A stretch of 64,000 nt of DNA. Source: Empedobacter tilapiae (GTDB lineage Bacteria > Bacteroidota > Bacteroidia > Flavobacteriales > Weeksellaceae). The notes beneath the pieces are model-generated. The model had not been told where the DNA came from and searched no databases. It saw only the letters and a list, made by a program, of their open reading frames with translations. The position numbers were made by a program, and so were the translations under genes. The DNA is taken from the NCBI RefSeq assembly GCF_004785645.1, contig NZ_SRPE01000001.1, positions 186,001-250,000 of the forward strand, written 5' to 3'. Positions 1 through 64,000 of this stretch are shown one piece after another. Numbering within the stretch: position 1 is the stretch's first letter; every line of letters starts with the position of its first letter.

Positions 1-539
1 ATGTTGCGATTACATCTTTCAAAGATCATAACTATTACAAACCATTTGTATTAGCAATTCCTGATAATTGGGCGTACGAATCTTTTTATAATGTCCCAAT
101 GACAGAAATGACAGATAACATTGACTATGCTTTGAAAAACGGATTTACAGTTGCTTGGGCAACGGACGTTTCTGAAAAAGGATTTAGCTGGAAAAATGGT
201 GTAGCGTATGTACCAGAAGTTGATTTTGCAGATATGAATGCTCAACAAAAAGCTGATATGTTCAAAGGTCCAAAACCAGAAAAAGTAATTACAGAGGATA
301 TGCGTCAAGCTGCTTTTGATGATTACCAAACAACTGATGATCACGGAATGCACATTGTTGGTATTGCGAAAGATCAAAACGGAAAAGATTACTACATCGT
401 GAAAAACTCTTGGGGTTTAACTAACGATTACGAAGGATATCTTTATGTAACAAAAGCTTTTGTTCAGTACAAAACAACAAATATTTTAGTTCACAAAAAC
501 GGTGTTCAAAAACAAACGTTGAAAAAATTAGGAATCTAA
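1..539 (+). CDS. C1B family cysteine peptidase (bleomycin hydrolase / aminopeptidase C type), 3' part
   Basis: This is the C-terminal 178 residues of a papain-fold peptidase; the reading frame is open from base 3 and the start lies before the window. The fragment carries two active-site residues of clan CA: the His of GMHIVG (codon at 351-353) and the Asn of VKNSWG (codon at 405-407). The stretch ending in IPDNWAYESFYNVPM and the following ATDVSEKGFSW are typical of the bleomycin hydrolase branch rather than of papain. The catalytic Cys would be upstream and cannot be checked. These enzymes are usually cytoplasmic or periplasmic aminopeptidases; a signal peptide cannot be assessed here. A strong hairpin terminator follows the stop. 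Confidence 0.88.
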   Translation, partial: VAITSFKDHNYYKPFVLAIPDNWAYESFYNVPMTEMTDNIDYALKNGFTVAWATDVSEKGFSWKNGVAYVPEVDFADMNAQQKADMFKGPKPEKVITEDMRQAAFDDYQTTDDHGMHIVGIAKDQNGKDYYIVKNSWGLTNDYEGYLYVTKAFVQYKTTNILVHKNGVQKQTLKKLGI

Positions 540-556
540 TTATTATCTTCTTAAAC

Positions 557-589
557 AAAAAAACCGATGATATTATCATCGGTTTTTTT
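557..589. terminator. Bidirectional intrinsic terminator
   Basis: The perfect arms AAACCGATGAT and ATCATCGGTTT enclose a three-base loop, with A-runs on the left and T-runs on the right. It therefore works in either direction between the convergent peptidase and glutamine synthetase genes. Confidence 0.9.
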
Positions 590-603
590 AATCATTTGAA
601 ATA

Positions 604-2790
604 TTATCTCGTAAATAACAATTCTCTGTATTTTGTTAAAACCCAGTATTCGTTATCGACCATTAATTCTAACTTATCTGCGTGATAACGAATTTCATCA
701 TAATATGGTTTTACTTTATCACAATAAGCATGTGCTTTTTCTTCTAAAGATTCAACCACATTTGCTTCTTTACGTGCATCCATCATCAAGTGCAATTTTG
801 CATTTAATTCATTTACATGCATCGAAATTTTCTTCAAAATGATTAATTGTTCACCTGCATATTCTTCATAACCATCTCCAAAAATATCTTTGAATCCTTT
901 AATGTTTTTGATCAATATGTTTTGATATTTAAAAGCTGTCGGAATAATATGATTTCTCACAATATCACCTAAAACACGACCTTCAATCTGAATTTTCTTG
1001 ATATAATCTTCTAATTCGATTTCGTAACGCGCTTCAACTTCTGTGTTGTTCATCACATTAAGCTCAGAAAATAAATCCAACGATTTTTGAGAAACTTTTG
1101 CTTTTAAAGCAGATGGTGTTGTCTTGTGATTTGACAATCCTCTACGAGCCGCTTCTTCTTCCCATTCTTTGCTGTATCCGTCACCTTCGAATAATATATT
1201 CTTCGTTTCTTTTATATATTCACGTAAAACATTGAAAATTGCTTCGTCTTTTTTCAAACCTGTTTCAACCAAAGCATCAACTTCTTTTTTGAAATCAATC
1301 AATTGTTTTGCTACAATTGCGTTCAAGGTTGTCATTGCATTTGCACAGTTTGCAGTCGATCCTACAGCGCGGAACTCGAATTTATTTCCTGTAAAAGCAA
1401 AAGGAGAAGTTCTGTTTCTGTCTGTATTGTCTAATAAAACATCTGGAATTTTTCCAACAACGTTTAATTTTAAATCAGTTTTTTCTTCTGGAGATAATTT
1501 CCCTGTCGAAACACCTTCTAACTCTTCCAATACTTTTGTCAATTGTTGACCAATAAAAATCGAAATAATTGCCGGAGGAGCTTCATTTGCACCTAAACGA
1601 TGGTCATTAGAAGCAGAAGCGATAGAAGCACGTAACAATTCCTCGTAAATTGAAACTGCTTTGATGGTATTAATAAAGAACGTTAAAAACTGTAAATTGC
1701 TGTTTGGCGTTTTTCCTGGTGCTAATAAATTTACTCCAGTATCTGTTGCTAACGACCAGTTATTGTGCTTTCCAGATCCATTAACTCCTTTGAAAGGTTT
1801 TTCGTGGAATAATACTTTAAAATGATGACGCTCACCCACTTTTTGCATCACATCCATTAACAATGAATTGTGGTCAACTGCTAAATTCGTTTCTTCGAAA
1901 ATTGGCGCTAACTCAAATTGATTTGGAGCAACTTCGTTGTGACGAGTTTTTACTGGAATTCCCAACAACATACATTCATTCTCCAAATCGCGCATATAAT
2001 TTAAAACACGCGTAGGAATCGAACCAAAATAATGATCTTCTAATTGTTGACCTTTTGCTGAAACATGTCCTAACAATGTTCTACCTGTTTGTAAAATATC
2101 TGGACGAGAAGCCGCTAAAGCATCATCAATTAAGAAATATTCTTGTTCCCAACCTAAAGTCGGGGTTACTTTCTTCACATTTTTATCGAAGAACTTCGCC
2201 ACTTCTGTAGCTGCTTCATCAATTGATAAAAGCGCTCGCAATAAAGGTGTTTTATTATCTAAAGCTTCTCCTGTGTACGAAACAAATACTGTCGGAATAC
2301 ATAATGTTGTTCCGAAAATAAATGCTGGAGAAGTTGGATCCCAAGCTGTATATCCACGCGCTTCGAATGTATTACGGATTCCTCCATTTGGAAAAGAAGA
2401 TGCATCTGGTTCTTGTTGAACTAATAATGATCCACTAAATTTTTCTACAGGATCCGCTCCATCAAATGAAGTTTCGAAAAAAGCATCATGTTTTTCCGCT
2501 GTTGTCCCTGTTAATGGCTGAAACCAGTGCGTATAGTGTGTTACTCCTTTGCTCATCGCCCATTCTTTCATTCCTAAAGCAACAAAATCTGCCATTTTAC
2601 GGTCGATTTTAGTACCATAATCCATTGCAGAACGAACAGCTTTATATGCTTCTGAAGTTAAATGTTGACGCATTGCTTTGTCATTGAAAACATTGCTTCC
2701 AAAAATTTCTGATTTTTTCCCTAATTCAGGTACAGCTACCGGTTTGCGATTGCTTGCGGCTTTTAATGCTTCAAAACGAAATGATGTCAT
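604..2790 (-). CDS. glnN: Glutamine synthetase type III
   Basis: ATP-dependent synthesis of glutamine from glutamate and ammonium in the cytoplasm. The 728-residue product matches the size of type III enzymes (about 700-730), far longer than types I and II. It begins MTSFRFEALKAASNRKP and carries the type III signatures GGIRNTFEARGYTAWD, LGWEQEYFLIDD, KTRHNEVAPNQFELAP and GVNGSGKHNNWS, the last forming part of the nucleotide/glutamate site. An upstream in-frame ATG at 2844 would add 18 residues (FNFYLFLHHKTTQSNFL after Met) with no family counterpart, and a TATTTTTG -7 element lies between the two ATGs, so I chose 2790. The gene is monocistronic and ends at the shared bidirectional terminator. 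Confidence 0.95.
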   Translation of the reverse strand: MTSFRFEALKAASNRKPVAVPELGKKSEIFGSNVFNDKAMRQHLTSEAYKAVRSAMDYGTKIDRKMADFVALGMKEWAMSKGVTHYTHWFQPLTGTTAEKHDAFFETSFDGADPVEKFSGSLLVQQEPDASSFPNGGIRNTFEARGYTAWDPTSPAFIFGTTLCIPTVFVSYTGEALDNKTPLLRALLSIDEAATEVAKFFDKNVKKVTPTLGWEQEYFLIDDALAASRPDILQTGRTLLGHVSAKGQQLEDHYFGSIPTRVLNYMRDLENECMLLGIPVKTRHNEVAPNQFELAPIFEETNLAVDHNSLLMDVMQKVGERHHFKVLFHEKPFKGVNGSGKHNNWSLATDTGVNLLAPGKTPNSNLQFLTFFINTIKAVSIYEELLRASIASASNDHRLGANEAPPAIISIFIGQQLTKVLEELEGVSTGKLSPEEKTDLKLNVVGKIPDVLLDNTDRNRTSPFAFTGNKFEFRAVGSTANCANAMTTLNAIVAKQLIDFKKEVDALVETGLKKDEAIFNVLREYIKETKNILFEGDGYSKEWEEEAARRGLSNHKTTPSALKAKVSQKSLDLFSELNVMNNTEVEARYEIELEDYIKKIQIEGRVLGDIVRNHIIPTAFKYQNILIKNIKGFKDIFGDGYEEYAGEQLIILKKISMHVNELNAKLHLMMDARKEANVVESLEEKAHAYCDKVKPYYDEIRYHADKLELMVDNEYWVLTKYRELLFTR

Positions 2791-2820
2791 AAGAAAATTA
2801 CTTTGTGTTGTTTTATGATG

Positions 2821-2828
2821 CAAAAATA
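2821..2828 (-). promoter_or_regulatory. Probable -7 element of the glnN promoter
   Basis: The minus strand reads TATTTTTG, a fit to the Bacteroidota -7 consensus TAnnTTTG, 31 bases before the glnN start. No clean TTTG -33 box sits at the usual 19-21 bases; that region is the T-rich tail of the adjacent hairpin. Confidence 0.45.
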
Positions 2829-2844
2829 AATAAAAATTAAACAC

Positions 2845-2875
2845 AAAATAAAAACACCCCTAATTTTTTAGGGGT
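2845..2875 (-). terminator. Hairpin with T-rich tail directly before the glnN promoter
   Basis: On the minus strand the arms ACCCCTAA and TTAGGGGT enclose a 4-base loop and are followed by GTTTTTATTTT. It could be a second terminator for the DUF4293 gene, a protein-binding site over the -33 region of glnN, or an attenuator if transcription of glnN begins further upstream. Confidence 0.6.
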
Positions 2876-2991
2876 TGAATTAAAATTTAATTACAAATAA
2901 ATTCAATACCCCTTTGTTTTAGCCTGAATTTTTAAAACATTAGTATAAAATTAATTTTTATTTAACATTCGAATAAACTTCCTTAAACGAA

Positions 2992-3023
2992 AAAAGCAGT
3001 TTCAATTGCTTGAAACTGCTTTT
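2992..3023 (-). terminator. Intrinsic terminator of the DUF4293 gene
   Basis: The arms AAAAGCAGTTTCAA and TTGAAACTGCTTTT around a 4-base loop form a perfect 14-bp stem, about 30 bases after the stop of the minus-strand DUF4293 gene. The A/T ends make it symmetric. Confidence 0.85.
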
Positions 3024-3052
3024 AGACACTCATAATATAAAAAGTTTTTGGT

Positions 3053-3466
3053 CTATCTGAAACGGTCTACTGATTTTACAAGATCATCATCCTTCTTAAT
3101 CAAACGATTGGCAATTGACAGAAGCACAATCGAAGCTAAAGGAACTAATGCCCAAATACCTTTCTCAGAATTTCCTTCTCCAGGTAATGTTAATAGACAA
3201 TATACAAAAGAACCAATTAATAAAACATTCAAAATAATGTTTAACCATCCTAAGCTAATTTGTAACTTACGTTTTTTGAAAAACATAATGGTTAAAAATG
3301 AAATTAAAGCTGATGAGAAAAAGGCTAACGAAAAAATGTAATCTCCTTTCTCCGGATTTTGTAACCAATTTAATGGAATATCAAACAGCTTATCAAAATT
3401 CATGGCGAATATACTCGAAATTATTCCACTTAAGAATAAATATATACTTTGCTTTCTTTGAATCAT
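3053..3466 (-). CDS. DUF4293 family inner-membrane protein
   Basis: A 137-residue protein with four hydrophobic segments, near residues 8-25, 44-63, 72-95 and 105-121. It starts MIQRKQSIYLFLSG and ends DDDLVKSVDRFR, the two conserved ends of DUF4293. No biochemical role is known for the family. It is divergent from rho with a 174-bp gap; this DUF4293-rho pairing recurs in Flavobacteriia, which suggests but does not prove a link. A hairpin terminator follows it. Confidence 0.85.
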   Translation of the reverse strand: MIQRKQSIYLFLSGIISSIFAMNFDKLFDIPLNWLQNPEKGDYIFSLAFFSSALISFLTIMFFKKRKLQISLGWLNIILNVLLIGSFVYCLLTLPGEGNSEKGIWALVPLASIVLLSIANRLIKKDDDLVKSVDRFR

Positions 3467-3559
3467 TTCTTAAATTTCGAATACAAATGTAAAAAAACTT
3501 TTTGAGTTTTTATAATTATTCGTACTATTGCATTAATAAATCTCAAATTTATACGCTTT

Positions 3560-3578
3560 ATAACAATTCTATTGTTAT
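3560..3578. promoter_or_regulatory. Perfect inverted repeat in the rho / DUF4293 intergenic region
   Basis: ATAACAAT and ATTGTTAT flank the three bases TCT, 63 bases before the rho start. It could be an operator or a small leader hairpin; nothing in the sequence decides between these. Confidence 0.4.
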
Positions 3579-3640
3579 GATTCCCAATTACTTTATTGAA
3601 TAAAAAAATATAAACACATTAATACCTTCATTATAGGATT

Positions 3641-5290
3641 ATGTTTGATATCGAAGAATTAAAATCATTCAAATTACCAGATTTACAACAAGTTGCAGAG
3701 CAACTGAAAATCGATGGGTATAAGAAATTAAAAAAAGGCGAATTGTTAGACGCTGTTTTAGGTTTTATCAACAGTCAACCAAAGGTTGAGGAAAAAGTTG
3801 AAGCTAAAGCAGATACAAAACCTGCCAAAAAAGATAAAGCTGAAAATCTACCTACAGAAGAAAAGAAACCGAAACGCAAACGAGTTCAAAATTCAGAAGG
3901 AGAAGTTCAACAAAAAGAGGCTGTTGCAGAAGAAGTAAAAACTGAAAAAGTTGAAAATACTTCTACCGAAACAGAAAGAAAAGAAGAAAATAATCCTCGC
4001 GTTAATAAATTTCAGGAACGTGCAAACAAAAGCCAAGATCTGAAAAAGAATAACCAAAATAATCAGAATCAGAAGAAAAATAATCAATCTGATAATCGTA
4101 ATCAAAACGATCAATCTCAACAAAATAATCACCACAACAATCAAAAAAATAAATATCGTGCTGCGAATTATGAATTTGATGGAATTATACAAACAGAAGG
4201 TGTATTAGAGATTTTACCAGATAATAATTATGGTTTTTTACGTTCATCAGATTTTAATTATTTATCATCACCTGATGATGTGTATGTTTCTCAATCTCAA
4301 ATTAGATTATTTGGATTAAAAACGGGTGATACAATCACAGGAGAAGTACGCCCTCCGAAAGAAGGTGAAAAATATTTTCCTTTAATCAAAATCAAAGAAA
4401 TCAACGGTCGTACGCCAGATTATGTACGTGATCGTATCGCTTTTGAGCATTTAACTCCACTTTTCCCTAACGAGAAATTCAATTTAAGTAATTCTAAATC
4501 TTTATCAAATCGCGTGATTGACTTATTTACACCAATAGGTAAAGGTCAACGTGGGATGATTGTGGCACCACCAAAAACGGGTAAAACAACATTATTGAAA
4601 GATATTGCGAATGGAATTGCACAAAATCATCCAGAAGTTTATTTGATTGTTTTATTAATTGATGAGCGTCCGGAAGAGGTAACAGATATGAAACGTTCAG
4701 TAAACGGAGAAGTTATTGCGTCTACGTTTGATGAGGAAGCAAATCGCCATGTAAAAGTTGCGAATATCGTTTTAGAGAAAGCAAAACGTATGGTAGAATG
4801 TGGACATGATGTGGTGATTCTTTTAGATTCGATTACGCGTTTGGCACGTGCTTACAACACTGTTTCTCCAGCTTCTGGTAAAGTGTTGTCGGGTGGTGTT
4901 GATGCAAATGCGTTACACAAACCAAAACGTTTCTTTGGAGCGGCTCGTAACATCGAAAATGGAGGTTCTTTAACAATTATTGCAACTGCATTGATTGATA
5001 CAGGTTCTAAAATGGATGAAGTTATTTTCGAGGAATTTAAAGGAACAGGTAACATGGAATTACAATTGGATCGTAAGATTTCGAATAAACGTATTTTCCC
5101 TGCGATTGATTTGGTAAGTTCTTCTACACGTAAAGATGATTTGTTATTAGACGATAAAACACAACAATTGATGTGGGTTCTTCGCAACCATTTATCGGAT
5201 ATGAATCCTGTAGAAGCAATGGAATTCTTACACGACCGTATCAAACATACGCGCTCTAACGAAGAGTTTTTAATCTCTATGAATAAGTAA
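3641..5290 (+). CDS. rho: Transcription termination factor Rho
   Basis: A hexameric RNA-dependent ATPase that terminates transcription. The 549 residues comprise an N-terminal SAP-like Rho_N helix domain (about 1-45), a charged and Asn/Gln/Lys-rich low-complexity stretch (about 48-175), a cold-shock-type RNA-binding domain (about 180-255) and the ATPase core. Walker A is [11 protein letters not shown] near 311-320, and the Q/R-loop region includes [18 protein letters not shown]. coli Rho has 419 residues, so the excess is the disordered insertion, which is common in Bacteroidota Rho and reported in Bacteroides to drive condensate formation. It has its own terminator and is transcribed alone. 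Confidence 0.97.
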
Positions 5291-5311
5291 TTTATTACAA
5301 CTTATAATTTC

Positions 5312-5344
5312 AAAAACCACCTAAATAACTTTAGGTGGTTTTTT
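5312..5344 (+). terminator. Intrinsic terminator of rho
   Basis: AAAAACCACCTAAA and TTTAGGTGGTTTTTT flank the loop TAAC, starting 21 bases after the rho stop and ending in six T. Confidence 0.92.
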
Positions 5345-5372
5345 GTTACATTTTATGAAAAATATAAACAAT

Positions 5373-5405
5373 AAAAAAGCCCAAGAAAATAAATTCTTGA
5401 GCTTT
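5373..5405 (-). terminator. Terminator of the double tRNA array
   Basis: On the minus strand AAAGCTCAAGAA and TTCTTGGGCTTTTTT form a hairpin with one mismatch, just after the last tRNA-Leu. An identical copy follows the third tRNA pair. Confidence 0.8.
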
Positions 5406-5409
5406 GTTG

Positions 5410-5493
5410 TACCTCAGGCGGGACTTGAACCCGCACGTCCTAATGGACACAGGATTTTAAGTCCTGCGTGTCTACCAATTCCACCACCAAGGC
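5410..5493 (-). tRNA. tRNA-Leu(TAA)
   Basis: An 84-base cloverleaf: acceptor GCCTTGG pairs with CTGAGGT, and the T arm reads GCGGGTTCAAGTCCCGC. The anticodon loop CTTAAAA gives TAA, and there is a long variable arm as expected for Leu. The 3' CCA is not encoded. It is identical to the copies at 5619 and 20475. Confidence 0.97.
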
Positions 5494-5516
5494 ATCCACT
5501 TCTAAGAAAGAAGTTG

Positions 5517-5589
5517 AGCGGGAAACGAGACTCGAACTCGCAACATTCAGCTTGGAAGGCTGACGCTCTACCAATTGAGCTATTCCCGC
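5517..5589 (-). tRNA. tRNA-Gly(TCC)
   Basis: A 73-base cloverleaf with acceptor GCGGGAA pairing with TTCCCGC, anticodon loop CTTCCAA (TCC) and discriminator T. CCA is not encoded. It lies 23 bases before tRNA-Leu in the same transcript. Confidence 0.97.
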
Positions 5590-5618
5590 GTGTAAATTGC
5601 AAAATCAAATTAAAAAAG

Positions 5619-5702
5619 TACCTCAGGCGGGACTTGAACCCGCACGTCCTAATGGACACAGGATTTTAAGTCCTGCGTGTCTACCAATTCCACCACCAAG
5701 GC
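5619..5702 (-). tRNA. tRNA-Leu(TAA)
   Basis: Identical in sequence to the tRNA-Leu at 5410, with anticodon TAA. The 29 bases that follow it before the next tRNA-Gly contain no promoter or terminator, so the two pairs are probably one transcript. Confidence 0.97.
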
Positions 5703-5733
5703 AAAATTTGATTTTGAATCTTATATTTCAAAG

Positions 5734-5806
5734 AGCGGGAAACGAGACTCGAACTCGCAACATTCAGCTTGGAAGGCTGACGCTCTACCAATTGAGCTAT
5801 TCCCGC
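5734..5806 (-). tRNA. tRNA-Gly(TCC)
   Basis: Identical to the tRNA-Gly at 5517. It is the first gene of the four-tRNA array, directly behind a good promoter. Confidence 0.97.
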
Positions 5807-5816
5807 ATTGCGAGTG

Positions 5817-5848
5817 CAAATATAAGATCATTAAGATTACTTTTGCAA
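5817..5848 (-). promoter_or_regulatory. Promoter of the four-tRNA array
   Basis: The minus strand has TATATTTG, a perfect TAnnTTTG -7 element, 10 bases before tRNA-Gly. A TTG lies 21 bases further upstream. The third tRNA pair has the same -7 box at the same distance. Confidence 0.75.
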
Positions 5849-5948
5849 GTATTTTTTAAATTAATTTCATAACTTTTTCTAATAATTTAATTTTGAAACA
5901 TTTGACTTGTTGATTTTTTTTGAGAAATTAGATAAAAATATAATTTAA

Positions 5949-6281
5949 ATGACATTTGATGAATTATCGATATTAATTGAACGAAATAATTTCAAGTCAA
6001 AAGTTGATTTTACAATTGCAATTAAACTTTTTGATGCAGAAAATGATTGGCTCGAAGAATCAATTACAATAAATGATTTTATAAATAAAGTTGAAATGGA
6101 AATTGGTGACGATATTTTTTATCAAAATTTAGTTTCTAAATTAGATTCATATAATTTTATAAATAACGCTTGGAAAGCAGAAAGCTTAATGTCAATAAAA
6201 GATATTTTAGAGCTTGATATAACAAGAAATTTAAAATCAATTATTAATGAATTTATTGAAAATAATAAAATCGAATTATGA
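5949..6281 (+). CDS. Hypothetical protein, 110 aa
   Basis: I do not recognise a family. The product is acidic, probably helical and cytoplasmic, with no signal peptide or membrane segment. It begins MTFDELSILIERNNFK. The stop overlaps the next start as ATGA, so it is translationally coupled to the DUF2071 gene, which supports it being real. Codon use is very A/T-rich. It follows the tRNA array divergently. Confidence 0.6.
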   Translation: MTFDELSILIERNNFKSKVDFTIAIKLFDAENDWLEESITINDFINKVEMEIGDDIFYQNLVSKLDSYNFINNAWKAESLMSIKDILELDITRNLKSIINEFIENNKIEL

Positions 6282-6994
6282 AAATTCCCACAATTCATGG
6301 AATTATAGAGCGCAGAATGTTAATCAATTTTTGTATAGAACCGCAATATATTGAGACGATTTTACCTCAACCTTTTCGTCTAAAATTGTACAAAGGAAAA
6401 GCAATAGCTGGAATTTGTTTGATTCGATTAAAAGATATAAAACCAAAAGGCTTGCCTGATTTTATAGGAGTGAATTCTGAAAATGCAGCGCATCGAATTG
6501 CAGTTGAATGGGAAGAGAATGGCGTGACAAAAGAAGGTGTATATATTCCGAGAAGAGATACTTCGCTAAAATTGAATGCACTTGTTGGTGGTCGAATTTT
6601 TCGTGGTAAACATTATTTTGCGAAGTTTAATGTTATAGAAGAAAACGATGATTATCATTTAGATTTCACGAGTTCTGATGATACGCAAATTGAAATTGAT
6701 GCGAAAAAATCTGTTGAATTTAATTCTAATTCGATTTTCGAAACGTTGAATGAAGTTTCAAAATTCTTTGAGAATGGTTCTGTCGGTTATTCTCCAAATG
6801 GAAATAATTTTGAAGGTTTAAAACTTGAAACCTACAATTGGGAAGTGAAACCTTTGGAAGTTTTACATGTAAAATCAAGTTTTTTTGAAGATGAAACAAT
6901 CTTTCCAAAAGGTTCTGTTCAGTTTGATAACGCAATTCTGATGACCAATATCGAGCATGAATGGAAGTCGTTAGAAAAGATAAAATGTCTGTAA
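6278..6994 (+). CDS. DUF2071 family protein
   Basis: The 238-residue product resembles DUF2071 proteins (YqjF type), which share a fold with acetoacetate decarboxylase. Supporting segments are the N-terminal RRMLINFCIEPQYIETILP, then the IAGICLIRLKDIKPKGLP region, and AVEWEENGVTKEGVYIPRRDT. No catalytic lysine can be assigned from sequence alone, so the activity is unknown. It overlaps the preceding small gene by four bases and converges on the cobC-like gene with a one-base gap and no terminator between them. Confidence 0.75.
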   Translation: MKIPTIHGIIERRMLINFCIEPQYIETILPQPFRLKLYKGKAIAGICLIRLKDIKPKGLPDFIGVNSENAAHRIAVEWEENGVTKEGVYIPRRDTSLKLNALVGGRIFRGKHYFAKFNVIEENDDYHLDFTSSDDTQIEIDAKKSVEFNSNSIFETLNEVSKFFENGSVGYSPNGNNFEGLKLETYNWEVKPLEVLHVKSSFFEDETIFPKGSVQFDNAILMTNIEHEWKSLEKIKCL

Positions 6995-6995
6995 T

Positions 6996-7556
6996 CTACT
7001 CTTTCCTTAAAATAAAATCTTCTTCATTCATTTTTCCTAAATTAAACTGAAATATTTCACCATAATTTACAGGTATTTTGAATGCATTTTTGATTGGGAT
7101 TTGTAGTACATAACACCACATTAAACGAATGATTCCTCCATGCGTAACGATTAATACTTTTTCATGTTGAACATTTCGTAATTCGTCCATAAAATGAAAA
7201 AGTCGTTCTGACATTTCTTGCATCGATTCGCCATTTGGCGTTTTAGTTTCGACAAAATCGGCGTACCAAGGTTCTATTTCTTCCGAAGGAATTTCGTTCC
7301 ACGATTTCATTTCCCAATCCCCAAAATTGAATTCTTTTAATCGATCATCAAAAATAATTTCATTCGAGAAAGTTTCTGCCAATCGTTTACAACGACTTAA
7401 TGGACTTGAAAAAATTATCTCAAAGTCGTTTTCAATTTTAGTATGAATTTGTACGACTTCTTGATGAAAAGCATCAGCTAATTCCACATCAGTTTGCCCG
7501 CAACAAACCGATGAAGGAACATTAACTTTTGTATGTCGAATTACAGAAACTTGCAT
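6996..7556 (-). CDS. cobC: Histidine phosphatase, probable alpha-ribazole phosphatase
   Basis: Removes phosphate from alpha-ribazole-5'-phosphate (or from cobalamin-5'-phosphate) late in cobalamin assembly. The 186 residues carry the phosphoglycerate-mutase-like signature: R7-H8 in VIRHTKV with the nucleophilic His, the Arg of SSPLSRC, the acid KEFNFGDWE and the second His in VTHGGI. The open frame extends upstream to 7709, but that extension lies inside cobS and the family motif would start too late; the ATG at 7556 puts VIRH at residue 5. It overlaps the cobS end by 16 bases, so the two are co-translated. The assignment as CobC rather than a generic phosphatase rests on the operon. Confidence 0.85.
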   Translation of the reverse strand: MQVSVIRHTKVNVPSSVCCGQTDVELADAFHQEVVQIHTKIENDFEIIFSSPLSRCKRLAETFSNEIIFDDRLKEFNFGDWEMKSWNEIPSEEIEPWYADFVETKTPNGESMQEMSERLFHFMDELRNVQHEKVLIVTHGGIIRLMWCYVLQIPIKNAFKIPVNYGEIFQFNLGKMNEEDFILRKE

Positions 7557-8317
7557 AGAATTAAAACGCCAAGATAAAACAAAACTTCGGTAACTTGTTG
7601 CACTGTTCCCAAGCAATCCCCCGTATATCCGCCAATATATTTTTTGAAATACCAACCCAAATAAACTTTCCCTATGTAACAAAGTGGTAAAATCAACAAG
7701 AATTTCCATTCACCAAAAACAATAAAAGGCACAAGACAGAAAAGAAAACTAATGACAAGGTTTTTTATCGGAAGCGCTTTGTTTGCCATCGGTTTCGATT
7801 TACTTTTGTCGATATCTGTCACATATTCGTGCGTATGAATCATCATTCCAGAAAAAAAACGACTAACCGAATGTGCTGAAATTAAAGTAAAAATCATCAA
7901 CCAAAAATTATTTTCTGCAATGTGTTGAAGAGATGAGAATTTCAATAACAACAATAAGATAACGCCAATGACACCGTAAGCTCCAATTCTGCTATCTTTC
8001 ATAATTGTCAAGATTTTTTCTTTGCCATAACCGCCTCCAAAACTATCGCAAACATCGGTAAAACCATCTTCGTGAAAGGCTCCAGTCAATAAAACGCTTG
8101 CAATCATTGTGATAATAATGACAATATCAACAGGTAAAATAAATTGGCAAATCGTATAAATCAATGCATTGAAAGCGCCAACTAATAATCCAATTGCTGC
8201 GTAATATTTTTGTGATTGATTCATGATTTCGTTGCTATATGGAATTTTAAACGGAATTGGAATTCGTGTAAAAAACATCAATGCGGTTAAAAAATAAGTG
8301 ATTTCTTTTTTTAGCAT
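7541..8317 (-). CDS. cobS: Adenosylcobinamide-GDP ribazoletransferase
   Basis: Joins adenosylcobinamide-GDP to alpha-ribazole (or its phosphate), the last assembly step, in the inner membrane. The 258-residue protein has about six hydrophobic segments and the signatures FFTRIPIP at the N terminus and GAFHEDGFTDVCDSFGGG, the Asp/Glu-rich metal and substrate motif. MKDSRIGAYG is also conserved. It overlaps cobT by 7 bases and cobC by 16, forming a compact operon. Confidence 0.95.
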   Translation of the reverse strand: MLKKEITYFLTALMFFTRIPIPFKIPYSNEIMNQSQKYYAAIGLLVGAFNALIYTICQFILPVDIVIIITMIASVLLTGAFHEDGFTDVCDSFGGGYGKEKILTIMKDSRIGAYGVIGVILLLLLKFSSLQHIAENNFWLMIFTLISAHSVSRFFSGMMIHTHEYVTDIDKSKSKPMANKALPIKNLVISFLFCLVPFIVFGEWKFLLILPLCYIGKVYLGWYFKKYIGGYTGDCLGTVQQVTEVLFYLGVLILCKFL

Positions 8318-9330
8318 TCTACTTCAGTTTCTTTGTTACTTACGCCTGCAGATTCGAAACTTGCCATGTCATTGTAAAAATTTACCGCACTTTTGATAAT
8401 TGGATAAGCTAACGCACAACCCGTTCCTTCGCCGACGCGCAAATTGATGTTTAGAATTGGTTCTTCATTGAAATAATTCAATAAATATTGATGTCCAGAT
8501 TCATCACTTTGATGACAGAAAGTAGCATTATTTAGAATTTCTGGTTTTAATTTAGACGCAACCAAAATCGCAGCCGAAGCAATATACCCATCAATCATCA
8601 ACAACATATTATGTTCGTAAGCAGATAACATTGCAGCCGTCATTTGCGCAACTTCGAAACCACCAAAAGTGGCTAAAATTTGTTTTGGATCAGTAATTTT
8701 TCCATGCATATTCTTCGTTTCATTTAAAATATTGATTTTATTCTGCAATTGCTCATCATTCAATCCAGTTCCACGGCCTACACATTGCTCAAGTGGTAAA
8801 TCAGTTAAATAATGTACAAGCATCGATGCAGAAGAAGTGTTCCCAATTCCCATTTCGCCAAAACCAATAATATTTGTTCCGTTTTGAGCGATTTCGTCCA
8901 CAATTGTCTTCGAATAATCAAAACATTGTTCAAGTTGATCTAAGGTCATTGCAGGTTCGTACAAGAAATTTTTGGTTGATTTAGCTACTTTACAATTTTT
9001 CAAAACCGAATAATCCTCGAATTCATAATTTACACCAGCGTCTACAATGGTTAAATCAATTTCATTTTGATTACAAAAAACATTAATTGCAGCTCCATTA
9101 TTCAAAAAATTGAAAACCATTTGAGGTGTAACTTCCGCAGGATACGCGCTAACACCAGATTGTGAAATTCCGTGATCGCTTGCGAAAACAATTAAATGAG
9201 GTTTTATTAATTCTAAATGATTTTTTTGTTGAACCAAACCAATTTTAAGCGCGATTTTTTCTAATAAACCCAAAGCTCCTAGCGGTTTTGTTTTAAGATC
9301 AATAATGTGTTGAATTTCTTCTTTTTGCAT
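8311..9330 (-). CDS. cobT: Nicotinate-nucleotide-dimethylbenzimidazole phosphoribosyltransferase
   Basis: Activates the lower ligand by moving phosphoribose from nicotinate mononucleotide to dimethylbenzimidazole, giving alpha-ribazole phosphate. The 339 residues match the family length (about 340-360). Recognisable segments are FASDHGISQSGVSAYPAEVT, NGGAAINVF-like NNGAAINVF, GEMGIGNTSSAS and RVGEGTGCALAYPII near the C-terminal catalytic Glu. It is the first gene of cobTSC and sits directly behind a cobalamin riboswitch. No cobU/cobP or corrin-ring genes are in this window, so the locus shows the nucleotide-loop and salvage branch only. Confidence 0.95.
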   Translation of the reverse strand: MQKEEIQHIIDLKTKPLGALGLLEKIALKIGLVQQKNHLELIKPHLIVFASDHGISQSGVSAYPAEVTPQMVFNFLNNGAAINVFCNQNEIDLTIVDAGVNYEFEDYSVLKNCKVAKSTKNFLYEPAMTLDQLEQCFDYSKTIVDEIAQNGTNIIGFGEMGIGNTSSASMLVHYLTDLPLEQCVGRGTGLNDEQLQNKINILNETKNMHGKITDPKQILATFGGFEVAQMTAAMLSAYEHNMLLMIDGYIASAAILVASKLKPEILNNATFCHQSDESGHQYLLNYFNEEPILNINLRVGEGTGCALAYPIIKSAVNFYNDMASFESAGVSNKETEVEC

Positions 9331-9352
9331 TTTGTACTAAACTATATTTTAA

Positions 9353-9439
9353 TAAAAAATGCTTCCGAAATCAAGTACAATCAATTCAACAAATAATAAA
9401 ATACATGTAGTTTTGATTGAGCTTCAATCGCGAAAGCAT
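9353..9439 (-). terminator. Terminator-type expression platform of the cobalamin riboswitch
   Basis: On the minus strand ATGCTTTCG (9439-9431) can pair with CGGAAGCAT (9367-9359; one G-U pair), followed by TTTTTT at 9358-9353. The arm directly downstream of the aptamer is thus part of a terminator 23 bases before cobT. About 60 bases separate the arms, with a small hairpin GATTGAAGCTCAATC inside. Confidence 0.7.
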
Positions 9440-9530
9440 CATCTAAAAAGTGGTCTGGCTTATAGTTTTTACTACTTACAGTTGCGCGACAGCTCAAGAT
9501 TTACACTCGATTCCCTTTTATGCAACTAAG
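9425..9530 (-). promoter_or_regulatory. Cobalamin riboswitch aptamer
   Basis: The minus strand shows the ordered conserved blocks of the class: GTTGCATAAAAGGGAA, then GAGTGTAAATC, then the B12 box region CGCAACTGTAAG, then AAGCCAGACCAC. This matches the consensus GGGAA..GTG.AA.C..GC.ACTG..GCCAGA..AC. The 3' boundary is approximate. Binding of adenosylcobalamin would be expected to switch off cobTSC through the following terminator. Confidence 0.9.
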
Positions 9531-9558
9531 ATAATGAAATAATCATAAAAGCAAAAAA
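9526..9558 (-). promoter_or_regulatory. Promoter of the riboswitch-cobTSC operon
   Basis: The minus strand reads TTTTTTG, 18 bases, TATCTTAG: one base from TAnnTTTG with a good -33 box. It abuts the stop codon of the upstream minus-strand gene and places the start of the RNA at the first conserved riboswitch bases. Confidence 0.65.
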
Positions 9559-10200
9559 CTATTCTGTAACCACAACTTTTTCTTTAACCATAGGAGCAAT
9601 TGAAATTTTTCCCATAATCATCGGTTCCATTATAAAATCATTCGAACTTACTTTCACTTTTTTTGGTAAGTTTTGTTTTGTATAACTTTTAGTAATTTCT
9701 ACGTTATTTTCATTTGAGGCTAATCTGATATCAATTAGCAAACCTTTGTGTACATCAAATTTTATCGTATACTCTTCTCCTACTTTCAAGCTTTGTTTTA
9801 CAACCTCATTATTTATCAACAATCGGAAAGTAGAAAATTGCTGTATTTTTGAGTTAGAAGTTTTATCAACAATCAATCTAAACGAAATTCTCTCAACCTG
9901 AATCGAATCATTTTTAGGCGCTAAAGGTTCTGTACAAGTAATTTTATCTTGTCCTTGCACTGAAGAAGTCATTAAACCTAAAGCTGAAAAAATGATGACG
10001 TTAGAAATCGTTTTTTTGAAAAAATTTTGACCTAATTGACTTGGATGAAAAACACCACAATGAACGTTACTTTTCTGAAATTCATTCGAAATTTCATCAT
10101 TTGTCAAATTAGAAAAGTCAGTAATTTTATGCTGACATTTCGCGCAGAAATTTTCGTTTGTTAATTTTTCTTTGCAAGAAATTGGAATTGTGATTTTCAT
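9559..10200 (-). CDS. Hypothetical membrane protein with N-terminal CxxC motif
   Basis: The 213-residue protein starts MKITIPISCKEK and has FCAKCQHKITDFSNLT near residues 18-33, a short Cys motif seen at the N terminus of many flavobacterial proteins of unknown role. A hydrophobic segment near residues 64-82 would anchor it, leaving a C-terminal beta-rich domain outside the cytoplasm. The function is unknown. The cobT promoter begins immediately after its stop, so read-through into the riboswitch is possible. It is divergent from the histidine kinase gene. Confidence 0.65.
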   Translation of the reverse strand: MKITIPISCKEKLTNENFCAKCQHKITDFSNLTNDEISNEFQKSNVHCGVFHPSQLGQNFFKKTISNVIIFSALGLMTSSVQGQDKITCTEPLAPKNDSIQVERISFRLIVDKTSNSKIQQFSTFRLLINNEVVKQSLKVGEEYTIKFDVHKGLLIDIRLASNENNVEITKSYTKQNLPKKVKVSSNDFIMEPMIMGKISIAPMVKEKVVVTE

Positions 10201-10347
10201 ATTTTTTAAAGTTTAGATATATCATAGAGATGATTTTGTGAAACAAAAGGTTGGTTTGATTTTTTTTAAAATAATTGATTTTAAATATTTGTAATTATAT
10301 AATATCTTTAACCTCTCTACTTTACTTTTAAAATAGCTATTATTTAA

Positions 10348-13300
10348 ATGGAAAATTTCCCCATCCCCGCGAACGAAAAGCAAAGATTGCAAGCTGTTTA
10401 CGATTATAATTTGCAAGCACATGACAAAGACGAAGAGTTAGAGGTATTTGCAAATGCTGCGAGTTTAATTTGTAATGCACCAATTGCCTTGGTTTCTGTT
10501 TTTGATGAAAATTATCAAGTAATTAAGGCAAATTGCGGGATTGAGGTAGATATTGTTCCGCGTCAACAAACGATTTGTCAATTTTCTTTAATGGAAGAAG
10601 AAATTTTGGTGATTGATGATGTAACGAAATTTGGACCTGCAAAAAATATTGTTGGAGTAAAAGCTGCAAATATTCAGTTTTACGCTGGTGTTCCCTTGAT
10701 TGATGACAATGGAAATGTATTGGGAACTTTGTGTGTAAACGATCATTATCCAAGAACCTTGGATGAAAAACAACGAAATTTATTGATTCAACTTGGGAAA
10801 AATATCACAAAACTATTAGTCAGTAAAAAACGAAAAAAAGACGCCACTTACTTTCAAAATATTTACAAAATATCGAATAACTTGATTGGAGTTGCTGATA
10901 TTAATGGTATTTTAAGATCTATAAACCCTGCTTTCAAAGAAGTTTTGGAGATAAAAAAAGAATCTCACATTGTGGAGAAAAGTTTTGTAGATTTTGTCTC
11001 TGAAAAAGATAAGAACAAAGTGCAAACATTTTTATCTGACTTAAAAAATAATTCAGGTTCTATACATTTCAAATGTTTAATGTCTTCTATTGAATCAAAA
11101 GAAGAAAAGTTAGTGGAATGGTACACAAAATCAAATTTAAAAATTGACAACGAAATCTTCCTCTTTGGGCGAGATATTACACTTGAAAATTCGAAGAAAA
11201 TAGAATTAGAAAATAGCGAACGTAAGTTTAGAAATTTCTTCAATTCTTCACTTGGTTTGATGACTATTCATGATTTGGATGGAAATATTTTGTCAATAAA
11301 TAAGACAGGATTAGAATCTATGGGCTATTCGAAAGAAGAAGCAAAAGATTTGAATCTAAAAAAGTTGATTCCAAAACCTAATCATAAAGAATATCAAAAA
11401 TATATCGAAACGATTTCTAACAAGAAGCAAGATTCTGGTTTAATGAGTTTAATAAAAAAAGATGGTTCATTAACATATTGGTTGTACAGCAATATTTTAG
11501 ACAAAGATAACGAAGGAAATCCTGTTGTAATGAGTACTGCTGTAGATATGACACAAAGAACTTTGTTGGAAAGAGATCTAAATCGTGTTCGTCAGTTGCT
11601 AGATCATACGTACGAAGTTGCGAATGTAGGAGGTTGGAAATATGATTTAGTTAAGCAAAAATTAATTTGGGCTGATATAACGAAAAAAATCCATGAAGTT
11701 GAACCAGATTATGAACCAAATGTAGAAAATGCACTTAATTTTTACGAAGCAAAAAATAGTTATCCAAAAATAAAGAAAGCCTTTAAAGATGCGGTAGAAA
11801 AAGGAATCGAATATGATATGGAATTGCAGATTGTTACCCAAAAAGGAAAAACAATTTGGGTAAGATGTAAAGGAATTCCAGAATTCTTAAATGAAGAATG
11901 TGTTAGCGTTTTTGGAATTTTTCAGGATATTAATGAGAGGAAACGTTATACTTTAGAGTTGACAAGACAAAAAGCCATTTTCGAAACGTTTATTAATCAC
12001 GTACCTGCTTCTGTTGCAATGTTTGATAATGAAATGAATTATCTAACATTAAGTAATCAATGGTGTGATGAATTTGCAATAAAAAAGAAAAATATTATTG
12101 GAAAATCTCATTACGAAATGTACAATGTTCCAGCAGAAAGGAAAGCGATTTATGAGGCTTGTTTGCAAGGCGAAAATTATTCGAATGAAGATACTATTTA
12201 TCGCACACCAAAATATGATACGGATCAACACTATTCGTGGGCGATTCATCCTTGGTATATCAATAAAAAACAGATTGGTGGTCTAATTATGTTTTCGCAA
12301 AATATAACAGAATCTGTCAAGAAAAATAAAGAACTTAAAAAAGCCAAAAAGAATGCTGATATTGCTAGTAAAGCAAAGTCTGAGTTTTTAGCCAATATGA
12401 GTCACGAGATTCGTACGCCGTTAAATGGTGTGATTGGTTTCTCTGATTTATTGTTGAAAACGCCACTTAATCCAACTCAAAAACAATATTTGAATTACAT
12501 TAATGATTCTGCAAATTCATTATTGTCGATTATCAATGATATTTTAGATTTTTCCAAAATTGAATCAGGTCGAATGGATGTTTCGATAGATAAAAATAAT
12601 TTGTTCGAATTAGGAAATCAAGTAATCAATGTGATTCTTTATCAAGCCGAAAACAAAAAAATAGAATTGTTATTGAATATAGATAATAATTTACCACAAT
12701 TTATTTGGATTGATGAAGCGCGATTGAAACAAGTGTTAATCAATTTACTTGGAAACGCCGTGAAATTCACAGATAGTGGAGAAATAGAACTTAAAATTTG
12801 TCAAGTTGAACCAATTATAAAAGGTGAAAAAGCAAAATTGAGATTCTCTGTGCGTGATACTGGAATTGGAATAAAAGCAGAAAAACAATCCAAAATTTTC
12901 GATGCATTTACACAAGAAGATAGTACTATTAGTAAGCGTTTCGGCGGAACAGGTTTAGGTTTAACAATTTCGAATAAGTTGCTAAATTATTTCGGAAGTC
13001 ATCTAGAATTACATAGCGAAATAGATAAAGGTTCTACATTTTTCTTTGATTTAGAAGTTGATTACGAATACAATATTAAGAAACAATTTGATCATTTGGA
13101 CGAAATAAATCATGTGTTAATTGTGGATGATAATCAAAGCAATCAAATGATTTTGCAGCATATGTTGCAGTTCAAAAATATAACATCTGATATTGCGAAC
13201 AATGGAATGGAGGCTCTTCAGAAAGTTTTGAATGGCGATGTTTACGATGTTATTTTGATGGATTATCATATGCCAGTTTTGAATGGTTTGGAAACAATTC

Positions 13301-14271
13301 AGAAGATAAAAGAGTATTTCGTAACCAAGGACACAAAAACTCCTTTAGTGTTATTGCATAGTTCTTCTGAGGATGAATTTTTGATTCAGAAAGCAATAGA
13401 ATTGGGAATTACTTCGCGTTTGTTGAAACCAATTAAGTCAGAAGAATTGTTTGATACGCTGCGTAAAACAATTATTGATTCGAAAGAAATTCAAATCGTA
13501 GAAATTGAAAATAATGAAGAAATTTCGCAAGATTTTTCGAAACAATTTCACATTTTAATTGCAGATGATAATTTAGTAAATATGGCTTTAAATCAACAAA
13601 TCATCAAAAATGTTGCGCCAAATTCTATTTTATATACAGCTGCAAATGGTGTGGAGGCAGTGTCGATTTGTCAAGAAAACAAGGTCGATTTAATCTTGAT
13701 GGATATTCAAATGCCGGAAATGAATGGTATTGAAGCAACTAAGCTTATTCGTTTATTAAACAATTTTCAAGAAACTCCGATTATAGCAGTGACAGCGGGA
13801 AATGTAAAAGGCGAAAAGGAAAAATGTCTTGATGCTGGATTGAATGATTTCTTAGCAAAACCAATTCGAGAAAAAGATATTTTTGGTGTCCTAGAAAAAT
13901 GGCTAGACTTTTCTCAAAATGAAAAAATTGAAACCAACGATTTTGGAAATCACCTTGATCTTTCGATGATAAATAATTATACGAAAGATGACGAATCGTT
14001 TAGAAAAACGTTTATTAAAATAATTATTAATGAGTTAGAAAAATCTATACTAGAATTTGAAACTTATTCCAACAAACAAAATTTAGAAGAATTAAATCAA
14101 TTAGGTCATAAAGTAAAAGGAACAGCAAAAACGGCTGGACTTACAATTTTGGCTGATTTGACCGAACAAATAGAAAAATCAACTTCAATCAATTACCTAC
14201 AAGAAAACCAACTGATTATTAAAGCAAAAACCGAAATAGAATTAGTTATTAATTATTTAAAAAAAATTTAG
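10348..14271 (+). CDS. Hybrid sensor histidine kinase: GAF, PAS repeats, HisKA, HATPase, two REC, Hpt
   Basis: A 1307-residue phosphorelay protein without obvious membrane segments, so probably cytoplasmic. Order: GAF (about 15-155), four PAS-type domains (about 165-280, 290-405, 410-530, 540-660), HisKA with H686 in MSHEIRTP, HATPase with the N-box INLLGNAVKF (about 800), DTGIGI and GGTGLGL, then REC1 with D972 in LMDYHMP, REC2 with D1119 in LMDIQMP, and a C-terminal Hpt with H1254 in LGHKVKGTAKTAGL. All phosphorelay residues look intact. The chain can end on the separate response regulator 11 bases downstream. The ligand is not predictable. It opens a plus-strand gene run to the glycosyltransferase fusion. 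Confidence 0.93.
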   Translation: MENFPIPANEKQRLQAVYDYNLQAHDKDEELEVFANAASLICNAPIALVSVFDENYQVIKANCGIEVDIVPRQQTICQFSLMEEEILVIDDVTKFGPAKNIVGVKAANIQFYAGVPLIDDNGNVLGTLCVNDHYPRTLDEKQRNLLIQLGKNITKLLVSKKRKKDATYFQNIYKISNNLIGVADINGILRSINPAFKEVLEIKKESHIVEKSFVDFVSEKDKNKVQTFLSDLKNNSGSIHFKCLMSSIESKEEKLVEWYTKSNLKIDNEIFLFGRDITLENSKKIELENSERKFRNFFNSSLGLMTIHDLDGNILSINKTGLESMGYSKEEAKDLNLKKLIPKPNHKEYQKYIETISNKKQDSGLMSLIKKDGSLTYWLYSNILDKDNEGNPVVMSTAVDMTQRTLLERDLNRVRQLLDHTYEVANVGGWKYDLVKQKLIWADITKKIHEVEPDYEPNVENALNFYEAKNSYPKIKKAFKDAVEKGIEYDMELQIVTQKGKTIWVRCKGIPEFLNEECVSVFGIFQDINERKRYTLELTRQKAIFETFINHVPASVAMFDNEMNYLTLSNQWCDEFAIKKKNIIGKSHYEMYNVPAERKAIYEACLQGENYSNEDTIYRTPKYDTDQHYSWAIHPWYINKKQIGGLIMFSQNITESVKKNKELKKAKKNADIASKAKSEFLANMSHEIRTPLNGVIGFSDLLLKTPLNPTQKQYLNYINDSANSLLSIINDILDFSKIESGRMDVSIDKNNLFELGNQVINVILYQAENKKIELLLNIDNNLPQFIWIDEARLKQVLINLLGNAVKFTDSGEIELKICQVEPIIKGEKAKLRFSVRDTGIGIKAEKQSKIFDAFTQEDSTISKRFGGTGLGLTISNKLLNYFGSHLELHSEIDKGSTFFFDLEVDYEYNIKKQFDHLDEINHVLIVDDNQSNQMILQHMLQFKNITSDIANNGMEALQKVLNGDVYDVILMDYHMPVLNGLETIQKIKEYFVTKDTKTPLVLLHSSSEDEFLIQKAIELGITSRLLKPIKSEELFDTLRKTIIDSKEIQIVEIENNEEISQDFSKQFHILIADDNLVNMALNQQIIKNVAPNSILYTAANGVEAVSICQENKVDLILMDIQMPEMNGIEATKLIRLLNNFQETPIIAVTAGNVKGEKEKCLDAGLNDFLAKPIREKDIFGVLEKWLDFSQNEKIETNDFGNHLDLSMINNYTKDDESFRKTFIKIIINELEKSILEFETYSNKQNLEELNQLGHKVKGTAKTAGLTILADLTEQIEKSTSINYLQENQLIIKAKTEIELVINYLKKI

Positions 14272-14282
14272 AAACCAATATT

Positions 14283-14639
14283 ATGCAAATTTTAATTGCC
14301 GAAGACGATGAATTGATTTTAAAAACAATTGAGCACAAACTCAAAAAAGAAGGTTACGAAGTTGTTTTAACACGAAATGGAAAAGAAGCAATCAGTAAGA
14401 TTGAGACTGAAGATATTGATTTGATTATTACCGATATTATGATGCCTTTTGCGTCTGGTTTGGAGATTATTAGTGCTGTTAGAAAAAGTAAAAATCCTGA
14501 AACACCAATGATTATTTTGTCTTCTTTAGGGCAAGAAGATGTGGTGGTGGAAGCATTTAATTTGGGTGCAAATGATTTTATGGTGAAACCATTTAGTCCT
14601 ATTGAATTGTCTGTTCGTGTGAAGAAATTACTAAAATAA
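14283..14639 (+). CDS. Single-domain response regulator
   Basis: A 118-residue stand-alone receiver domain with no output domain. It has the acidic pocket E7-D8-D9, the phospho-acceptor D51 in IITDIMMP, the Thr/Ser position in IILSSLG and Lys in MVKPFSP. It follows the hybrid kinase by 11 bases and precedes the HEAT gene by 4. Such receivers act by protein-protein contact, so the HEAT-repeat neighbour or the synthase is a reasonable partner by inference. Confidence 0.92.
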   Translation: MQILIAEDDELILKTIEHKLKKEGYEVVLTRNGKEAISKIETEDIDLIITDIMMPFASGLEIISAVRKSKNPETPMIILSSLGQEDVVVEAFNLGANDFMVKPFSPIELSVRVKKLLK

Positions 14640-14643
14640 AAGC

Positions 14644-15708
14644 ATGATTATCCTACAAATTATAACCTATACCGAGTTAATCGTAGGAATTTATATTCTA
14701 CTTATTTTACTTTTTTTGACAATTATTTATACGTTATTGACAAGTATAATTGAATATAAAATTATTACAAAGAAAAATAAGTGGAATGCTATTATTGATC
14801 AAGAAATTTATGAGACAATTTTGGATGATCAATCCAATTCGAATACTGATTTTAAGGATTATTTGAAATCAAGTTCATTCAAACATTATTTTATCAAAAA
14901 ATTACTAAAAGCGGAACAAAATTTTTCTGGAAATTCAAAAGAGAGTATCCAAAATTTATTTGACTATTATCAATTAAAAAAAGTATCCTTACAGAAATTA
15001 AATAGTCAAAAAAAACATGAAATTGCTGAAGCAATACAGGAAGTTACGGCTATGAATTATGTTGAAACTTTACCAAAAATCAAAAGTATGTTACAACATA
15101 AAAATGATTTAGTACGATCTGAAGCGCAATATGGTTTAGCAAAATTTTCTGGTTTCGAAGGTTTATTTTTTTTGGATAATTTACAGGAACAATTGACGGA
15201 TTGGCAACAGTTGAAGTTGTTGGATGCAATTACAATTTTACCGAATAATGATGAGGTTGATATCATAATTTCGAATTGGTTAAAATCACCTAATCAAAGT
15301 GTGAAAATTCTTGCAATGAAATTAATTCGCAAGTTTCAATTGTTGCAAATGCACGATTTAGTCGCAGATAATTTGTTTGATCCTGATGAAAAAGTTGTGG
15401 AAGAAACAATTAAAACATTAGTCAGAATCGAAGATGATTCAACTTCAAAACTATTGATTGAACAATATCAAACGTGTAACGAAAAGTTTCAAATTCAAAT
15501 TTTAAAAGCCTTAGATAAAATTTCTAATCCAGAAAATAACACATTTTTAGAAACTCAAGCAAAGGAAAATCCTTCATTTTCTGTCAAAAAAGCAAGTGTA
15601 AAAGCGTTAAATAATTGTTATTCAAAAACCGATTTACAAAAACTTGCACATCAATCAAACTCTCCTGAATTAAAACAAATTATTAATCAAATTATCCAAG
15701 AAAACTAA
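14644..15708 (+). CDS. Membrane-anchored HEAT-repeat protein
   Basis: The 354-residue protein has one N-terminal membrane segment (about residues 8-35), a charged linker and then alpha-solenoid repeats from about 115 to the end. Units of the form NDLVRSEAQYGLAKF, NQSVKILAMKLIRKF, DEKVVEETIKTLVRI and SFSVKKASVKALNNC have HEAT/PBS-lyase character. HEAT proteins usually act as scaffolds; no enzyme motif is visible. It sits between the response regulator (4-base gap) and the glycosyltransferase fusion (2-base gap), so it is almost certainly cotranscribed and perhaps the link between signalling and synthesis. Confidence 0.85.
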   Translation: MIILQIITYTELIVGIYILLILLFLTIIYTLLTSIIEYKIITKKNKWNAIIDQEIYETILDDQSNSNTDFKDYLKSSSFKHYFIKKLLKAEQNFSGNSKESIQNLFDYYQLKKVSLQKLNSQKKHEIAEAIQEVTAMNYVETLPKIKSMLQHKNDLVRSEAQYGLAKFSGFEGLFFLDNLQEQLTDWQQLKLLDAITILPNNDEVDIIISNWLKSPNQSVKILAMKLIRKFQLLQMHDLVADNLFDPDEKVVEETIKTLVRIEDDSTSKLLIEQYQTCNEKFQIQILKALDKISNPENNTFLETQAKENPSFSVKKASVKALNNCYSKTDLQKLAHQSNSPELKQIINQIIQEN

Positions 15709-15710
15709 TC

Positions 15711-18700
15711 ATGAATTGGCTAGAAACGGCTTTCGATTTTTTTATTTACGGCTTCCTTTTTTATTCAATCCTATTAATTTTAGTCTATGGATGGATAGGT
15801 TTTTATGCAAAAGGTGCAATAAAATCTTATATCCGAAAAAACAGTTTTACGGATTATTCGCTTATTGCAACATCGCCAAATGCGCCAACTTTTAGTCTTA
15901 TTGCGCCCGCTTATAACGAAGGTGCAACGATTGTGGAGAACGTGCGTTCTTTGTTGTCGTTGTATTACAATCAACTCGAAATTATTATTGTAAATGATGG
16001 TTCCAAAGATGATTCGTTGCAACGATTAATTGAAGCGTATGATTTGATTAAAATTGATTATTTCGTTGAAGGAAATATCGAAACGAAACCAATTAATGCG
16101 ATTTATAAAAGTACAAATCCTGTTTTCAAAAAATTAATTATTGTTGACAAAGTAAATGGAGGAAAATCGGATGCGTTAAATGTCGGAATTAATATTGCAA
16201 CAAACGATTATATTGTTTGTATTGATGTCGATTGTATTTTAGAACAAGATGCGATTCTGAAGCTTGCAAAACCGTTTATGGATGAAGCAAAAGCAAAAGT
16301 AATTGCATGTGGAGGAGTTATTCGTTTGGCGAATAATTGTACCATTGTTGACGGAAAAGTTGTTGATGTTAATTTGCCAAAAACACGTTTAGGAAGAGCG
16401 CAAGCGTTAGAATATATTCGAGCATTTCTTTTGGGAAGAATGGCGTGGTCGCGCGCCAATGGTTTGATGCTGATTTCGGGTGCTTTTGGTGCTTTTGATC
16501 GTGAAATTGTACTCAAGTGTGGCGGTTACGATCACGATACAGTTGGTGAAGATATGGAGCTTGTTGTGCGAATGAGACGCTATATGCACAAACAAAAATT
16601 AGCCTATAAAGTGGTTAATATTCCCGATCCGCTTTGTTGGACAGAAGTGCCAGAAAGTAAAGAAATTTTAACCAAACAGCGTAATCGTTGGATGCGTGGA
16701 ACGATAGAAACATTGTGGAAACATCGTATTTTATTTTTCAATCCGAAATATGGAAAACTTGGAATGATAAGTTATCCGTATTGGTTTTTCTTCGAATTTT
16801 TAGGACCAATTATCGAATATATTGGTTGGATCATTTTCGTTGTTTTATTCTTTTTAGGATTAATTAATTGGCATATTTTCTTTCCTTTAATGGCTTTTGT
16901 ATTGCTTTATGGAGTTTTATATTCGATTTATGCAATTCTGATTGATTTGATGACGTATAACGTTTATCACAAAAAGGGCGATATTCCGAAATTATTTTTA
17001 ACTGCGTTTATAGAGCCTTTTACATTTCATCCGCTAGTTGTGTTGTCAGGTGTAAAAGGTGTGAAGGATTTCTTTCTAAAAAATAATTCGTGGGGAGAAA
17101 TGACGCGACAAGGTTTTGGAGGAAATCAAGCAAAAGAACTATCTATTTGGCAAAAATTGAAACTTGGATTCATTAATTTAGTTCAACAAACTACGTTTAT
17201 TTCGTTGGTTTATTTGTTACTTTTTGGATTGTCAACAATTCTTGAATTTTATCTTTATCAAGAAAATTTGACGCTGCATTCTAATCAAACACTATTTTTT
17301 GATTTATTTGCGCATAATATCGATTTTGTTTTAGATAGTATTTTTGTGGTAAGTTTTATATATTTTTTACTGCAATTTTATTCAATAAGTTGGGCAAAAA
17401 AATGGATCATTTTTGTGTATTCTTTTTTAATTATTTCAAATATTTTATTGATTAAATATTTTCAAACAACACTCAATTTATTAGGTTCAGATTTGTTTTC
17501 TTATACGTTCGAAGAATTGAAGTTAATTATTGGCGCATCAGGCGTTGTAAATGCGATAAATATTGTATTGTCAATCGTTGCAATTGCTATTTTAATAACG
17601 ATATTTATTTACAGTTATCGATTAAAAATCAATCAAAAAATTATTCAATTACCATTAATAATTTTGAGTTTTTTATCGCTTATTATTCCAATTAATTTAT
17701 ATTTGAAAAGTACTCAAAATGATGAGTTTTCATCTAATCTAATTTTGAGTAAGTCGTCTTACTTTTTCTCAAATTCGATTGAACAATATGCAGAAGATAA
17801 ACTTTCGGAAATTGACTTTTTTAATTCAAATTCGAATTCAAATAATGAAGATAATCGACATTATTTTGACAAAACCAATTATCAATTTTTATATCAAGAT
17901 CAGAACAAAAATTTCTTCGCGGATCAATTTAATCTAACAACAGAAAAACCGAATGTTGTTTTTATTGTGATTGAAGGTTTGGGACGAGCTTTTAGTAACG
18001 AAGGTGCATATTTAGGTTCTTTTACACCATATATCGATCAGCTTTCGAAAAAGAGTTTGTATTGGGAAAATGGATTAAGCACGACAGGAAGAACATATGG
18101 AGTTTTACCTGGATTGACGGGTTCTTTGCCATTTGCTGAAAATGGTTTTATGGAACAAAAAAACTTACCTCAACATTTCAATTTGTATAATTTGTTAAAA
18201 AGTAATGGTTATAAAACTGGTTATTTTTACGGTGGTGATGCTGATTTTGATTTTATGTCGAAATACTTGAATTATTCGGGTGTTGAAACAATTATTGATG
18301 AAAATGATTACGAAAATAATTATGCTAAAATTCCGTCAAATAATGGATTTTCTTGGGGATTTGACGATCATTCAGTATTAAAAAAATATTTAGCAACGCA
18401 AAAAGAAAATAATCAACCGTATTTTAATGTTTTGATGACGTTAGCGACGCATAGTCCTTTCTTAATAAACAATGTTGAGAAATATAATAAGCAGTTTGAA
18501 ACGTTGATTAAATCACGAAATTATGATGCGTCGACTTTGACGACAGTAAAAAAATACAAACAACAATTGGTTACTTTTTTGAGTGTTGATGAAGCTGTAA
18601 AAAACTTTTTCGAAGCTTATCAAAAACGTTCAGATTTTAATCAAACTATTTTTGTTATTACTGGAGATCATCGAATGCCTGAAGTTCCGATGGAAACAAA

Positions 18701-19139
18701 GATTGATCGTTTTCATGTTCCGATTATTGTCTATTCTCCTTTGTTGAAAACACCAAAAAAGATGTCAAATATTGTGACGCATTTTGATGTTGCGCCAACT
18801 TTTGTGACATATTTTAGAGATTCGTATAAACTGAAATTACCGAATTACGTGACTTGGATGGGACAGAATTTAGAAAATGGTAAAGCGAATTACCGAAAAC
18901 AAGGCGTTCCGTTAATGCAAAATAAAAACATTTTGGATGATTATGTTTTCCAGAATTATCATTTGTCTGGAGGGAAATTATATCGAATCGAAAAGAATTT
19001 AACCGAAGATGTTGAACAAAATTCGAAAATGGAAACAGAGTTGAAAAATCGATTAAAAAGCTTTAAAACAAAAAACCATTCTTTGAAAAATACTCAAAAA
19101 ATGGTTCCTGATTCTATATTTAATCGTTATATCAATTAG
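15711..19139 (+). CDS. Glycosyltransferase family 2 fused to LTA-synthase-type phosphotransferase
   Basis: The 1142 residues hold two enzymes. Part one resembles processive GT2 synthases (PgaC/NodC type): a membrane segment (about 8-30), LIAPAYNEGATI near 63, NDGSKDD near 96, IDVDC with D172/D174, catalytic GEDMEL with D281, QRNRW at 323-327, and several helices at about 355-430. Part two has the LtaS layout: five hydrophobic segments starting near 495, 536, 563, 611 and 643, then an extracytoplasmic sulfatase-fold domain. There VIEGLG (E755), GRTYG (T795, position of the LtaS nucleophile) and GDHR (D986, H987) supply metal and nucleophile residues. It may polymerise a glycan and add a lipid-derived phospho-group. 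The stop overlaps that of the convergent yaiO-like gene. Confidence 0.85.
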   Translation: MNWLETAFDFFIYGFLFYSILLILVYGWIGFYAKGAIKSYIRKNSFTDYSLIATSPNAPTFSLIAPAYNEGATIVENVRSLLSLYYNQLEIIIVNDGSKDDSLQRLIEAYDLIKIDYFVEGNIETKPINAIYKSTNPVFKKLIIVDKVNGGKSDALNVGINIATNDYIVCIDVDCILEQDAILKLAKPFMDEAKAKVIACGGVIRLANNCTIVDGKVVDVNLPKTRLGRAQALEYIRAFLLGRMAWSRANGLMLISGAFGAFDREIVLKCGGYDHDTVGEDMELVVRMRRYMHKQKLAYKVVNIPDPLCWTEVPESKEILTKQRNRWMRGTIETLWKHRILFFNPKYGKLGMISYPYWFFFEFLGPIIEYIGWIIFVVLFFLGLINWHIFFPLMAFVLLYGVLYSIYAILIDLMTYNVYHKKGDIPKLFLTAFIEPFTFHPLVVLSGVKGVKDFFLKNNSWGEMTRQGFGGNQAKELSIWQKLKLGFINLVQQTTFISLVYLLLFGLSTILEFYLYQENLTLHSNQTLFFDLFAHNIDFVLDSIFVVSFIYFLLQFYSISWAKKWIIFVYSFLIISNILLIKYFQTTLNLLGSDLFSYTFEELKLIIGASGVVNAINIVLSIVAIAILITIFIYSYRLKINQKIIQLPLIILSFLSLIIPINLYLKSTQNDEFSSNLILSKSSYFFSNSIEQYAEDKLSEIDFFNSNSNSNNEDNRHYFDKTNYQFLYQDQNKNFFADQFNLTTEKPNVVFIVIEGLGRAFSNEGAYLGSFTPYIDQLSKKSLYWENGLSTTGRTYGVLPGLTGSLPFAENGFMEQKNLPQHFNLYNLLKSNGYKTGYFYGGDADFDFMSKYLNYSGVETIIDENDYENNYAKIPSNNGFSWGFDDHSVLKKYLATQKENNQPYFNVLMTLATHSPFLINNVEKYNKQFETLIKSRNYDASTLTTVKKYKQQLVTFLSVDEAVKNFFEAYQKRSDFNQTIFVITGDHRMPEVPMETKIDRFHVPIIVYSPLLKTPKKMSNIVTHFDVAPTFVTYFRDSYKLKLPNYVTWMGQNLENGKANYRKQGVPLMQNKNILDDYVFQNYHLSGGKLYRIEKNLTEDVEQNSKMETELKNRLKSFKTKNHSLKNTQKMVPDSIFNRYIN

Positions 19140-20383
19140 AATTTTCGACTGTACGAAACGCTTACATCAAATTGATTTCCTTTTTGATTTGGACGATATT
19201 CTTGATTGTAATAATTCGTACCAATTGAAATTAAGTTTAAATCATTGATCGAAAAATTATAATCTGCTCCAATTTTGAAGGATTTCAGTTTGTAAGTTGT
19301 ATCTTCTAAAAGATTGTTGTTAAAATCTTCAGGCGAAATACCTGTACCAATAGCTAAGCTTAAATAATTGTTTGCATCACCCGTATAATAACGCATTGTA
19401 AATGTATACGAATGCGAAATATTGTTGTTACTTGGCGTTACAAATGCACGTAAATTGAACCAATAATTTTTATAATATTTCCCAATTGATCCTGTAAACA
19501 TCCAAACATCATCCGAAAAATGAAGTTGACGATAACCTAACTCGGCTTCAAAACTTTTAGGTAAATTAGCGTAAAGAGATGCTCCTGTGCGATATTTAGG
19601 GAAAATTCCATCACTATCCGAATATCCACCGCCAACGTACATGTAAAATGTATTAGAAAGTCTTGGATAAGCTTCTACTTCGTATTGAGCACCGTTATCT
19701 TTAAACTTGTTTGCGTAATTTACTTTAAAGATCAATGAACCAATCGAAGTTTGTCTTTTATAACTAACCGAAACTTGATGCCAATCATCTGTAAATTGTT
19801 TGTCAAAATGTGAGTAATTGTAATTAACACCAATTGCGTTTTTAGTATTATTGATTTCTATTCGATTTGCTAATTCTCTCGCTTCCGTATTTTTAGGATT
19901 GATCGCTAATAATTCTTTGATTGTTTTTGAAGCTTCTTCATAAGCATTGTTCGAATTAAGAACTTTAGCTTTCAATAACAATAATTCTTCATTTTTAGGA
20001 TATTTAATTAATCCACGATCAATAATAGAAACGGCTTCTGTATAATTATCATTCCAATATTCAAGTGATGTATAAGCTAAATAGAAATCGGTAGAAGTAT
20101 CCATGTTTTTTTCAACATTCTGAAAAACTTTTCTGGCTTCTTCGTTTTCATCATTCCACGTATATATTCGTCCCAAAAAGACAGCAATATCTGTATATTC
20201 TGGCGATTGATATAAAGCTTGTAATGCAAGTTTCTTGGCAGTTGTATAATCTTTTTCTTCGAAAGCTTTGTGACGCGCTTCTTGAAATAAATCATCCGAA
20301 CTTTTCGATTCTTGGCTATACGAAAATAAAGGTAAAAAGGTAAGAGTAAAGAGTGTCTTTCTTAGAAATGATTTTTTAATCAT
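19136..20383 (-). CDS. YaiO-family outer-membrane TPR / beta-barrel protein
   Basis: The 415-residue protein begins with a signal peptide (FLRKTLFTLTFLPLFSYSQ), has about four TPR units (about 30-165; for example DYTTAKKLALQALYQSPEY and NYTEAVSIIDRGLIKYPKN) and then a region of alternating aromatic strands ending in VSYSRKF, as expected for an outer-membrane barrel. The order periplasmic TPR then barrel recalls PgaA and BcsC, which export polysaccharides, though this barrel is smaller. It is tail to tail with the GT2-LtaS fusion, overlapping by a few bases. E. coli yaiO likewise lies near a GT2 gene (yaiP). An export role is inferred. Confidence 0.8.
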   Translation of the reverse strand: MIKKSFLRKTLFTLTFLPLFSYSQESKSSDDLFQEARHKAFEEKDYTTAKKLALQALYQSPEYTDIAVFLGRIYTWNDENEEARKVFQNVEKNMDTSTDFYLAYTSLEYWNDNYTEAVSIIDRGLIKYPKNEELLLLKAKVLNSNNAYEEASKTIKELLAINPKNTEARELANRIEINNTKNAIGVNYNYSHFDKQFTDDWHQVSVSYKRQTSIGSLIFKVNYANKFKDNGAQYEVEAYPRLSNTFYMYVGGGYSDSDGIFPKYRTGASLYANLPKSFEAELGYRQLHFSDDVWMFTGSIGKYYKNYWFNLRAFVTPSNNNISHSYTFTMRYYTGDANNYLSLAIGTGISPEDFNNNLLEDTTYKLKSFKIGADYNFSINDLNLISIGTNYYNQEYRPNQKGNQFDVSVSYSRKF

Positions 20384-20434
20384 GTGATAAAAACGTACTT
20401 TATTATGAGGATAAAGATATAATTATTTGAAGCA

Positions 20435-20470
20435 TAAAAAAAAGCCCAAGAAAATAAATTCTTGAGCTTT
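20435..20470 (-). terminator. Terminator of the third tRNA pair
   Basis: The same hairpin as at 5373, with two more A in the flanking run. It separates the tRNA transcript from the minus-strand yaiO-like gene. Confidence 0.8.
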
Positions 20471-20474
20471 GTTG

Positions 20475-20558
20475 TACCTCAGGCGGGACTTGAACCCGCA
20501 CGTCCTAATGGACACAGGATTTTAAGTCCTGCGTGTCTACCAATTCCACCACCAAGGC
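20475..20558 (-). tRNA. tRNA-Leu(TAA)
   Basis: An 84-base cloverleaf with long variable arm and anticodon TAA, identical to the copies at 5410 and 5619. CCA is not encoded. Confidence 0.97.
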
Positions 20559-20581
20559 ATCCACTTCTAGGAAAGAAGTTG

Positions 20582-20654
20582 AGCGGGAAACGAGACTCGA
20601 ACTCGCAACATTCAGCTTGGAAGGCTGACGCTCTACCAATTGAGCTATTCCCGC
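20582..20654 (-). tRNA. tRNA-Gly(TCC)
   Basis: A 73-base cloverleaf with anticodon TCC, identical to the copies at 5517 and 5734. It is first in the transcript, followed after 23 bases by tRNA-Leu. Confidence 0.97.
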
Positions 20655-20665
20655 GATTGTGAGTG

Positions 20666-20696
20666 CAAATATAGAACAGCTTTTTGAATTACAAAA
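20666..20696 (-). promoter_or_regulatory. Promoter of the third tRNA pair
   Basis: The minus strand reads TTTTG, 18 bases, TATATTTG, ending 11 bases before tRNA-Gly. Both boxes fit the Bacteroidota consensus. Confidence 0.8.
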
Positions 20697-20754
20697 CTTT
20701 TAGGAAACATTTTTTTCATAATTATTTCACATAAAAAGCTAAGTTTCTCATCGT

Positions 20755-20805
20755 AAAATTTTTAACATCAAAAATATTTTTACTTTTTTTGGTGTTAAAA
20801 ATTTT
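20755..20805 (-). terminator. Weak A/T-rich inverted repeat after the glycosylase gene
   Basis: AAAATTTTTAACA and its complement flank a 23-base A/T-rich centre, 19 bases beyond the stop of the minus-strand glycosylase gene. It could be a weak terminator. The rest of 20697-20823 shows nothing. Confidence 0.35.
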
Positions 20806-20823
20806 AAACATGAATAATTTAAC

Positions 20824-21303
20824 CTAAATAATCGCTTTTTTCCAAATTTCCATCAATCGTTCATAAGAAAATTGAGCATTTGCTGGACTTGTACTTGGTA
20901 AAGAAATATACTCAATAGACAATTTTTTATCAAAATATTTCCAAAATAATTGCTCCGCTTTCTTTCCATTGAAAATTATTTTTTTTATTGTAGGATGTTC
21001 ATTCAGCAATTCATCTATCTGATTTGGCAAAACATTTTTCATCTCCGCGTCCATGCTTCCTTTTCTATCAGCAGAATGTGCAACATCCCAAAGCGCAAAC
21101 TTATTCTGTAAAATAAGTTGTTTTCTCATTCCATAATCTTCTGAAAATTCTGTCTCGAAAATTTCAAACATCATTTTCCAAAATCGATTACGAGGATGTC
21201 CATAATATTGATTAATTTCTAACGATAAATCACCAGGTAAAGAGCCAAGAATTAAAATTCTTGGCTCTAAAGATATAATTGATTCAAATGATTTTTTATA
21301 CAT
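20824..21303 (-). CDS. DNA-deoxyinosine glycosylase (uracil-DNA glycosylase superfamily, family 6 type)
   Basis: Base-excision repair enzyme acting on deaminated bases. The 159-residue protein has ILGSLPG near residue 17, QYYGHPRNRFWKMM, FALWDVAHSADRKGSMD and the C-terminal LPSTSPANAQFS. This set matches the hypoxanthine-specific family 6 rather than Ung, and the length fits. Its ATG shares one base with the stop of the AIM24 gene (TAATG), so the two are coupled. Confidence 0.85.
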   Translation of the reverse strand: MYKKSFESIISLEPRILILGSLPGDLSLEINQYYGHPRNRFWKMMFEIFETEFSEDYGMRKQLILQNKFALWDVAHSADRKGSMDAEMKNVLPNQIDELLNEHPTIKKIIFNGKKAEQLFWKYFDKKLSIEYISLPSTSPANAQFSYERLMEIWKKAII

Positions 21304-21998
21304 TATTTACTTTCCTGAAAATAAACTTCTTCATATGGCTGAATTAACACCCAACCGCTACCAGAAAATTTCATTTGGAACTCTTCACCACTTCCTCTTC
21401 CTAATAAACTTTTAAACGAGACATTAGATTTCAATTCAGGTGATAAATTACCTGACCAAGCTACTGTTGCATTTGGATCTGTAAAAACAGGATTGTCAGG
21501 TGTTACGAGCAATGTTAAAGGATCTCCATGAGTAGTAATTGCAACCATTCCAGATCCAGATAATTTTACTTGAAACAATCCTCCTGCCATCATTCCTGCA
21601 ATACTTTTCAACATAGTAATATCACTTTTTAAGGATTGGTCATGAGCTAATACATCATTTCCATTTACACAAATCGATTCATTATTAATTTGTAATACTT
21701 GAACTTTTTTTCCTGAATCTGCTACATATAAACGTCCAGAACCTTCTGCTTTCATTAACTTAGTTCCTTCACCTGTTAATGTTTTCTTTAAAAATTTTCC
21801 TAATCCTCCAGATAACATTCCTTCTCGCTCAAACTTAATACTCCCTGTATAAGCTACCATACTTCCTGCTTTTGTCCAAACTGCTTGATTATTCAAATTT
21901 ATTTCAAGCATTTGTGGTTTTTCTAATTCAAAGTAATCATGTTCTGCTTCGTTTTGTTTTGTTCTTTCTATAAATTGGCTAATTGTATATTCACTCAT
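21303..21998 (-). CDS. AIM24 family protein
   Basis: The 231 residues form a single AIM24 (TRAP-like beta-sandwich) domain with the repeated Gly-rich pattern GSGRLYVAD, LSGSGMVAITTHG and FSGSGWVLIQPYEE. Bacterial members have no established reaction; in yeast the homologue supports mitochondrial inner-membrane organisation. There is no signal peptide. It is cotranscribed with the deoxyinosine glycosylase, a pairing without an obvious functional reason. Confidence 0.85.
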   Translation of the reverse strand: MSEYTISQFIERTKQNEAEHDYFELEKPQMLEINLNNQAVWTKAGSMVAYTGSIKFEREGMLSGGLGKFLKKTLTGEGTKLMKAEGSGRLYVADSGKKVQVLQINNESICVNGNDVLAHDQSLKSDITMLKSIAGMMAGGLFQVKLSGSGMVAITTHGDPLTLLVTPDNPVFTDPNATVAWSGNLSPELKSNVSFKSLLGRGSGEEFQMKFSGSGWVLIQPYEEVYFQESK

Positions 21999-22096
21999 AA
22001 TTTATAATATTGTAATTTTATTTTAAAGATAAACTTTTTTTGCATAAAAAAAGTGCTACAAATTGTAACACTTTCTTTGATTTTATATTTTTAAAG

Positions 22097-24013
22097 TTAA
22101 AAAATCAGTTCAGAAACCTCCTCCCACTCTAACATTTTTTTATCTAAATCATTTTTTAGATTCGAATATTTATCCAATTCTTGTTGCGTTTGCGAACCTG
22201 AATGCAATTTCGTTTCTAAATCAGAAATCTTCGTTTCTAAATCAGAAATCTCCGTTTCGATTCTTGACAATCTATTTTTAAGACGTTTTTGCTCTTTTTC
22301 TTCCTCAAAAGATAAAACTCTTTTCGCTTGTTCTATTTTAACCTCAATCGGCTTCTCTTCTTTTGGTGCAGCCAAACTATTCCCTTTCTCCACTTCACGG
22401 AAACTTCCCGCTTTTATTTGCGCTAAATAATCATCAATTCCAGAAAGATATTCTTTTACTTGACCATTACGGAAATCGAAAACTTTATCCACTAGACCTT
22501 CTAAAAATTCACGGTCATGAGAAACTAAAATTAATGTTCCTGAATATTTTTGTAAAGCTTTTTTCAACAATTCTTTTGATACAATATCCAAGTGATTCGT
22601 CGGCTCATCCATAATTAATACATTGAATGGACGCAACAACAATTTACACAATGCTAAACGATTTCGCTCACCTCCCGAAAGAACCGAAACTTTTTTCTCT
22701 ACCGCTTCGCCACCAAACATAAATGCTCCTAAATAATCGCGAACATGTTTACGTGTTTCTTCTGTTGCAGAATTTTCTGCTTCTTCTAAAACAGTCAATT
22801 TATCATTTAAAACATGTGCTTGATTTTGAGCAAAATATCCGATTTCTACATTATGTCCGTGTTTAATTTTTCCTGAATGTTCTTGTTCATTGATAATTGC
22901 ACGTGATAAAGTCGTTTTTCCTTGACCATTTTGACCAACAAAAGCTATTTTTTCACCACGATTTACATAAAACGAAACATGATCAAAAACTTGATGATTG
23001 CCAAAAGCAACCCCAACATCATCTAATTCGAAAATAATTTTACCTGGTTGAATTGCATCCACAAAACGGATATTCATTTTTGTAACATCATCATTTTCGA
23101 TTTCGATACGTTCTATTTTATCTAATTTTTTGATTAATGATTGCGCCATAGAAGCTTTGTTCGCTTTTGCACGGAATTTAGAAATTAAATCTTCCGTATG
23201 CTTAATCATTTGTTCTTGATTTTTTTGTGCTTGCTCTAATTTTTCGCGACGATCTTCACGCAATTCTAAATAACGCGTATAATTCGCTTTGAAATCTGAG
23301 ATATGACGATTCGCAATTTCGATGGTACGATTGGTTACATTATCCAAAAATTGACGGTCGTGCGAAACCAACACAACAGCGCCAGGATAATCTTTCAAGA
23401 AATCTTCTAACCAAACTATCGAATCGATATCCAAATGGTTGGTAGGCTCATCTAAAAGCATTACATCATGCTTTTGTAACAATAATTTTGCTAATTCAAT
23501 TCGCATTCTCCAACCTCCAGAAAATTCATCTGTTGGTCTATGAAAATCTAAATTTTTGAATCCTAAACCAATTAAAATTTGTTCGATTTCGGCATCTTTT
23601 GTATAACCGCCTAAAAGACCAAAACGTTCTGTTAAATGCGAAATATCTTCAATCAATTTACCATATTCATCAGATTCGTAATCTGTTCTTTCAGCTAATT
23701 CTTTGTTTACAAAATCAATACGTTCTTGAATTTCACCCAACTGCTCAAAAGCAGAATCCGCTTCTTGCCAAACTGTTCTTCCTTGTACAAAATCAATATC
23801 TTGCGATAAATATCCGATTGTAACTTCGCCTTCGTAAACAACTTCACCTTCTGAAGATTGCTGACTTTTGGCTAAAATTTTAAGCAAAGTAGATTTTCCT
23901 GCTCCATTTTTCCCTACCAAACCAACACGGTTTCCTTTGTTGATGCGGAACGAAACGTTTTCGAATAAATATCTACCCGCAAAATAAACTCCTAAATTTT
24001 GTACTAATAACAT
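22097..24013 (-). CDS. ABC-F family ATP-binding protein
   Basis: A cytoplasmic twin-ATPase protein without membrane segments, of the type that binds the ribosomal E site. ABC1 has Walker A GKNGAGKS (34-41), signature EFSGGWRMR and MLLDEPTNHLD. A charged linker rich in Lys/Gln follows (about 235-300). ABC2 has Walker A GQNGQGKT, signature LSGGERNRL and LIMDEPTNHLD. The C-terminal 90 residues are coiled coil, partly built from a 21-base tandem repeat (22211-22252, SDLETKI twice). An ATG at 24028 adds five residues, but it overlaps a TATTTTTG -7 box, so I prefer 24013 (MLLVQNLGV). The exact subfamily is uncertain. Confidence 0.93.
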   Translation of the reverse strand: MLLVQNLGVYFAGRYLFENVSFRINKGNRVGLVGKNGAGKSTLLKILAKSQQSSEGEVVYEGEVTIGYLSQDIDFVQGRTVWQEADSAFEQLGEIQERIDFVNKELAERTDYESDEYGKLIEDISHLTERFGLLGGYTKDAEIEQILIGLGFKNLDFHRPTDEFSGGWRMRIELAKLLLQKHDVMLLDEPTNHLDIDSIVWLEDFLKDYPGAVVLVSHDRQFLDNVTNRTIEIANRHISDFKANYTRYLELREDRREKLEQAQKNQEQMIKHTEDLISKFRAKANKASMAQSLIKKLDKIERIEIENDDVTKMNIRFVDAIQPGKIIFELDDVGVAFGNHQVFDHVSFYVNRGEKIAFVGQNGQGKTTLSRAIINEQEHSGKIKHGHNVEIGYFAQNQAHVLNDKLTVLEEAENSATEETRKHVRDYLGAFMFGGEAVEKKVSVLSGGERNRLALCKLLLRPFNVLIMDEPTNHLDIVSKELLKKALQKYSGTLILVSHDREFLEGLVDKVFDFRNGQVKEYLSGIDDYLAQIKAGSFREVEKGNSLAAPKEEKPIEVKIEQAKRVLSFEEEKEQKRLKNRLSRIETEISDLETKISDLETKLHSGSQTQQELDKYSNLKNDLDKKMLEWEEVSELIF

Positions 24014-24114
24014 TTTGCAAAAATACAATGTTTTTTGTTAGATGAAAACTTATCTCAAAACTATAAGTAGTATATTGTGAAAGTGTTTTAAAAATAACAA
24101 TCATCTTTTAATTA

Positions 24115-24441
24115 ATGATTATGAGTAAAATTATTATTGTTCCTATTAATAAAGAAGCTGAATTAAAATTAGATTATGATACAGCTTCTCCAAACGAGTT
24201 AATCGAAATTAGATTAAATGAATCAGAATTTAATATTTTATGGAAGAAAGGTGTTTTTGATTTAATTAATCAAACCTGTAACTCAATGATTGATGATTAT
24301 GAATACGAAAAAATTAATAATTTAATTTTAATTAAAAACACTTATAATCAATTGAATAAAACATATTCTGAATATAATAATATTATTAATATCTTTCGTA
24401 CAGCATTAGAACTTAAAACAAGTATTCATTTCTATTTTTAA
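24115..24441 (+). CDS. Hypothetical protein, 108 aa
   Basis: No family recognised. It is a small acidic protein starting MIMSKIIIVPINKEAELKLD; the second Met at 24121 is an equally good start. No membrane segment or signal peptide. It lies 18 bases before the L12-CTD-like gene, probably in one operon. Confidence 0.5.
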   Translation: MIMSKIIIVPINKEAELKLDYDTASPNELIEIRLNESEFNILWKKGVFDLINQTCNSMIDDYEYEKINNLILIKNTYNQLNKTYSEYNNIINIFRTALELKTSIHFYF

Positions 24442-24459
24442 CAATATTTAAAATCACTC

Positions 24460-24681
24460 ATGAAAATAATAATTGAAAGTTGGAATGAAGGATTTCAAAA
24501 AATAGCTTTAACACATCTACAAATTGATTTACTAAAACTATCACTAAAAGAGGCTAAAAGCAATGTTGACAAATTGTTAGATGGGCATTCAATAATAATT
24601 GATGTTAACAATGAACAATTAGCTACAACTTTTGTAAAAGAAGTAAAGAATATTAATGTTAATTGCAGAATGTTGCTTTGA
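24460..24681 (+). CDS. Small protein resembling the ribosomal L7/L12 C-terminal domain
   Basis: The 73-residue product reads KIALTHLQIDLLKLSLKEAK (14-33), then VDKLLDG, then a beta strand and a second helix ending VNVNCRMLL-like NVNCRMLL. The order helix, SLKEAK, helix and strand is that of the L7/L12 C-terminal domain (GLKEAKDLVE), without the N-terminal dimerisation part. It is not the ribosomal stalk protein itself. Its partner is unknown; the gene upstream is likely cotranscribed. Confidence 0.55.
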   Translation: MKIIIESWNEGFQKIALTHLQIDLLKLSLKEAKSNVDKLLDGHSIIIDVNNEQLATTFVKEVKNINVNCRMLL

Positions 24682-24686
24682 TTTTT

Positions 24687-25148
24687 TTAAGGTTTTAAAC
24701 GATAACTCAAAAAATACAACACAAAACTGATCAGAATCGAAAAAGTTGCTGGAACAAAATAAGCCAATGCAAGATTTTTGGTTGCTATAAAATTAATCGG
24801 AAGATTGATTAATCTGAATTGAAAAACAAAAAAACACAATACAACTATCGTTACAGCTATTTTCCAATCGTAATTTCGTTTATGGTTAATCACTGAACAT
24901 AAAACATATGCTAAAACAATTCCTACAAAACTCAAAATTGTTTTCATTTTAGCCAGATGTTTCAGTTTTTGACTGATTCCAAATTCATCACTTTTTCTGA
25001 CCAAAAAAGCAAAATTATCTTTTCCCATTGAATGTATTAATTCAATTAAATCTAATTCTGCTAAAACGTAAAATTGTTGAATCCCTAAAAATAACAAAAC
25101 ACTTGCTACAAGTTGAATTGCGAATATTTTTAAGTTAAAATTTTTCAT
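24687..25148 (-). CDS. Hypothetical inner-membrane protein
   Basis: The 153-residue protein has four hydrophobic segments (about 8-25, 70-88, 95-112, 128-148) and a soluble loop after the first. No family recognised. It lies 11 bases after the FAD oxidoreductase gene on the same strand, so it is probably cotranscribed. It converges with the L12-like gene. Confidence 0.65.
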   Translation of the reverse strand: MKNFNLKIFAIQLVASVLLFLGIQQFYVLAELDLIELIHSMGKDNFAFLVRKSDEFGISQKLKHLAKMKTILSFVGIVLAYVLCSVINHKRNYDWKIAVTIVVLCFFVFQFRLINLPINFIATKNLALAYFVPATFSILISFVLYFLSYRLKP

Positions 25149-25159
25149 TCAGAATTGGT

Positions 25160-26218
25160 TTAAAATCGATCATAGAAACGTGTAATGTCCGTTTCTTTAT
25201 CGATTGGTTGATTATTCTCTAAAAATTGATACAACTCGTCTACCATCACTGGCGCCAACATTGTTCCGCGTGTTCCCATACCATTCAAACAAATCAATTG
25301 TTGATACGTTGGATGCGCCCCAATAATCGGACGACGATCAATAACCGTTGGACGAATTGACGCATGTTGCTCCACCACTTCTACTTCTTCATTCAAAAAC
25401 TGCTTCACTCCATTCACCAAATATTCTTTCGCTTCATCGGTAATTTCGTAATTCACAGAATCTCGATCATAAGTTGCACCAACAAAATATTGATTACTTT
25501 CTAAAGGCATCAAAAATTCTTTTCCTTTCACAACTGCTTCAGGTAAATTAGCTTCAGTTTTAATTTTTAAAACTTCTCCTTTTACACCAATTATAGGTAA
25601 ATTTTTGAAATAAGGATTATTTAAAATGTTGTAACCTTCCGCAAAAATTATTTTAGTTGTTTCTATATTTTTATAGCTCGTTTGATTATCTTTTAATTTT
25701 AACTCATTAAAATCAAAAGTTTCATCAATAAACAAATCATTTTCGAATAAATAATTCTTAAAATCAGCCAAAAGATTCGTCAAATCTACACGACCTGTAT
25801 GCAAAACTTCGCCAGAACCAATCTGAGAATTTATCGAAGAAAAATCATTCAATTGTTCTGTATTTGTAGCTAAATAATCAATCAAATCTGGATGAGTTGT
25901 CGCTTTTTTTAACCACGTTTTTTTCTCTTGTTCATCATTAAAAATTCTATAAACTGGAAAATTGTAGATATATTTTTTGTTTAATAATTGTTCAAAATCA
26001 CCAAAAACTTCTCTCAATCTCTCGATTTGTTTTGTAGCATTCCAAACAATTGAAAAACGTTTTAGCACAACAGGATTAAAGATTCCAGCAGCAATCGCTG
26101 ATGCTTTATGAAAATGATTATCAATCATCACAAAAGATTTCTTTTCCTGCAACAATTTCATCGCCATACAACTCCCTGCAACACCTTGACCAACGATTAT
26201 ATATTCTACTTTTTTCAA
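25160..26218 (-). CDS. FAD-dependent oxidoreductase, DAO (glycine/D-amino-acid oxidase) family
   Basis: The 352-residue protein has an N-terminal dinucleotide fold IIVGQGVAGSCMA (7-19), then AAGIFNPVV, and a C-terminal RRPIIGAHP...CLNGMGTRGTMLAP, the flavin-contacting end of the DAO family. The layout resembles the oxidase half of MnmC and ThiO, but there is no methyltransferase half and no thi neighbours. The substrate is unknown. No signal peptide, so cytoplasmic. Confidence 0.85.
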   Translation of the reverse strand: MKKVEYIIVGQGVAGSCMAMKLLQEKKSFVMIDNHFHKASAIAAGIFNPVVLKRFSIVWNATKQIERLREVFGDFEQLLNKKYIYNFPVYRIFNDEQEKKTWLKKATTHPDLIDYLATNTEQLNDFSSINSQIGSGEVLHTGRVDLTNLLADFKNYLFENDLFIDETFDFNELKLKDNQTSYKNIETTKIIFAEGYNILNNPYFKNLPIIGVKGEVLKIKTEANLPEAVVKGKEFLMPLESNQYFVGATYDRDSVNYEITDEAKEYLVNGVKQFLNEEVEVVEQHASIRPTVIDRRPIIGAHPTYQQLICLNGMGTRGTMLAPVMVDELYQFLENNQPIDKETDITRFYDRF

Positions 26219-26291
26219 TTTCTAAAATTTACTTACAAAGGTAAATAATGTTTCGGTTTTACTTATCTTTATTCTTAAAATCAACCGTTTT

Positions 26292-27344
26292 ATGCAAATA
26301 TTTTATACCATAATTTCTTGCCTCATTATCCTTTCAGTCATTATTCCATTCATCAAACATACACATTGGACGATTAGAGTTTTTGATTATCCGCGATTTC
26401 AAAAATTTGCTTTGGTAATTGCAACTTGTTTTTTATTCATTTTTGTACCTAAAACTTCAGTTACAATAAGTTTATTTATTTGTTTGATTTTTACAGCGAT
26501 TTATTTGCTTTGGGTAATTATTCCTTATTCTCCTTTCGGTAAAAAAATGATTGAACAAGTAAGCCTAAAACCAGATGAAAAACCACTAGATTTTCTTGTT
26601 TATAATGTTTTGCAAGACAATACGAAGTATCAAAATTTGGTTGAATTAATTAAGAAAAGAAATCCTGATATTGTTTTTTTATTGGAAACGAACAACGAAT
26701 GGATGGAACAAATAAAAGATGCTACAAACGATTTTGAATACAGAATAGAAGTTCCGTTAGAAAACACATATGGATTATTATTTTATTCTAAATTACCTAT
26801 AAAATACCAAGAAATTAATTATTTGATCAGTACAGAAATTCCTTCTATAATTGCTGATATCGAGTACAACAATCAAATTGTCCGTCTGTATGGTCTACAT
26901 CCAACTCCGCCAGTTCCACAAGAAAATGAAGAAAGTGCTGAACGAGATGCTGAGATTTTAATAATTGGTAAACAAGCCAAAAAGTATGGAAAAGCGTGTG
27001 TTGTTTTTGGAGATTTGAATGATGTTGCTTGGAGCCGGACAACTCGTTTATTTTTAAAAACATCACAAATGTTAGATCCTCGTCGTGGTCGTGGAATGTT
27101 CAATACTTTTCATGCTCATCATTGGTTTTTACGTTGGCCTTTAGACCATTATTTTTTGAGTTCTCAGTTTCGATTAATCAAGATGATGAGAGAACCAAAT
27201 ATTGGTTCTGATCATTTTCCTATCAGTATTCAAGTTGTTTTACGTAGTGATGATGATTCGGGAGAAATGAAATTAGATCAAGAAGAAAAAATAGAAGTTG
27301 AAGAAAAAATAGAAGAAGGTATTGAAAAGGGTAATGCTAATTAG
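26292..27344 (+). CDS. Membrane-anchored endonuclease/exonuclease/phosphatase family protein
   Basis: Three N-terminal hydrophobic segments (about 1-20, 38-52, 57-78) precede an EEP-fold domain (about 98-325). It has the metal-binding Asn of FLVYNVL, the Glu of VFLLETN, GDLND, and the C-terminal GSDHFPI with the catalytic Asp-His. Substrates of this fold range from nucleic acids to phospholipids. A membrane anchor with the domain outside suggests an extracytoplasmic phosphodiesterase. The last 30 residues are an acidic EEKIE-type tail. Confidence 0.82.
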   Translation: MQIFYTIISCLIILSVIIPFIKHTHWTIRVFDYPRFQKFALVIATCFLFIFVPKTSVTISLFICLIFTAIYLLWVIIPYSPFGKKMIEQVSLKPDEKPLDFLVYNVLQDNTKYQNLVELIKKRNPDIVFLLETNNEWMEQIKDATNDFEYRIEVPLENTYGLLFYSKLPIKYQEINYLISTEIPSIIADIEYNNQIVRLYGLHPTPPVPQENEESAERDAEILIIGKQAKKYGKACVVFGDLNDVAWSRTTRLFLKTSQMLDPRRGRGMFNTFHAHHWFLRWPLDHYFLSSQFRLIKMMREPNIGSDHFPISIQVVLRSDDDSGEMKLDQEEKIEVEEKIEEGIEKGNAN

Positions 27345-27357
27345 AGTTACATAGAAA

Positions 27358-27391
27358 TAAAAAAATCCAGTCAAATGACTGGATTTTTTTA
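27358..27391. terminator. Bidirectional terminator between EEP gene and gldN
   Basis: AAAAAATCCAGTCA and TGACTGGATTTTTT form a stem around two or three bases, between the convergent EEP and gldN genes. Confidence 0.9.
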
Positions 27392-27403
27392 TTTCTATTA
27401 TAA

Positions 27404-28306
27404 TTAGTAATTCCACATATCAGCCTCTGACTGAATAATAGAATTTCTAATTTTATGATGTTCTTCTAACTGACCTTTTGAATCATTTGGAATATAATCT
27501 TCGATCATCTTTGTTCCATACATTGTCTGAGCTTTGTAAATGACAGAACTAAATCTGCGAGCATTTAGCATCTCATCATATGTAATTGCTGAATTAGAGT
27601 TACTTGGATTAAAAACCGTTGCATTCACCAAAACGTTACGTGCATCTGGATACCAAATCCAGAATAAATCTACGTAAGCTCCGTCAGCAAATTCAGTTCC
27701 CAAAGATTGTGCATCTGGTCCCATAATTGCTAAACCTAACAAACGATATTTTAATTCACCTAAACGACGATCTATATACCAAAGACCTTTCGTTTTGATC
27801 ATTTTAATATCATCAGATTTAATCTTATAATTAAAAATTGCTGCTTCATCTGGTTTTTCACCAGCTGCAATCATATCATAGTAATATTGTTGTGTATCCT
27901 TTTTTTCATTACGAGCCATGATTTGATCATAAGTCATTTTGTTTAAAAAGAATTCATCATCATATATTTCTTTGATCTTCTTATTACGAACGCCATCTAC
28001 CAATACATCATATAAAGATTTCGAATTTTGAATTAATTCATCACCCGCTTTATAATATGGTTGATTTAGACGCTCATTTAAATCAATAACTTCCCATACA
28101 ACTTTTGACCATAAAACATCTTTATCTTCGATAAATCCATATTTCATAGGATCTTGTGCTGTACTTACAGTATCTCCTGCTTCATCAACTCTTGTTTTAT
28201 TTTCGCGATCTCTTCTTAACTGTTCTGGTGAAACAGCATTAAGAACATTTTGCGCCATTGTAAGAGTTGAGAAGAAACTCATTAAACCATACAAAAGATA
28301 TTTCAT
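27404..28306 (-). CDS. gldN: Type IX secretion / gliding protein GldN
   Basis: A periplasmic partner of the GldK ring of the T9SS. The 300 residues begin with a signal peptide (LLYGLMSFFSTLTMAQ) and show VLWSKVVWEVIDLNERLNQP and the later GLWYIDRRLGELKYRLLGLA, diagnostic of GldN/PorN. It is the last gene of gldKLMN, 21 bases after gldM, and is followed by a strong terminator. No gldO paralogue is adjacent. Confidence 0.96.
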   Translation of the reverse strand: MKYLLYGLMSFFSTLTMAQNVLNAVSPEQLRRDRENKTRVDEAGDTVSTAQDPMKYGFIEDKDVLWSKVVWEVIDLNERLNQPYYKAGDELIQNSKSLYDVLVDGVRNKKIKEIYDDEFFLNKMTYDQIMARNEKKDTQQYYYDMIAAGEKPDEAAIFNYKIKSDDIKMIKTKGLWYIDRRLGELKYRLLGLAIMGPDAQSLGTEFADGAYVDLFWIWYPDARNVLVNATVFNPSNSNSAITYDEMLNARRFSSVIYKAQTMYGTKMIEDYIPNDSKGQLEEHHKIRNSIIQSEADMWNY

Positions 28307-28327
28307 ATTGTTACTTTTTTCTTTTTA

Positions 28328-29896
28328 TTATTGTACTTGAATAGCTACTGTTGATGCTTCTCCTGTAGCTCCCGAATTTGTACGGTACTTAATATCGAAT
28401 ACACCAATTACATCTCCTTTTTTCGCTTTCGAAATAGCTCCTGCGGCTCCAGACATTTTATTACCAGAAACACGTACTGTTGGTTGTCCTGGAACTTTCA
28501 CATTAAATGATGTTACTTCTCCTGAAATTGGGAATAAGAAATCTGGCCAATCTACACGAATTGTTTGTGCTGCAATTCCATTATCAGGAATTGATGGACT
28601 TGTATTTCCTAGAATTACCCCTCGTGCTGGTGGAACTGGTTTAATACGGAATGTTTCACGAACTGATAATGTCTTACCAGAGCTTGCTTTCGTTGTAGCT
28701 GTAAATGTAACTTCACTTCCTCCTCCTGCTGTATAATTCCATTTATTTGCTCCAGCTGGAGAGGCACTTCCTGAAGAAGCACTTAGGCTTACTGGTCCAT
28801 TTGCGCCATTAATTGTAGCAGAAATTGGATTAGTCACTCCACGGTAAACAACACGTAAATTATCTGCAACAATAGAACCTCCTGTTGGATCTTTTTCTAT
28901 AATTTCAGCAGCTTTTTTATCTAATGTTTGTGCTACAACTTGGTAAGTTGAAGGTGCAATAGCTACAGTTTTTGTTTTTCCATTCGATACATATGTTATA
29001 TTACCTGTTAATTGATGCATACCTACAGAAGATGTATTTAACTTAATAGATGCTTTACCATCAACAACAGCAGCAGAACCAACACTTGTAGAAACAGAAC
29101 CTTTGATTGAATTATCGTAAGCTCCTAAAACTACATTAAGAACAGCTTCGTCTCCAACTTTTACAACACCTGGTGATAAGAATAAACCTTGGAATGCATC
29201 CAACTCGATTTTTTCTTCCAATTTCCCAGATAATAATGCTCTCACTAAGTTTCCTTCTTCTGTACGAGCATCCATTTGCATTTTAGATAAATTCGTTAAT
29301 GAGGCAACCATTGGTTGATCATAAAATTTTTCTTGAATCCAGCTTTGTTTTTTAGATTTAGCTGTTGTTCCAAAAAACTCATTAATACGAGCCTCTGCAT
29401 TCTTAGCATCAGGACTTTGCTTAGCGAAAGTCATCAAGAAATTTCTAAAAGCATCAATTTTATTTGTAAACTCTTGTGCTTTTTCATTTCCATTATCCCC
29501 TCCTTTTCCTTTAAAAAATAAAGATACAACAGGTTCCGTATTAGATAATGCATTGTAATCTGTATCTTCTCCTCCTGAAACAAAATCAGCTCCTGCTAAT
29601 TCTTTTTTCAATCCATCAATGTAAGCAACAAAATCATTTGTTTGCTTTTTAACTTCTGCAGCCTCTGTTTGAGTTTTTGCATAAGTAGGGTCATCCTTCG
29701 CCTTTAGATCAATCTGACCATAGAAGGTATCATTATTTGTTTTCGTTAAAGTCGTTGTTGACTCTAAAGAAGTATTTATCGTTTCGAAAGATCTCAAAAC
29801 CTCACGATCCACGTTCAAAGCCATCATTGCAATGAACACGAGATACATCAGGTTGATCATCTTCTGACGTCCAGTTAGTCTACCACCTCCTGCCAT
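28328..29896 (-). CDS. gldM: Type IX secretion motor protein GldM
   Basis: Inner-membrane protein whose long periplasmic part transmits motion from the GldL motor. The 522 residues have a short cytoplasmic start MAGGGRLTGRQKMINLMYL, one membrane helix (about 12-30) with VFIAMMALNVDREVL, then four periplasmic domains. The C-terminal repeats are Gly/Ser/Thr-rich beta domains, for example KPVPPARGVILGN. It lies between gldL and gldN with short gaps. Confidence 0.97.
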   Translation of the reverse strand: MAGGGRLTGRQKMINLMYLVFIAMMALNVDREVLRSFETINTSLESTTTLTKTNNDTFYGQIDLKAKDDPTYAKTQTEAAEVKKQTNDFVAYIDGLKKELAGADFVSGGEDTDYNALSNTEPVVSLFFKGKGGDNGNEKAQEFTNKIDAFRNFLMTFAKQSPDAKNAEARINEFFGTTAKSKKQSWIQEKFYDQPMVASLTNLSKMQMDARTEEGNLVRALLSGKLEEKIELDAFQGLFLSPGVVKVGDEAVLNVVLGAYDNSIKGSVSTSVGSAAVVDGKASIKLNTSSVGMHQLTGNITYVSNGKTKTVAIAPSTYQVVAQTLDKKAAEIIEKDPTGGSIVADNLRVVYRGVTNPISATINGANGPVSLSASSGSASPAGANKWNYTAGGGSEVTFTATTKASSGKTLSVRETFRIKPVPPARGVILGNTSPSIPDNGIAAQTIRVDWPDFLFPISGEVTSFNVKVPGQPTVRVSGNKMSGAAGAISKAKKGDVIGVFDIKYRTNSGATGEASTVAIQVQ

Positions 29897-29945
29897 AATA
29901 ATTTATAGAATTAATGAATAATTAGTTAATTTATTGAAACAATGA

Positions 29946-30617
29946 TTAGTTATTCTTCATTGCTGAAAGCATACCTCCGTATACTTTGTTTAATGCATTA
30001 ATATTAGCAGAAAGTTCTTGCATTTCTTTTAAGAACTGCTCTGAACTACCTGAAGATTTTTGCATTTCTTCAATAAATTGTTTATTTAATTCTACTTGTT
30101 TTTGGCTATTAATAATTTGCTCTGCATAGACAGCATTTAACTGACTAATATTAGTTGATGCTTTTGCAATCTCATTACTATATTGTTCTGTTGAAGCTAC
30201 AGCAGAAGTAGTTGTATTTAATTCATTTACAGCTGAACCAAATTTATCTAAAGATCCACGTAATCTTTCAAAAACTTCTTTATCTAATTTAGCATCAGCC
30301 AAAACTTTATCTAATTCAGCTGTTAAATTATTACCTGCATTTGCAACAGCAGCAGTTTTTCTTTGTACTGGCTCTCCGCTTAATAATTCTGGATAAGCTT
30401 TCTCCCAATCATAACTTCCTTGAGGTTTGTCAAAAAAAGCTGAATAAAAGAAAACGAATGCTTCAGCTACTAATCCGATAGTTAAGATTAAATTCGCTGA
30501 TATTGGTCCTAAATTAGTATGTGTAATTTTACATAACGCCCCGATAATTACTACTGCGGCAAAGAAATTATACAAAAAATTTGTAAGACGTTCTTGTTTT
30601 GAAGCTTGTACTGCCAT
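29946..30617 (-). CDS. gldL: Type IX secretion motor protein GldL
   Basis: Forms with GldM the proton-driven motor of T9SS and gliding. The 223 residues contain two membrane helices (about 16-35 and 39-62), with the Glu of GLVAEAFVFFYSAF in the second, the position of the conserved proton-path residue. A cytoplasmic helical tail follows with QELSANINALNKVYGGML at the end. It lies 39 bases after gldK. Confidence 0.97.
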   Translation of the reverse strand: MAVQASKQERLTNFLYNFFAAVVIIGALCKITHTNLGPISANLILTIGLVAEAFVFFYSAFFDKPQGSYDWEKAYPELLSGEPVQRKTAAVANAGNNLTAELDKVLADAKLDKEVFERLRGSLDKFGSAVNELNTTTSAVASTEQYSNEIAKASTNISQLNAVYAEQIINSQKQVELNKQFIEEMQKSSGSSEQFLKEMQELSANINALNKVYGGMLSAMKNN

Positions 30618-30656
30618 ATGAGTGCTTTTAATTTATTATTTTTTTATTGAAATAGG

Positions 30657-32096
30657 TTATTTAGTTTTTCTAAAATTTACTTTTGATCCTTCTGGAAAAG
30701 ATTGTACTGTACGGAATCCTATAAAACTTCTTGCAGAATCTTTATGCTCCCAATCACGCGATGAAACCATTAATAAGTACCCTACGTCTTTCCATGATCC
30801 TCCACGGACACTTCTATTTACTTCTCCTGACATTGTAATTGATGGATTCAGTGAAGATGACATTGTATAAGAAGATCTATTGTATGGAGAACTTGTCCAT
30901 TCTGCTACATTTCCAGCCATATCATATAGTCCATATCCATTCGCACGGAATGTTTTTATTGGAGCTGTATACATGTAGCCTGTTTTCTTACCATCGTTAA
31001 TTTCTAAATAATCTCCACGTTTTGGTTTGAAGTTAGCTAAATAACAACCTCTATCATCTGTTAAATATGGACCTCCCCAAGGATAAGGTGCATTTTCTAA
31101 ACCTCCTTTAGCTGCATATTCCCACTCTATTTCAGTAGGTAAACGATAGCTAATAACTTTTACTTGGCTCCCTCTTTTCTTTTTATTATTTAGAGCTGTA
31201 TTATGATATCTTGTACGGAAATCACAAAATGCAGTAGCTTGATTCCAATTTATTCCAACTACAGGATAATTTGCGTAAGCTTTATGCCAAAAATAATCCT
31301 GATGCATTGGATCATTATAAGAATAATTAAAGTCTCTTACCCAAACAGTCGTATCAGGATAGATATTTAAACTAAATTCTTTACGAAAATCAACACGAAA
31401 AGTTCCGCGTTTTTTTGCAGCTGCAGTCTGATCAACAGTTACATAAGAATAATTCAGTTTACGTGTATCAATACGTCGTTCACCATTCATTCGTTCTTCT
31501 GGCGGGTAATACAAGCCTTCCATAACTTCTGCATAATCTACATCTGGATATTTATATTTATCCCACTCTAAACGCTGCTTCCAGTTTAACTTTTTAGAAT
31601 CTAATGATTGTCCATCTCTACCTGTATTACTATTTTTAAGATATTCATCATAAGGTGTTCCTTCTCCATCAGCTGAACCAGAAACATAGGCAAAAGCTCC
31701 AATACCATCACTATCTGTATTAGGATTCATAGGATCAAAACCTAATGACTCTGCTTTATTTGCCAACGCAGTACGTGCAATAGAATCTTTTACATAATTT
31801 ACAAAAATCTGATATTCAGAATTTGTAATTTCTGTATCGTCCATATAAAAACCTGTAACAGTAACAGTTTTTACAGGAGCATCATTTGTTTTTGTAAAAT
31901 CGTAATCGGTTTGTCCTAAAACAAACGATCCACTCGGAATCGGAACCATTCCCTTTGGACGAACTGGCGTCCAAGCCGAAGATGTTTTCGAAACTATTTG
32001 TCCATCATTTCTATCACTACTCCCTCTGTTTTTCAACATTTTACATGAAGATAAAGAAAGAGATAGCAACAATGCACTTACCAAAATTCTATTCAT
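30657..32096 (-). CDS. gldK: Type IX secretion lipoprotein GldK
   Basis: Outer-membrane-attached ring component with a formylglycine-generating-enzyme (SUMF1) fold used structurally. The 479 residues start with a lipoprotein signal, LLLSLSLSSCKML with lipobox Cys at 18. The fold motifs are PIPSGSFVLGQTDYDF, FYMDDTEITNSEYQIF, the YRLPTEIEWEYAAKGG region, NVAEWTSSPY and VRGGSWKDVGY. It is the first gene of gldKLMN, 108 bases after the arginase-like gene on the same strand. Confidence 0.96.
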   Translation of the reverse strand: MNRILVSALLLSLSLSSCKMLKNRGSSDRNDGQIVSKTSSAWTPVRPKGMVPIPSGSFVLGQTDYDFTKTNDAPVKTVTVTGFYMDDTEITNSEYQIFVNYVKDSIARTALANKAESLGFDPMNPNTDSDGIGAFAYVSGSADGEGTPYDEYLKNSNTGRDGQSLDSKKLNWKQRLEWDKYKYPDVDYAEVMEGLYYPPEERMNGERRIDTRKLNYSYVTVDQTAAAKKRGTFRVDFRKEFSLNIYPDTTVWVRDFNYSYNDPMHQDYFWHKAYANYPVVGINWNQATAFCDFRTRYHNTALNNKKKRGSQVKVISYRLPTEIEWEYAAKGGLENAPYPWGGPYLTDDRGCYLANFKPKRGDYLEINDGKKTGYMYTAPIKTFRANGYGLYDMAGNVAEWTSSPYNRSSYTMSSSLNPSITMSGEVNRSVRGGSWKDVGYLLMVSSRDWEHKDSARSFIGFRTVQSFPEGSKVNFRKTK

Positions 32097-32204
32097 TCTG
32101 TTATAGATTTATTTTTATACAGGTTTTATACTTTTAATTTTCAATTAATAAGGCTACAAATTAAGGCAATTTATTAATTGATTTTTACAATTGTTCTTTA
32201 TTTT

Positions 32205-33356
32205 TTAATAAAATTTTTTGAAATACTTCCACCATCTATTTGGAATTCCTCCATTCAAGGCTTGCTCATAATCTTTTTCTGAACATGAAATAATTTCAAT
32301 TTTTCGTTCTCCATCAACCGTGTTATCTACTTCAATCCACAATTGATTAGTAAATATATTTCGATAAAAAATATAATTATATCCTTCTGTAGGAACAAAA
32401 ATTTTCTCAAAATATTGTGTATCCTCAAAACTTTTTATCTCTGGACGATGATTTTTTCCATCAATAAAATACCAAATCATCTGCGAAATTAATAGATGAT
32501 CTAATTTTTTATAGTTCTCAATATAGTCACAAACGTAAAGTGAAGTCAATTTATTGCTAAAACCTAAATATCTTGTTAACGCACAAATTTCACGTGAAGT
32601 AAAACCATTTGGTGTCATATTTTTTGAAGAAGAAAAATCTGAACCTTGTAAGCTCGATAAATTAAGCAAAGCCGCATTTGCATCTCTCGAATAAGGTTCT
32701 ATTTCTTTTACATTTTCGGAAATTATACCCAAACGAACAGCATCAAAATTTAACTGATCCAACAAATCTAATTTTTCTTGCGCAACAAAATATGTTTGAA
32801 AACCAATATTTGTGTAATCCAATAAATTGAAAGGCTCATTCGAAATAATTTTTGTTAAATAATTATTTTCTGTTGTTTGCACTTCATCTTTACCTAATCG
32901 TAATTTATGATCGATTGTTAGGTAATAAACTTTATCAACAATTTCGTCATAAGCACGATATTGTTGATAACCTAAACTTGGATTTCCTCCCAAAATAACA
33001 ACAACGTATCCATCACGAATTAATCCGTTTGTAACTTCTCTAAAAACTTTTTCGGTTTCAGCTTTATCATCATAATAAATAACATCACCAAAATCGTACA
33101 AATCTATCGACCAATTTCCCATTTGCAATTCGTACAATTGTGTACGAACAAGGCTAAAATCTACATCTTCGATCAAATCTTTTTGTTTCGAACGAAATTC
33201 TGTCACACCAATAATCGCGATTTTATCGTTCGATTTTTCATCGATTTCGATCACATCTTCGCGGAATTTTATAACTTGTCCTAACGCAAAAGAATTACAA
33301 GATTTAGCAAAATCTTGTAATTCTTCAGAAACGGGTGTTAAAAAGTCTTTGTACAT
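32205..33356 (-). CDS. Arginase/formimidoylglutamase-fold protein with degenerate active site
   Basis: The 383 residues align by eye with ureohydrolases: IAIIGVTEFR near 46, VVILGGNPSLGY near 119-130, YYLTIDHKLRLG near 144-155 and a C-terminal TPNGFTSREICALTRYLG. In active enzymes the corresponding motifs are GG-D/G-H, DAHxD and DxDxxDP, which bind two Mn ions. Here GGNPS and IDHKLR lack most of the ligands, so it is probably not a hydrolase. Flavobacteria often keep this gene between topA and gldK. Its ATG shares a base with the topA stop (TAATG). No signal peptide. Role unknown. Confidence 0.75.
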   Translation of the reverse strand: MYKDFLTPVSEELQDFAKSCNSFALGQVIKFREDVIEIDEKSNDKIAIIGVTEFRSKQKDLIEDVDFSLVRTQLYELQMGNWSIDLYDFGDVIYYDDKAETEKVFREVTNGLIRDGYVVVILGGNPSLGYQQYRAYDEIVDKVYYLTIDHKLRLGKDEVQTTENNYLTKIISNEPFNLLDYTNIGFQTYFVAQEKLDLLDQLNFDAVRLGIISENVKEIEPYSRDANAALLNLSSLQGSDFSSSKNMTPNGFTSREICALTRYLGFSNKLTSLYVCDYIENYKKLDHLLISQMIWYFIDGKNHRPEIKSFEDTQYFEKIFVPTEGYNYIFYRNIFTNQLWIEVDNTVDGERKIEIISCSEKDYEQALNGGIPNRWWKYFKKFY

Positions 33357-35890
33357 TACTTTTTAGTCGTTGTTTTTTTAGTTGTCGTTTTCTTCGCAGT
33401 TGTTTTTTTTGCTGGCGCTTTTTTAGCCGCAGCTTTCTTTTTAGGTTTCGCTGCTTCTATTAATTTTTCAACCTCAGCCAAAGTCAACGCTTCCGGATTC
33501 GTCTCTTTCGATAACTCAACTTTTACTTTTCCTTGAATCAAATTATAACGCCCCCAACGCGCTTTCTCCAAACGAATTTCCTGTTCTGTCCATTCGCGTA
33601 CCACACGTTCAGATTCTTTACGTTTTTTATCTTCAATCAATTCGATAATATCAGCTTGAGATAAATGATCGAAATCGTATTTTTTCGGAACATTAATAAA
33701 CCATTCACTCCATTTAATAAATGGTCCAAAACGTCCTTTTCCTTTTGTTACATCATACCCTTCGTATTGTGCAATCGGTGCATCAGCTTTTAATTTTTCT
33801 TCAATTAATTCTACTGCACGCTCAAATGATAAATCCATTGGATCTTCCTCTTTCGGAATCGAAATATATTTATCATCAAACTTCACATAAGGTCCAAAAC
33901 GTCCAATATTCACTTCTACTTCATGCGCTTTATACTCGCCTAAAGTTTTTGGTAATTCGAACAATTTCATTGCCTCTTCTAAGGTAATATTATGAATAGA
34001 TTGATGTTTTTGAAGACTTGCAAAACGAGGTTTTTCTTCATCTTCTGCTTCACCAATCTGAATCATTGGACCAAAACGTCCAATACGTGCATGAACTTTT
34101 TTACCCGAAACAGGATCAATTCCCAATTCACGTTCTCCAGTTGCACGATCTGCATTTTCTTGAACATCTTCTACAACATGATGAAATTTCGTATAAAATT
34201 CATCAATCATTTTTGTCCAATTCAATTTACCTTCCGCAATTTCATCAAAACTATTTTCGACACGCGCCGTAAAATCATAATCCATCACATTCGTAAAATA
34301 ATCAACCAAGAAATCATTTACCACGATTCCGATATCAGTTGGCATTAATTTGCGACGATCAGCACCAAAAATTTCTTTTTGTTGAACTTTTTTGATTTGA
34401 TTATCAATTAACGTTAAGGTATTATATTTTCGTTCTTGACCATCCAATTCACCAACTTCCACATAACCTCTATTTTGGATTGTAGAAATCGTTGGTGCAT
34501 AAGTTGACGGACGACCAATTCCTAATTCTTCTAATTTTTTTACCAGAGATGCCTCTGTATAACGAGCCGCAGGACGAGAAAAACGTTCAGTACCGTTTAT
34601 TTCATCTGCTTTCAATTGCTCATTTACTTTTACACTTGGCAATAACACTTTATCATCATCTGCATCTTCGTCGTCAAAAGATTCTTGATATACTTTTAAG
34701 AAACCATCAAACACAATTACTTCTCCTTTCGCTTGGAAAATAAAGTTGTTTTTGTTGTTATCAATATCAATGATAGTTCGCTCCAGTTCTGCATTTGCCA
34801 TTTGAGAAGCAACTGTACGTTTCCAAATTAATTCGTACAATTTTCGCATTGAATCGTCTGCATTAATCGAGTGATTTTCGAAATGCGTTGGACGAATCGC
34901 TTCGTGAGCTTCTTGTGCAGATGAATTTTTATTTTTATATTTTCTTATCTCAACATATTTGTTTCCATAAGCAGATTCTATCTCAGCTTTTACCGCTGTT
35001 AAAGCGTCATCAGACAAATTTACACTATCCGTTCTCATATATGTGATATGTCCAGATTCGTATAATTGTTGTGCAACACGCATCGTTCTCGAAACTGAAA
35101 AACCTAATTTACGAGATGCTTCTTGTTGCAAAGTTGATGTTGTAAACGGCGCAGAAGGTGTACGTTTTGCAGGTTTCTTTTGTAAATCATTTACTTTAAA
35201 ATCTGCTCCAACACACGTTTCTAAGAAATCTTCGGCTTCTTTTAACGTTGAAAATTCTTTTGTTAAAACTGCTTTTAATGTTCTTCCTTCATTCGTTTCG
35301 AAAATTGCAATGAATTTATATGATGAAACTGGAACAAAATTTTGAATTTCTTTTTCACGTTCAACAATTAATCGAACAGAAACTGATTGAACACGACCTG
35401 CAGATAATCCTGGTTTGATTTTTTTCCATAAAATTGGCGACATTTCGAAACCAACTAATCTGTCCAAAACACGACGAGCTTGTTGTGCATCAACCAAATT
35501 TTCATCAATTTGACGTGGATTTTCTACCGCACGTTGAATCGCTTTTTTCGTAATTTCATTAAAAACAATACGTTTCGTATCTTTCTTTTCTAATCCAAGA
35601 ACGTGATACAAATGCCAAGAAATTGCTTCTCCTTCGCGGTCCTCATCGGATGCTAACCAAATTGTTTGGGCTTTCGAAGACAATTTTTTCAGTTTACTTA
35701 CAACCTCCTTTTTATCAGGTGTTACTTCGTATATTGGCTTATAATGATTCTCGATTTCGATTCCCATTCCTTTCTTTGGTAAATCGACCACGTGACCAAA
35801 ACTTGATTCCACGATAAAATCATCACCTAAAAAACCTTGAATGGTTTTAGCTTTTGCTGGGGACTCAACAATAACGAGATTTTTAGACAT
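33356..35890 (-). CDS. topA: DNA topoisomerase I (type IA)
   Basis: Relaxes negative supercoils. The 844 residues have the Toprim domain starting LVIVESPAKAKTIQGFLG with DEDREGEAISWH near 80-91, the active-site Tyr in GHITYMRTDSVNLS, and GIGRPSTYAPTISTIQNRGYV. After the core come several GRFGP-containing repeats (IGRFGPMIQIG, IGRFGPYVKFD, KGRFGPFIKWS), replacing the zinc fingers of the E. coli enzyme. The tail is a Lys/Ala/Thr-rich basic segment, KKAPAKKTTAKK and similar, likely for DNA contact. It is coupled to the arginase-like gene. Confidence 0.97.
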   Translation of the reverse strand: MSKNLVIVESPAKAKTIQGFLGDDFIVESSFGHVVDLPKKGMGIEIENHYKPIYEVTPDKKEVVSKLKKLSSKAQTIWLASDEDREGEAISWHLYHVLGLEKKDTKRIVFNEITKKAIQRAVENPRQIDENLVDAQQARRVLDRLVGFEMSPILWKKIKPGLSAGRVQSVSVRLIVEREKEIQNFVPVSSYKFIAIFETNEGRTLKAVLTKEFSTLKEAEDFLETCVGADFKVNDLQKKPAKRTPSAPFTTSTLQQEASRKLGFSVSRTMRVAQQLYESGHITYMRTDSVNLSDDALTAVKAEIESAYGNKYVEIRKYKNKNSSAQEAHEAIRPTHFENHSINADDSMRKLYELIWKRTVASQMANAELERTIIDIDNNKNNFIFQAKGEVIVFDGFLKVYQESFDDEDADDDKVLLPSVKVNEQLKADEINGTERFSRPAARYTEASLVKKLEELGIGRPSTYAPTISTIQNRGYVEVGELDGQERKYNTLTLIDNQIKKVQQKEIFGADRRKLMPTDIGIVVNDFLVDYFTNVMDYDFTARVENSFDEIAEGKLNWTKMIDEFYTKFHHVVEDVQENADRATGERELGIDPVSGKKVHARIGRFGPMIQIGEAEDEEKPRFASLQKHQSIHNITLEEAMKLFELPKTLGEYKAHEVEVNIGRFGPYVKFDDKYISIPKEEDPMDLSFERAVELIEEKLKADAPIAQYEGYDVTKGKGRFGPFIKWSEWFINVPKKYDFDHLSQADIIELIEDKKRKESERVVREWTEQEIRLEKARWGRYNLIQGKVKVELSKETNPEALTLAEVEKLIEAAKPKKKAAAKKAPAKKTTAKKTTTKKTTTKK

Positions 35891-35912
35891 ATTGTTTTCT
35901 TAAAAATTTCTG

Positions 35913-35947
35913 CAAAATTAATAACAAAAAAATGAAGCAGCCAAAAA
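35913..35947 (-). promoter_or_regulatory. topA promoter
   Basis: The minus strand reads TTTTTG, 21 bases, TAATTTTG: a full fit to the -7 consensus and a good -33 box, 22 bases before the topA start. It overlaps the terminator of the upstream membrane-protein gene. Confidence 0.75.
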
Positions 35948-35964
35948 TGATTTTCAACTGCTCC
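35924..35964 (-). terminator. Terminator of the membrane-protein gene, overlapping the topA promoter
   Basis: On the minus strand GGAGCAG and CTGCTTC pair around a partly self-complementary centre, followed by ATTTTTTTG. It starts 11 bases after the stop of the upstream gene. Confidence 0.7.
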
Positions 35965-35974
35965 TTAATTTTAT

Positions 35975-36769
35975 TTATTTCATATAAGGATTATCCTTGT
36001 AAATATCTGATCCGATTTGGTCTATTTCAGACTGTTCATTGTCTTCTGTACCTATAATTGTCTCATATAAAACATATGTCGCAATATAGATTAAAGGCAT
36101 TGCTACTAATAATCCAACTCCACAAGCAAGCGCTCCTAAAATTGCGACTCCAAAACAAGCCAGACAAAAAACAAATGCTGATCCAAAGTTTTTAAATAAA
36201 ATACTTACACTTGATTTTATAGCTTCCATTGTAGTAAAACTTGTAAACAATACAAACGGGATTGCTAATATTGATGTAACATAGAAAATGAATCCAGGTA
36301 CAATACACAATAAAATACCTATCATTCCTAAAAATTGAATAGCTAAATATGTTGTAAAAATAACACCAAATTTTCCGTCTTTATAATGAACAAACAAATC
36401 TGAAAAATCAGGATTTTGATGTTTATTAAATTTTTTAGCCATTGTCAAAATACTTACAGTAATAGGCGCTAAAGCTGCGGCAACTATAACACTAACAATA
36501 TTACTTACCCAAGCTAATGGAGACAATGCTTCTGCGTACACTTCATCAACATCAGACATATCTGAAATAACAAAAGAAGGTACAGAAATAAAAAGTCCTA
36601 TTATAAAATTAATTGCAAAACTAATTGCGAATGTAATTACAATTGCAAGAATTGCATATAAAGCGATTCCTGAAAAAATTTCCCATGATTTTGAAAAAAT
36701 ATCACCAACGTTTATATTAACTCCACGTTGCTTAATTTCTTCTATTCTTTGTCTGATTCTATCATCCAT
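35975..36769 (-). CDS. Polytopic inner-membrane protein of unknown function
   Basis: The 264-residue protein has about six hydrophobic segments between residues 30 and 240 and short soluble ends. A conserved-looking element is DIFSKSWEIFSGIALYAI. It resembles small flavobacterial membrane proteins sometimes labelled beta-carotene monooxygenase, a label with no support in the sequence since no catalytic His residues are present. Divergent from miaB. Confidence 0.7.
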   Translation of the reverse strand: MDDRIRQRIEEIKQRGVNINVGDIFSKSWEIFSGIALYAILAIVITFAISFAINFIIGLFISVPSFVISDMSDVDEVYAEALSPLAWVSNIVSVIVAAALAPITVSILTMAKKFNKHQNPDFSDLFVHYKDGKFGVIFTTYLAIQFLGMIGILLCIVPGFIFYVTSILAIPFVLFTSFTTMEAIKSSVSILFKNFGSAFVFCLACFGVAILGALACGVGLLVAMPLIYIATYVLYETIIGTEDNEQSEIDQIGSDIYKDNPYMK

Positions 36770-36891
36770 AGTTTTATATTTTTTTAGATTTCCTCAAATC
36801 TACAAAATGTTAATAAAATGCAAAAGAAAATTTTACTGCCAATATGTCACATAGATTTATTATTTTTGCACGGTAAAATATCCATTTTAGA

Positions 36892-38337
36892 ATGCATACA
36901 GAAGAAAAACATATAGATGAAGCAAGACAAGGAGAGGCTTTGATGACTGCTCCTACTCGTAATGCAACAAAGAAATTATTCTTAGAAAGTTACGGATGTC
37001 AAATGAATTTCTCGGATAGTGAAATTGTTGCATCTATTCTAAATAACGAAGGTTACCAAACCACTCAAAAAGTTGACGAAGCAGATTTAATTTTATTAAA
37101 TACTTGTTCTATTCGTGAAAAAGCTGAACAAACAGTTCGTAAACGCTTAGGAACTTTAAACGCAATCAAAAAACAAAATCCAAGTCTTAAAATTGGTGTT
37201 TTAGGTTGTATGGCGGAACGTTTGAAACATAAATTCTTAGAAGAAGAACATTTAGTTGATATCGTTGTAGGTCCAGATGCTTACCGCGATTTACCAAACT
37301 TAATCAACGATGTAGAAGATGGTCGTGATGCGGTAAACGTACAATTATCAAAAGAAGAAACGTATGCCGAAATTTCTCCTGTTCGTTTAGGAGGAAATGG
37401 CGTTACAGCTTTCGTTACGATTACTCGTGGTTGCGACAACATGTGTACGTTCTGTGTTGTGCCTTTTACACGTGGTCGTGAGCGTTCTCGTGATCCTCAC
37501 TCGATTTTGAATGAGTGTAAAGAATTAGCAGAATCTGGTTATAAAGAAATTACACTTTTAGGTCAAAATGTCGATTCATATTTATGGTATGGTGGAGGAC
37601 CAAAAAAGGACTTCAAAAATGCAACTGATATTCAGAAAGCAACTGCTGTAGATTTTGCGCAATTATTAGATATGGTTGCTACACAATTTCCTAATATTCG
37701 TTTACGTTTTTCAACTTCTAATCCGCAAGATATGGAAGAAGGCGTATTACAAATGATGGCGAAACACAAAAACATTTGTAAATATATTCACTTACCTGTT
37801 CAATCGGGTTCTACCACTGTTTTAGAGCGTATGAATCGTCAACATACTCGTGAAGAATATTTCGAATTAATTGATAAAATTCGTCGTATCGTTCCAGATT
37901 GTGCTTTATCTCACGATATGATTGCAGGTTTCTGCGGCGAAACAGAAGAAGAACATCAAGATACATTATCGTTAATGGAATATGTGAAATATGATTTCGG
38001 TTATATGTTCGCTTATTCTGAGCGTCCTGGAACACCAGCCCACAAAAAAATGCCTGATGACGTTTTACCAGAAGATAAAAAACGTCGTTTACAAGAAATC
38101 ATCGAAATGCAACAAAAACATTCTGCTGAGCGTATGAATAGTTATGTTGGAAAAACTCATGAAGTTTTGATTGAAGGTAACTCTAAACGTGACGAAAATT
38201 TCTGGTATGGACGTAATACGCAAAATGCCGTTTTAGTTTTCCCTAAAGTGGAAGGAACTAAAGTTGGAGATTTTGTAAACGTAAAAGCAAATAACTGTAC
38301 TACGGCTACTTTGATTGGTGAGATGATTGAAGATTAA
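36892..38337 (+). CDS. miaB: tRNA-2-methylthio-N6-dimethylallyladenosine synthase
   Basis: Radical-SAM methylthiotransferase acting on i6A37 of tRNAs. The 481 residues have the N-terminal cluster Cys residues in [24 protein letters not shown] and [10 protein letters not shown], the radical-SAM CxxxCxxC in [14 protein letters not shown], and a C-terminal TRAM domain ending EMIED. The length and lack of an insertion fit MiaB rather than RimO. About 26 extra residues precede the domain. A TATTTTTG -7 element at 36870-36877 gives a short leader. First gene of the run to secG. Confidence 0.97.
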
Positions 38338-38439
38338 TTTTTTCAACTTGTTATACTGAACTTATTTCAGTATCATTTTTCAAATCAAAAAACTGATGAG
38401 ATTGAAAATTTCAATTTCGAAAACCTAAAAAATTAAAAA

Positions 38440-39711
38440 ATGGATTCTTTACAAACAATCAAACAACGTTTTGGAATCATTGGAAATAATGTAGCCTTGA
38501 ATCGTGCTTTAGAAAAGGCGATTCAGGTTGCACCTACCGACATTTCTGTTCTTGTTATTGGAGAAAGTGGTGTTGGTAAAGAATTTATTCCGAAAATTAT
38601 TCACAATCAATCTGCTCGCAAGCACAATAATTATATTGCAGTGAACTGTGGTGCAATTCCAGAAGGAACAATCGATTCTGAATTATTTGGACACGAAAAA
38701 GGTGCTTTTACAGGCGCTACACAAACACGTAAAGGTTATTTTGAAGTAGCTGATGGCGGAACAATTTTCTTAGATGAAGTTGGTGAATTACCTTTAGCAA
38801 CACAAGTGCGTTTGTTACGTATTTTGGAGTCGGGCGAATTTATGAAAGTTGGTTCTTCAGAACTTCAAAAAACAAATGTTCGTGTTGTTGCTGCAACAAA
38901 TGTAAAATTATTAGAAGCTGTTGAAAAAGGTAAATTTCGTGAAGATTTATATTATCGATTAAATACAGTTCAAATTGATATTCCAGCTTTGCGCGAGCGT
39001 AAAGAAGATATTAATTTATTGTTCCGAAAATTTGCTTCAGATTTTGCAAGTAAATACAGAATGCCTCATATCGAACTTTCTCCAGAAGCACAAAATTATA
39101 TTGCAAATTATCCTTGGCCAGGAAACGTGCGTCAATTAAGAAATTTTGCTGAACAAGTTTCTGTTGTTGAAAAAGACCGCGTGATTTCTTTAGAAAAAAT
39201 CATGGAATTATTGCCAAATAATTCTACAATGTTAACGGTTACAAATAAATCGAAAGATGGAAGTTCTTCTGATTTTATGGAACGTGAATTATTGTTCAAG
39301 GTTTTATTGGACATGAAAAAAGATTTGAACGATTTGCGTGCTTTAACATTAGATTTGATCAAACACAAAGATGTGGAAGATTTTAATGGCAATACCCAAG
39401 AATTAATCCAACGTGTTTATCAAGATCAAAATGAACCTGAGAATGATTTCGCTCCAAATCAGTACAATTTAGTAGCATCATCTTCTACACCAAATCCGTC
39501 TGCTTTTCAACAACCACAATACGATTATTCGAATGACGTTTATGATGTAAGTCCAATTGAAGAACCAGAGTCTCTTTCATTGCAAGATAATGAAAAAGAA
39601 ATGATTAAGTTAGCACTAGAAAAACACAAAGGAAAACGAAAAATGGCTGCTGACGAATTAGGAATTTCTGAGCGTACATTATATCGCAAAATCAAACAAT
39701 ATCATTTGTAA
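38440..39711 (+). CDS. Sigma-54-dependent transcriptional activator without sensory domain
   Basis: The 423 residues begin directly with the AAA+ domain: Walker A GESGVGKE (41-48), the sigma-54 contact loop GAFTGA (88-93) and Walker B IFLDEVGEL (109-117). A linker follows and the protein ends in a Fis-type helix-turn-helix, ADELGISERTLYRKIKQYHL. There is no receiver, GAF or PAS domain, so activity must be set by abundance or by a partner, as in PspF. It lies between miaB and lptE, an order often kept in Flavobacteriia. Targets are unknown; a partial -24/-12-like motif lies before groES. Confidence 0.92.
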   Translation: MDSLQTIKQRFGIIGNNVALNRALEKAIQVAPTDISVLVIGESGVGKEFIPKIIHNQSARKHNNYIAVNCGAIPEGTIDSELFGHEKGAFTGATQTRKGYFEVADGGTIFLDEVGELPLATQVRLLRILESGEFMKVGSSELQKTNVRVVAATNVKLLEAVEKGKFREDLYYRLNTVQIDIPALRERKEDINLLFRKFASDFASKYRMPHIELSPEAQNYIANYPWPGNVRQLRNFAEQVSVVEKDRVISLEKIMELLPNNSTMLTVTNKSKDGSSSDFMERELLFKVLLDMKKDLNDLRALTLDLIKHKDVEDFNGNTQELIQRVYQDQNEPENDFAPNQYNLVASSSTPNPSAFQQPQYDYSNDVYDVSPIEEPESLSLQDNEKEMIKLALEKHKGKRKMAADELGISERTLYRKIKQYHL

Positions 39712-39713
39712 AT

Positions 39714-40223
39714 ATGAATAAAATAAAACTATTTGTCCTTAGTGTTTTTGCTATTTTTAGTTTAACAGGATGTATAAAATATTCACTATCTGGAGCTGCT
39801 ATTCAACCAGATTGGAATACTATTTATGTCGCTACCTTTCCTAATTATGCACCTCAGCAAAATCCTACTTTAAGTCAAGATTTAACAATTGCTATTCAAG
39901 ACATTTTTAGAAGTAGAACAAAATTAAAGTTAAACTCAAACGAAAACTCAGACTTAATTATTGAAGGTGAAATCACAGGATATGAGGTTGTTCCTGAAGC
40001 TATTCAATCAAACGATATTGCTGCTCAAAACCGCTTAACAATTTACGTAAAAATTAGATATATTAATAATAAAGACGAATCTAAAAGTTACGATAGAACA
40101 TTTTCTGCATTTCGACCATATGACGGAAATGAAATGTTAAGTTCTGTAGAGTCTTCAATTGTTCCATTAATTATTGAAGATATTCGTAATCAAGTTTTCG
40201 CTTCTATTGCGATGGATTGGTAA
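39714..40223 (+). CDS. lptE: LPS-assembly lipoprotein LptE
   Basis: Outer-membrane lipoprotein that plugs the LptD translocon. The 169 residues have a lipoprotein signal with lipobox LTGC (Cys 20), followed by IKYSLSGAAI and a beta-alpha fold with LKLNSNENSDLIIEGEITGYEV, as in the flavobacterial LptE family. It starts 2 bases after the sigma-54 activator stop, so the two are cotranscribed. Confidence 0.88.
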   Translation: MNKIKLFVLSVFAIFSLTGCIKYSLSGAAIQPDWNTIYVATFPNYAPQQNPTLSQDLTIAIQDIFRSRTKLKLNSNENSDLIIEGEITGYEVVPEAIQSNDIAAQNRLTIYVKIRYINNKDESKSYDRTFSAFRPYDGNEMLSSVESSIVPLIIEDIRNQVFASIAMDW

Positions 40224-40246
40224 AAAAATAACCTTATATTTGAGCA

Positions 40247-41404
40247 ATGACCAGAATTGAATATTTAGTAGCACATCCGTATGAAGTTAAAAAATCAGAT
40301 ATTCCTCTTCTGAAAAAAGAAGTTGAAAAGTATCCATATTTCTATACATTACGTGCATTGTTACTTTATGGTTTAAAAAAAGAGAATCATCCATCTTTTG
40401 AAGATTATTTGAACAAGACTTCAATTCATAGTAGCAATCGTGTCGATTTGTATCATTACATCAATTCTGAACCAATTCAGAAAGAAGTTCAAGTAGAAAC
40501 TGAAACTATTTCTGAACCAATTTTAGAGAATTCTACTTCTGAAATCATCGAAAATAGTAACGAAACAGTTGAAGTAATTGATGAAATAATCGAAGAAAAA
40601 GAAGAAGAATATAACCAAGAAATTGAAGTTATTTCTGACATAAATTCTGATGAAATTAATGAAGATATTGTGGATGAAATGATTGAAAATGATACAGAAG
40701 AATCTGAATTGAGAACAGATCATGTGGTTGATATTATTTCAGATGAAGAATTGAACGAAGTTGCCGAATTAACAAATAAAGTTGTTGAAGAAAATATTTA
40801 TAAAAAAGAAAATTTAACTTCTGAAAATGATATTGAAAATGCGGTTAAACAAACTTCCGATATTGAAATTATTGAATCAGAATCTCAGCAAATAATTGAA
40901 ACAATAAAAAATAATCAGGAAGAAGAAATTATACAAGAATTATCTGAAAACACTGAATTAATTGAAGAATCTGAACCTGAAATAGTTGAAAAAAAATCAG
41001 AAGTAATTGAAAATAATTCCGATGATTCTACGTTTTCTTTTACAGATTGGTTAAAGAAAGTTCCTTCTCAATCAAAAACTCAAAAAGAGATTGAAGAAGA
41101 ACAAGAAATTGCTGAGAGGGAAATAAAATATAAGTTGATTGATGATTTTTTGGAAAAAAATCCAAAAATAGTTCCGATGAAAAAAACGGATATCACTCCA
41201 GCCAATACTTCATCAAATTTTGTTCAAAACACAGAAGAATATTCGGATTTGATGACCGAAACTTTAGCTCAAATTTATATTGAGCAAAAAAAATATGATA
41301 AAGCAATTAAAGCTTATAAGATATTAATTTTGAAATATCCAGAAAAAAATAGTTTATTTGCAAATCGAATTAAAGAAATTGAAAATTTAAAAAACTCTAA
41401 ATAA
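40247..41404 (+). CDS. Acidic TPR-containing protein
   Basis: The 385 residues comprise a helical N-terminal domain (1-80; TRIEYLVAHPYEVKKSDIP), a strongly acidic Glu/Ile/Asn/Ser-rich linker (about 85-260) and a C-terminal part with a TPR unit, SDLMTETLAQIYIEQKKYDKAIKAYKILILKYPEK split over 340-375. No signal peptide. Function unknown; it sits between lptE and secG (23- and 4-base gaps), an order found in other Flavobacteriia. Confidence 0.75.
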   Translation: MTRIEYLVAHPYEVKKSDIPLLKKEVEKYPYFYTLRALLLYGLKKENHPSFEDYLNKTSIHSSNRVDLYHYINSEPIQKEVQVETETISEPILENSTSEIIENSNETVEVIDEIIEEKEEEYNQEIEVISDINSDEINEDIVDEMIENDTEESELRTDHVVDIISDEELNEVAELTNKVVEENIYKKENLTSENDIENAVKQTSDIEIIESESQQIIETIKNNQEEEIIQELSENTELIEESEPEIVEKKSEVIENNSDDSTFSFTDWLKKVPSQSKTQKEIEEEQEIAEREIKYKLIDDFLEKNPKIVPMKKTDITPANTSSNFVQNTEEYSDLMTETLAQIYIEQKKYDKAIKAYKILILKYPEKNSLFANRIKEIENLKNSK

Positions 41405-41408
41405 TAAA

Positions 41409-41759
41409 ATGGGACTATTTCAGTTTTTCATGATTATTATCATGATTTTATGTGTATTATTAGTATTAATTGTATTATCTCAAAATCCTAAAGGAGGAGG
41501 TTTATCGTCTACTTTTGGAGGTGGTGGTGGAAGCCAAATGTTTGGAGTTCAGAGAACAAATAAATTCTTAGATAACACTACTTGGGGATTGTTTATTGCT
41601 GTAATTATATTAATAATTGGAGCAAGTACAGCACACGAAAATCCAAATGCTATAAAACCTATTAAGCAAAATGTAACAGCACCTGCTAATAATTTACCAG
41701 CGCAACCTACTACAAGCGGAGCAAATCAAAATCAATTACCAGCTCAGCCAACTAAGTAA
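41409..41759 (+). CDS. secG: Preprotein translocase subunit SecG
   Basis: Small SecYEG subunit. The 116 residues have two membrane helices (about 4-24 and 55-74) and the conserved loop VLSQNPKGGGLSSTFGGGG with TWGLF after it. The last 40 residues are an Asn/Pro/Gln-rich tail. Four bases after the TPR gene and followed by a strong terminator, so it ends the operon. Confidence 0.96.
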   Translation: MGLFQFFMIIIMILCVLLVLIVLSQNPKGGGLSSTFGGGGGSQMFGVQRTNKFLDNTTWGLFIAVIILIIGASTAHENPNAIKPIKQNVTAPANNLPAQPTTSGANQNQLPAQPTK

Positions 41760-41776
41760 TTTTTAATAAGAAATAA

Positions 41777-41822
41777 GCAAATAAAAAAGCGAATCATTCG
41801 AATGATTCGCTTTTTTATTTGC
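41777..41822 (+). terminator. Terminator of the miaB-secG run
   Basis: A perfect 46-bp palindrome, with the core arms AAAAAAGCGAATCATT and AATGATTCGCTTTTTT. It begins 18 bases after the secG stop. Confidence 0.93.
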
Positions 41823-41865
41823 TCTTTTTAAATTTTTATTCATAATTTAGTCCTAAACACTGAAT

Positions 41866-42288
41866 ATGAAACACTATTATTTCCTTACAACATTAATATC
41901 CTTGTTTTTTATTGGTTGCGGACAACAAAAAGTTTTAAAAACTATTTCAAAAAATGAGTTGGAGGTTTTTAGAACAGCATTCGATGAGAAAGGATGTAAG
42001 AATAATATTAATGTCTTTACTAATAAAAAAGACTTTGATGAGTTTCAAAAATCATTGATTATTTCAGGACAAAGGAATGCTCCTTTAAATATCATTGATT
42101 TTTCAAATAAAAATGTTGCTGTTATTTGTAAAGAAGATATTGATCGTTATGAAATATTAGAATTAACAAGTAACTCAAAAAAGAATATTTTAAAATTAAA
42201 CAAAAATAAAGATGAGGCTGACATGTCTGTCAACTTATTATTTATAGAAATTCCAAAAGAAATTAATTATTTAACACTTGAATATTAA
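41866..42288 (+). CDS. Hypothetical lipoprotein
   Basis: The 140-residue product has a lipoprotein signal LISLFFIGCGQQK (Cys 18) and a small soluble domain with no family recognised. It ends 5 bases before the metalloprotease gene and is likely cotranscribed with it. It could be a partner of the exported protease; the sequence does not show this. Confidence 0.65.
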   Translation: MKHYYFLTTLISLFFIGCGQQKVLKTISKNELEVFRTAFDEKGCKNNINVFTNKKDFDEFQKSLIISGQRNAPLNIIDFSNKNVAVICKEDIDRYEILELTSNSKKNILKLNKNKDEADMSVNLLFIEIPKEINYLTLEY

Positions 42289-42293
42289 AATTT

Positions 42294-44546
42294 ATGAAAT
42301 CAAAATTTATTATCTTATCCTTACTTATGGGAGGTAGTTCTGTTTTTGCGCAAAGTAATCATTGGCAAGAGCTGAAAAACAAAAATTTCCAACCGACAAA
42401 TTTAGTTGAAAGATCATCTGTTCCTAAAGAATACAAATTATTCAATCTAAATACAACGAATCTAGTAAACGATTTAAATAACATCGCAAGTAGAGGAAAA
42501 AACCAACCTCATTTAGTTAATATCCCAAATGAAACAGGAAAGTTAACAAAATATATGGTAGAAGAAGCTTCTATTATGGCTCCCGAATTACAAGATAAAT
42601 TTAAAACAATTAAATCTTATGTAGGAAAGTCTGTCGATGGAAAATCAACTATTCGCTTCAGTTATTCTCCTTTTCATGGTTTTAGTGCTATGATACAAAA
42701 AGGAAATGAAGTTTCTTACATTGATGCATATACAGAAGATTTATCAACTTACATTTCGTACAATAGAAAAAATGTTGATGATAATATTAGTTTTGCTTGT
42801 CATACAGACGATGTACACCAACAAAATTTGATTAATCAAATTACAAGTGATATTCCTACAAATAAAATTGCTAAAGATGGTAAAATGAGAAAATACCGAT
42901 TAGCTTTAGCTACAACTATTGAATATTCTAGATACCATATTAACAGAGCAGGATTAGCTGGTGGAACTGATGAAGAAAAATTAGCTGCAGTAATGTCTGC
43001 TATTAATATAGCTATGACACGTGTAAACGGTGTTTATGAAAAAGAGTTTGGTGTTACAATGGAATTAGTTGAAAATAATGATAAAATTATTTTCATTAAA
43101 GCTGATGAATACACAAACAATGACGGGAGAGCAATGCTTACAGAGAATCAAATCGTTTTAGATAGAGAAATCGGTATTAACAATTATGATATTGGCCATG
43201 TATTTTCTACAGGTGGTGGTGGTGTTGCTTATTTAAGAAGCCCTTGTGGTGATAGTAAAGCAGGTGGTGTAACAGGATCAGGAGCACCTATAAATGATCC
43301 TTTCTATATTGATTATGTTGCTCATGAAATGGGGCATCAATTTGGAGCGCCTCATACATTCAATAATTCATGTGGAGGAAATCGCTCTGGTTCAACAGCT
43401 GTTGAACCAGGAAGTGGAAGTACAATAATGGCATATGCAGGTATTTGCCCTCCTAACGTTCAATACAATAGTGACCCTTATTTTTCTACTGTAAGCGTAA
43501 ATAATATTTATTCTTTTGTTACTTCTTCTGCAGGAAGTTGTTCAGTAAATACTGACTCAGGTAACAATGAGCCTATAATTGAAATCAATAAGTTATCACA
43601 TAATATTCCTCATTCAACTGCATTCATGTTAGAAGCTACTGCTACTGATCCTGATGGTGATGCTTTAACATATAACTGGGAACAAACAGATACACAAATT
43701 GCAACACAACCACCAATTTCTACTAATAAAAATGGTCCAACATTTCGATCTCTTAATCCAACTACAGTAGGATACAGATACTTCCCTAATTTACAATCAA
43801 TTGTAGATGGAAAATTAACATTTGAAACAAATCCAAGTGGAACTCCTTTATCTTGGGAAGTTATTCCAAGCGTTGCTCGTACATTAAAATTTTCAATTTT
43901 AGTTAGAGATAACAACTCTAAAGGTGGTCAAACTGATCGTCAGAATGTTACATTGTCAGTAAAAGATTTCGGGCCATTCAAAGTAACTTCTCAAGCTACA
44001 ACTGATTATTGGACTCAAAATTATCCAGCATCAATCACTTGGGATGTTGCCGGAACTGATGCAAACGGAATTGATACACAAAACGTAAAAATTTTATTAT
44101 CGGTTGATGGAGGAAAAACATTTAATTATGTTTTAGCTGAATCTGTTCCGAATAATGGAAAATATGATTTTACAGTACCAAGTAATGTTACGTTAACAAA
44201 AGAAGCTCGTATTATGATTAAAGCGATTGATAATGTTTTCTTAGCGGTAAATACTGCAAACTTTGAAATTTCGGATAAATTAGCAACTTCAGATATCAAT
44301 TCTAAAGACTTAGCTACAATTTCTCCTAATCCTTCAAATGGAATTATCAATTTAGATTTCGCAAAATCATTTACAACAGGTAAAATTACGGTGACAGATT
44401 TAGCAGGAAGAACAGTTTATACAAACAAATTGAATTCTTCAAAATCTCAACAAGTTAATTTATCGAATTTATCAAATGGAGTTTACATTGTTTCGATTGA
44501 AACAGGAAGTGAACAATTCACGAAAAAAGTGATTATCAAAAAATAA
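42294..44546 (+). CDS. Secreted reprolysin-type (M12B-like) metalloprotease with T9SS sorting domain
   Basis: Zinc endopeptidase exported by type IX secretion. The 750 residues have a signal peptide (FIILSLLMGGSSVFAQ), a propeptide, the metzincin motif HEMGHQFGAPH (H344, E345, H348, H354) with the Met-turn IMAYAG about 30 residues later. Two beta-sandwich regions follow (about 425-660), then a C-terminal type A sorting domain with ISPNPSNGIINLDF, TDLAGRTVY, LSNGVYIVSIETG and KKVIIKK. The gldKLMN genes at 27404-32096 encode its export apparatus. A Cys-rich stretch around the catalytic domain suggests disulfides. Confidence 0.93.
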   Translation: MKSKFIILSLLMGGSSVFAQSNHWQELKNKNFQPTNLVERSSVPKEYKLFNLNTTNLVNDLNNIASRGKNQPHLVNIPNETGKLTKYMVEEASIMAPELQDKFKTIKSYVGKSVDGKSTIRFSYSPFHGFSAMIQKGNEVSYIDAYTEDLSTYISYNRKNVDDNISFACHTDDVHQQNLINQITSDIPTNKIAKDGKMRKYRLALATTIEYSRYHINRAGLAGGTDEEKLAAVMSAINIAMTRVNGVYEKEFGVTMELVENNDKIIFIKADEYTNNDGRAMLTENQIVLDREIGINNYDIGHVFSTGGGGVAYLRSPCGDSKAGGVTGSGAPINDPFYIDYVAHEMGHQFGAPHTFNNSCGGNRSGSTAVEPGSGSTIMAYAGICPPNVQYNSDPYFSTVSVNNIYSFVTSSAGSCSVNTDSGNNEPIIEINKLSHNIPHSTAFMLEATATDPDGDALTYNWEQTDTQIATQPPISTNKNGPTFRSLNPTTVGYRYFPNLQSIVDGKLTFETNPSGTPLSWEVIPSVARTLKFSILVRDNNSKGGQTDRQNVTLSVKDFGPFKVTSQATTDYWTQNYPASITWDVAGTDANGIDTQNVKILLSVDGGKTFNYVLAESVPNNGKYDFTVPSNVTLTKEARIMIKAIDNVFLAVNTANFEISDKLATSDINSKDLATISPNPSNGIINLDFAKSFTTGKITVTDLAGRTVYTNKLNSSKSQQVNLSNLSNGVYIVSIETGSEQFTKKVIIKK

Positions 44547-44566
44547 TTATTCATAAAAATTACTTT

Positions 44567-44597
44567 AAATGCCAAGTTGTCTGACAGCTTGGCATTT
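44567..44597 (+). terminator. Terminator of the metalloprotease gene
   Basis: AAATGCCAAGTTGTC pairs with GACAGCTTGGCATTT (one G-U pair), followed by TTA and TTTT. It starts 21 bases after the stop. Confidence 0.88.
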
Positions 44598-44647
44598 TTA
44601 TTTTCCCTCATTACAATTAACTTATCCATAATGGCAGAAATTGGCTA

Positions 44648-44665
44648 TTGGCACGTTTTTCGTTG
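44648..44665 (+). promoter_or_regulatory. Possible sigma-54-like -24/-12 element before groES
   Basis: TTGGCACG followed by TTTTT and CGTTG, 39 bases before the groES ATG. The -24 half matches YTGGCACG fully; the -12 half has GT where GC is expected at the standard spacing. No CIRCE-type inverted repeat (TTAGCACTC) is present. Confidence 0.4.
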
Positions 44666-44703
44666 AATTGAAATCATCAATTATTAAAAATAAAAATACA
44701 AAT

Positions 44704-44982
44704 ATGTCACAATTAAACATTAAACCATTAGCAGATAGAGTAGTTATCGAGCCTGCTCCTGCAGAAACTAAAACAGCTTCAGGAATTATCATCCCAGATT
44801 CAGCAAAAGAAAAACCACAAGAAGGAATCGTTGTAGCAGTTGGTAATGGTAAAAAAGATGAACCAATGACTGTTGCAGTTGGAGACAAAGTTCTTTACGG
44901 TAAATATTCAGGAACTGAATTAAAATTAGAAGGTAAAGATTATTTAATCATGCGTGAAGCTGATATTTTGGCAATCATCTAA
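44704..44982 (+). CDS. groS: Co-chaperonin GroES
   Basis: The heptameric lid of GroEL. It has 92 residues from [18 protein letters not shown], with the mobile loop [19 protein letters not shown] and the roof loop. The open frame runs upstream to 44641, but those 21 residues are not part of the family and include the putative promoter. It is followed by groEL after 108 bases. Confidence 0.98.
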
Positions 44983-45049
44983 ATTTAGTTGTAATAAGTA
45001 AAATGTATTAAGTACAAAGTAACTTATTTTTTAATTTTTAATCATATTC

Positions 45050-46716
<1,667 letters not shown>

Positions 46717-46730
46717 TCATCAACTCATAA

Positions 46731-46790
46731 CAATATCAAAAAAAACCTTGTCATAGTAATACTTTGACAAGTTTTTTTTTTGATATTGCT
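46731..46790 (+). terminator. Terminator of groESL
   Basis: ACCTTGTCA and TGACAAGT flank a 12-base loop with a long T-run; the outer flanks CAATATCAAAA and TTTTGATATTG extend the stem. It starts 14 bases after the groEL stop. Confidence 0.85.
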
Positions 46791-46871
46791 TATAAAAAAT
46801 AAGTAACCTTGTTAAGAATTTAGAGCCTTAACAAGACCTTTATTTGATTCCATCATAACATTTGTAATAAA

Positions 46872-47000
46872 AGCTGCGCTACTTCTTATTAAAACCTAAG
46901 CAGGTTTGTAACGAAACCTAAGCAGGAGTTACACAAAAGCTGCGTAGGTTTATAGTGAAACCTAAGCAAGAGTTGTGTAAAAGCTACGTGGGTTTTAATT
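46872..47000. repeat. Imperfect 44-bp tandem repeat, about three units
   Basis: Two well-matched units at 46913-46956 and 46957-47000 each begin GAAACCTAAGCA and contain AAAAGCTGCGTAGGTTT or the variant AAAAGCTACGTGGGTTTT. A degenerate unit precedes them. Each unit includes AAACCTA and its inverted counterpart TAGGTTT, so they can fold into hairpins. No coding potential. Confidence 0.75.
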
Positions 47001-47165
47001 CAATCTACCTAACCTTATTATAATCAGCAACTTAACATACAGTAAGATTATATTAATTAAACTCTTTAACTCTGCTTATAACTACATAAAAACCTTATCT
47101 GTTTCTCTTGTATACATGGTTAACTTATACTGAAAGAGAAGTGTAATGTAAAAGTAAACGCATAG

Positions 47166-47196
47166 AAAAAGCCATTCAGAACTCTGAATGGCTTTT
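47166..47196 (-). terminator. Terminator of the leu operon
   Basis: AAAAAGCCATTCAGA and TCTGAATGGCTTTTT form a 15-bp stem with a short loop, 25 bases after the leuB stop. Symmetric, so it also protects from the groESL side. Confidence 0.9.
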
Positions 47197-47220
47197 TCAT
47201 TAAGTCATAAATAATAAAAA

Positions 47221-48345
47221 CTATATAATCGTCGATTTTCCCATCAATACATTTTCAAAATTGAAATATGAATGATGATCATGATCGCTCAATAATATCT
47301 TCGCAATATAATTTGCCACAACAGACGTCGAATAATCGCTCGTTTCATCTAAATCTGAAGTTACAATCAAATTATTAATCGCATTTTCCACTGCATTTTC
47401 TATTGCTTTCGCGCCGTCTTCTAATCCCAAATAACGCAACATCATTGCAGCACTCAAAATAGAAGCCATCGGATTTGCAATTCCTTTTCCTTCTGCCTGT
47501 GGATACGAACCATGAATAGGTTCGAACAATGCATTTTCTGTACCAATAGAAGCCGAAGGCAACAATCCTATACTTCCACCAATTACACTTCCTTCATCTG
47601 AAATAATATCGCCAAACATATTCTCTGTTAATATCACATCAAATTGTTTTGGATTGATGATTAATTGCATAGCTGCGTTATCAACAAACAAGAAATCTAA
47701 CTCAACTTCTGGATATTCTTGGCTAATATCCATCGCAACTTTTCGCCATAAACGAGATGTATCCAACACATTTGCTTTATCAACTAACATTACTTTTTTG
47801 CGACGTTTCATTGCTTCCTGAAAAGCTAAATGTGTAATTTCTTCAATATCTTTTCTATGATACGAACACGTATCGTAGGCATGTGTACCATCTTCTGACG
47901 TAAATTTTTCTCCGAAATAAATTCCGTTAATCAATTCACGAAAAATAACCATATCCGTTTCTTCGATGTGCGAACGCTTCAATGGACTTTTCCCTAACAA
48001 AGATTCGTAAGCCTTGATTGGACGGATATTTGCAAATAAACCAAGTTCCTTTCTCAGCTTTAACAAACCTTGTTCGGGACGAACTTTAGCGTTCGGATTA
48101 TTATCATATTTTGGATCTCCAATAGAACCAAACAAAACCGCATCTGCATCTTTACATAATTGCAACGTCGCATCTGGCAAAGGATTTCCTGTTTCGTCAA
48201 TCGCAATCGCTCCTATTAAAGCTTCTTCAAATTCAAAATTATATTTAAAAATTTGTTCAACGACTTTCAGAACCTTTATAGTTTCCGAAACGACTTCTGG
48301 TCCTATTCCATCGCCAGAAAGTACTGCAATTTTATGCGTTTTCAT
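47221..48345 (-). CDS. leuB: 3-isopropylmalate dehydrogenase
   Basis: NAD-dependent oxidative decarboxylation in leucine synthesis. The 374 residues have [14 protein letters not shown], the Arg-rich substrate site [13 protein letters not shown], the metal-site [20 protein letters not shown], and [14 protein letters not shown] for NAD. The sequence ends with an unusual HDHHSYFNF tail before MGKSTII. Its start overlaps the leuD end by 14 bases; last gene of leuACDB. Confidence 0.96.
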
Positions 48346-48934
48346 GTTGTAAAGATTTATGGTTTTGTTCGTAAGTTTCTATTTTACCTTTTTGACTGAT
48401 TAAAAAATCAATGTCATCATATCCATTTAATAAACAGATCTTTTTATACGAATCAACTTCAAAGTTGATAGTTTGATCTTGAAGTATCAAGGTTTGTTTT
48501 TCTAAATTAACTTCAAATTCTGTTGAAGGATTTTGGTCGATGATTTCAAAGATTTGATTTAAAATTTCATCTGAAACAACAATTGGTAGAATTCCGTTAT
48601 TCAATGCATTTCCTTTGAAAATATCAGCAAAATAACTACTAATTACTACATCAAATCCGTAATCTTTGATTGCCCAAGCAGCATGTTCTCGGCTACTTCC
48701 GCAACCAAAATTTTTACCAGCAACTAATATTTTTCCAGCATATTTTGAATCATTCAGCGGAAAGTCTTCAATTGCTTGATTATCTTGATTAAATCGCCAA
48801 TCTCTGAATAAATTATCTCCAAAACCTTCTCTACTAATCGCTTTCAAGAAACGAGCTGGAATAATTTGATCGGTATCTATATTTTCTATTTTAATCGGAA
48901 CAGCCGATGATTTTAGTTGATTGATTGAATCCAT
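48332..48934 (-). CDS. leuD: 3-isopropylmalate dehydratase small subunit
   Basis: Swivel domain of isopropylmalate isomerase. The 200 residues have [15 protein letters not shown] near 18-32 and [18 protein letters not shown] near 72-89, the substrate-binding loop. Length and motifs are standard. It is 12 bases after leuC and overlaps leuB. Confidence 0.97.
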
Positions 48935-48946
48935 TTTGAGTAAATT

Positions 48947-50332
48947 TTAATTGATATCAACAATTTTTCCGTGAATTGCAGCAGCAGCAGCAATCAAAGG
49001 ACTTGCTAATAATGTTCTTGAATTTGGACCTTGACGACCTTCAAAATTTCTATTCGAAGTCGAAACACAATATTTTCCTTCTGGAACTTTATCGTCATTC
49101 ATCGCCAAACAAGCCGAACAACCTGGTTCGCGCAATTTGAATCCAGAAGCTTCAAAAATTTTATCCAAACCTTCTTCTATCGCTTGCTTTTCTACTTGTT
49201 TCGAACCCGGAACAATCCATGCAGTTACATTTTCATTGCGCTGTTTTCCTTTCACATAATTTGCTACTTCACGCAAATCTTCGATTCTCGCATTGGTACA
49301 ACTTCCGATAAACACATAATCAATTGGATGATTGATGATTGATTGATTATCTTGGAAGCCCATATATTTCAACGCTTTTTCAAACGATTCTTTTTCATTA
49401 TCGCTTAACGAATCTTTAGAAGGAATAATATCTTTTACCGAAATTCCCATTCCTGGATTCGTCCCAAACGTAATCATTGGATAAATATCCGCGGCGTCAA
49501 ATTCTATTTCTACATCAAAAATTGCATCAGCATCACTTGGTAAAGTTTTCCAATACGCAACTTTTTGATCCCACTCTTCTCCTTTCGGTGCAAATGGTTT
49601 ATCTTTTAAATAAGCAAAAGTCGTTTCATCTGGCGCAATCATTCCGCCACGAGCGCCCATTTCAATCGACATATTACAAACTGTCATTCGACCTTCCATC
49701 GACATATTCTCGAAAACATCTCCAGCATATTCACAGAAATAACCTGTTCCTGCATTTGTTCCAACTTTAGAAATGATATACAAAATCACATCTTTTGGTT
49801 GAACATTTGGATTCAGTTTTCCATTGACTTTGATTCGCATTGATTTTGGTTTATTCATCAACAAACATTGACTTGCAAAAACCTGTGCAACTTGACTTGT
49901 TCCAATTCCGAAAGCAATCGCTCCAAAAGCACCATGCGTAGACGTGTGACTATCACCACAAACCATACTCATTCCTGGTTGTGTAACGCCCAATTCTGGC
50001 GCAATAATGTGAACAATTCCTTGATACGGATGACCTAAGCCATAAAATGTTATGTTATTTTTTTCGCAATTAATTGCTAATTGCTCTAATTGTTGTTTTG
50101 ATAATGGATCTCGAACCGGCTGATCTTGATTAATCGTTGGCACATTGTGATCCGCAGTAGCTACAATTTGATCAGGTCGAAAAATAGGAATATTTCTCGC
50201 TTCTAATTCTGTAAAAGCCTGTGGACTTGTTACCTCGTGAATTAAATGTTTGTCAATATAAACAACTTGTGGCCCGTTTTCTACTTGACTCACAACATGT
50301 GCGTCCCACACTTTATCGAATAAGGTTCTCAT
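48947..50332 (-). CDS. leuC: 3-isopropylmalate dehydratase large subunit
   Basis: Carries the 4Fe-4S cluster of isopropylmalate isomerase. The 461 residues start [12 protein letters not shown] and contain [28 protein letters not shown] with the first cluster Cys, and [11 protein letters not shown] with the other two. The aconitase ending NRNFEGRQG follows. Its ATG overlaps the leuA stop by four bases (ATGA). Confidence 0.97.
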
Positions 50333-51504
50333 GCAAATTTTCTTTGTGTTGTTTGGTTAAACTGATGCATTAATCCGATAAGATCTTCTCGTACAACTTC
50401 TTTTTTTACATCAGCAATTGCTAAAAATTGTTCATATAAAATATCTAATTCATTTCTAGATGTATCAAAACCGATATCTTTCAAACGATAAGCTAAAGCC
50501 GAACGCCCGCTACGAGCTGTAAGAATAATAGAAGATTCGTTTACACCAACATCTGCTGGATTGATAATTTCGTATGTTTCACGGTTTTTAATCACTCCAT
50601 CTTGATGAATTCCAGAACTGTGTGCGAAAGCATTCGATCCTACAATTGCTTTATTTGGTTGTACCATCATTCCCATTGTTTCAGAAGTTAATTGGCTTAA
50701 TTCTGTTAACATTTGAGCATTGATATCTGTATAAAAATTCAATTCTTTGTGTTGTCTAAAAATCATTACGATTTCTTCTAAAGCTGTATTACCAGCGCGC
50801 TCACCAATTCCGTTAATCGTACATTCAATTTGACGTGCTCCATTTATTGCTCCTGCAACTGCATTCGCTGTCGCTAAACCTAAATCGTTATGATTATGAC
50901 AAGAAATAATAACATTATCAATTCCTTGAACATGATCTTTCAAATATTTAATTTTATTCCCATACTCAAAAGGTAAACAATAACCTGTTGTATCTGGAAT
51001 ATTAAGAACTGTTGCACCAGCTTTTATTACTTCTTCACAAACTTGAGCAAGAAAAGCATTATCCGTTCTTCCTGCGTCTTCAGCGTAAAACTCAACATCG
51101 TCTACAAATGTTTTTGCATAAGTAACAGCTTCAACTGCACGCTCTATAATTGCATCACGATTCGAATTAAATTTATGAACAATGTGTGAATCCGAGGTTC
51201 CGATTCCTGTATGGATCCTTGGTTTAATTGCGTGTCGTAAAGCTTTAGCTGCAGATTCAATATCTTTTTTATTTGCACGAGTTAAGCCACAAACAGTTGC
51301 ATTTTTAACTAACTTTGAGATAGAATCTACTGCATCAAAATCACCAGGACTTGAAATTGGAAATCCAGCCTCTATGATATCAACGCCTAATTCGTCCAAT
51401 CGAGCCGCAATTTCTAACTTCTGTTTTTTGTTTAACTTACACCCTGGCACTTGCTCTCCATCTCTCAGTGTCGTATCAAAAATTTGAATCTTTTCAGCAC
51501 TCAT
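50329..51504 (-). CDS. leuA: 2-isopropylmalate synthase, short form
   Basis: Condenses acetyl-CoA with 2-oxoisovalerate, the first committed step of leucine synthesis. The 391 residues have [14 protein letters not shown] (metal Asp and catalytic Arg), [21 protein letters not shown] with the metal-binding His pair, and NGIGERAGN. It ends after the linker subdomain, whereas E. coli LeuA is 523 residues, so the C-terminal leucine-binding regulatory domain is missing. Short forms are usual in Flavobacteriia. Feedback control by leucine at this enzyme is thus unlikely. First gene of leuACDB; no leader peptide visible in the 148-bp upstream gap. Confidence 0.93.
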
Positions 51505-51652
51505 AGCAATTTGTTTTGATTATTATTGTGATATAAAATTAAAATTATGCTAACTTTAAGTTTCTTATTTAAAGTTTATTTTACAATTTTCAAAAAGTTT
51601 TTCAATCAACTATATCACTGCTTTTAAACATTTTAAACCTATTTTCATTACA

Positions 51653-53134
51653 ATGTCAAATCATAATAAAGATTCGCTTTTTAGTTTAATAAAGTCACTT
51701 AACCGTTCCGAGAAACGTCAATTCAAACTTTATGTAAATCGTTTGCAAATAAATGCAGATGCAAAATTTTTGTTATTATTTGAAGCGTTAGATAAATTGG
51801 ATGAATATGATGAAATGGCAATTTTGAAGAAAAAAATTACCACAAAACAGCAATTATCTAATCTAAAAGCTCATTTGTACAAACAAATTTTGTTTAGCTT
51901 GAGAATGAATCCTTCGCAACAAAATTCACGTATGCAAATACGTGAACAATTTGATTTTGCGACTATTTTATACCAAAAAGGTTTGCATAAGCAAAGTCTA
52001 AAAATGTTAGATAAGGCTAAAACTCAAGCGTTAGATTTTGATGAAAAAACAATTGCATATGACATTCTTGAATTAGAAAAAATTATTGAATCACAATTTA
52101 TTACACGAAGTATTTCAGGGCGTGCAGATCAGTTAATTGAACAATCAGAAGAATTGAGTTTACAAAATTTACAAGCAAGTAAATTATCTAATTTATCACT
52201 GAAATTGTATAGTATTTTGCTCGAAAATGGATATGCAAAAGATGATGATGAAATTCAGAAAATTCAGAATTTCTTTGATTTGGAAACAAAAAACATCGAT
52301 TTAAAACGATTAAAATTCAAAGAAAAATTATGGTTTTATAAAGCGAATGTTTGGTTATCGATGTTGACGCAAAACCTACATTCCGCTTATGATTTTTCTA
52401 AAAAATGGGTTGAATTATTTTATGAGAAAAAAGAACGAATTCTTAGTCATCCTGTTTGGTTTATCAAAGGAAATTCGTATTTATTGAAGATTTTATACCT
52501 GAAAAAAAATTCGGAAGAATTCAAATTTTGGTTTGATAAATTAGAATCTGTTTATGGTACTTTACCTCAAAATGATAATGTAGAAGCACTTTGGTTTATC
52601 AATAAATTCAATAGTAAATTGAATTATTTTTTTATCAATCCAAAAGAAAATATTAGTCCTTTTTTGATTAAAGATATTCTTCGTGAAATAAAATTGCATC
52701 AGCATAAAATCGATAATCATCATATTTTGGTTCTTTTTCTAAAGATTGCTGCATATTATTTTCTCAACAAAGACTGGGATAATTCGTTTGAATATTGTCA
52801 AAAAATAATCAATAGTGAAGCGACAATTCAAGAAGATTTATACTTTTATACATTGGTTTTGATTATGATGAACTTATATGATTCTGGAAATGATCAAGAA
52901 TTGGATGCATATTCGTACAAAACGCATCAATTCTGTAAAAAGATGAAAAACAGTAATATTATTACACGAAAAATCAGTTTGTTTTTTATTGAATTGAATG
53001 ATTTGTATCCTCATGAAAAAGTGAAAGCTTTTCGAGAATTAGATAGTTTTCTTAAAGATTCAGATAATCACAGTTTATTAAGACGAAATACCAATTATAT
53101 CAATCTTTGTCGTTGGATGGAAGATAAAATTTAA
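51653..53134 (+). CDS. Helical-repeat protein of unknown function
   Basis: The 493-residue protein is all-alpha, rich in Leu/Lys/Asp, with TPR-like units such as ILYQKGLHKQSLKMLDKAK near 115-130. It starts with SLFSLIKSLNRSEKRQFKLY, a segment I associate with a family of uncharacterised Bacteroidota proteins. No signal peptide or membrane segment. It is divergent from leuA and followed by the RDD gene with a 77-base gap. Function unknown. Confidence 0.75.
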   Translation: MSNHNKDSLFSLIKSLNRSEKRQFKLYVNRLQINADAKFLLLFEALDKLDEYDEMAILKKKITTKQQLSNLKAHLYKQILFSLRMNPSQQNSRMQIREQFDFATILYQKGLHKQSLKMLDKAKTQALDFDEKTIAYDILELEKIIESQFITRSISGRADQLIEQSEELSLQNLQASKLSNLSLKLYSILLENGYAKDDDEIQKIQNFFDLETKNIDLKRLKFKEKLWFYKANVWLSMLTQNLHSAYDFSKKWVELFYEKKERILSHPVWFIKGNSYLLKILYLKKNSEEFKFWFDKLESVYGTLPQNDNVEALWFINKFNSKLNYFFINPKENISPFLIKDILREIKLHQHKIDNHHILVLFLKIAAYYFLNKDWDNSFEYCQKIINSEATIQEDLYFYTLVLIMMNLYDSGNDQELDAYSYKTHQFCKKMKNSNIITRKISLFFIELNDLYPHEKVKAFRELDSFLKDSDNHSLLRRNTNYINLCRWMEDKI

Positions 53135-53211
53135 AATAAATTTTATCTCTAAAATATTTTATAACACTTAATGCTTATTGTATATTTACAACTAATTAAA
53201 GGCTAAACACT

Positions 53212-53711
53212 ATGTACCTAGATTACAAAGTTGGCGAACATAAAGCTAACAAAGGATTACGTTTTTTGAATTACATTATTGATCTATTTTCTATTATAAT
53301 TGTAACAATTCTTTTCTTTGGAATAATAGCTGGAATTATAACTGTTATTAACCCAGAAAGTAATATCATTTATGAATTTGAAAATATTAATCCACTATTA
53401 GATAGAATTTTAACAACTTTTTTTATGTTTTATTAATTTTTTTATCTGAATATCTAACAAAAGGAAGATCATTAGGTAAATTTATTACAGGAACTAAAGT
53501 TGTTATGATTGACGGTTCTGCTCCTACAACAAAAGATTATTTTTACCGTAATCTATGTCGAATTATTCCATTCGATCAACTTACATTTTTAGGAGGAAAT
53601 GGTTGGCACGATAAAATATCAAAAACTACAGTTGTTAATAAAAAAGCTTTTGAAGCAGATTTATTACAAGCGGACAATATAGAAAGTATTGGTAAATCTG
53701 ATGTTGAGTAA
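53212..53711 (+). pseudogene. RDD family membrane protein, interrupted by a -1 frameshift
   Basis: Frame 1 (53212-53436) gives the first RDD helix, KGLRFLNYIIDLFSIIIVTI, and stops soon after TTFFMFY. The -1 frame continues without a gap as YVLLIFLSEYLTKGRSLGKF, TGTKVVMIDGSAPTTKDY, LCRIIPFDQLTFLGG and GWHDKISKTTVV to 53711, the conserved second half of RDD. The switch falls on seven T at 53418-53424. Either one T has been lost (mutation or read error) or ribosomes slip there. RDD proteins are small inner-membrane proteins, some linked to ion transport. Confidence 0.85.
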
Positions 53712-53790
53712 TTTTCTATAAAATATATTCAATTCAAATTATCTCAAAACAATAATTTATGTAAAAAATCATTGTTTTTTCTGCATATAG

Positions 53791-53823
53791 TTTCGCAAAA
53801 AAGGCTATTTATTAATACCTTTG
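53791..53823 (+). promoter_or_regulatory. mqo promoter
   Basis: TTTCG, 20 bases, TACCTTTG: a perfect -7 box (TAnnTTTG) with a near -33 box, 23 bases before the mqo start. Confidence 0.7.
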
Positions 53824-53846
53824 CAACGTAAATATATTTTTGAGAA

Positions 53847-55322
53847 ATGGAAAAACAACCTCAAGAGGTAGTATTAGTTGGTGCTGGTATCATGAGTGCT
53901 ACTTTAAGCATACTTCTTAAAAAAATAAATCCGGCTATTAAGATTTCTGTTTTCGAAAAATTAGATAAGATTGGATTTGAAAGTTCTGACGCTTTCAATA
54001 ATGCAGGAACTGGACACTCTGCTTTTTGTGAATTGAATTATACACCAATAGACAAAGATGGAGTGGTTAATATCGATAAAGCAATTAATATTGCAAAACA
54101 ATTTGAAACTTCAAAAGAGTTTTGGTCTTACTTAGTCGAAAATAATTACGTTTCTTCTCCAGAAAAATTTTTACGCCCTACTCCACACATGTCTTTTGTT
54201 TGGGGCGATGATGACGTAGAATTCTTGAAAAAACGTTATGAAAAATTATCTCAACATCCTTTATTCAAGGATATGGAATATTCTGATGACGTTTCAAAAA
54301 TCAAAGAATGGGCTCCATTAATTGTTGATGGTAGAAAAGGTAATGAAAAAGTTGCGGCAACGCATATGAACTTGGGAACTGATGTGAATTTTGGTGAATT
54401 AACACGTCAAATTTTCAAAGGTTTACAAGACAAAAATGAAATTACCTTAGAAACTCGACACGAAGTAAAAGACTTAACTCGTCTTAGCAATGGAAAATGG
54501 GCAGTTAAAGTAAAAGATTTAAAATCTGGAAATAACAAAGCACTTAATGCTGATTTCATATTTATTGGTGCAGGTGGAGGAGCAATTTTATTGTTACAAA
54601 AATCTGGAATTCCTGAATCGAAAAAATTTGGTGGTTTCCCAGTTGGTGGACAATGGTTAATTTGTCAGAACGAAGAGGTTATCAAAAAACATCATGCAAA
54701 AGTATACGGAAAAGCTAAAATTGGTGCGCCACCAATGTCTGTGCCTCATTTAGATACACGTGTTATTGATGGAAAACAATCTTTATTATTTGGACCATTT
54801 GCAACATTCTCAACAAAGTTCTTAAAATATGGATCTAATTGTGATTTATTCAAATCTGTAAATCCTGGAAACGTTGGATTTTTGATGAATTGTGGTTTAA
54901 ACAATATCGATTTGACAAAATACTTGGTAGAGCAAGTAATGTTGTCTAAAGCTAAAAAAGTAGAATCTTTACAAGAATATTTCCCTGAAGCGAAATTAGA
55001 AGATTGGTTTGAACAAACTGCTGGACAACGTGTACAAGTTATCGAAAAACAAGATGGAAAAGGAGTTCTGAAATTTGGTACAGAAATCGTAACATCTCAA
55101 GACGGATCTATGTCCGCCTTATTAGGAGCCTCTCCAGGTGCATCTACATCTGTTAGTGCGATGTTGAACTTGATGAAACAATGTTTCCCAGACTTGATGA
55201 AAAACAAATGGAATGATGCAATCAAAGAAATGATTCCTTCTTACGGTGAAGATTTAGCACAAGCTGAATTAGTTGAAGCATCAAGAGCACGTACAACTAA
55301 AGTCCTTAAAATTTTAGATTAA
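53847..55322 (+). CDS. mqo: Malate:quinone oxidoreductase
   Basis: Membrane-associated FAD enzyme that oxidises malate to oxaloacetate and reduces quinone, bypassing malate dehydrogenase in the TCA cycle. The 491 residues start with the FAD fold VVLVGAGIMSATLS (8-21), followed by NNAGTGHSAFCELNYTP, IGAGGGAILLLQKSGI and the C-terminal LLGASPGASTSVSAML. Full length. Monocistronic, with its own promoter and terminator. Confidence 0.97.
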   Translation: MEKQPQEVVLVGAGIMSATLSILLKKINPAIKISVFEKLDKIGFESSDAFNNAGTGHSAFCELNYTPIDKDGVVNIDKAINIAKQFETSKEFWSYLVENNYVSSPEKFLRPTPHMSFVWGDDDVEFLKKRYEKLSQHPLFKDMEYSDDVSKIKEWAPLIVDGRKGNEKVAATHMNLGTDVNFGELTRQIFKGLQDKNEITLETRHEVKDLTRLSNGKWAVKVKDLKSGNNKALNADFIFIGAGGGAILLLQKSGIPESKKFGGFPVGGQWLICQNEEVIKKHHAKVYGKAKIGAPPMSVPHLDTRVIDGKQSLLFGPFATFSTKFLKYGSNCDLFKSVNPGNVGFLMNCGLNNIDLTKYLVEQVMLSKAKKVESLQEYFPEAKLEDWFEQTAGQRVQVIEKQDGKGVLKFGTEIVTSQDGSMSALLGASPGASTSVSAMLNLMKQCFPDLMKNKWNDAIKEMIPSYGEDLAQAELVEASRARTTKVLKILD

Positions 55323-55347
55323 GATATTCTTACATCATATAATTATA

Positions 55348-55382
55348 AATCCTGATATTCATTTATCAGGATTTTTTTTTTA
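55348..55382 (+). terminator. Terminator of mqo
   Basis: AAATCCTGATA and TATCAGGATTT flank a short loop and lead into ten T, 26 bases after the stop. Confidence 0.9.
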
Positions 55383-55400
55383 CAAAAAACGTAAGAGCAT

Positions 55401-55437
55401 AAAAAAAGGTTTGAGAATAAATTCTCAAACCTTTTTA
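55401..55437 (-). terminator. Terminator of the rlpA-like gene
   Basis: AAAAAGGTTTGAGAAT and ATTCTCAAACCTTTTT form a 16-bp stem around two bases, 16 bases beyond the rlpA-like stop on the minus strand. Confidence 0.9.
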
Positions 55438-55452
55438 TTTTTTCTGAACATC

Positions 55453-55983
55453 TTAGTCTTTCTTATCTTCGCTTTTGATAATTTCGTATTCAACTTGCAT
55501 CACTCCTGTGTTGGTGTGACCAATTTCGCTGAATGCAGCTTGACTTAAGTCTAAAACTCTAGATTTAGCGTATGGACCTCTGTCGTTGATTTCAACAACT
55601 ACAGATTTACCATTTCTGATATTCGTAACTTTTACTTTCGTACCAAATGGTAAAGACTTATGGGCAGCTGTTAGTTCGTGTTTGTCATACGTTTCACCAC
55701 TAGCTGTCTTGCGTCCGTGGAATTTGTCTCCATACCAAGAAACAACTCCTGTCGAGATTTTTCGAGCACTATTCTCAATAAGTTCTCCAACCAACTTTTC
55801 ATCTTCAACTGATAATGTATCTTTTTTGATGGTATCATTATCAATATCTTTACTAAATCTTTTCTCAGAAGCTGGCATAATAATTGTGTCATTACTACCA
55901 GAATCCTTAAAAATTTTACCATCAGCATTTGCTATTGGAAAAATCATTAACATTGCTATAAACGCTGTAATGCTTTTCGTCAT
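55453..55983 (-). CDS. RlpA-like double-psi beta-barrel protein
   Basis: The 176 residues have a signal peptide (FIAMLMIFPIANADG), an unconserved linker, and the RlpA barrel from about 75: GVVSWYGDKFHGRKTASGE, HKSLPFGTKVKVTN and VEINDRGPYAKSRVLDLS. RlpA proteins are septal lytic transglycosylases acting on bare glycan strands. There is no C-terminal SPOR domain and no lipobox Cys, so it appears to be a free periplasmic form. A TAAATTTG -7 box lies about 20 bases before the start. Confidence 0.88.
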   Translation of the reverse strand: MTKSITAFIAMLMIFPIANADGKIFKDSGSNDTIIMPASEKRFSKDIDNDTIKKDTLSVEDEKLVGELIENSARKISTGVVSWYGDKFHGRKTASGETYDKHELTAAHKSLPFGTKVKVTNIRNGKSVVVEINDRGPYAKSRVLDLSQAAFSEIGHTNTGVMQVEYEIIKSEDKKD

Positions 55984-56306
55984 CCTTTAGATTTTTCTGA
56001 TTTACTTTGCAAATTTAAGGGTATAAACAGCTTCTTATTTAGAATTATTCTAATCGTTTGATTTTTAATTCTAAAATCTCTTGTGCTTTGCTAATTTAGA
56101 TGCTTATAGCGAATTGTTAATTTAATGTTAAAATAAATCTATAATCCTAATTTTTTTGGCAATTATTCATTTAAATCGGATATATAAATGATAATCAATA
56201 ACTAATCATTTTCTATAATTTGAAGAAATTTATCAAATAAAGAAATAAAAAAGGTAAAGTTTCGTAAACTTTACCTTTTCTTAATTTTTAAAGATTTAAA
56301 AATCAA
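55984..56306. other. Non-coding gap between rlpA-like gene and yqeY
   Basis: 323 A/T-rich bases. I see the rlpA promoter region at the left and the yqeY terminator at 56247-56280; nothing else, and no small open frame with support. Confidence 0.6.
56247..56280 (-). terminator. Terminator of the yqeY gene
   Basis: AAAGGTAAAGTTT and AAACTTTACCTTT flank three bases, with A/T-runs on both sides, 27 bases beyond the yqeY stop on the minus strand. Confidence 0.88.
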
Positions 56307-56759
56307 TTATAAACTAGCTAAAATGTCTTTTACTTTAGCTGAAATTAATTTCCCTTCCGCTTTACCAGCCAATTTAGATGAAGCAGCTCCCATTACTTTT
56401 CCCATATCTTTTGGAGAAGTAGCGCCAACCTCTGCAACAATTTCTGTAATTGCAGCTGTTAATTCTTCATCTGATAATTGAGCAGGTAAAAATTGTTGGA
56501 TTACTTCTGCTTGTGCCAATTCTTTTTCAGCTAATTCTGCACGGTCGTTTGCTTCGAATTGTTCAGCAGCTTCTTTACGTTGTTTTACTAATTTTTGTAA
56601 TAAAGCAATTTCTTGATCTTCTGATAATTCACCGTTAGCTCCAGATGTTTTTGCTAATAATAATTCAGATTTTACAGCTCTTAAAGCTTCTAAAGCAACA
56701 GTATTTTTAGCTTTCATCGCTTCTTTTAACTGTGCCATTATTTGAGTTTCTAAATTCAT
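56307..56759 (-). CDS. GatB/YqeY domain protein
   Basis: The 150 residues form a YqeY-like helical domain: AQLKEAMKAKNTVALEALRAVKSELLL split over 9-34, KQRKEAAEQFEANDRAELAEKE near 75-96, and DMGKVMGAASSKLAGKAEGK. It resembles the tail domain of GatB and binds tRNA in some proteins; here it stands alone and its role is not established. It lies downstream of ftsZ behind its own promoter. Confidence 0.9.
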   Translation of the reverse strand: MNLETQIMAQLKEAMKAKNTVALEALRAVKSELLLAKTSGANGELSEDQEIALLQKLVKQRKEAAEQFEANDRAELAEKELAQAEVIQQFLPAQLSDEELTAAITEIVAEVGATSPKDMGKVMGAASSKLAGKAEGKLISAKVKDILASL

Positions 56760-56778
56760 GATTTTTGCTTTTAGACTA

Positions 56779-56811
56779 CAAATTTAAGACAAAAAAAGGC
56801 TCATCACAAAA
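56779..56811 (-). promoter_or_regulatory. yqeY promoter
   Basis: The minus strand reads TTTTG, 20 bases, TAAATTTG, a full match to both boxes, 19 bases before the ATG. It lies within the ftsZ terminator hairpin. Confidence 0.78.
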
Positions 56812-56825
56812 GCAATGAACCTTTT
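56788..56825 (-). terminator. Terminator of ftsZ, overlapping the yqeY promoter
   Basis: On the minus strand AAAGGTTCAT and ATGAGCCTTT (one G-U pair) flank ten bases, followed by TTTT. It starts about 35 bases after the ftsZ stop. Confidence 0.85.
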
Positions 56826-56860
56826 CTATAATAAGAATATTTTTTACGAGTGATCGTTTA

Positions 56861-58714
56861 TTAATCTACATTATCGTGTAGAAAATTGTTTGGACGAATT
56901 TGTGTTTCGTTGTTACGATTAGTTCCGACAGAAAAATCAGAAGATTGATTATCATTACGATCAGATAAATTCAATCCTTGACGTTTGTAAGCAGGAATTG
57001 CTTCGTATTCGTCTACTTGAGAATTAGTCATCGTATTGTTGAATTTAAAATTAAATTGTTTCAAACGATTTCTTCTCTCTTCAATCATACTATTCAATTC
57101 AGGATCATTTGACTGCTCAATTGGTTGGCTAAACGGATCTACTGCAACTTGTACTTCTTCTGCTTGTGGAGCAGCTGAATGAGCTACATTAGATTGAATT
57201 GGCTCTACACTTCCATATCCTTCATTCTTTGGTGCTTGATATCCTGTATAATTATTTTGAGGATAATTTGACTGTTCCGAAGCTACAGGATTAGAATATG
57301 AATTATATGTTTGATTATTATTCACATTGTTCGTTGGTTCTTGCGGACGATTAAAATCAGATTTCAAACGTGGTTCGAAATCATCATAAGAACGTCTTTC
57401 TTGAACTGGCTCATCTTCAATATCATCTAGAACATAACGCTTTGGAGAATTATTTTCTTCGAAAGATTCTTCTGGCGTATTGTGATAAGTTTGTTGTTGA
57501 AAACTTTGGTTAATATCTGCTTGACGATAATTATTTTGAGGAGCCTCTGGCGTTTGATTTTGTTGAGGCGTTTGTGTTGCTTGTTGAGAAGCATTAGAAC
57601 GACCAAAATCTAACGTCATTGGTTTTACACGATTTACAAAAGGTTGATCAACAGTTAATGTTTTATTAATTGGTTGTTCTTCCTCTAATGTGTGTACAAT
57701 TTTTTGTTCTTCTTTTCCTGTATACGCCTGATCTTCTGTAGGAAAACCTGTTGCTACAACAGTTACAGAGATAGAATCTCCTAAATCTAAGTCTTCACCA
57801 ATACCCATAATAATATTTGCACTATTACCAGCTTCTTGTTGAATGTAATCATTGATAATACCGATTTCATCCATTGTAATTTCATTATTACCAGATAAAA
57901 TCAATAACAATACATTACGTGCGCCTGTAATTTTGTTATTGTTTAACAATGGAGAATCTAAAGCAGAAGAAATTGCGTCTTTCGCTTTGTTTTCACCAGA
58001 ACCTTGCGCAGATCCCATGATTGCTGTACCAGAATTTTTAAGTACTGTACGCGCATCACGTAAATCGATGTTCATTGCATAGTGTTGTGTAATAACTTCT
58101 GCAATTCCTTTAGCTGCTGTTGTTAAAACCTCATCAGCTTTTGAGAAACCATTTTTGAAACCTAAGTTTCCATATAATTCACGTAATTTATCATTGTTGA
58201 TCACAATCAATGAATCTACGTTTTGTCTTAATTTTTCGATACCTTTTTCGGCTTGTTCCAACCTCATTCTTCCTTCGAAAAAGAATGGCGCTGTAACAAT
58301 CCCTACTGTTAAAATATCCATTTCTTTTGCAATACCAGCAATTACTGGCGCTGCTCCGGTTCCTGTACCACCACCCATTCCGGCAGTAATAAAGACCATT
58401 TTAGTTCCTTCGTCTAAAACAGCTTTTACATCATCCATACTTTCGATAGCAGATTGCTCTCCTACCTCAGGATTTGCTCCAGCTCCTAAACCTTCTGTTA
58501 TTGCTTGTCCTAATTGAATTCTTGTTGGTACTGGACTATTTGCTAATGCTTGAGAGTCCGTATTACAAATTACAAATTCTACACCTGCAATTCCTTGTTC
58601 AAACATGTAGTTTACGGCATTACTACCTCCACCACCTACTCCGATTACTTTGATAGCTTGAGATCGGCTCTTTGGTAAATTGAACACAATATCTCCTGTT
58701 AACATATCACTCAT
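56861..58714 (-). CDS. ftsZ: Cell division GTPase FtsZ
   Basis: Tubulin homologue that forms the division ring. The 617 residues have a conserved GTPase (about 18-325) with the signature AGMGGGTGTG at 111-120 and the T7 loop NIDLRDAR. A 240-residue Asn/Gln/Pro-rich linker follows. The C-terminal conserved peptide appears as EAIPAYKRQGLNL near 572-584, followed by about 33 more residues, so it is not at the very end. E. coli FtsZ has 383 residues; the difference is the linker and tail. It is 46 bases after ftsA in the division cluster. Confidence 0.97.
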   Translation of the reverse strand: MSDMLTGDIVFNLPKSRSQAIKVIGVGGGGSNAVNYMFEQGIAGVEFVICNTDSQALANSPVPTRIQLGQAITEGLGAGANPEVGEQSAIESMDDVKAVLDEGTKMVFITAGMGGGTGTGAAPVIAGIAKEMDILTVGIVTAPFFFEGRMRLEQAEKGIEKLRQNVDSLIVINNDKLRELYGNLGFKNGFSKADEVLTTAAKGIAEVITQHYAMNIDLRDARTVLKNSGTAIMGSAQGSGENKAKDAISSALDSPLLNNNKITGARNVLLLILSGNNEITMDEIGIINDYIQQEAGNSANIIMGIGEDLDLGDSISVTVVATGFPTEDQAYTGKEEQKIVHTLEEEQPINKTLTVDQPFVNRVKPMTLDFGRSNASQQATQTPQQNQTPEAPQNNYRQADINQSFQQQTYHNTPEESFEENNSPKRYVLDDIEDEPVQERRSYDDFEPRLKSDFNRPQEPTNNVNNNQTYNSYSNPVASEQSNYPQNNYTGYQAPKNEGYGSVEPIQSNVAHSAAPQAEEVQVAVDPFSQPIEQSNDPELNSMIEERRNRLKQFNFKFNNTMTNSQVDEYEAIPAYKRQGLNLSDRNDNQSSDFSVGTNRNNETQIRPNNFLHDNVD

Positions 58715-58760
58715 ATTCTTCTTATTAAATTGGTTCGTAATTTATTCTAGTTTATTCTTA

Positions 58761-60212
58761 TTATTCAGTTTCGTTGATCATTTGGATAAATTTATCCGTC
58801 CATTTCGAAAAGAAATTTTTCTTTTCTGGTTTAGATTTAGCTTCTTTCTTTTCTCCAATTTCTTGATCCAAGAATTCGTCCACTATTTCTTCTCTTTTTG
58901 GTTTTTGGATAATTTCTTCCTCAACAACAATTTCAGATTTTACAATCTTTTTTTGTTGTGTTGGTTGAATTCCAATTTCTAATTCTTCTTGGTTATTTAA
59001 ATTATTAATAACTGGTTTTTCATAAATTTCGTGCTGATAATTCGCCGCTAATTCTTCTAAACCTTTCATCAATAATCCAACAGATGTTGCATATTCTGGT
59101 CCGCTAATTTCCTCAGCTTTTGCTCCGACAATATGTTCGTTAGAGTATCCAATTCTTACATCCATTCCAGTTACATATTCTGTTAACTGACGAATGTGTT
59201 TCAATTTAGATCCACCACCTGTTAAAACGATTCCTGCAATCAGTTTTTTGTTTTGATCTTCGCAACCGTAATTTTTCAATTCTAAATATACTTGTTCCAA
59301 AATTTCCTGCACACGTGCATGAATAATTTGTGACAATCTTTTTAATGATATTTCTTTTGCTTCGCGTCCTTTTAAACCAGGAATCGATACAATTTCAGTT
59401 TCTTTATTTTCTCCTGGCCAAGCAGAACCAAATTTTTCTTTTAAAGCTTCAGCTTGCTTTCCAATAATAGAACATCCAACTTTAATGTCTTCTGTAATCA
59501 CATTTCCACCAAACGGAATAACAGATGTATGACGAATAATATTATCCTTAAAAATTGCAATATCCGTTGTTCCACCACCTATATCAATCAATGCAACACC
59601 AGCTTCTTTTTCTTCTTCGCTAAGCGCAGCACTAGACGATGCAATTGGTTCTAAAGTAATACTTGCCAAACGTAAACCAGCAGCTTTTACACAACGTGCA
59701 ATATTTCGGATAGATGAAACTTGTCCTACAACCACATGGAAATTAGCCTCTAAACGACTTCCGTACATTCCAATTGGTTCGCGGATTTCACCTTCGTTAT
59801 CAACCTTAAATTCTTGAGGAAGAACATGGATAATTTCTTCTCCAGGTAACATCACTAATTTGTAAACTTGATTTGTTAATAACTTTAAATCATTATCATC
59901 AATCACGTCTTCTGAATTGGTACGAGTAATGTAATCGCTATGTTGTAAACTACGAATATGTTGTCCGGCAATACCAACAGTAACATCAGTAATTTTGACA
60001 CCAGATGATCTTTCAGCCTTATCAATTGCCTCTTTTATCGAGTTAATGGTTTGTGTAATATTATTTACAACACCTCTGTGTACACCTAAGCTTTTTGCTT
60101 GTCCGTGTCCAAGAATTTCGATTTTTCCGTTTTCATTTTTTCGTCCGACAAGTGCTACAATCTTTGTAGTCCCTATGTCTAAGCCAACTGCAATCTTACT
60201 ATTGTTTTCCAT
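58761..60212 (-). CDS. ftsA: Cell division protein FtsA
   Basis: Actin-like membrane tether of FtsZ. The 483 residues have the phosphate-1 motif AVGLDIGTTKIVALVG (8-23), the 1C/SHS2 insert, phosphate-2 VALIDIGGGTTDIAIF near 207-222 and the adenosine motif IVLTGGGSKL. The C terminus, FFSKWTDKFIQMINE, is the amphipathic membrane-targeting helix. Its start overlaps ftsQ by 14 bases. Confidence 0.97.
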   Translation of the reverse strand: MENNSKIAVGLDIGTTKIVALVGRKNENGKIEILGHGQAKSLGVHRGVVNNITQTINSIKEAIDKAERSSGVKITDVTVGIAGQHIRSLQHSDYITRTNSEDVIDDNDLKLLTNQVYKLVMLPGEEIIHVLPQEFKVDNEGEIREPIGMYGSRLEANFHVVVGQVSSIRNIARCVKAAGLRLASITLEPIASSSAALSEEEKEAGVALIDIGGGTTDIAIFKDNIIRHTSVIPFGGNVITEDIKVGCSIIGKQAEALKEKFGSAWPGENKETEIVSIPGLKGREAKEISLKRLSQIIHARVQEILEQVYLELKNYGCEDQNKKLIAGIVLTGGGSKLKHIRQLTEYVTGMDVRIGYSNEHIVGAKAEEISGPEYATSVGLLMKGLEELAANYQHEIYEKPVINNLNNQEELEIGIQPTQQKKIVKSEIVVEEEIIQKPKREEIVDEFLDQEIGEKKEAKSKPEKKNFFSKWTDKFIQMINETE

Positions 60213-60942
60213 TTTTTATTCGTTTGGTTGCTACAACTTGGTTTACAAATTTCAAGCTCAATTTTTCATAATCTTCAGTTCCTATAAAATCAATGTATTG
60301 ATTATAGAATAATTTTAGATTATGTAACTTCTGTTCAAAGTTATTTAAGGTTCCTAATTCTATATAATAGTTTCCTGTGTTTACAATTAAATTAAAAGAA
60401 CGTTGTCCTACTTTTTGAATGGCTATGATGTGATTTTTTAATAAATCGTCTGCTTTCAAAGCTTGTACAAATTTACTCAAATCCTCATATTCATTCGGTT
60501 TTACATCACCAGAAACTAAGATTACATCCGCTGAATTTAATTTAGATAAAGGCATTTTTTCGCCTTTTGTTGTCAAATAAAATTCATCTTTCAGCGTTTT
60601 TATTCTTGCAACTGCTGAGTTTGCTTTTATATCAAGTCGTAAATGTCCATTTATATCTTTACTTACTTGTACAGAATCCACAAAAGGACTCTCACTTACT
60701 TTTTGTTCGATTTCCTGTACATTCACCTCTCGTAGAGATTGTTTCAGAATGTCTTTTCCATCTTTGTTGATAATTTCTCTTATTGATTCATCATTAATAA
60801 AATAATTATCAACTGGCTGAACAAACGCCACGTCAATTTTATTCACTGTACGCGAAGCATTCTTAATTACCGTAAAACTAATCAAACCGATTAGCAAGGC
60901 AACTCCAAAAATCACTTTTATGATTTTCAATTTACGCTTCAC
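60199..60942 (-). CDS. ftsQ: Cell division protein FtsQ
   Basis: Bitopic divisome protein. The 247 residues have a short cytoplasmic end, one helix (about 9-25, KVIFGVALLIGLISFTV) and a periplasmic POTRA region (about 38-110) with NDESIREIINKDGKDIL. The weakly conserved C-terminal beta domain contains DLSKFVQALKADDLLKN. Identity rests on architecture and its position between murC (11-base overlap) and ftsA. Confidence 0.93.
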   Translation of the reverse strand: MKRKLKIIKVIFGVALLIGLISFTVIKNASRTVNKIDVAFVQPVDNYFINDESIREIINKDGKDILKQSLREVNVQEIEQKVSESPFVDSVQVSKDINGHLRLDIKANSAVARIKTLKDEFYLTTKGEKMPLSKLNSADVILVSGDVKPNEYEDLSKFVQALKADDLLKNHIIAIQKVGQRSFNLIVNTGNYYIELGTLNNFEQKLHNLKLFYNQYIDFIGTEDYEKLSLKFVNQVVATKRIKNGKQ

Positions 60943-62272
60943 TTAACCACTCTTTTATTGGTTTAACAATTGTATCAATATTTCCTGCTCCAACAGTCAA
61001 TAATACATCAAAATCTTGTTTTTTGATGTTTGCTAAACTATCTTCTAATGAAGATACTATTTTTTCATTTAAATTCACCTTTTCTAGCAACCAATTTGAA
61101 GTAATTCCTTCGACTGGCAACTCTCTGGCAGGATAAATGTCTAATAAAATCAAACTATCTAACTGTGATAAACTTTGTCCAAATTCTTCTGCGAAATCTC
61201 TTGTACGTGTAAATAAGTGAGGCTGAAATACTCCCAACACTTTTCTACCCGGGTAAAGTTCACGAACTGACCGAATTGCTGCATTCAATTCTGTTGGATG
61301 ATGCGCATAATCGTCGATGTAAATTTTTCCATTTGCTTCGAAACGATTAAAACGTCTTTTAACTCCAACAAAAGTTGATAAAGCTTCTTTAATTTTATCA
61401 TGAGGAACACCCATATAATCAGCAACAGCCAAAGCTGCAACCGCATTTTCCATGTTGTGATGTCCAGGTAATAAAATTCCTACATCTGTCAACGAACCAT
61501 TTGGTGTTTTTACATCAAACACATAATGTCCGTCAATAATTCTTACATTGTGTGCATCGTAATCTGCATCCAAATCCACTCCATATGTAAAAGCTCCTTC
61601 GAATGGCAAACCTTTGTGAACAAATAATTTTTCTTCAACAATTGCTGCGAACTCTTGAAATGACTTTTTCACTTCATCACGCTCACCATAAATATCTAAA
61701 TGATCTGCATCATCACTTGTGATAATCGCTAATTTTGGAGAAAGACGTAAAAAAGAACGGTCAAACTCATCAGCTTCTGCAACTGTATATTTAGAACCAT
61801 TTAGTATGATGTTCGAATCGTAATTCTCCGCAATACCACCTAAAAAAGCTGTACATTCTACATCTGCAACTTTTAGGATATGTCCTAAAATAGACGAAGT
61901 CGTTGTTTTTCCGTGCGTTCCCGCAACACCAATATTGTATGTATGTTTGGTAATTTCACCTAACACTTCTGAACGTTTCATGACTTTAAAATCATTCACT
62001 AAAAAATAATTTAGTTCTGAATGATCTTTTGGTACCGCTGGCGTATAAATTACCAACGTATTTTCTGCATTAATTCCTGCTGGAATTAACTCGATGTTAT
62101 CTTCGAAATGAATATCAATTCCTTCAGCAATCAATTCAGTTGTTAACTCGGTTTGCGTTTTGTCATAACCAGCAACTTCTTTTCCGATTGACTTGAAGAA
62201 ACGTTCCAAAGCACTCATTCCGATTCCTCCAGCACCGATGAAATAATAATATGTTTTATCTAAAATATTCAT
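60932..62272 (-). CDS. murC: UDP-N-acetylmuramate-L-alanine ligase
   Basis: First amino-acid ligase of the peptidoglycan stem. The 446 residues have the N-terminal UDP-binding YYFIGAGGIGMSALERFF, the ATP loop GVAGTHGKTTTSSILGH near 113-129, VAEADEFDRSFL, and DYAHHPTELNA with the conserved His pair. Length is normal. Its start is coupled to the murG stop (one shared base). Confidence 0.97.
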   Translation of the reverse strand: MNILDKTYYYFIGAGGIGMSALERFFKSIGKEVAGYDKTQTELTTELIAEGIDIHFEDNIELIPAGINAENTLVIYTPAVPKDHSELNYFLVNDFKVMKRSEVLGEITKHTYNIGVAGTHGKTTTSSILGHILKVADVECTAFLGGIAENYDSNIILNGSKYTVAEADEFDRSFLRLSPKLAIITSDDADHLDIYGERDEVKKSFQEFAAIVEEKLFVHKGLPFEGAFTYGVDLDADYDAHNVRIIDGHYVFDVKTPNGSLTDVGILLPGHHNMENAVAALAVADYMGVPHDKIKEALSTFVGVKRRFNRFEANGKIYIDDYAHHPTELNAAIRSVRELYPGRKVLGVFQPHLFTRTRDFAEEFGQSLSQLDSLILLDIYPARELPVEGITSNWLLEKVNLNEKIVSSLEDSLANIKKQDFDVLLTVGAGNIDTIVKPIKEWLSEA

Positions 62273-63378
62273 TATAATAAATTCAATAATATATCTACAA
62301 TCTCTTTTGTCGCGTTCGGTTTCCCTAATTGCTTAATGTTTTGAGATAATTTATTTTTTAATTCTTCATTGTTCGCCAAAGCAATTACTTCTTTGACTAA
62401 AATTTGCTTTGCATTTGCATCTTTCACCATGATCGCTGCATCTTTCTCAACCAATGCTTGTGCATTTTTGGTTTGATGATCTTCTGCCGCTGTTGGCAAT
62501 GGAAGCAAAATAGTTGCTTTTCCAACAATACACAATTCCGAAATCGCCATTGCTCCTGCACGAGAAACAATCATATCCGAAGCTGCATACGCATCTTTCA
62601 TGTTATAAATAAATTCGGTTACATGAATCGTTGGATATTTATCACCAACCAAATTTTTGATTTTTTGATAATCTAACTTTCCTGTTTGCCAAATCAACTG
62701 AACGCCACTTGCAACAAATTCGTCAAGGTTTTCAAACCAAGCATTGTTCATTGCTCTTGATCCTTGCGAACCTCCAACTGATAAAATAGTTGGTTTTTCT
62801 GGATCTAATCCAAAAGCTGAAATTGCTTCTGCTTTTGATGGTAAATTTTGAAAAATCTCAGCACGAATTGGATTTCCTGTATAATGCACTTTTTCTTGTG
62901 GAAACTGTGAAATTCCTTCGTAAGCTGTACAAATTGCACTCGCTTTATTTTTCAAAATTTTGTTAGTAACTCCTGGAAACGAATTTTGTTCTTGTAATAA
63001 AATCGGAACATTTTTACTTCCTGCTACCCACAACATTGGTCCACTTGCATAACCTCCTGTACCAATAGCTAAATCTGGTTGAAAATCTTTGTAGATTTTT
63101 TTTGCAAGACTCAAGCTTTTTATCAATTTGAAAGGGAACTTTAAATTCGCTTTCATGTTACTTCTATCAAATCCAGAAATTGGTAAACCTTTAATGTCAT
63201 ACCCAACTTTTGGCACTTTTTCCATTTCCATTCTTCCTTCCGCTCCAACGAACAAAATTTGTGCATCTGGCAAACGCCTTTTTATTTCGTCTGCAATTGC
63301 AATGGCTGGATAAATATGTCCACCTGTTCCTCCGCCGCTTATTAAAACTTTAGGCGATGTCTTCGATGTATTCTTCAC
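62272..63378 (-). CDS. murG: UDP-N-acetylglucosamine transferase MurG
   Basis: Makes lipid II from lipid I at the inner face of the inner membrane. The 368 residues have the glycine loops LISGGGTGGHIYPAIAIA (12-29) and GTGGYASGPML, then VGGSQGSRAMN and the donor-site SRAGAMAISELCIVGKATILLP segment in two parts, followed by AAEDHQTKNA. It overlaps ftsW by 29 bases. Confidence 0.97.
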   Translation of the reverse strand: MKNTSKTSPKVLISGGGTGGHIYPAIAIADEIKRRLPDAQILFVGAEGRMEMEKVPKVGYDIKGLPISGFDRSNMKANLKFPFKLIKSLSLAKKIYKDFQPDLAIGTGGYASGPMLWVAGSKNVPILLQEQNSFPGVTNKILKNKASAICTAYEGISQFPQEKVHYTGNPIRAEIFQNLPSKAEAISAFGLDPEKPTILSVGGSQGSRAMNNAWFENLDEFVASGVQLIWQTGKLDYQKIKNLVGDKYPTIHVTEFIYNMKDAYAASDMIVSRAGAMAISELCIVGKATILLPLPTAAEDHQTKNAQALVEKDAAIMVKDANAKQILVKEVIALANNEELKNKLSQNIKQLGKPNATKEIVDILLNLL

Positions 63379-64000
63379 TTAATACTTTTCTATCTTGTTC
63401 TATTTCTTCTTGCGATTTAATCTGAGTACTTACGCTCAAAATTATTCCGAACGAAATACATGTCATCCAAATGGATGTTCCTCCGTAACTAATCATTGGT
63501 AACGGTTGCCCTGTTACTGGAATTAAATTAACCGCTACAGCCATGTTTACCATTGCTTGTATAATAATTGGTAAGCCCACTGCAAATACAAGTAGCGTAC
63601 CAAAAACGGTATGAATTTTCGATGCGATGATACAAATTCGAATTAATATGAGAAGGAAAATTCCAATTAATAAAATTGCACCAATTGCACCATATTCTTC
63701 TACAATAATCGCGAAGATAAAATCGGATGATGACTGAGGTAAAGTTTGTTTGAAAACACTTTTTCCTGGTCCAGCCATTTCATTCAACCCTCTTGCAATT
63801 GCAGCTTTTGCGTGTAAAACTTGATAACTTTCTAATCCAGAATCATCATTAAATTTCTCGATACGTGACATCCATGTGTGCACACGAGAATTTGTTACTA
63901 AATCTGGTCGAGATAAAGCCATCCACACGAATCCGCCACCGAGTATTAAACCTACTCCAGCAATTGTAAATAAATATTTGAATGGAAATCCACCAATAAT
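63350..64000 (-). CDS. ftsW: Peptidoglycan glycosyltransferase FtsW, 3' part
   Basis: Septal SEDS-family polymerase. The frame is open to the right edge of the window (the visible part begins IIGGFPFKYLFTIAGVGLIL), so the start lies outside. Visible family features are LESYQVLHAKAAIARG, LPQSSSDFIFAIIVEEYG with the conserved Ser and Glu, NLIPVTGQPLPMISYGGTS and about four membrane helices. The cytoplasmic end is EDRKVLSEEYIEDIA-like. It is first in the visible ftsW-murG-murC-ftsQ-ftsA-ftsZ series. Confidence 0.95.
   Translation of the reverse strand: MIGGFPFKYLFTIAGVGLILGGGFVWMALSRPDLVTNSRVHTWMSRIEKFNDDSGLESYQVLHAKAAIARGLNEMAGPGKSVFKQTLPQSSSDFIFAIIVEEYGAIGAILLIGIFLLILIRICIIASKIHTVFGTLLVFAVGLPIIIQAMVNMAVAVNLIPVTGQPLPMISYGGTSIWMTCISFGIILSVSTQIKSQEEIEQDRKVLSEEYIEDIA

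Follow-up and report, generated by a model that had tools for sequence, protein, structure and literature searches.

A predicted glycan synthase joined to a probable LtaS-fold headgroup transferase in Empedobacter tilapiae and other Bacteroidota

In Empedobacter tilapiae, one long reading frame begins as a GT2 glycan synthase and ends as a membrane-anchored sulfatase-fold module of LtaS type. Does this frame encode a genuine two-enzyme polypeptide, and if so, what would the synthase make and which lipid would supply the group that the second half transfers? The stretch analysed, referred to here as the window, comprises 64,000 nucleotides of contig NZ_SRPE01000001.1 (positions 186,001 to 250,000), and feature coordinates are those of the window.

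The fused reading frame and its split relatives

15711..19139, forward strand: GT2 synthase fused to an LtaS-fold headgroup transferase (1142 amino acids, ATG start, stop codon at 19137-19139)

An earlier note on this DNA had described one polypeptide containing a GT2 and a sulfatase fold. Its coordinates proved exact, and Pfam places both domains in the same frame, PF13641 (GT2) at residues 59-330 (2.8e-20) and PF00884 (Sulfatase) at residues 747-1034 (8.1e-32); the residues that it had named, E755, T795, D986 and H987, also occupy exactly those positions in the translation. The full frame is open in three genomes of the same genus (G003, G010 and G013, at 87-96% identity) and is likewise present in E. 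stercoris, and a competing long frame on the reverse strand at 15711-19139 was absent in the register examined. The full-length AlphaFold model of the 1142-residue protein has a mean pLDDT of 85.7, whereas a model of the C-terminal half alone, built with 21 alignment rows, was poorer (74.9).

The architecture, which had been proposed for a domain search, recurs in 88 related Bacteroidota loci (the window's included), where an uninterrupted frame with GT2 and LtaS-like parts was found in 39, a separate LtaS-like frame in 29 and no transferase in 20, the last figure referring to the available DNA of each locus in a set that is biased, having been gathered with query peptides. Where the LtaS-like frame is separate, it lies immediately downstream of the GT2 gene in 28 of 29 cases, the two frames being separated or overlapping by no more than approximately 60 bases, and upstream in one (L108). 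A stop near codons 470-490 in relatives had been named in advance as a sign that two genes were falsely joined; two adjacent frames do occur, in those 28 loci, but as a natural variant beside which the fused form is equally real. An assembly artefact or a read-through of two genes is ruled out by the many independent single-frame loci (39/88). Among 296 species sampled evenly across the phylum, a strong GT2 match was observed in 71 species and an uninterrupted fusion in at least nine.

Mapping the fusion onto the GT2 tree takes 10 changes of state, at least seven of which are forced by well supported branches, while the eight rows of the window's clade, all from its own family, are fused throughout. 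Judged from this tree, fusion or fission has occurred repeatedly, as is expected for two proteins that work together. The distances between GT2 halves and those between LtaS-like halves correlate at r 0.87, a value not reached in any of 999 permutations and to which shared species history contributes part. The protein is a single chain whose folds are modelled at good confidence and whose active sites and linkage are conserved. The covalently joined form is one of two arrangements in which this conserved operon occurs, and not a one-off event.

Several individual loci depart from the common pattern. One genome (G205) apparently holds two copies of the GT2-LtaS fusion (C2:1031050-1034511 and C3:389328-392855). 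In a same-genus genome (G009), GT2 residues 1-222, approximately 97% identical, run in frame into an EmrB/DHA2-type MFS-like transporter (L018:46-2169) and the upstream HEAT gene is split into two frames, which suggests that this copy has been rearranged or has decayed, or that the assembly joined unrelated pieces. The cassette in a record titled Beijerinckiaceae (L101) falls among the Bacteroidota sequences in the GT2 tree, and the record is probably mislabelled or a mixed bin. In two Flavobacterium loci (L070:9414-11774 and L074:7435-9792), the separate LtaS-like protein has C-terminal TPRs, those of L070 weakly matching the PgaA porin model.

The synthase half and the surrounding cassette

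15885..16700, forward strand: cytosolic GT2 catalytic domain, residues 59-330 (Pfam PF13641 and column counts)
16743..16955, forward strand: two membrane helices behind the GT2 domain, residues 345-381 and 387-415 (AlphaFold model, hydropathy)
10348..14271, forward strand: hybrid histidine kinase with GAF, PAS, HisKA, HATPase, two receivers and Hpt (Pfam), candidate phosphodonor
14283..14639, forward strand: stand-alone receiver (response-regulator) of 118 amino acids (translation)
14644..15708, forward strand: HEAT-repeat protein with an N-terminal hydrophobic helix (Pfam HEAT_2), directly upstream of GT2
19136..20383, reverse strand: TPR and YaiO-family outer-membrane beta-barrel (PF19413, 3e-73), candidate polymer exporter

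The N-terminal half has the features of the processive GT2 superfamily, namely the D, DxD, D and QxxRW motifs (D96, D172-x-D174, D281 and Q323-xx-R326-W327, invariant in 52 of 52 aligned rows) and, in the model, helices after the glycosyltransferase domain, the two membrane helices being followed by interfacial helices at 424-455. Among family models, it scores highest with TIGR03111 and PgaC/IcaA, in both cases far short of the cut-off; the PgaC/IcaA synthase model TIGR03937 gives 110.8 bits against a cut-off of 422.3, and a split relative reaches 140 bits. The nearest long structural match is the Chlorella virus hyaluronan synthase, over approximately 470 columns, and an archaeal membrane mannosyltransferase (6yv7) is also a good match (Z 26.4).

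With so few membrane helices, the GT2 half could be non-processive. This feature and the mannosyltransferase match favour an alternative in which the GT2 makes a glycolipid or a short lipid-linked glycan, to which the LtaS-fold half adds a phospholipid head group as LtaP or EptA would, and no long polymer is formed; LtaP, the lipoteichoic acid primase, is also among the closest folds of the second half (Z 34.0). Such a role is considered unlikely, however, as QxxRW and DxD are invariant, the hyaluronan synthase matches nearly the whole GT2 half, and a lipid-bound product has no obvious need for the TPR outer-membrane barrel in the cassette.

The neighbouring genes suggest an exopolysaccharide synthase with a candidate exporter and possible control proteins. 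They were counted across the related loci, several of the missing cases being contig ends. A HEAT gene lies directly upstream of GT2 in 77 of the 77 loci with enough upstream DNA, including those where the transferase is absent. In 65 of 74 loci, a receiver homologue lies no more than 2.4 kb upstream, and several of the other nine have one beside YaiO; the kinase occupies the expected position in 22 of 66. YaiO is present somewhere in the locus in 62 of 80 cases, and in the window the TPR-YaiO gene is convergent with the fusion gene, overlaps it by four bases and scores 215.6 bits with TIGR04390 (cut-off 32). From this gene order, the membrane-anchored HEAT protein and the usual receiver may possibly act as a phosphorelay switch of the glycan synthase. 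The HEAT and receiver genes are kept in loci that lack the transferase, so that receiver, HEAT and GT2 make up the constant core and the transferase is an optional addition to it. Because approximately 20 loci keep GT2, HEAT and receiver with no transferase in the available DNA, decoration would be dispensable for synthesis.

A conserved protein of 386 residues with an N-terminal hydrophobic helix lies near the transferase in 37 of 67 transferase loci (for example, L037:11484-12644, reverse strand), in many cases with the LtaS-like gene on one side and YaiO on the other. It was found in only one of the 20 loci scored as transferase-less (L079), where a contig end cuts a transferase start. Searches of Pfam, NCBIfam and PDB sequences gave no match for this protein, and it has no match in the window genome.

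The transferase half and its probable lipid donor

17145..17714, forward strand: five-helix membrane module, residues 479-668 (AlphaFold model, hydropathy)
17943..18815, forward strand: LtaS/alkaline-phosphatase-fold catalytic domain, residues ~745-1035 (PF00884, structure comparison)
17973-17975, forward strand: E755, catalytic domain
18093-18095, forward strand: T795, catalytic domain
18450-18452, forward strand: H914, catalytic domain
18666-18671, forward strand: D986-H987, catalytic domain
18714-18716, forward strand: H1002, catalytic domain

Five hydrophobic segments had been claimed ahead of the sulfatase fold, and five are indeed given both by hydropathy (approximately 487-516, 532-562, 563-585, 603-640 and 640-668) and by AlphaFold (479-519, 528-555, 559-587, 615-637 and 642-658), the model adding two short helices (593-597 and 600-610) between the third and the fourth. 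As one helix precedes the GT2 domain and two follow it, with interfacial helices and then these five thereafter, helix parity places the GT2 domain on the cytosolic side of the membrane and the transferase domain in the periplasm. With this orientation, the half has the organization of LtaS, five helices and then an extracytoplasmic alkaline-phosphatase-fold domain, and its T795, E755, D986 and H987 align with the catalytic Thr and the metal ligands Glu, Asp and His of LtaS. In 61 of 61 rows, E755, T795, W882, D886, H914, D986, H987 and R1000 are conserved, and H1002 is present in 59.

Structure prediction, which the earlier note had proposed as a check, bears out an LtaS-like fold (Z 33-37), and the residues of the E755/D986/H987 site are kept in all 61 rows. 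The closest fold is VP1736 (Z 37.0, rmsd 3.1, 376 aligned residues), followed by Listeria LtaS (Z 34.3), LtaP and S. aureus LtaS (Z 33.5); among folds whose solved structure includes a membrane part, YejM (Z 29.7) comes nearest. Sulfatases (Z 24-28) fall below LtaS and VP1736, and MCR-1 and EptC rank lower. GacH, an alkaline-phosphatase-fold enzyme that decorates the streptococcal group A carbohydrate with the phospholipid head group phosphoglycerol, is a more distant fold (Z 21.1) and, unlike the fused transferase, a separate protein. Among the Pfam and NCBIfam matches listed for the fusion protein, there is no curated EptA or BcsG model.

The segment HGDYKTFWNRD of S. aureus LtaS contains the glycerophosphate-binding residues W354 and R356. 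In the profile alignment, it corresponds to YGGDAxFDxM, so that the tryptophan is matched by D847, present in 61 of 61 rows, and the arginine by methionine. The LtaS model NF053595 gives 20 bits against a cut-off of 970, and separate-frame relatives reach 34-49 bits. The earlier label of an LtaS-type module can therefore be retained for the fold and the catalytic core. It does not extend to the way the substrate is recognised, W354/R356 not being kept, nor to membership of the curated LtaS family. In view of the pocket residues and the model score, a true LTA synthase was rejected.

The proximity of the LtaS and LtaP folds, together with the retained catalytic T, E, D and H and the H416-equivalent of LtaS, could still suggest a phosphoglycerol transferase or polymerase that uses PG. 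This is improbable, given the altered pocket and the low LtaS score and given the lipid genes. A PgsA above the profile cut-off, by which absence is defined here, was found neither in the window genome nor in any of 40 genomes that carry the GT2 cassette. G003, G010 and G013, which are complete, belong to the same genus and encode the fusion, have a single CDP-alcohol phosphotransferase, which is PssA-like, and a PS decarboxylase; 11 further genomes in which the two parts are fused or adjacent also have one CDP-alcohol phosphotransferase in total, the search having been positive in 14 of 14 reference genomes as a control. PS decarboxylase is present in 15 of 15 genomes tested and in the window genome. 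These gene contents suggest that PG is probably lacking in bacteria with the fusion.

In the window genome, two CDP-alcohol phosphotransferases were detected, one of which has PssA as its best match (89 bits, cut-off 107). The second (L144:1372-1977, contig C22) is located near putative acetyltransferase and reductase genes and was not matched in the nearest relative, G003. Its presence counts against the donor argument drawn from lipid genes.

PE dominates the polar lipids reported for the family (PMC10370774). In view of the active site, the single PssA-like enzyme with Psd, the missing PgsA and these lipids, the donor is probably PE and not PG, and the decoration likely to be phosphoethanolamine, although a sphingolipid or aminophospholipid may serve instead. 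Where the earlier note had left both donor and product open, the genomes with PssA-like enzyme and Psd only would narrow the donor to PE.

The C-terminal half might alternatively be a hydrolase, with sulfatase or phosphatase activity used to trim the polymer or some other glycan, as the fold is common among polysaccharide sulfatases (Z 24-28). The C/S-x-P-x-R motif is the sulfatase maturation signature; it is lacking at the nucleophile, T795 instead sitting in TTGRTYG, which rules out a formylglycine sulfatase (S1). As LtaS and VP1736 also score well above sulfatases and a five-helix membrane anchor is typical of headgroup transferases, hydrolysis of any kind is very doubtful. Least probable is a half that has ceased to transfer and acts as a lipid sensor or as a regulator of the synthase, a role of the kind proposed for YejM, the nearest fold with a solved membrane part, for the retention of E755, T795, H914, D986 and H987 in 61 of 61 rows is hard to explain without catalysis.

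Known systems and a proposed coupling of synthesis to decoration

In the phosphoethanolamine cellulose system of E. coli, BcsA, a processive GT2 synthase, is physically coupled to BcsG, a five-helix alkaline-phosphatase-fold transferase, and export uses a TPR outer-membrane barrel (PMC11379886, PMC11470070); for the fusion, such an arrangement is read from genes and a model. The N-terminal domain of BcsA holds three BcsG per BcsA beside the nascent cellulose (PMC11379886, PMC11470070), whereas the fusion is one chain with a 1:1 ratio; it has no visible BcsB-like or PilZ part and is associated instead with a receiver and a HEAT protein. The nucleophile is Ser278 in BcsG and Thr795 in the fusion, but the modelled layout is that of BcsG, with five helices and interface helices between the third and fourth (PMC11379886).

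LtaS and LtaP resemble the second half in their five membrane helices, extracellular domain (Z 33-34) and catalytic T/E/D/H, and differ in their glycerophosphate pocket, whose residues the fusion does not keep, in the curated model and in the lipid setting, PG being probably absent here; LtaS also has no joined glycosyltransferase. VP1736 of Vibrio parahaemolyticus (3LXQ) shares with the fusion the replacement of the LtaS pocket by YGG(D/E)AxFDxM, although its solved chain has no GT2. On the synthase side, PgaC/IcaA and E. coli YaiP are of the same GT2 class and have a TPR or YaiO-type outer-membrane partner. The fusion nevertheless stays far from PgaC (110.8 against 422) and its cassette has no deacetylase. 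The E. coli cluster yaiO-yaiX-yaiP-yaiS is analogous, YaiP being 24.8% identical to the GT2 over 290 amino acids, but YaiX is a broken acyltransferase and not a headgroup transferase.

A literature search, conducted mostly without subscription papers, returned nothing direct on a GT2-sulfatase/LtaS fusion, a HEAT-receiver-GT2 operon, a YaiO cassette or a phosphoethanolamine polysaccharide of Bacteroidota, and the GT2-LtaS system is untreated in the lipocone paper (PMC12419801). While each of the parts is of a known kind, their covalent joining, its repeated gain or loss and the receiver-HEAT-GT2-YaiO setting are undescribed in the literature searched.

On the catalytic residues, topology, gene linkage and BcsA-BcsG analogy, a coupling of elongation to decoration outside the membrane by GT2 and LtaS-like halves appears to be the best-supported reading. 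Specifically, the locus is proposed, with a probability of roughly 0.55, to encode an exopolysaccharide synthase under two-component control that has its own phospholipid-headgroup transferase built in, a PE-donated decoration and export via YaiO. The cytosolic GT2, as its fold and motifs suggest, would polymerise a PgaC- or HAS-like polysaccharide from a nucleotide sugar and move the chain across the membrane. The five-helix LtaS-fold module would take a phospholipid head group onto T795 at the E755/D986/H987 metal site and then hand this group to the chain as it emerges at the periplasmic face of the membrane; with PE as the most likely donor, judging from the active site and the lipid genes, the group would be phosphoethanolamine. 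The polymer may exit through the TPR-YaiO barrel, and the kinase, receiver and membrane-anchored HEAT protein, as their gene order suggests, probably switch the synthase on, as c-di-GMP does for cellulose synthase. Such a machine would work like BcsA with BcsG, as one chain in some lineages and as adjacent genes in others.

More tentatively, and at less than even odds, Bacteroidota may own a phosphoethanolamine-exopolysaccharide machine that operates without cellulose or c-di-GMP, with a REC-HEAT-controlled GT2, a transferase repeatedly fused and split, a 1:1 enzyme and a YaiO barrel. The coupling of cellulose synthesis to phosphoethanolamine transfer in E. coli has only recently been viewed by cryo-EM, and the transferase's route to the chain is still open. 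In a natural single-chain version, stoichiometry and geometry are fixed, and such a protein should purify more easily. The reading also predicts a glycan synthase for which a phosphorelay and a HEAT protein act as the switch, and an unrecognised surface polymer bearing head groups across a wide part of Bacteroidota.

Follow-up and report, generated by a model that had tools for sequence, protein, structure and literature searches.

The window analysed here, a stretch of 64,000 nucleotides, corresponds to positions 186001-250000 of contig C1 in the Empedobacter tilapiae assembly, which holds 3,712,743 bases in 27 contigs. An RDD-family gene, its reading frame divided in two, lies here between a conserved gene of 493 codons and the gene for malate:quinone oxidoreductase (mqo) (Table 1). 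The N-terminus and the first hydrophobic segment lie in the first half. Just past a TAG at 53403-53405 the −1 frame becomes open and stays so up to its terminal TAA. As this TAG precedes the −1 frame and frame 0 is closed at 53434, the shift that joins the halves must fall within 53406-53433, a stretch that includes a run of seven T (T7). An initial reading of the sequence alone had described a gene whose two open frames abut at this run and are joined by a −1 shift in the phase X XXY YYZ; open reading frames, translations and the phase of the run all bear this out. A second T7 (53437-53443) was rejected as the joining site, being located past the frame-0 stop. Independent translation of the second half was likewise rejected: from its first in-frame ATG at 53505 it would yield 68 amino acids without the preceding hydrophobic stretch, and nothing in its sequence gives a sign of a separate gene.

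Table 1. Features of the RDD locus and its surroundings in the E. tilapiae window
Feature	Position	Strand	Description and basis
Upstream conserved neighbour	51653..53134	+	493 aa; weak NCBIfam BT_2802_fam match, 52.6 bits vs cut-off 550
RDD-family gene, first half	53212..53436	+	74 aa, ATG 53212 to TAA 53434-53436; ORF list, translation
T7 run at the frame break	53418..53424	+	..T TTT TTT in frame 0; sequence and alignment
RDD-family gene, second half	53424..53711	+	−1 frame, 95 aa plus stop, TAA 53709-53711; translation
Downstream conserved neighbour, malate:quinone oxidoreductase (Mqo)	53847..55322	+	Pfam PF06039, E 1.2e-229

Family membership is indicated by the second half alone, which scores 28.3 bits against the Pfam model PF06271 (cut-off 24.1). 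The first half alone has no Pfam match at E≤0.001. The intact proteins of E. stercoris and E. falsenii reach 46.8 and 42.4 bits for RDD, respectively; the lengths of the two are 166 and 171 amino acids. Compared with the N-terminal part of these intact genes, the first half shows 75% identity to E. stercoris and 72% to E. falsenii, and the second half is 88% identical to E. falsenii Q1655. Thus, the earlier claim that both halves keep good conservation stands with respect to close relatives and fails for the first half with respect to the Pfam model. Like these relatives, the second half exceeds the family cut-off; unlike them, positions 53212-53711 encode no complete RDD membrane protein in a single frame, since frame 0 stops at 53434-53436 and the remainder follows in the −1 frame. 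Judged from its sequence, the gene is apparently a broken copy of an RDD family member. The same genome has two further RDD-family matches above the cut-off, both stop-free. An RDD member of Halobacillus andaensis is reported to be a Na+(Li+,K+)/H+ antiporter (PMC5996927). The family is broad and that protein is a distant member of it; transport would be a putative function here.

Using the second half as query, we searched 60 relatives and 14 genomes of the genus (that of E. tilapiae included) and obtained matches at E≤0.001 in 26 and 12 genomes, respectively. Close homologues (E below 1e-30) amount to nine copies in eight of the 13 other genus genomes, and the nearest named relatives are E. 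falsenii Q1655, E. stercoris, E. sedimenti and E. brevis. All nine are open, stop-free frames of 163-207 codons, and none of them is split. Three genus genomes (G003, G006 and G010) have a distant RDD match only, a frame of 243 codons, and two (G004 and G012) have none; altogether, a close copy is absent from five of the 14. Neither plasmids (searched with the DNA of positions 50000-60000) nor viral contigs contained RDD homologues. In the wider set of 60 relatives, one TAA falls inside the aligned stretch in two matches (G029 and G047), and a family relative carries another tandem pair of RDD homologues (G029:C24:263494-264245), one of them with a TAA in the aligned stretch.

In the relatives the gene is either whole in one frame, mostly in the same slot, or absent. 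It adjoins mqo in seven of the eight genus genomes carrying it, and in five of these seven the 493-codon neighbour also lies within the 3-kb locus; around the copy of G005 neither neighbour is present in the locus. The BT_2802_fam match of the 493-codon gene is full-length, and this gene has no Pfam match at E≤0.001. The content of the slot (53135-53846) varies within the genus: it may hold a single RDD gene, a tandem pair as in G007 (E. sedimenti), or no RDD gene at all as in G003. G003 matches the flanks of the window at 97% over 53693-64000 and at 93% over 47149-53135, and about 557 bases holding the RDD gene correspond there to about 55 bases without a match: the 493-codon gene ends, these 55 bases follow, and the common sequence resumes near the last RDD codons. 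With five of 14 genus genomes devoid of a close copy and the slot of G003 empty, the gene is therefore accessory and dispensable.

When E. falsenii and E. stercoris are aligned to the window, the latter is one base short where the T run begins. A comparison of the run in close relatives had been proposed on the basis of the sequence alone. E. falsenii, the source of the nearest homologue, carries a T7 at the same place within its ordinary reading frame, where no slippage is needed, and in E. stercoris such a run is missing from the aligned place. Since the open state is common to all close relatives, parsimony suggests that the state of the window is derived. The base loss is known from one assembly, that of one genome of the species.

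Selection was assessed separately for the two halves, with the broken codon excluded, by comparing the window with E. falsenii or E. stercoris. The dN/dS ratios are 0.055-0.138 in both halves, values that come from small samples and are rough for the first half, where dS is near saturation. Codon changes unique to the window comprise nine synonymous and seven non-synonymous ones in the first half and eight and two in the second. The corresponding numbers are eight and three, then seven and two, for E. falsenii, and eight and one, then 14 and seven, for E. stercoris. Relaxed selection is not apparent in the second half; the first half carries a slight hint of it. As both halves are still conserved and their differences are mostly synonymous, any break must be recent; the long decay expected of an old pseudogene, against which the sequence-only reading had argued, is indeed absent. 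The pattern fits a recent break as well as the absence of any real break, and gives recoding no advantage over these two. At positions 53212-53415 the divergence from E. falsenii, with identity down to 35 bases in 60, is far greater than in the second half or the flanks. This hints that the gene has recombined or evolved fast in this part, and we also considered that it may be of mosaic origin.

The arrangement of the halves raises the possibility that full-length protein is made in a useful amount through programmed or tolerated recoding, with ribosomes slipping by −1 on U UUU UUU or RNA polymerase adding one U. Direction and phase of the run fit, and transcription insertions are reported to prevail at A/T runs in E. 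coli and Buchnera (PMC5574713). Nevertheless, we consider such productive slippage very improbable. The heptamer is common on contig C1: among 377 ORFs of this contig (at least 80 codons, from a greedy list in which some are probably spurious), 56 T7 runs are in the X XXY YYZ phase, as compared to 35 and 29 in the other phases, and the C1 coding sequence contains 393 A/T runs of seven or more. Normally read ORFs thus often contain the in-phase heptamer. Downstream of the run (53425-53524), the RNA is about as stable as its shuffled versions (z −0.94; 34 of 200 shuffles as good), which speaks against a stimulatory structure, and Rfam gave no match at 52900-54000. Some known frameshift sites do without such a structure. 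A programmed frameshift requires a shift site conserved across homologues, as set out in Table 1 of Antonov et al. 2013 (PMC3711429), whereas the gene is split in none of the nine close genus homologues and E. falsenii reads the same T7 in its ordinary frame. With E. coli dnaX, where −1 frameshifting takes place on A AAA AAG, the site has the X XXY YYZ phase in common; unlike dnaX, it comes without conservation, a standout structure or an evident benefit, and U UUU UUU is the weaker site in E. coli (PMC5009743). Programmed slippage is not supported by these comparisons: none of the nine close genus homologues is split, the in-phase T7 is common, no structure stands out and the gene is dispensable. 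On the same grounds of non-conservation, frequency and unremarkable structure, slippage was rejected as the leading reading. That adventitious slippage on T7 supplies enough full-length RDD protein to keep the broken gene under selection, a 'rescued' indel in a free-living AT-rich member of the Flavobacteriales, is more doubtful still; accidental slippage may occur at a low level. Our search of the literature on pseudogenes in Empedobacter and on U-run frameshifting in Flavobacteria found nothing useful.

A more serious competitor is an error of sequencing or assembly in the homopolymer, with the gene intact in the organism. A single base is concerned, it lies at a T run, and both gene halves are still conserved. 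In addition, Antonov et al. 2013 expect that unclustered frameshifts confirmed by BLASTp reflect sequencing errors and not genuine indels (PMC3711429). The present case resembles the singletons of that study, expected there to be errors or indels, in being one unclustered, homology-confirmed frameshift with an unconserved shift site; error and mutation are left unseparated for each singleton there, and here, too, their separation is partial. Intact ORFs of G003 were matched against two stretches of the assembly, 424 kb on contig C1 and 400 kb on contig C12, the latter being only partly collinear with its counterpart. Full-length matches numbered 276 of 302 ORFs with hits in C1 and 87 of 136 in C12, and not one real frameshift was present in these 363 gene matches. 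The matched genes contain 294 A/T runs of seven or more (227 in C1, 67 in C12), none of which is broken, and the same holds for the 182 runs of exactly seven in the matched C1 genes. By the rule of three, the error rate should thus be below about 1% per run. The survey covers genes shared with G003 and selected to stay open, in which real mutations would be rare and errors would not, so that it speaks against a high error rate. Systematic homopolymer error in the assembly was rejected. Two frameshift candidates in the E. tilapiae genome (G000) turned out not to be real and were dropped before the count: one is located upstream of the conventional start of what we take to be a GroES-like gene, and the other is an ORF antisense to a presumably MscL-like gene, whose frame is unbroken in G000 as well as in G003. 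The survey also gave one candidate broken in G003. Several thousand such runs may exist per genome by extrapolation, and one single error is possible among them. Against error stand the unbroken runs of the sampled part of the assembly and the dispensability of the broken gene, as predicted for a real mutation. On balance, we regard error as rather unlikely, with a chance that still has to be reckoned with, and favour a real deletion over it by a moderate margin, as a matter of judgement and not of computation. Phase variation, in which the length of the T run would switch at a high rate in a population with both open and broken copies, is the least credible of the explanations considered. A single-unit break at a homopolymer in a membrane-protein gene would suit it, yet a run of seven is short, the exact-seven runs of matched C1 genes are all unbroken and E. 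stercoris lacks such a run.

We therefore rank a fresh deletion in a dispensable gene first and an error in the run second as the best reading of the locus. Probably, a recent deletion of a single base at the start of or within the T run broke an accessory gene for an RDD-family membrane protein. The fresh loss of one base had been named as an alternative to slippage, and it is the one that fits best with the intact relatives, the dispensable gene and the 294 unbroken runs. Several features of a recent frameshift pseudogene come together here, with orthologues intact in the relatives, an apparently broken copy in one lineage and a dispensable gene. Such a deletion would have arisen by replication slippage at the T run. 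Translation would then end inside the would-be second membrane helix and give a 74-amino-acid fragment in place of a complete RDD protein, and the break would be too young for the sequence to have decayed. Two observations weigh against a deletion: the break, seen in one assembly, lies at a homopolymer, the classic place of a sequencing error, and along the lineage of the window amino-acid changes have not accumulated in excess in the second half.

In summary, the RDD gene of E. tilapiae is an ordinary frameshifted accessory gene, most likely inactivated by a fresh loss-of-function mutation, and the case is of little weight in itself. In an AT-rich genome, a slippery heptamer in phase at a frame break is weak evidence because runs are common in ordinary genes and indels concentrate in them. 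The loss of one base in a run can alone leave a correctly phased heptamer, and it is the conservation of the site that tells recoding from breakage.
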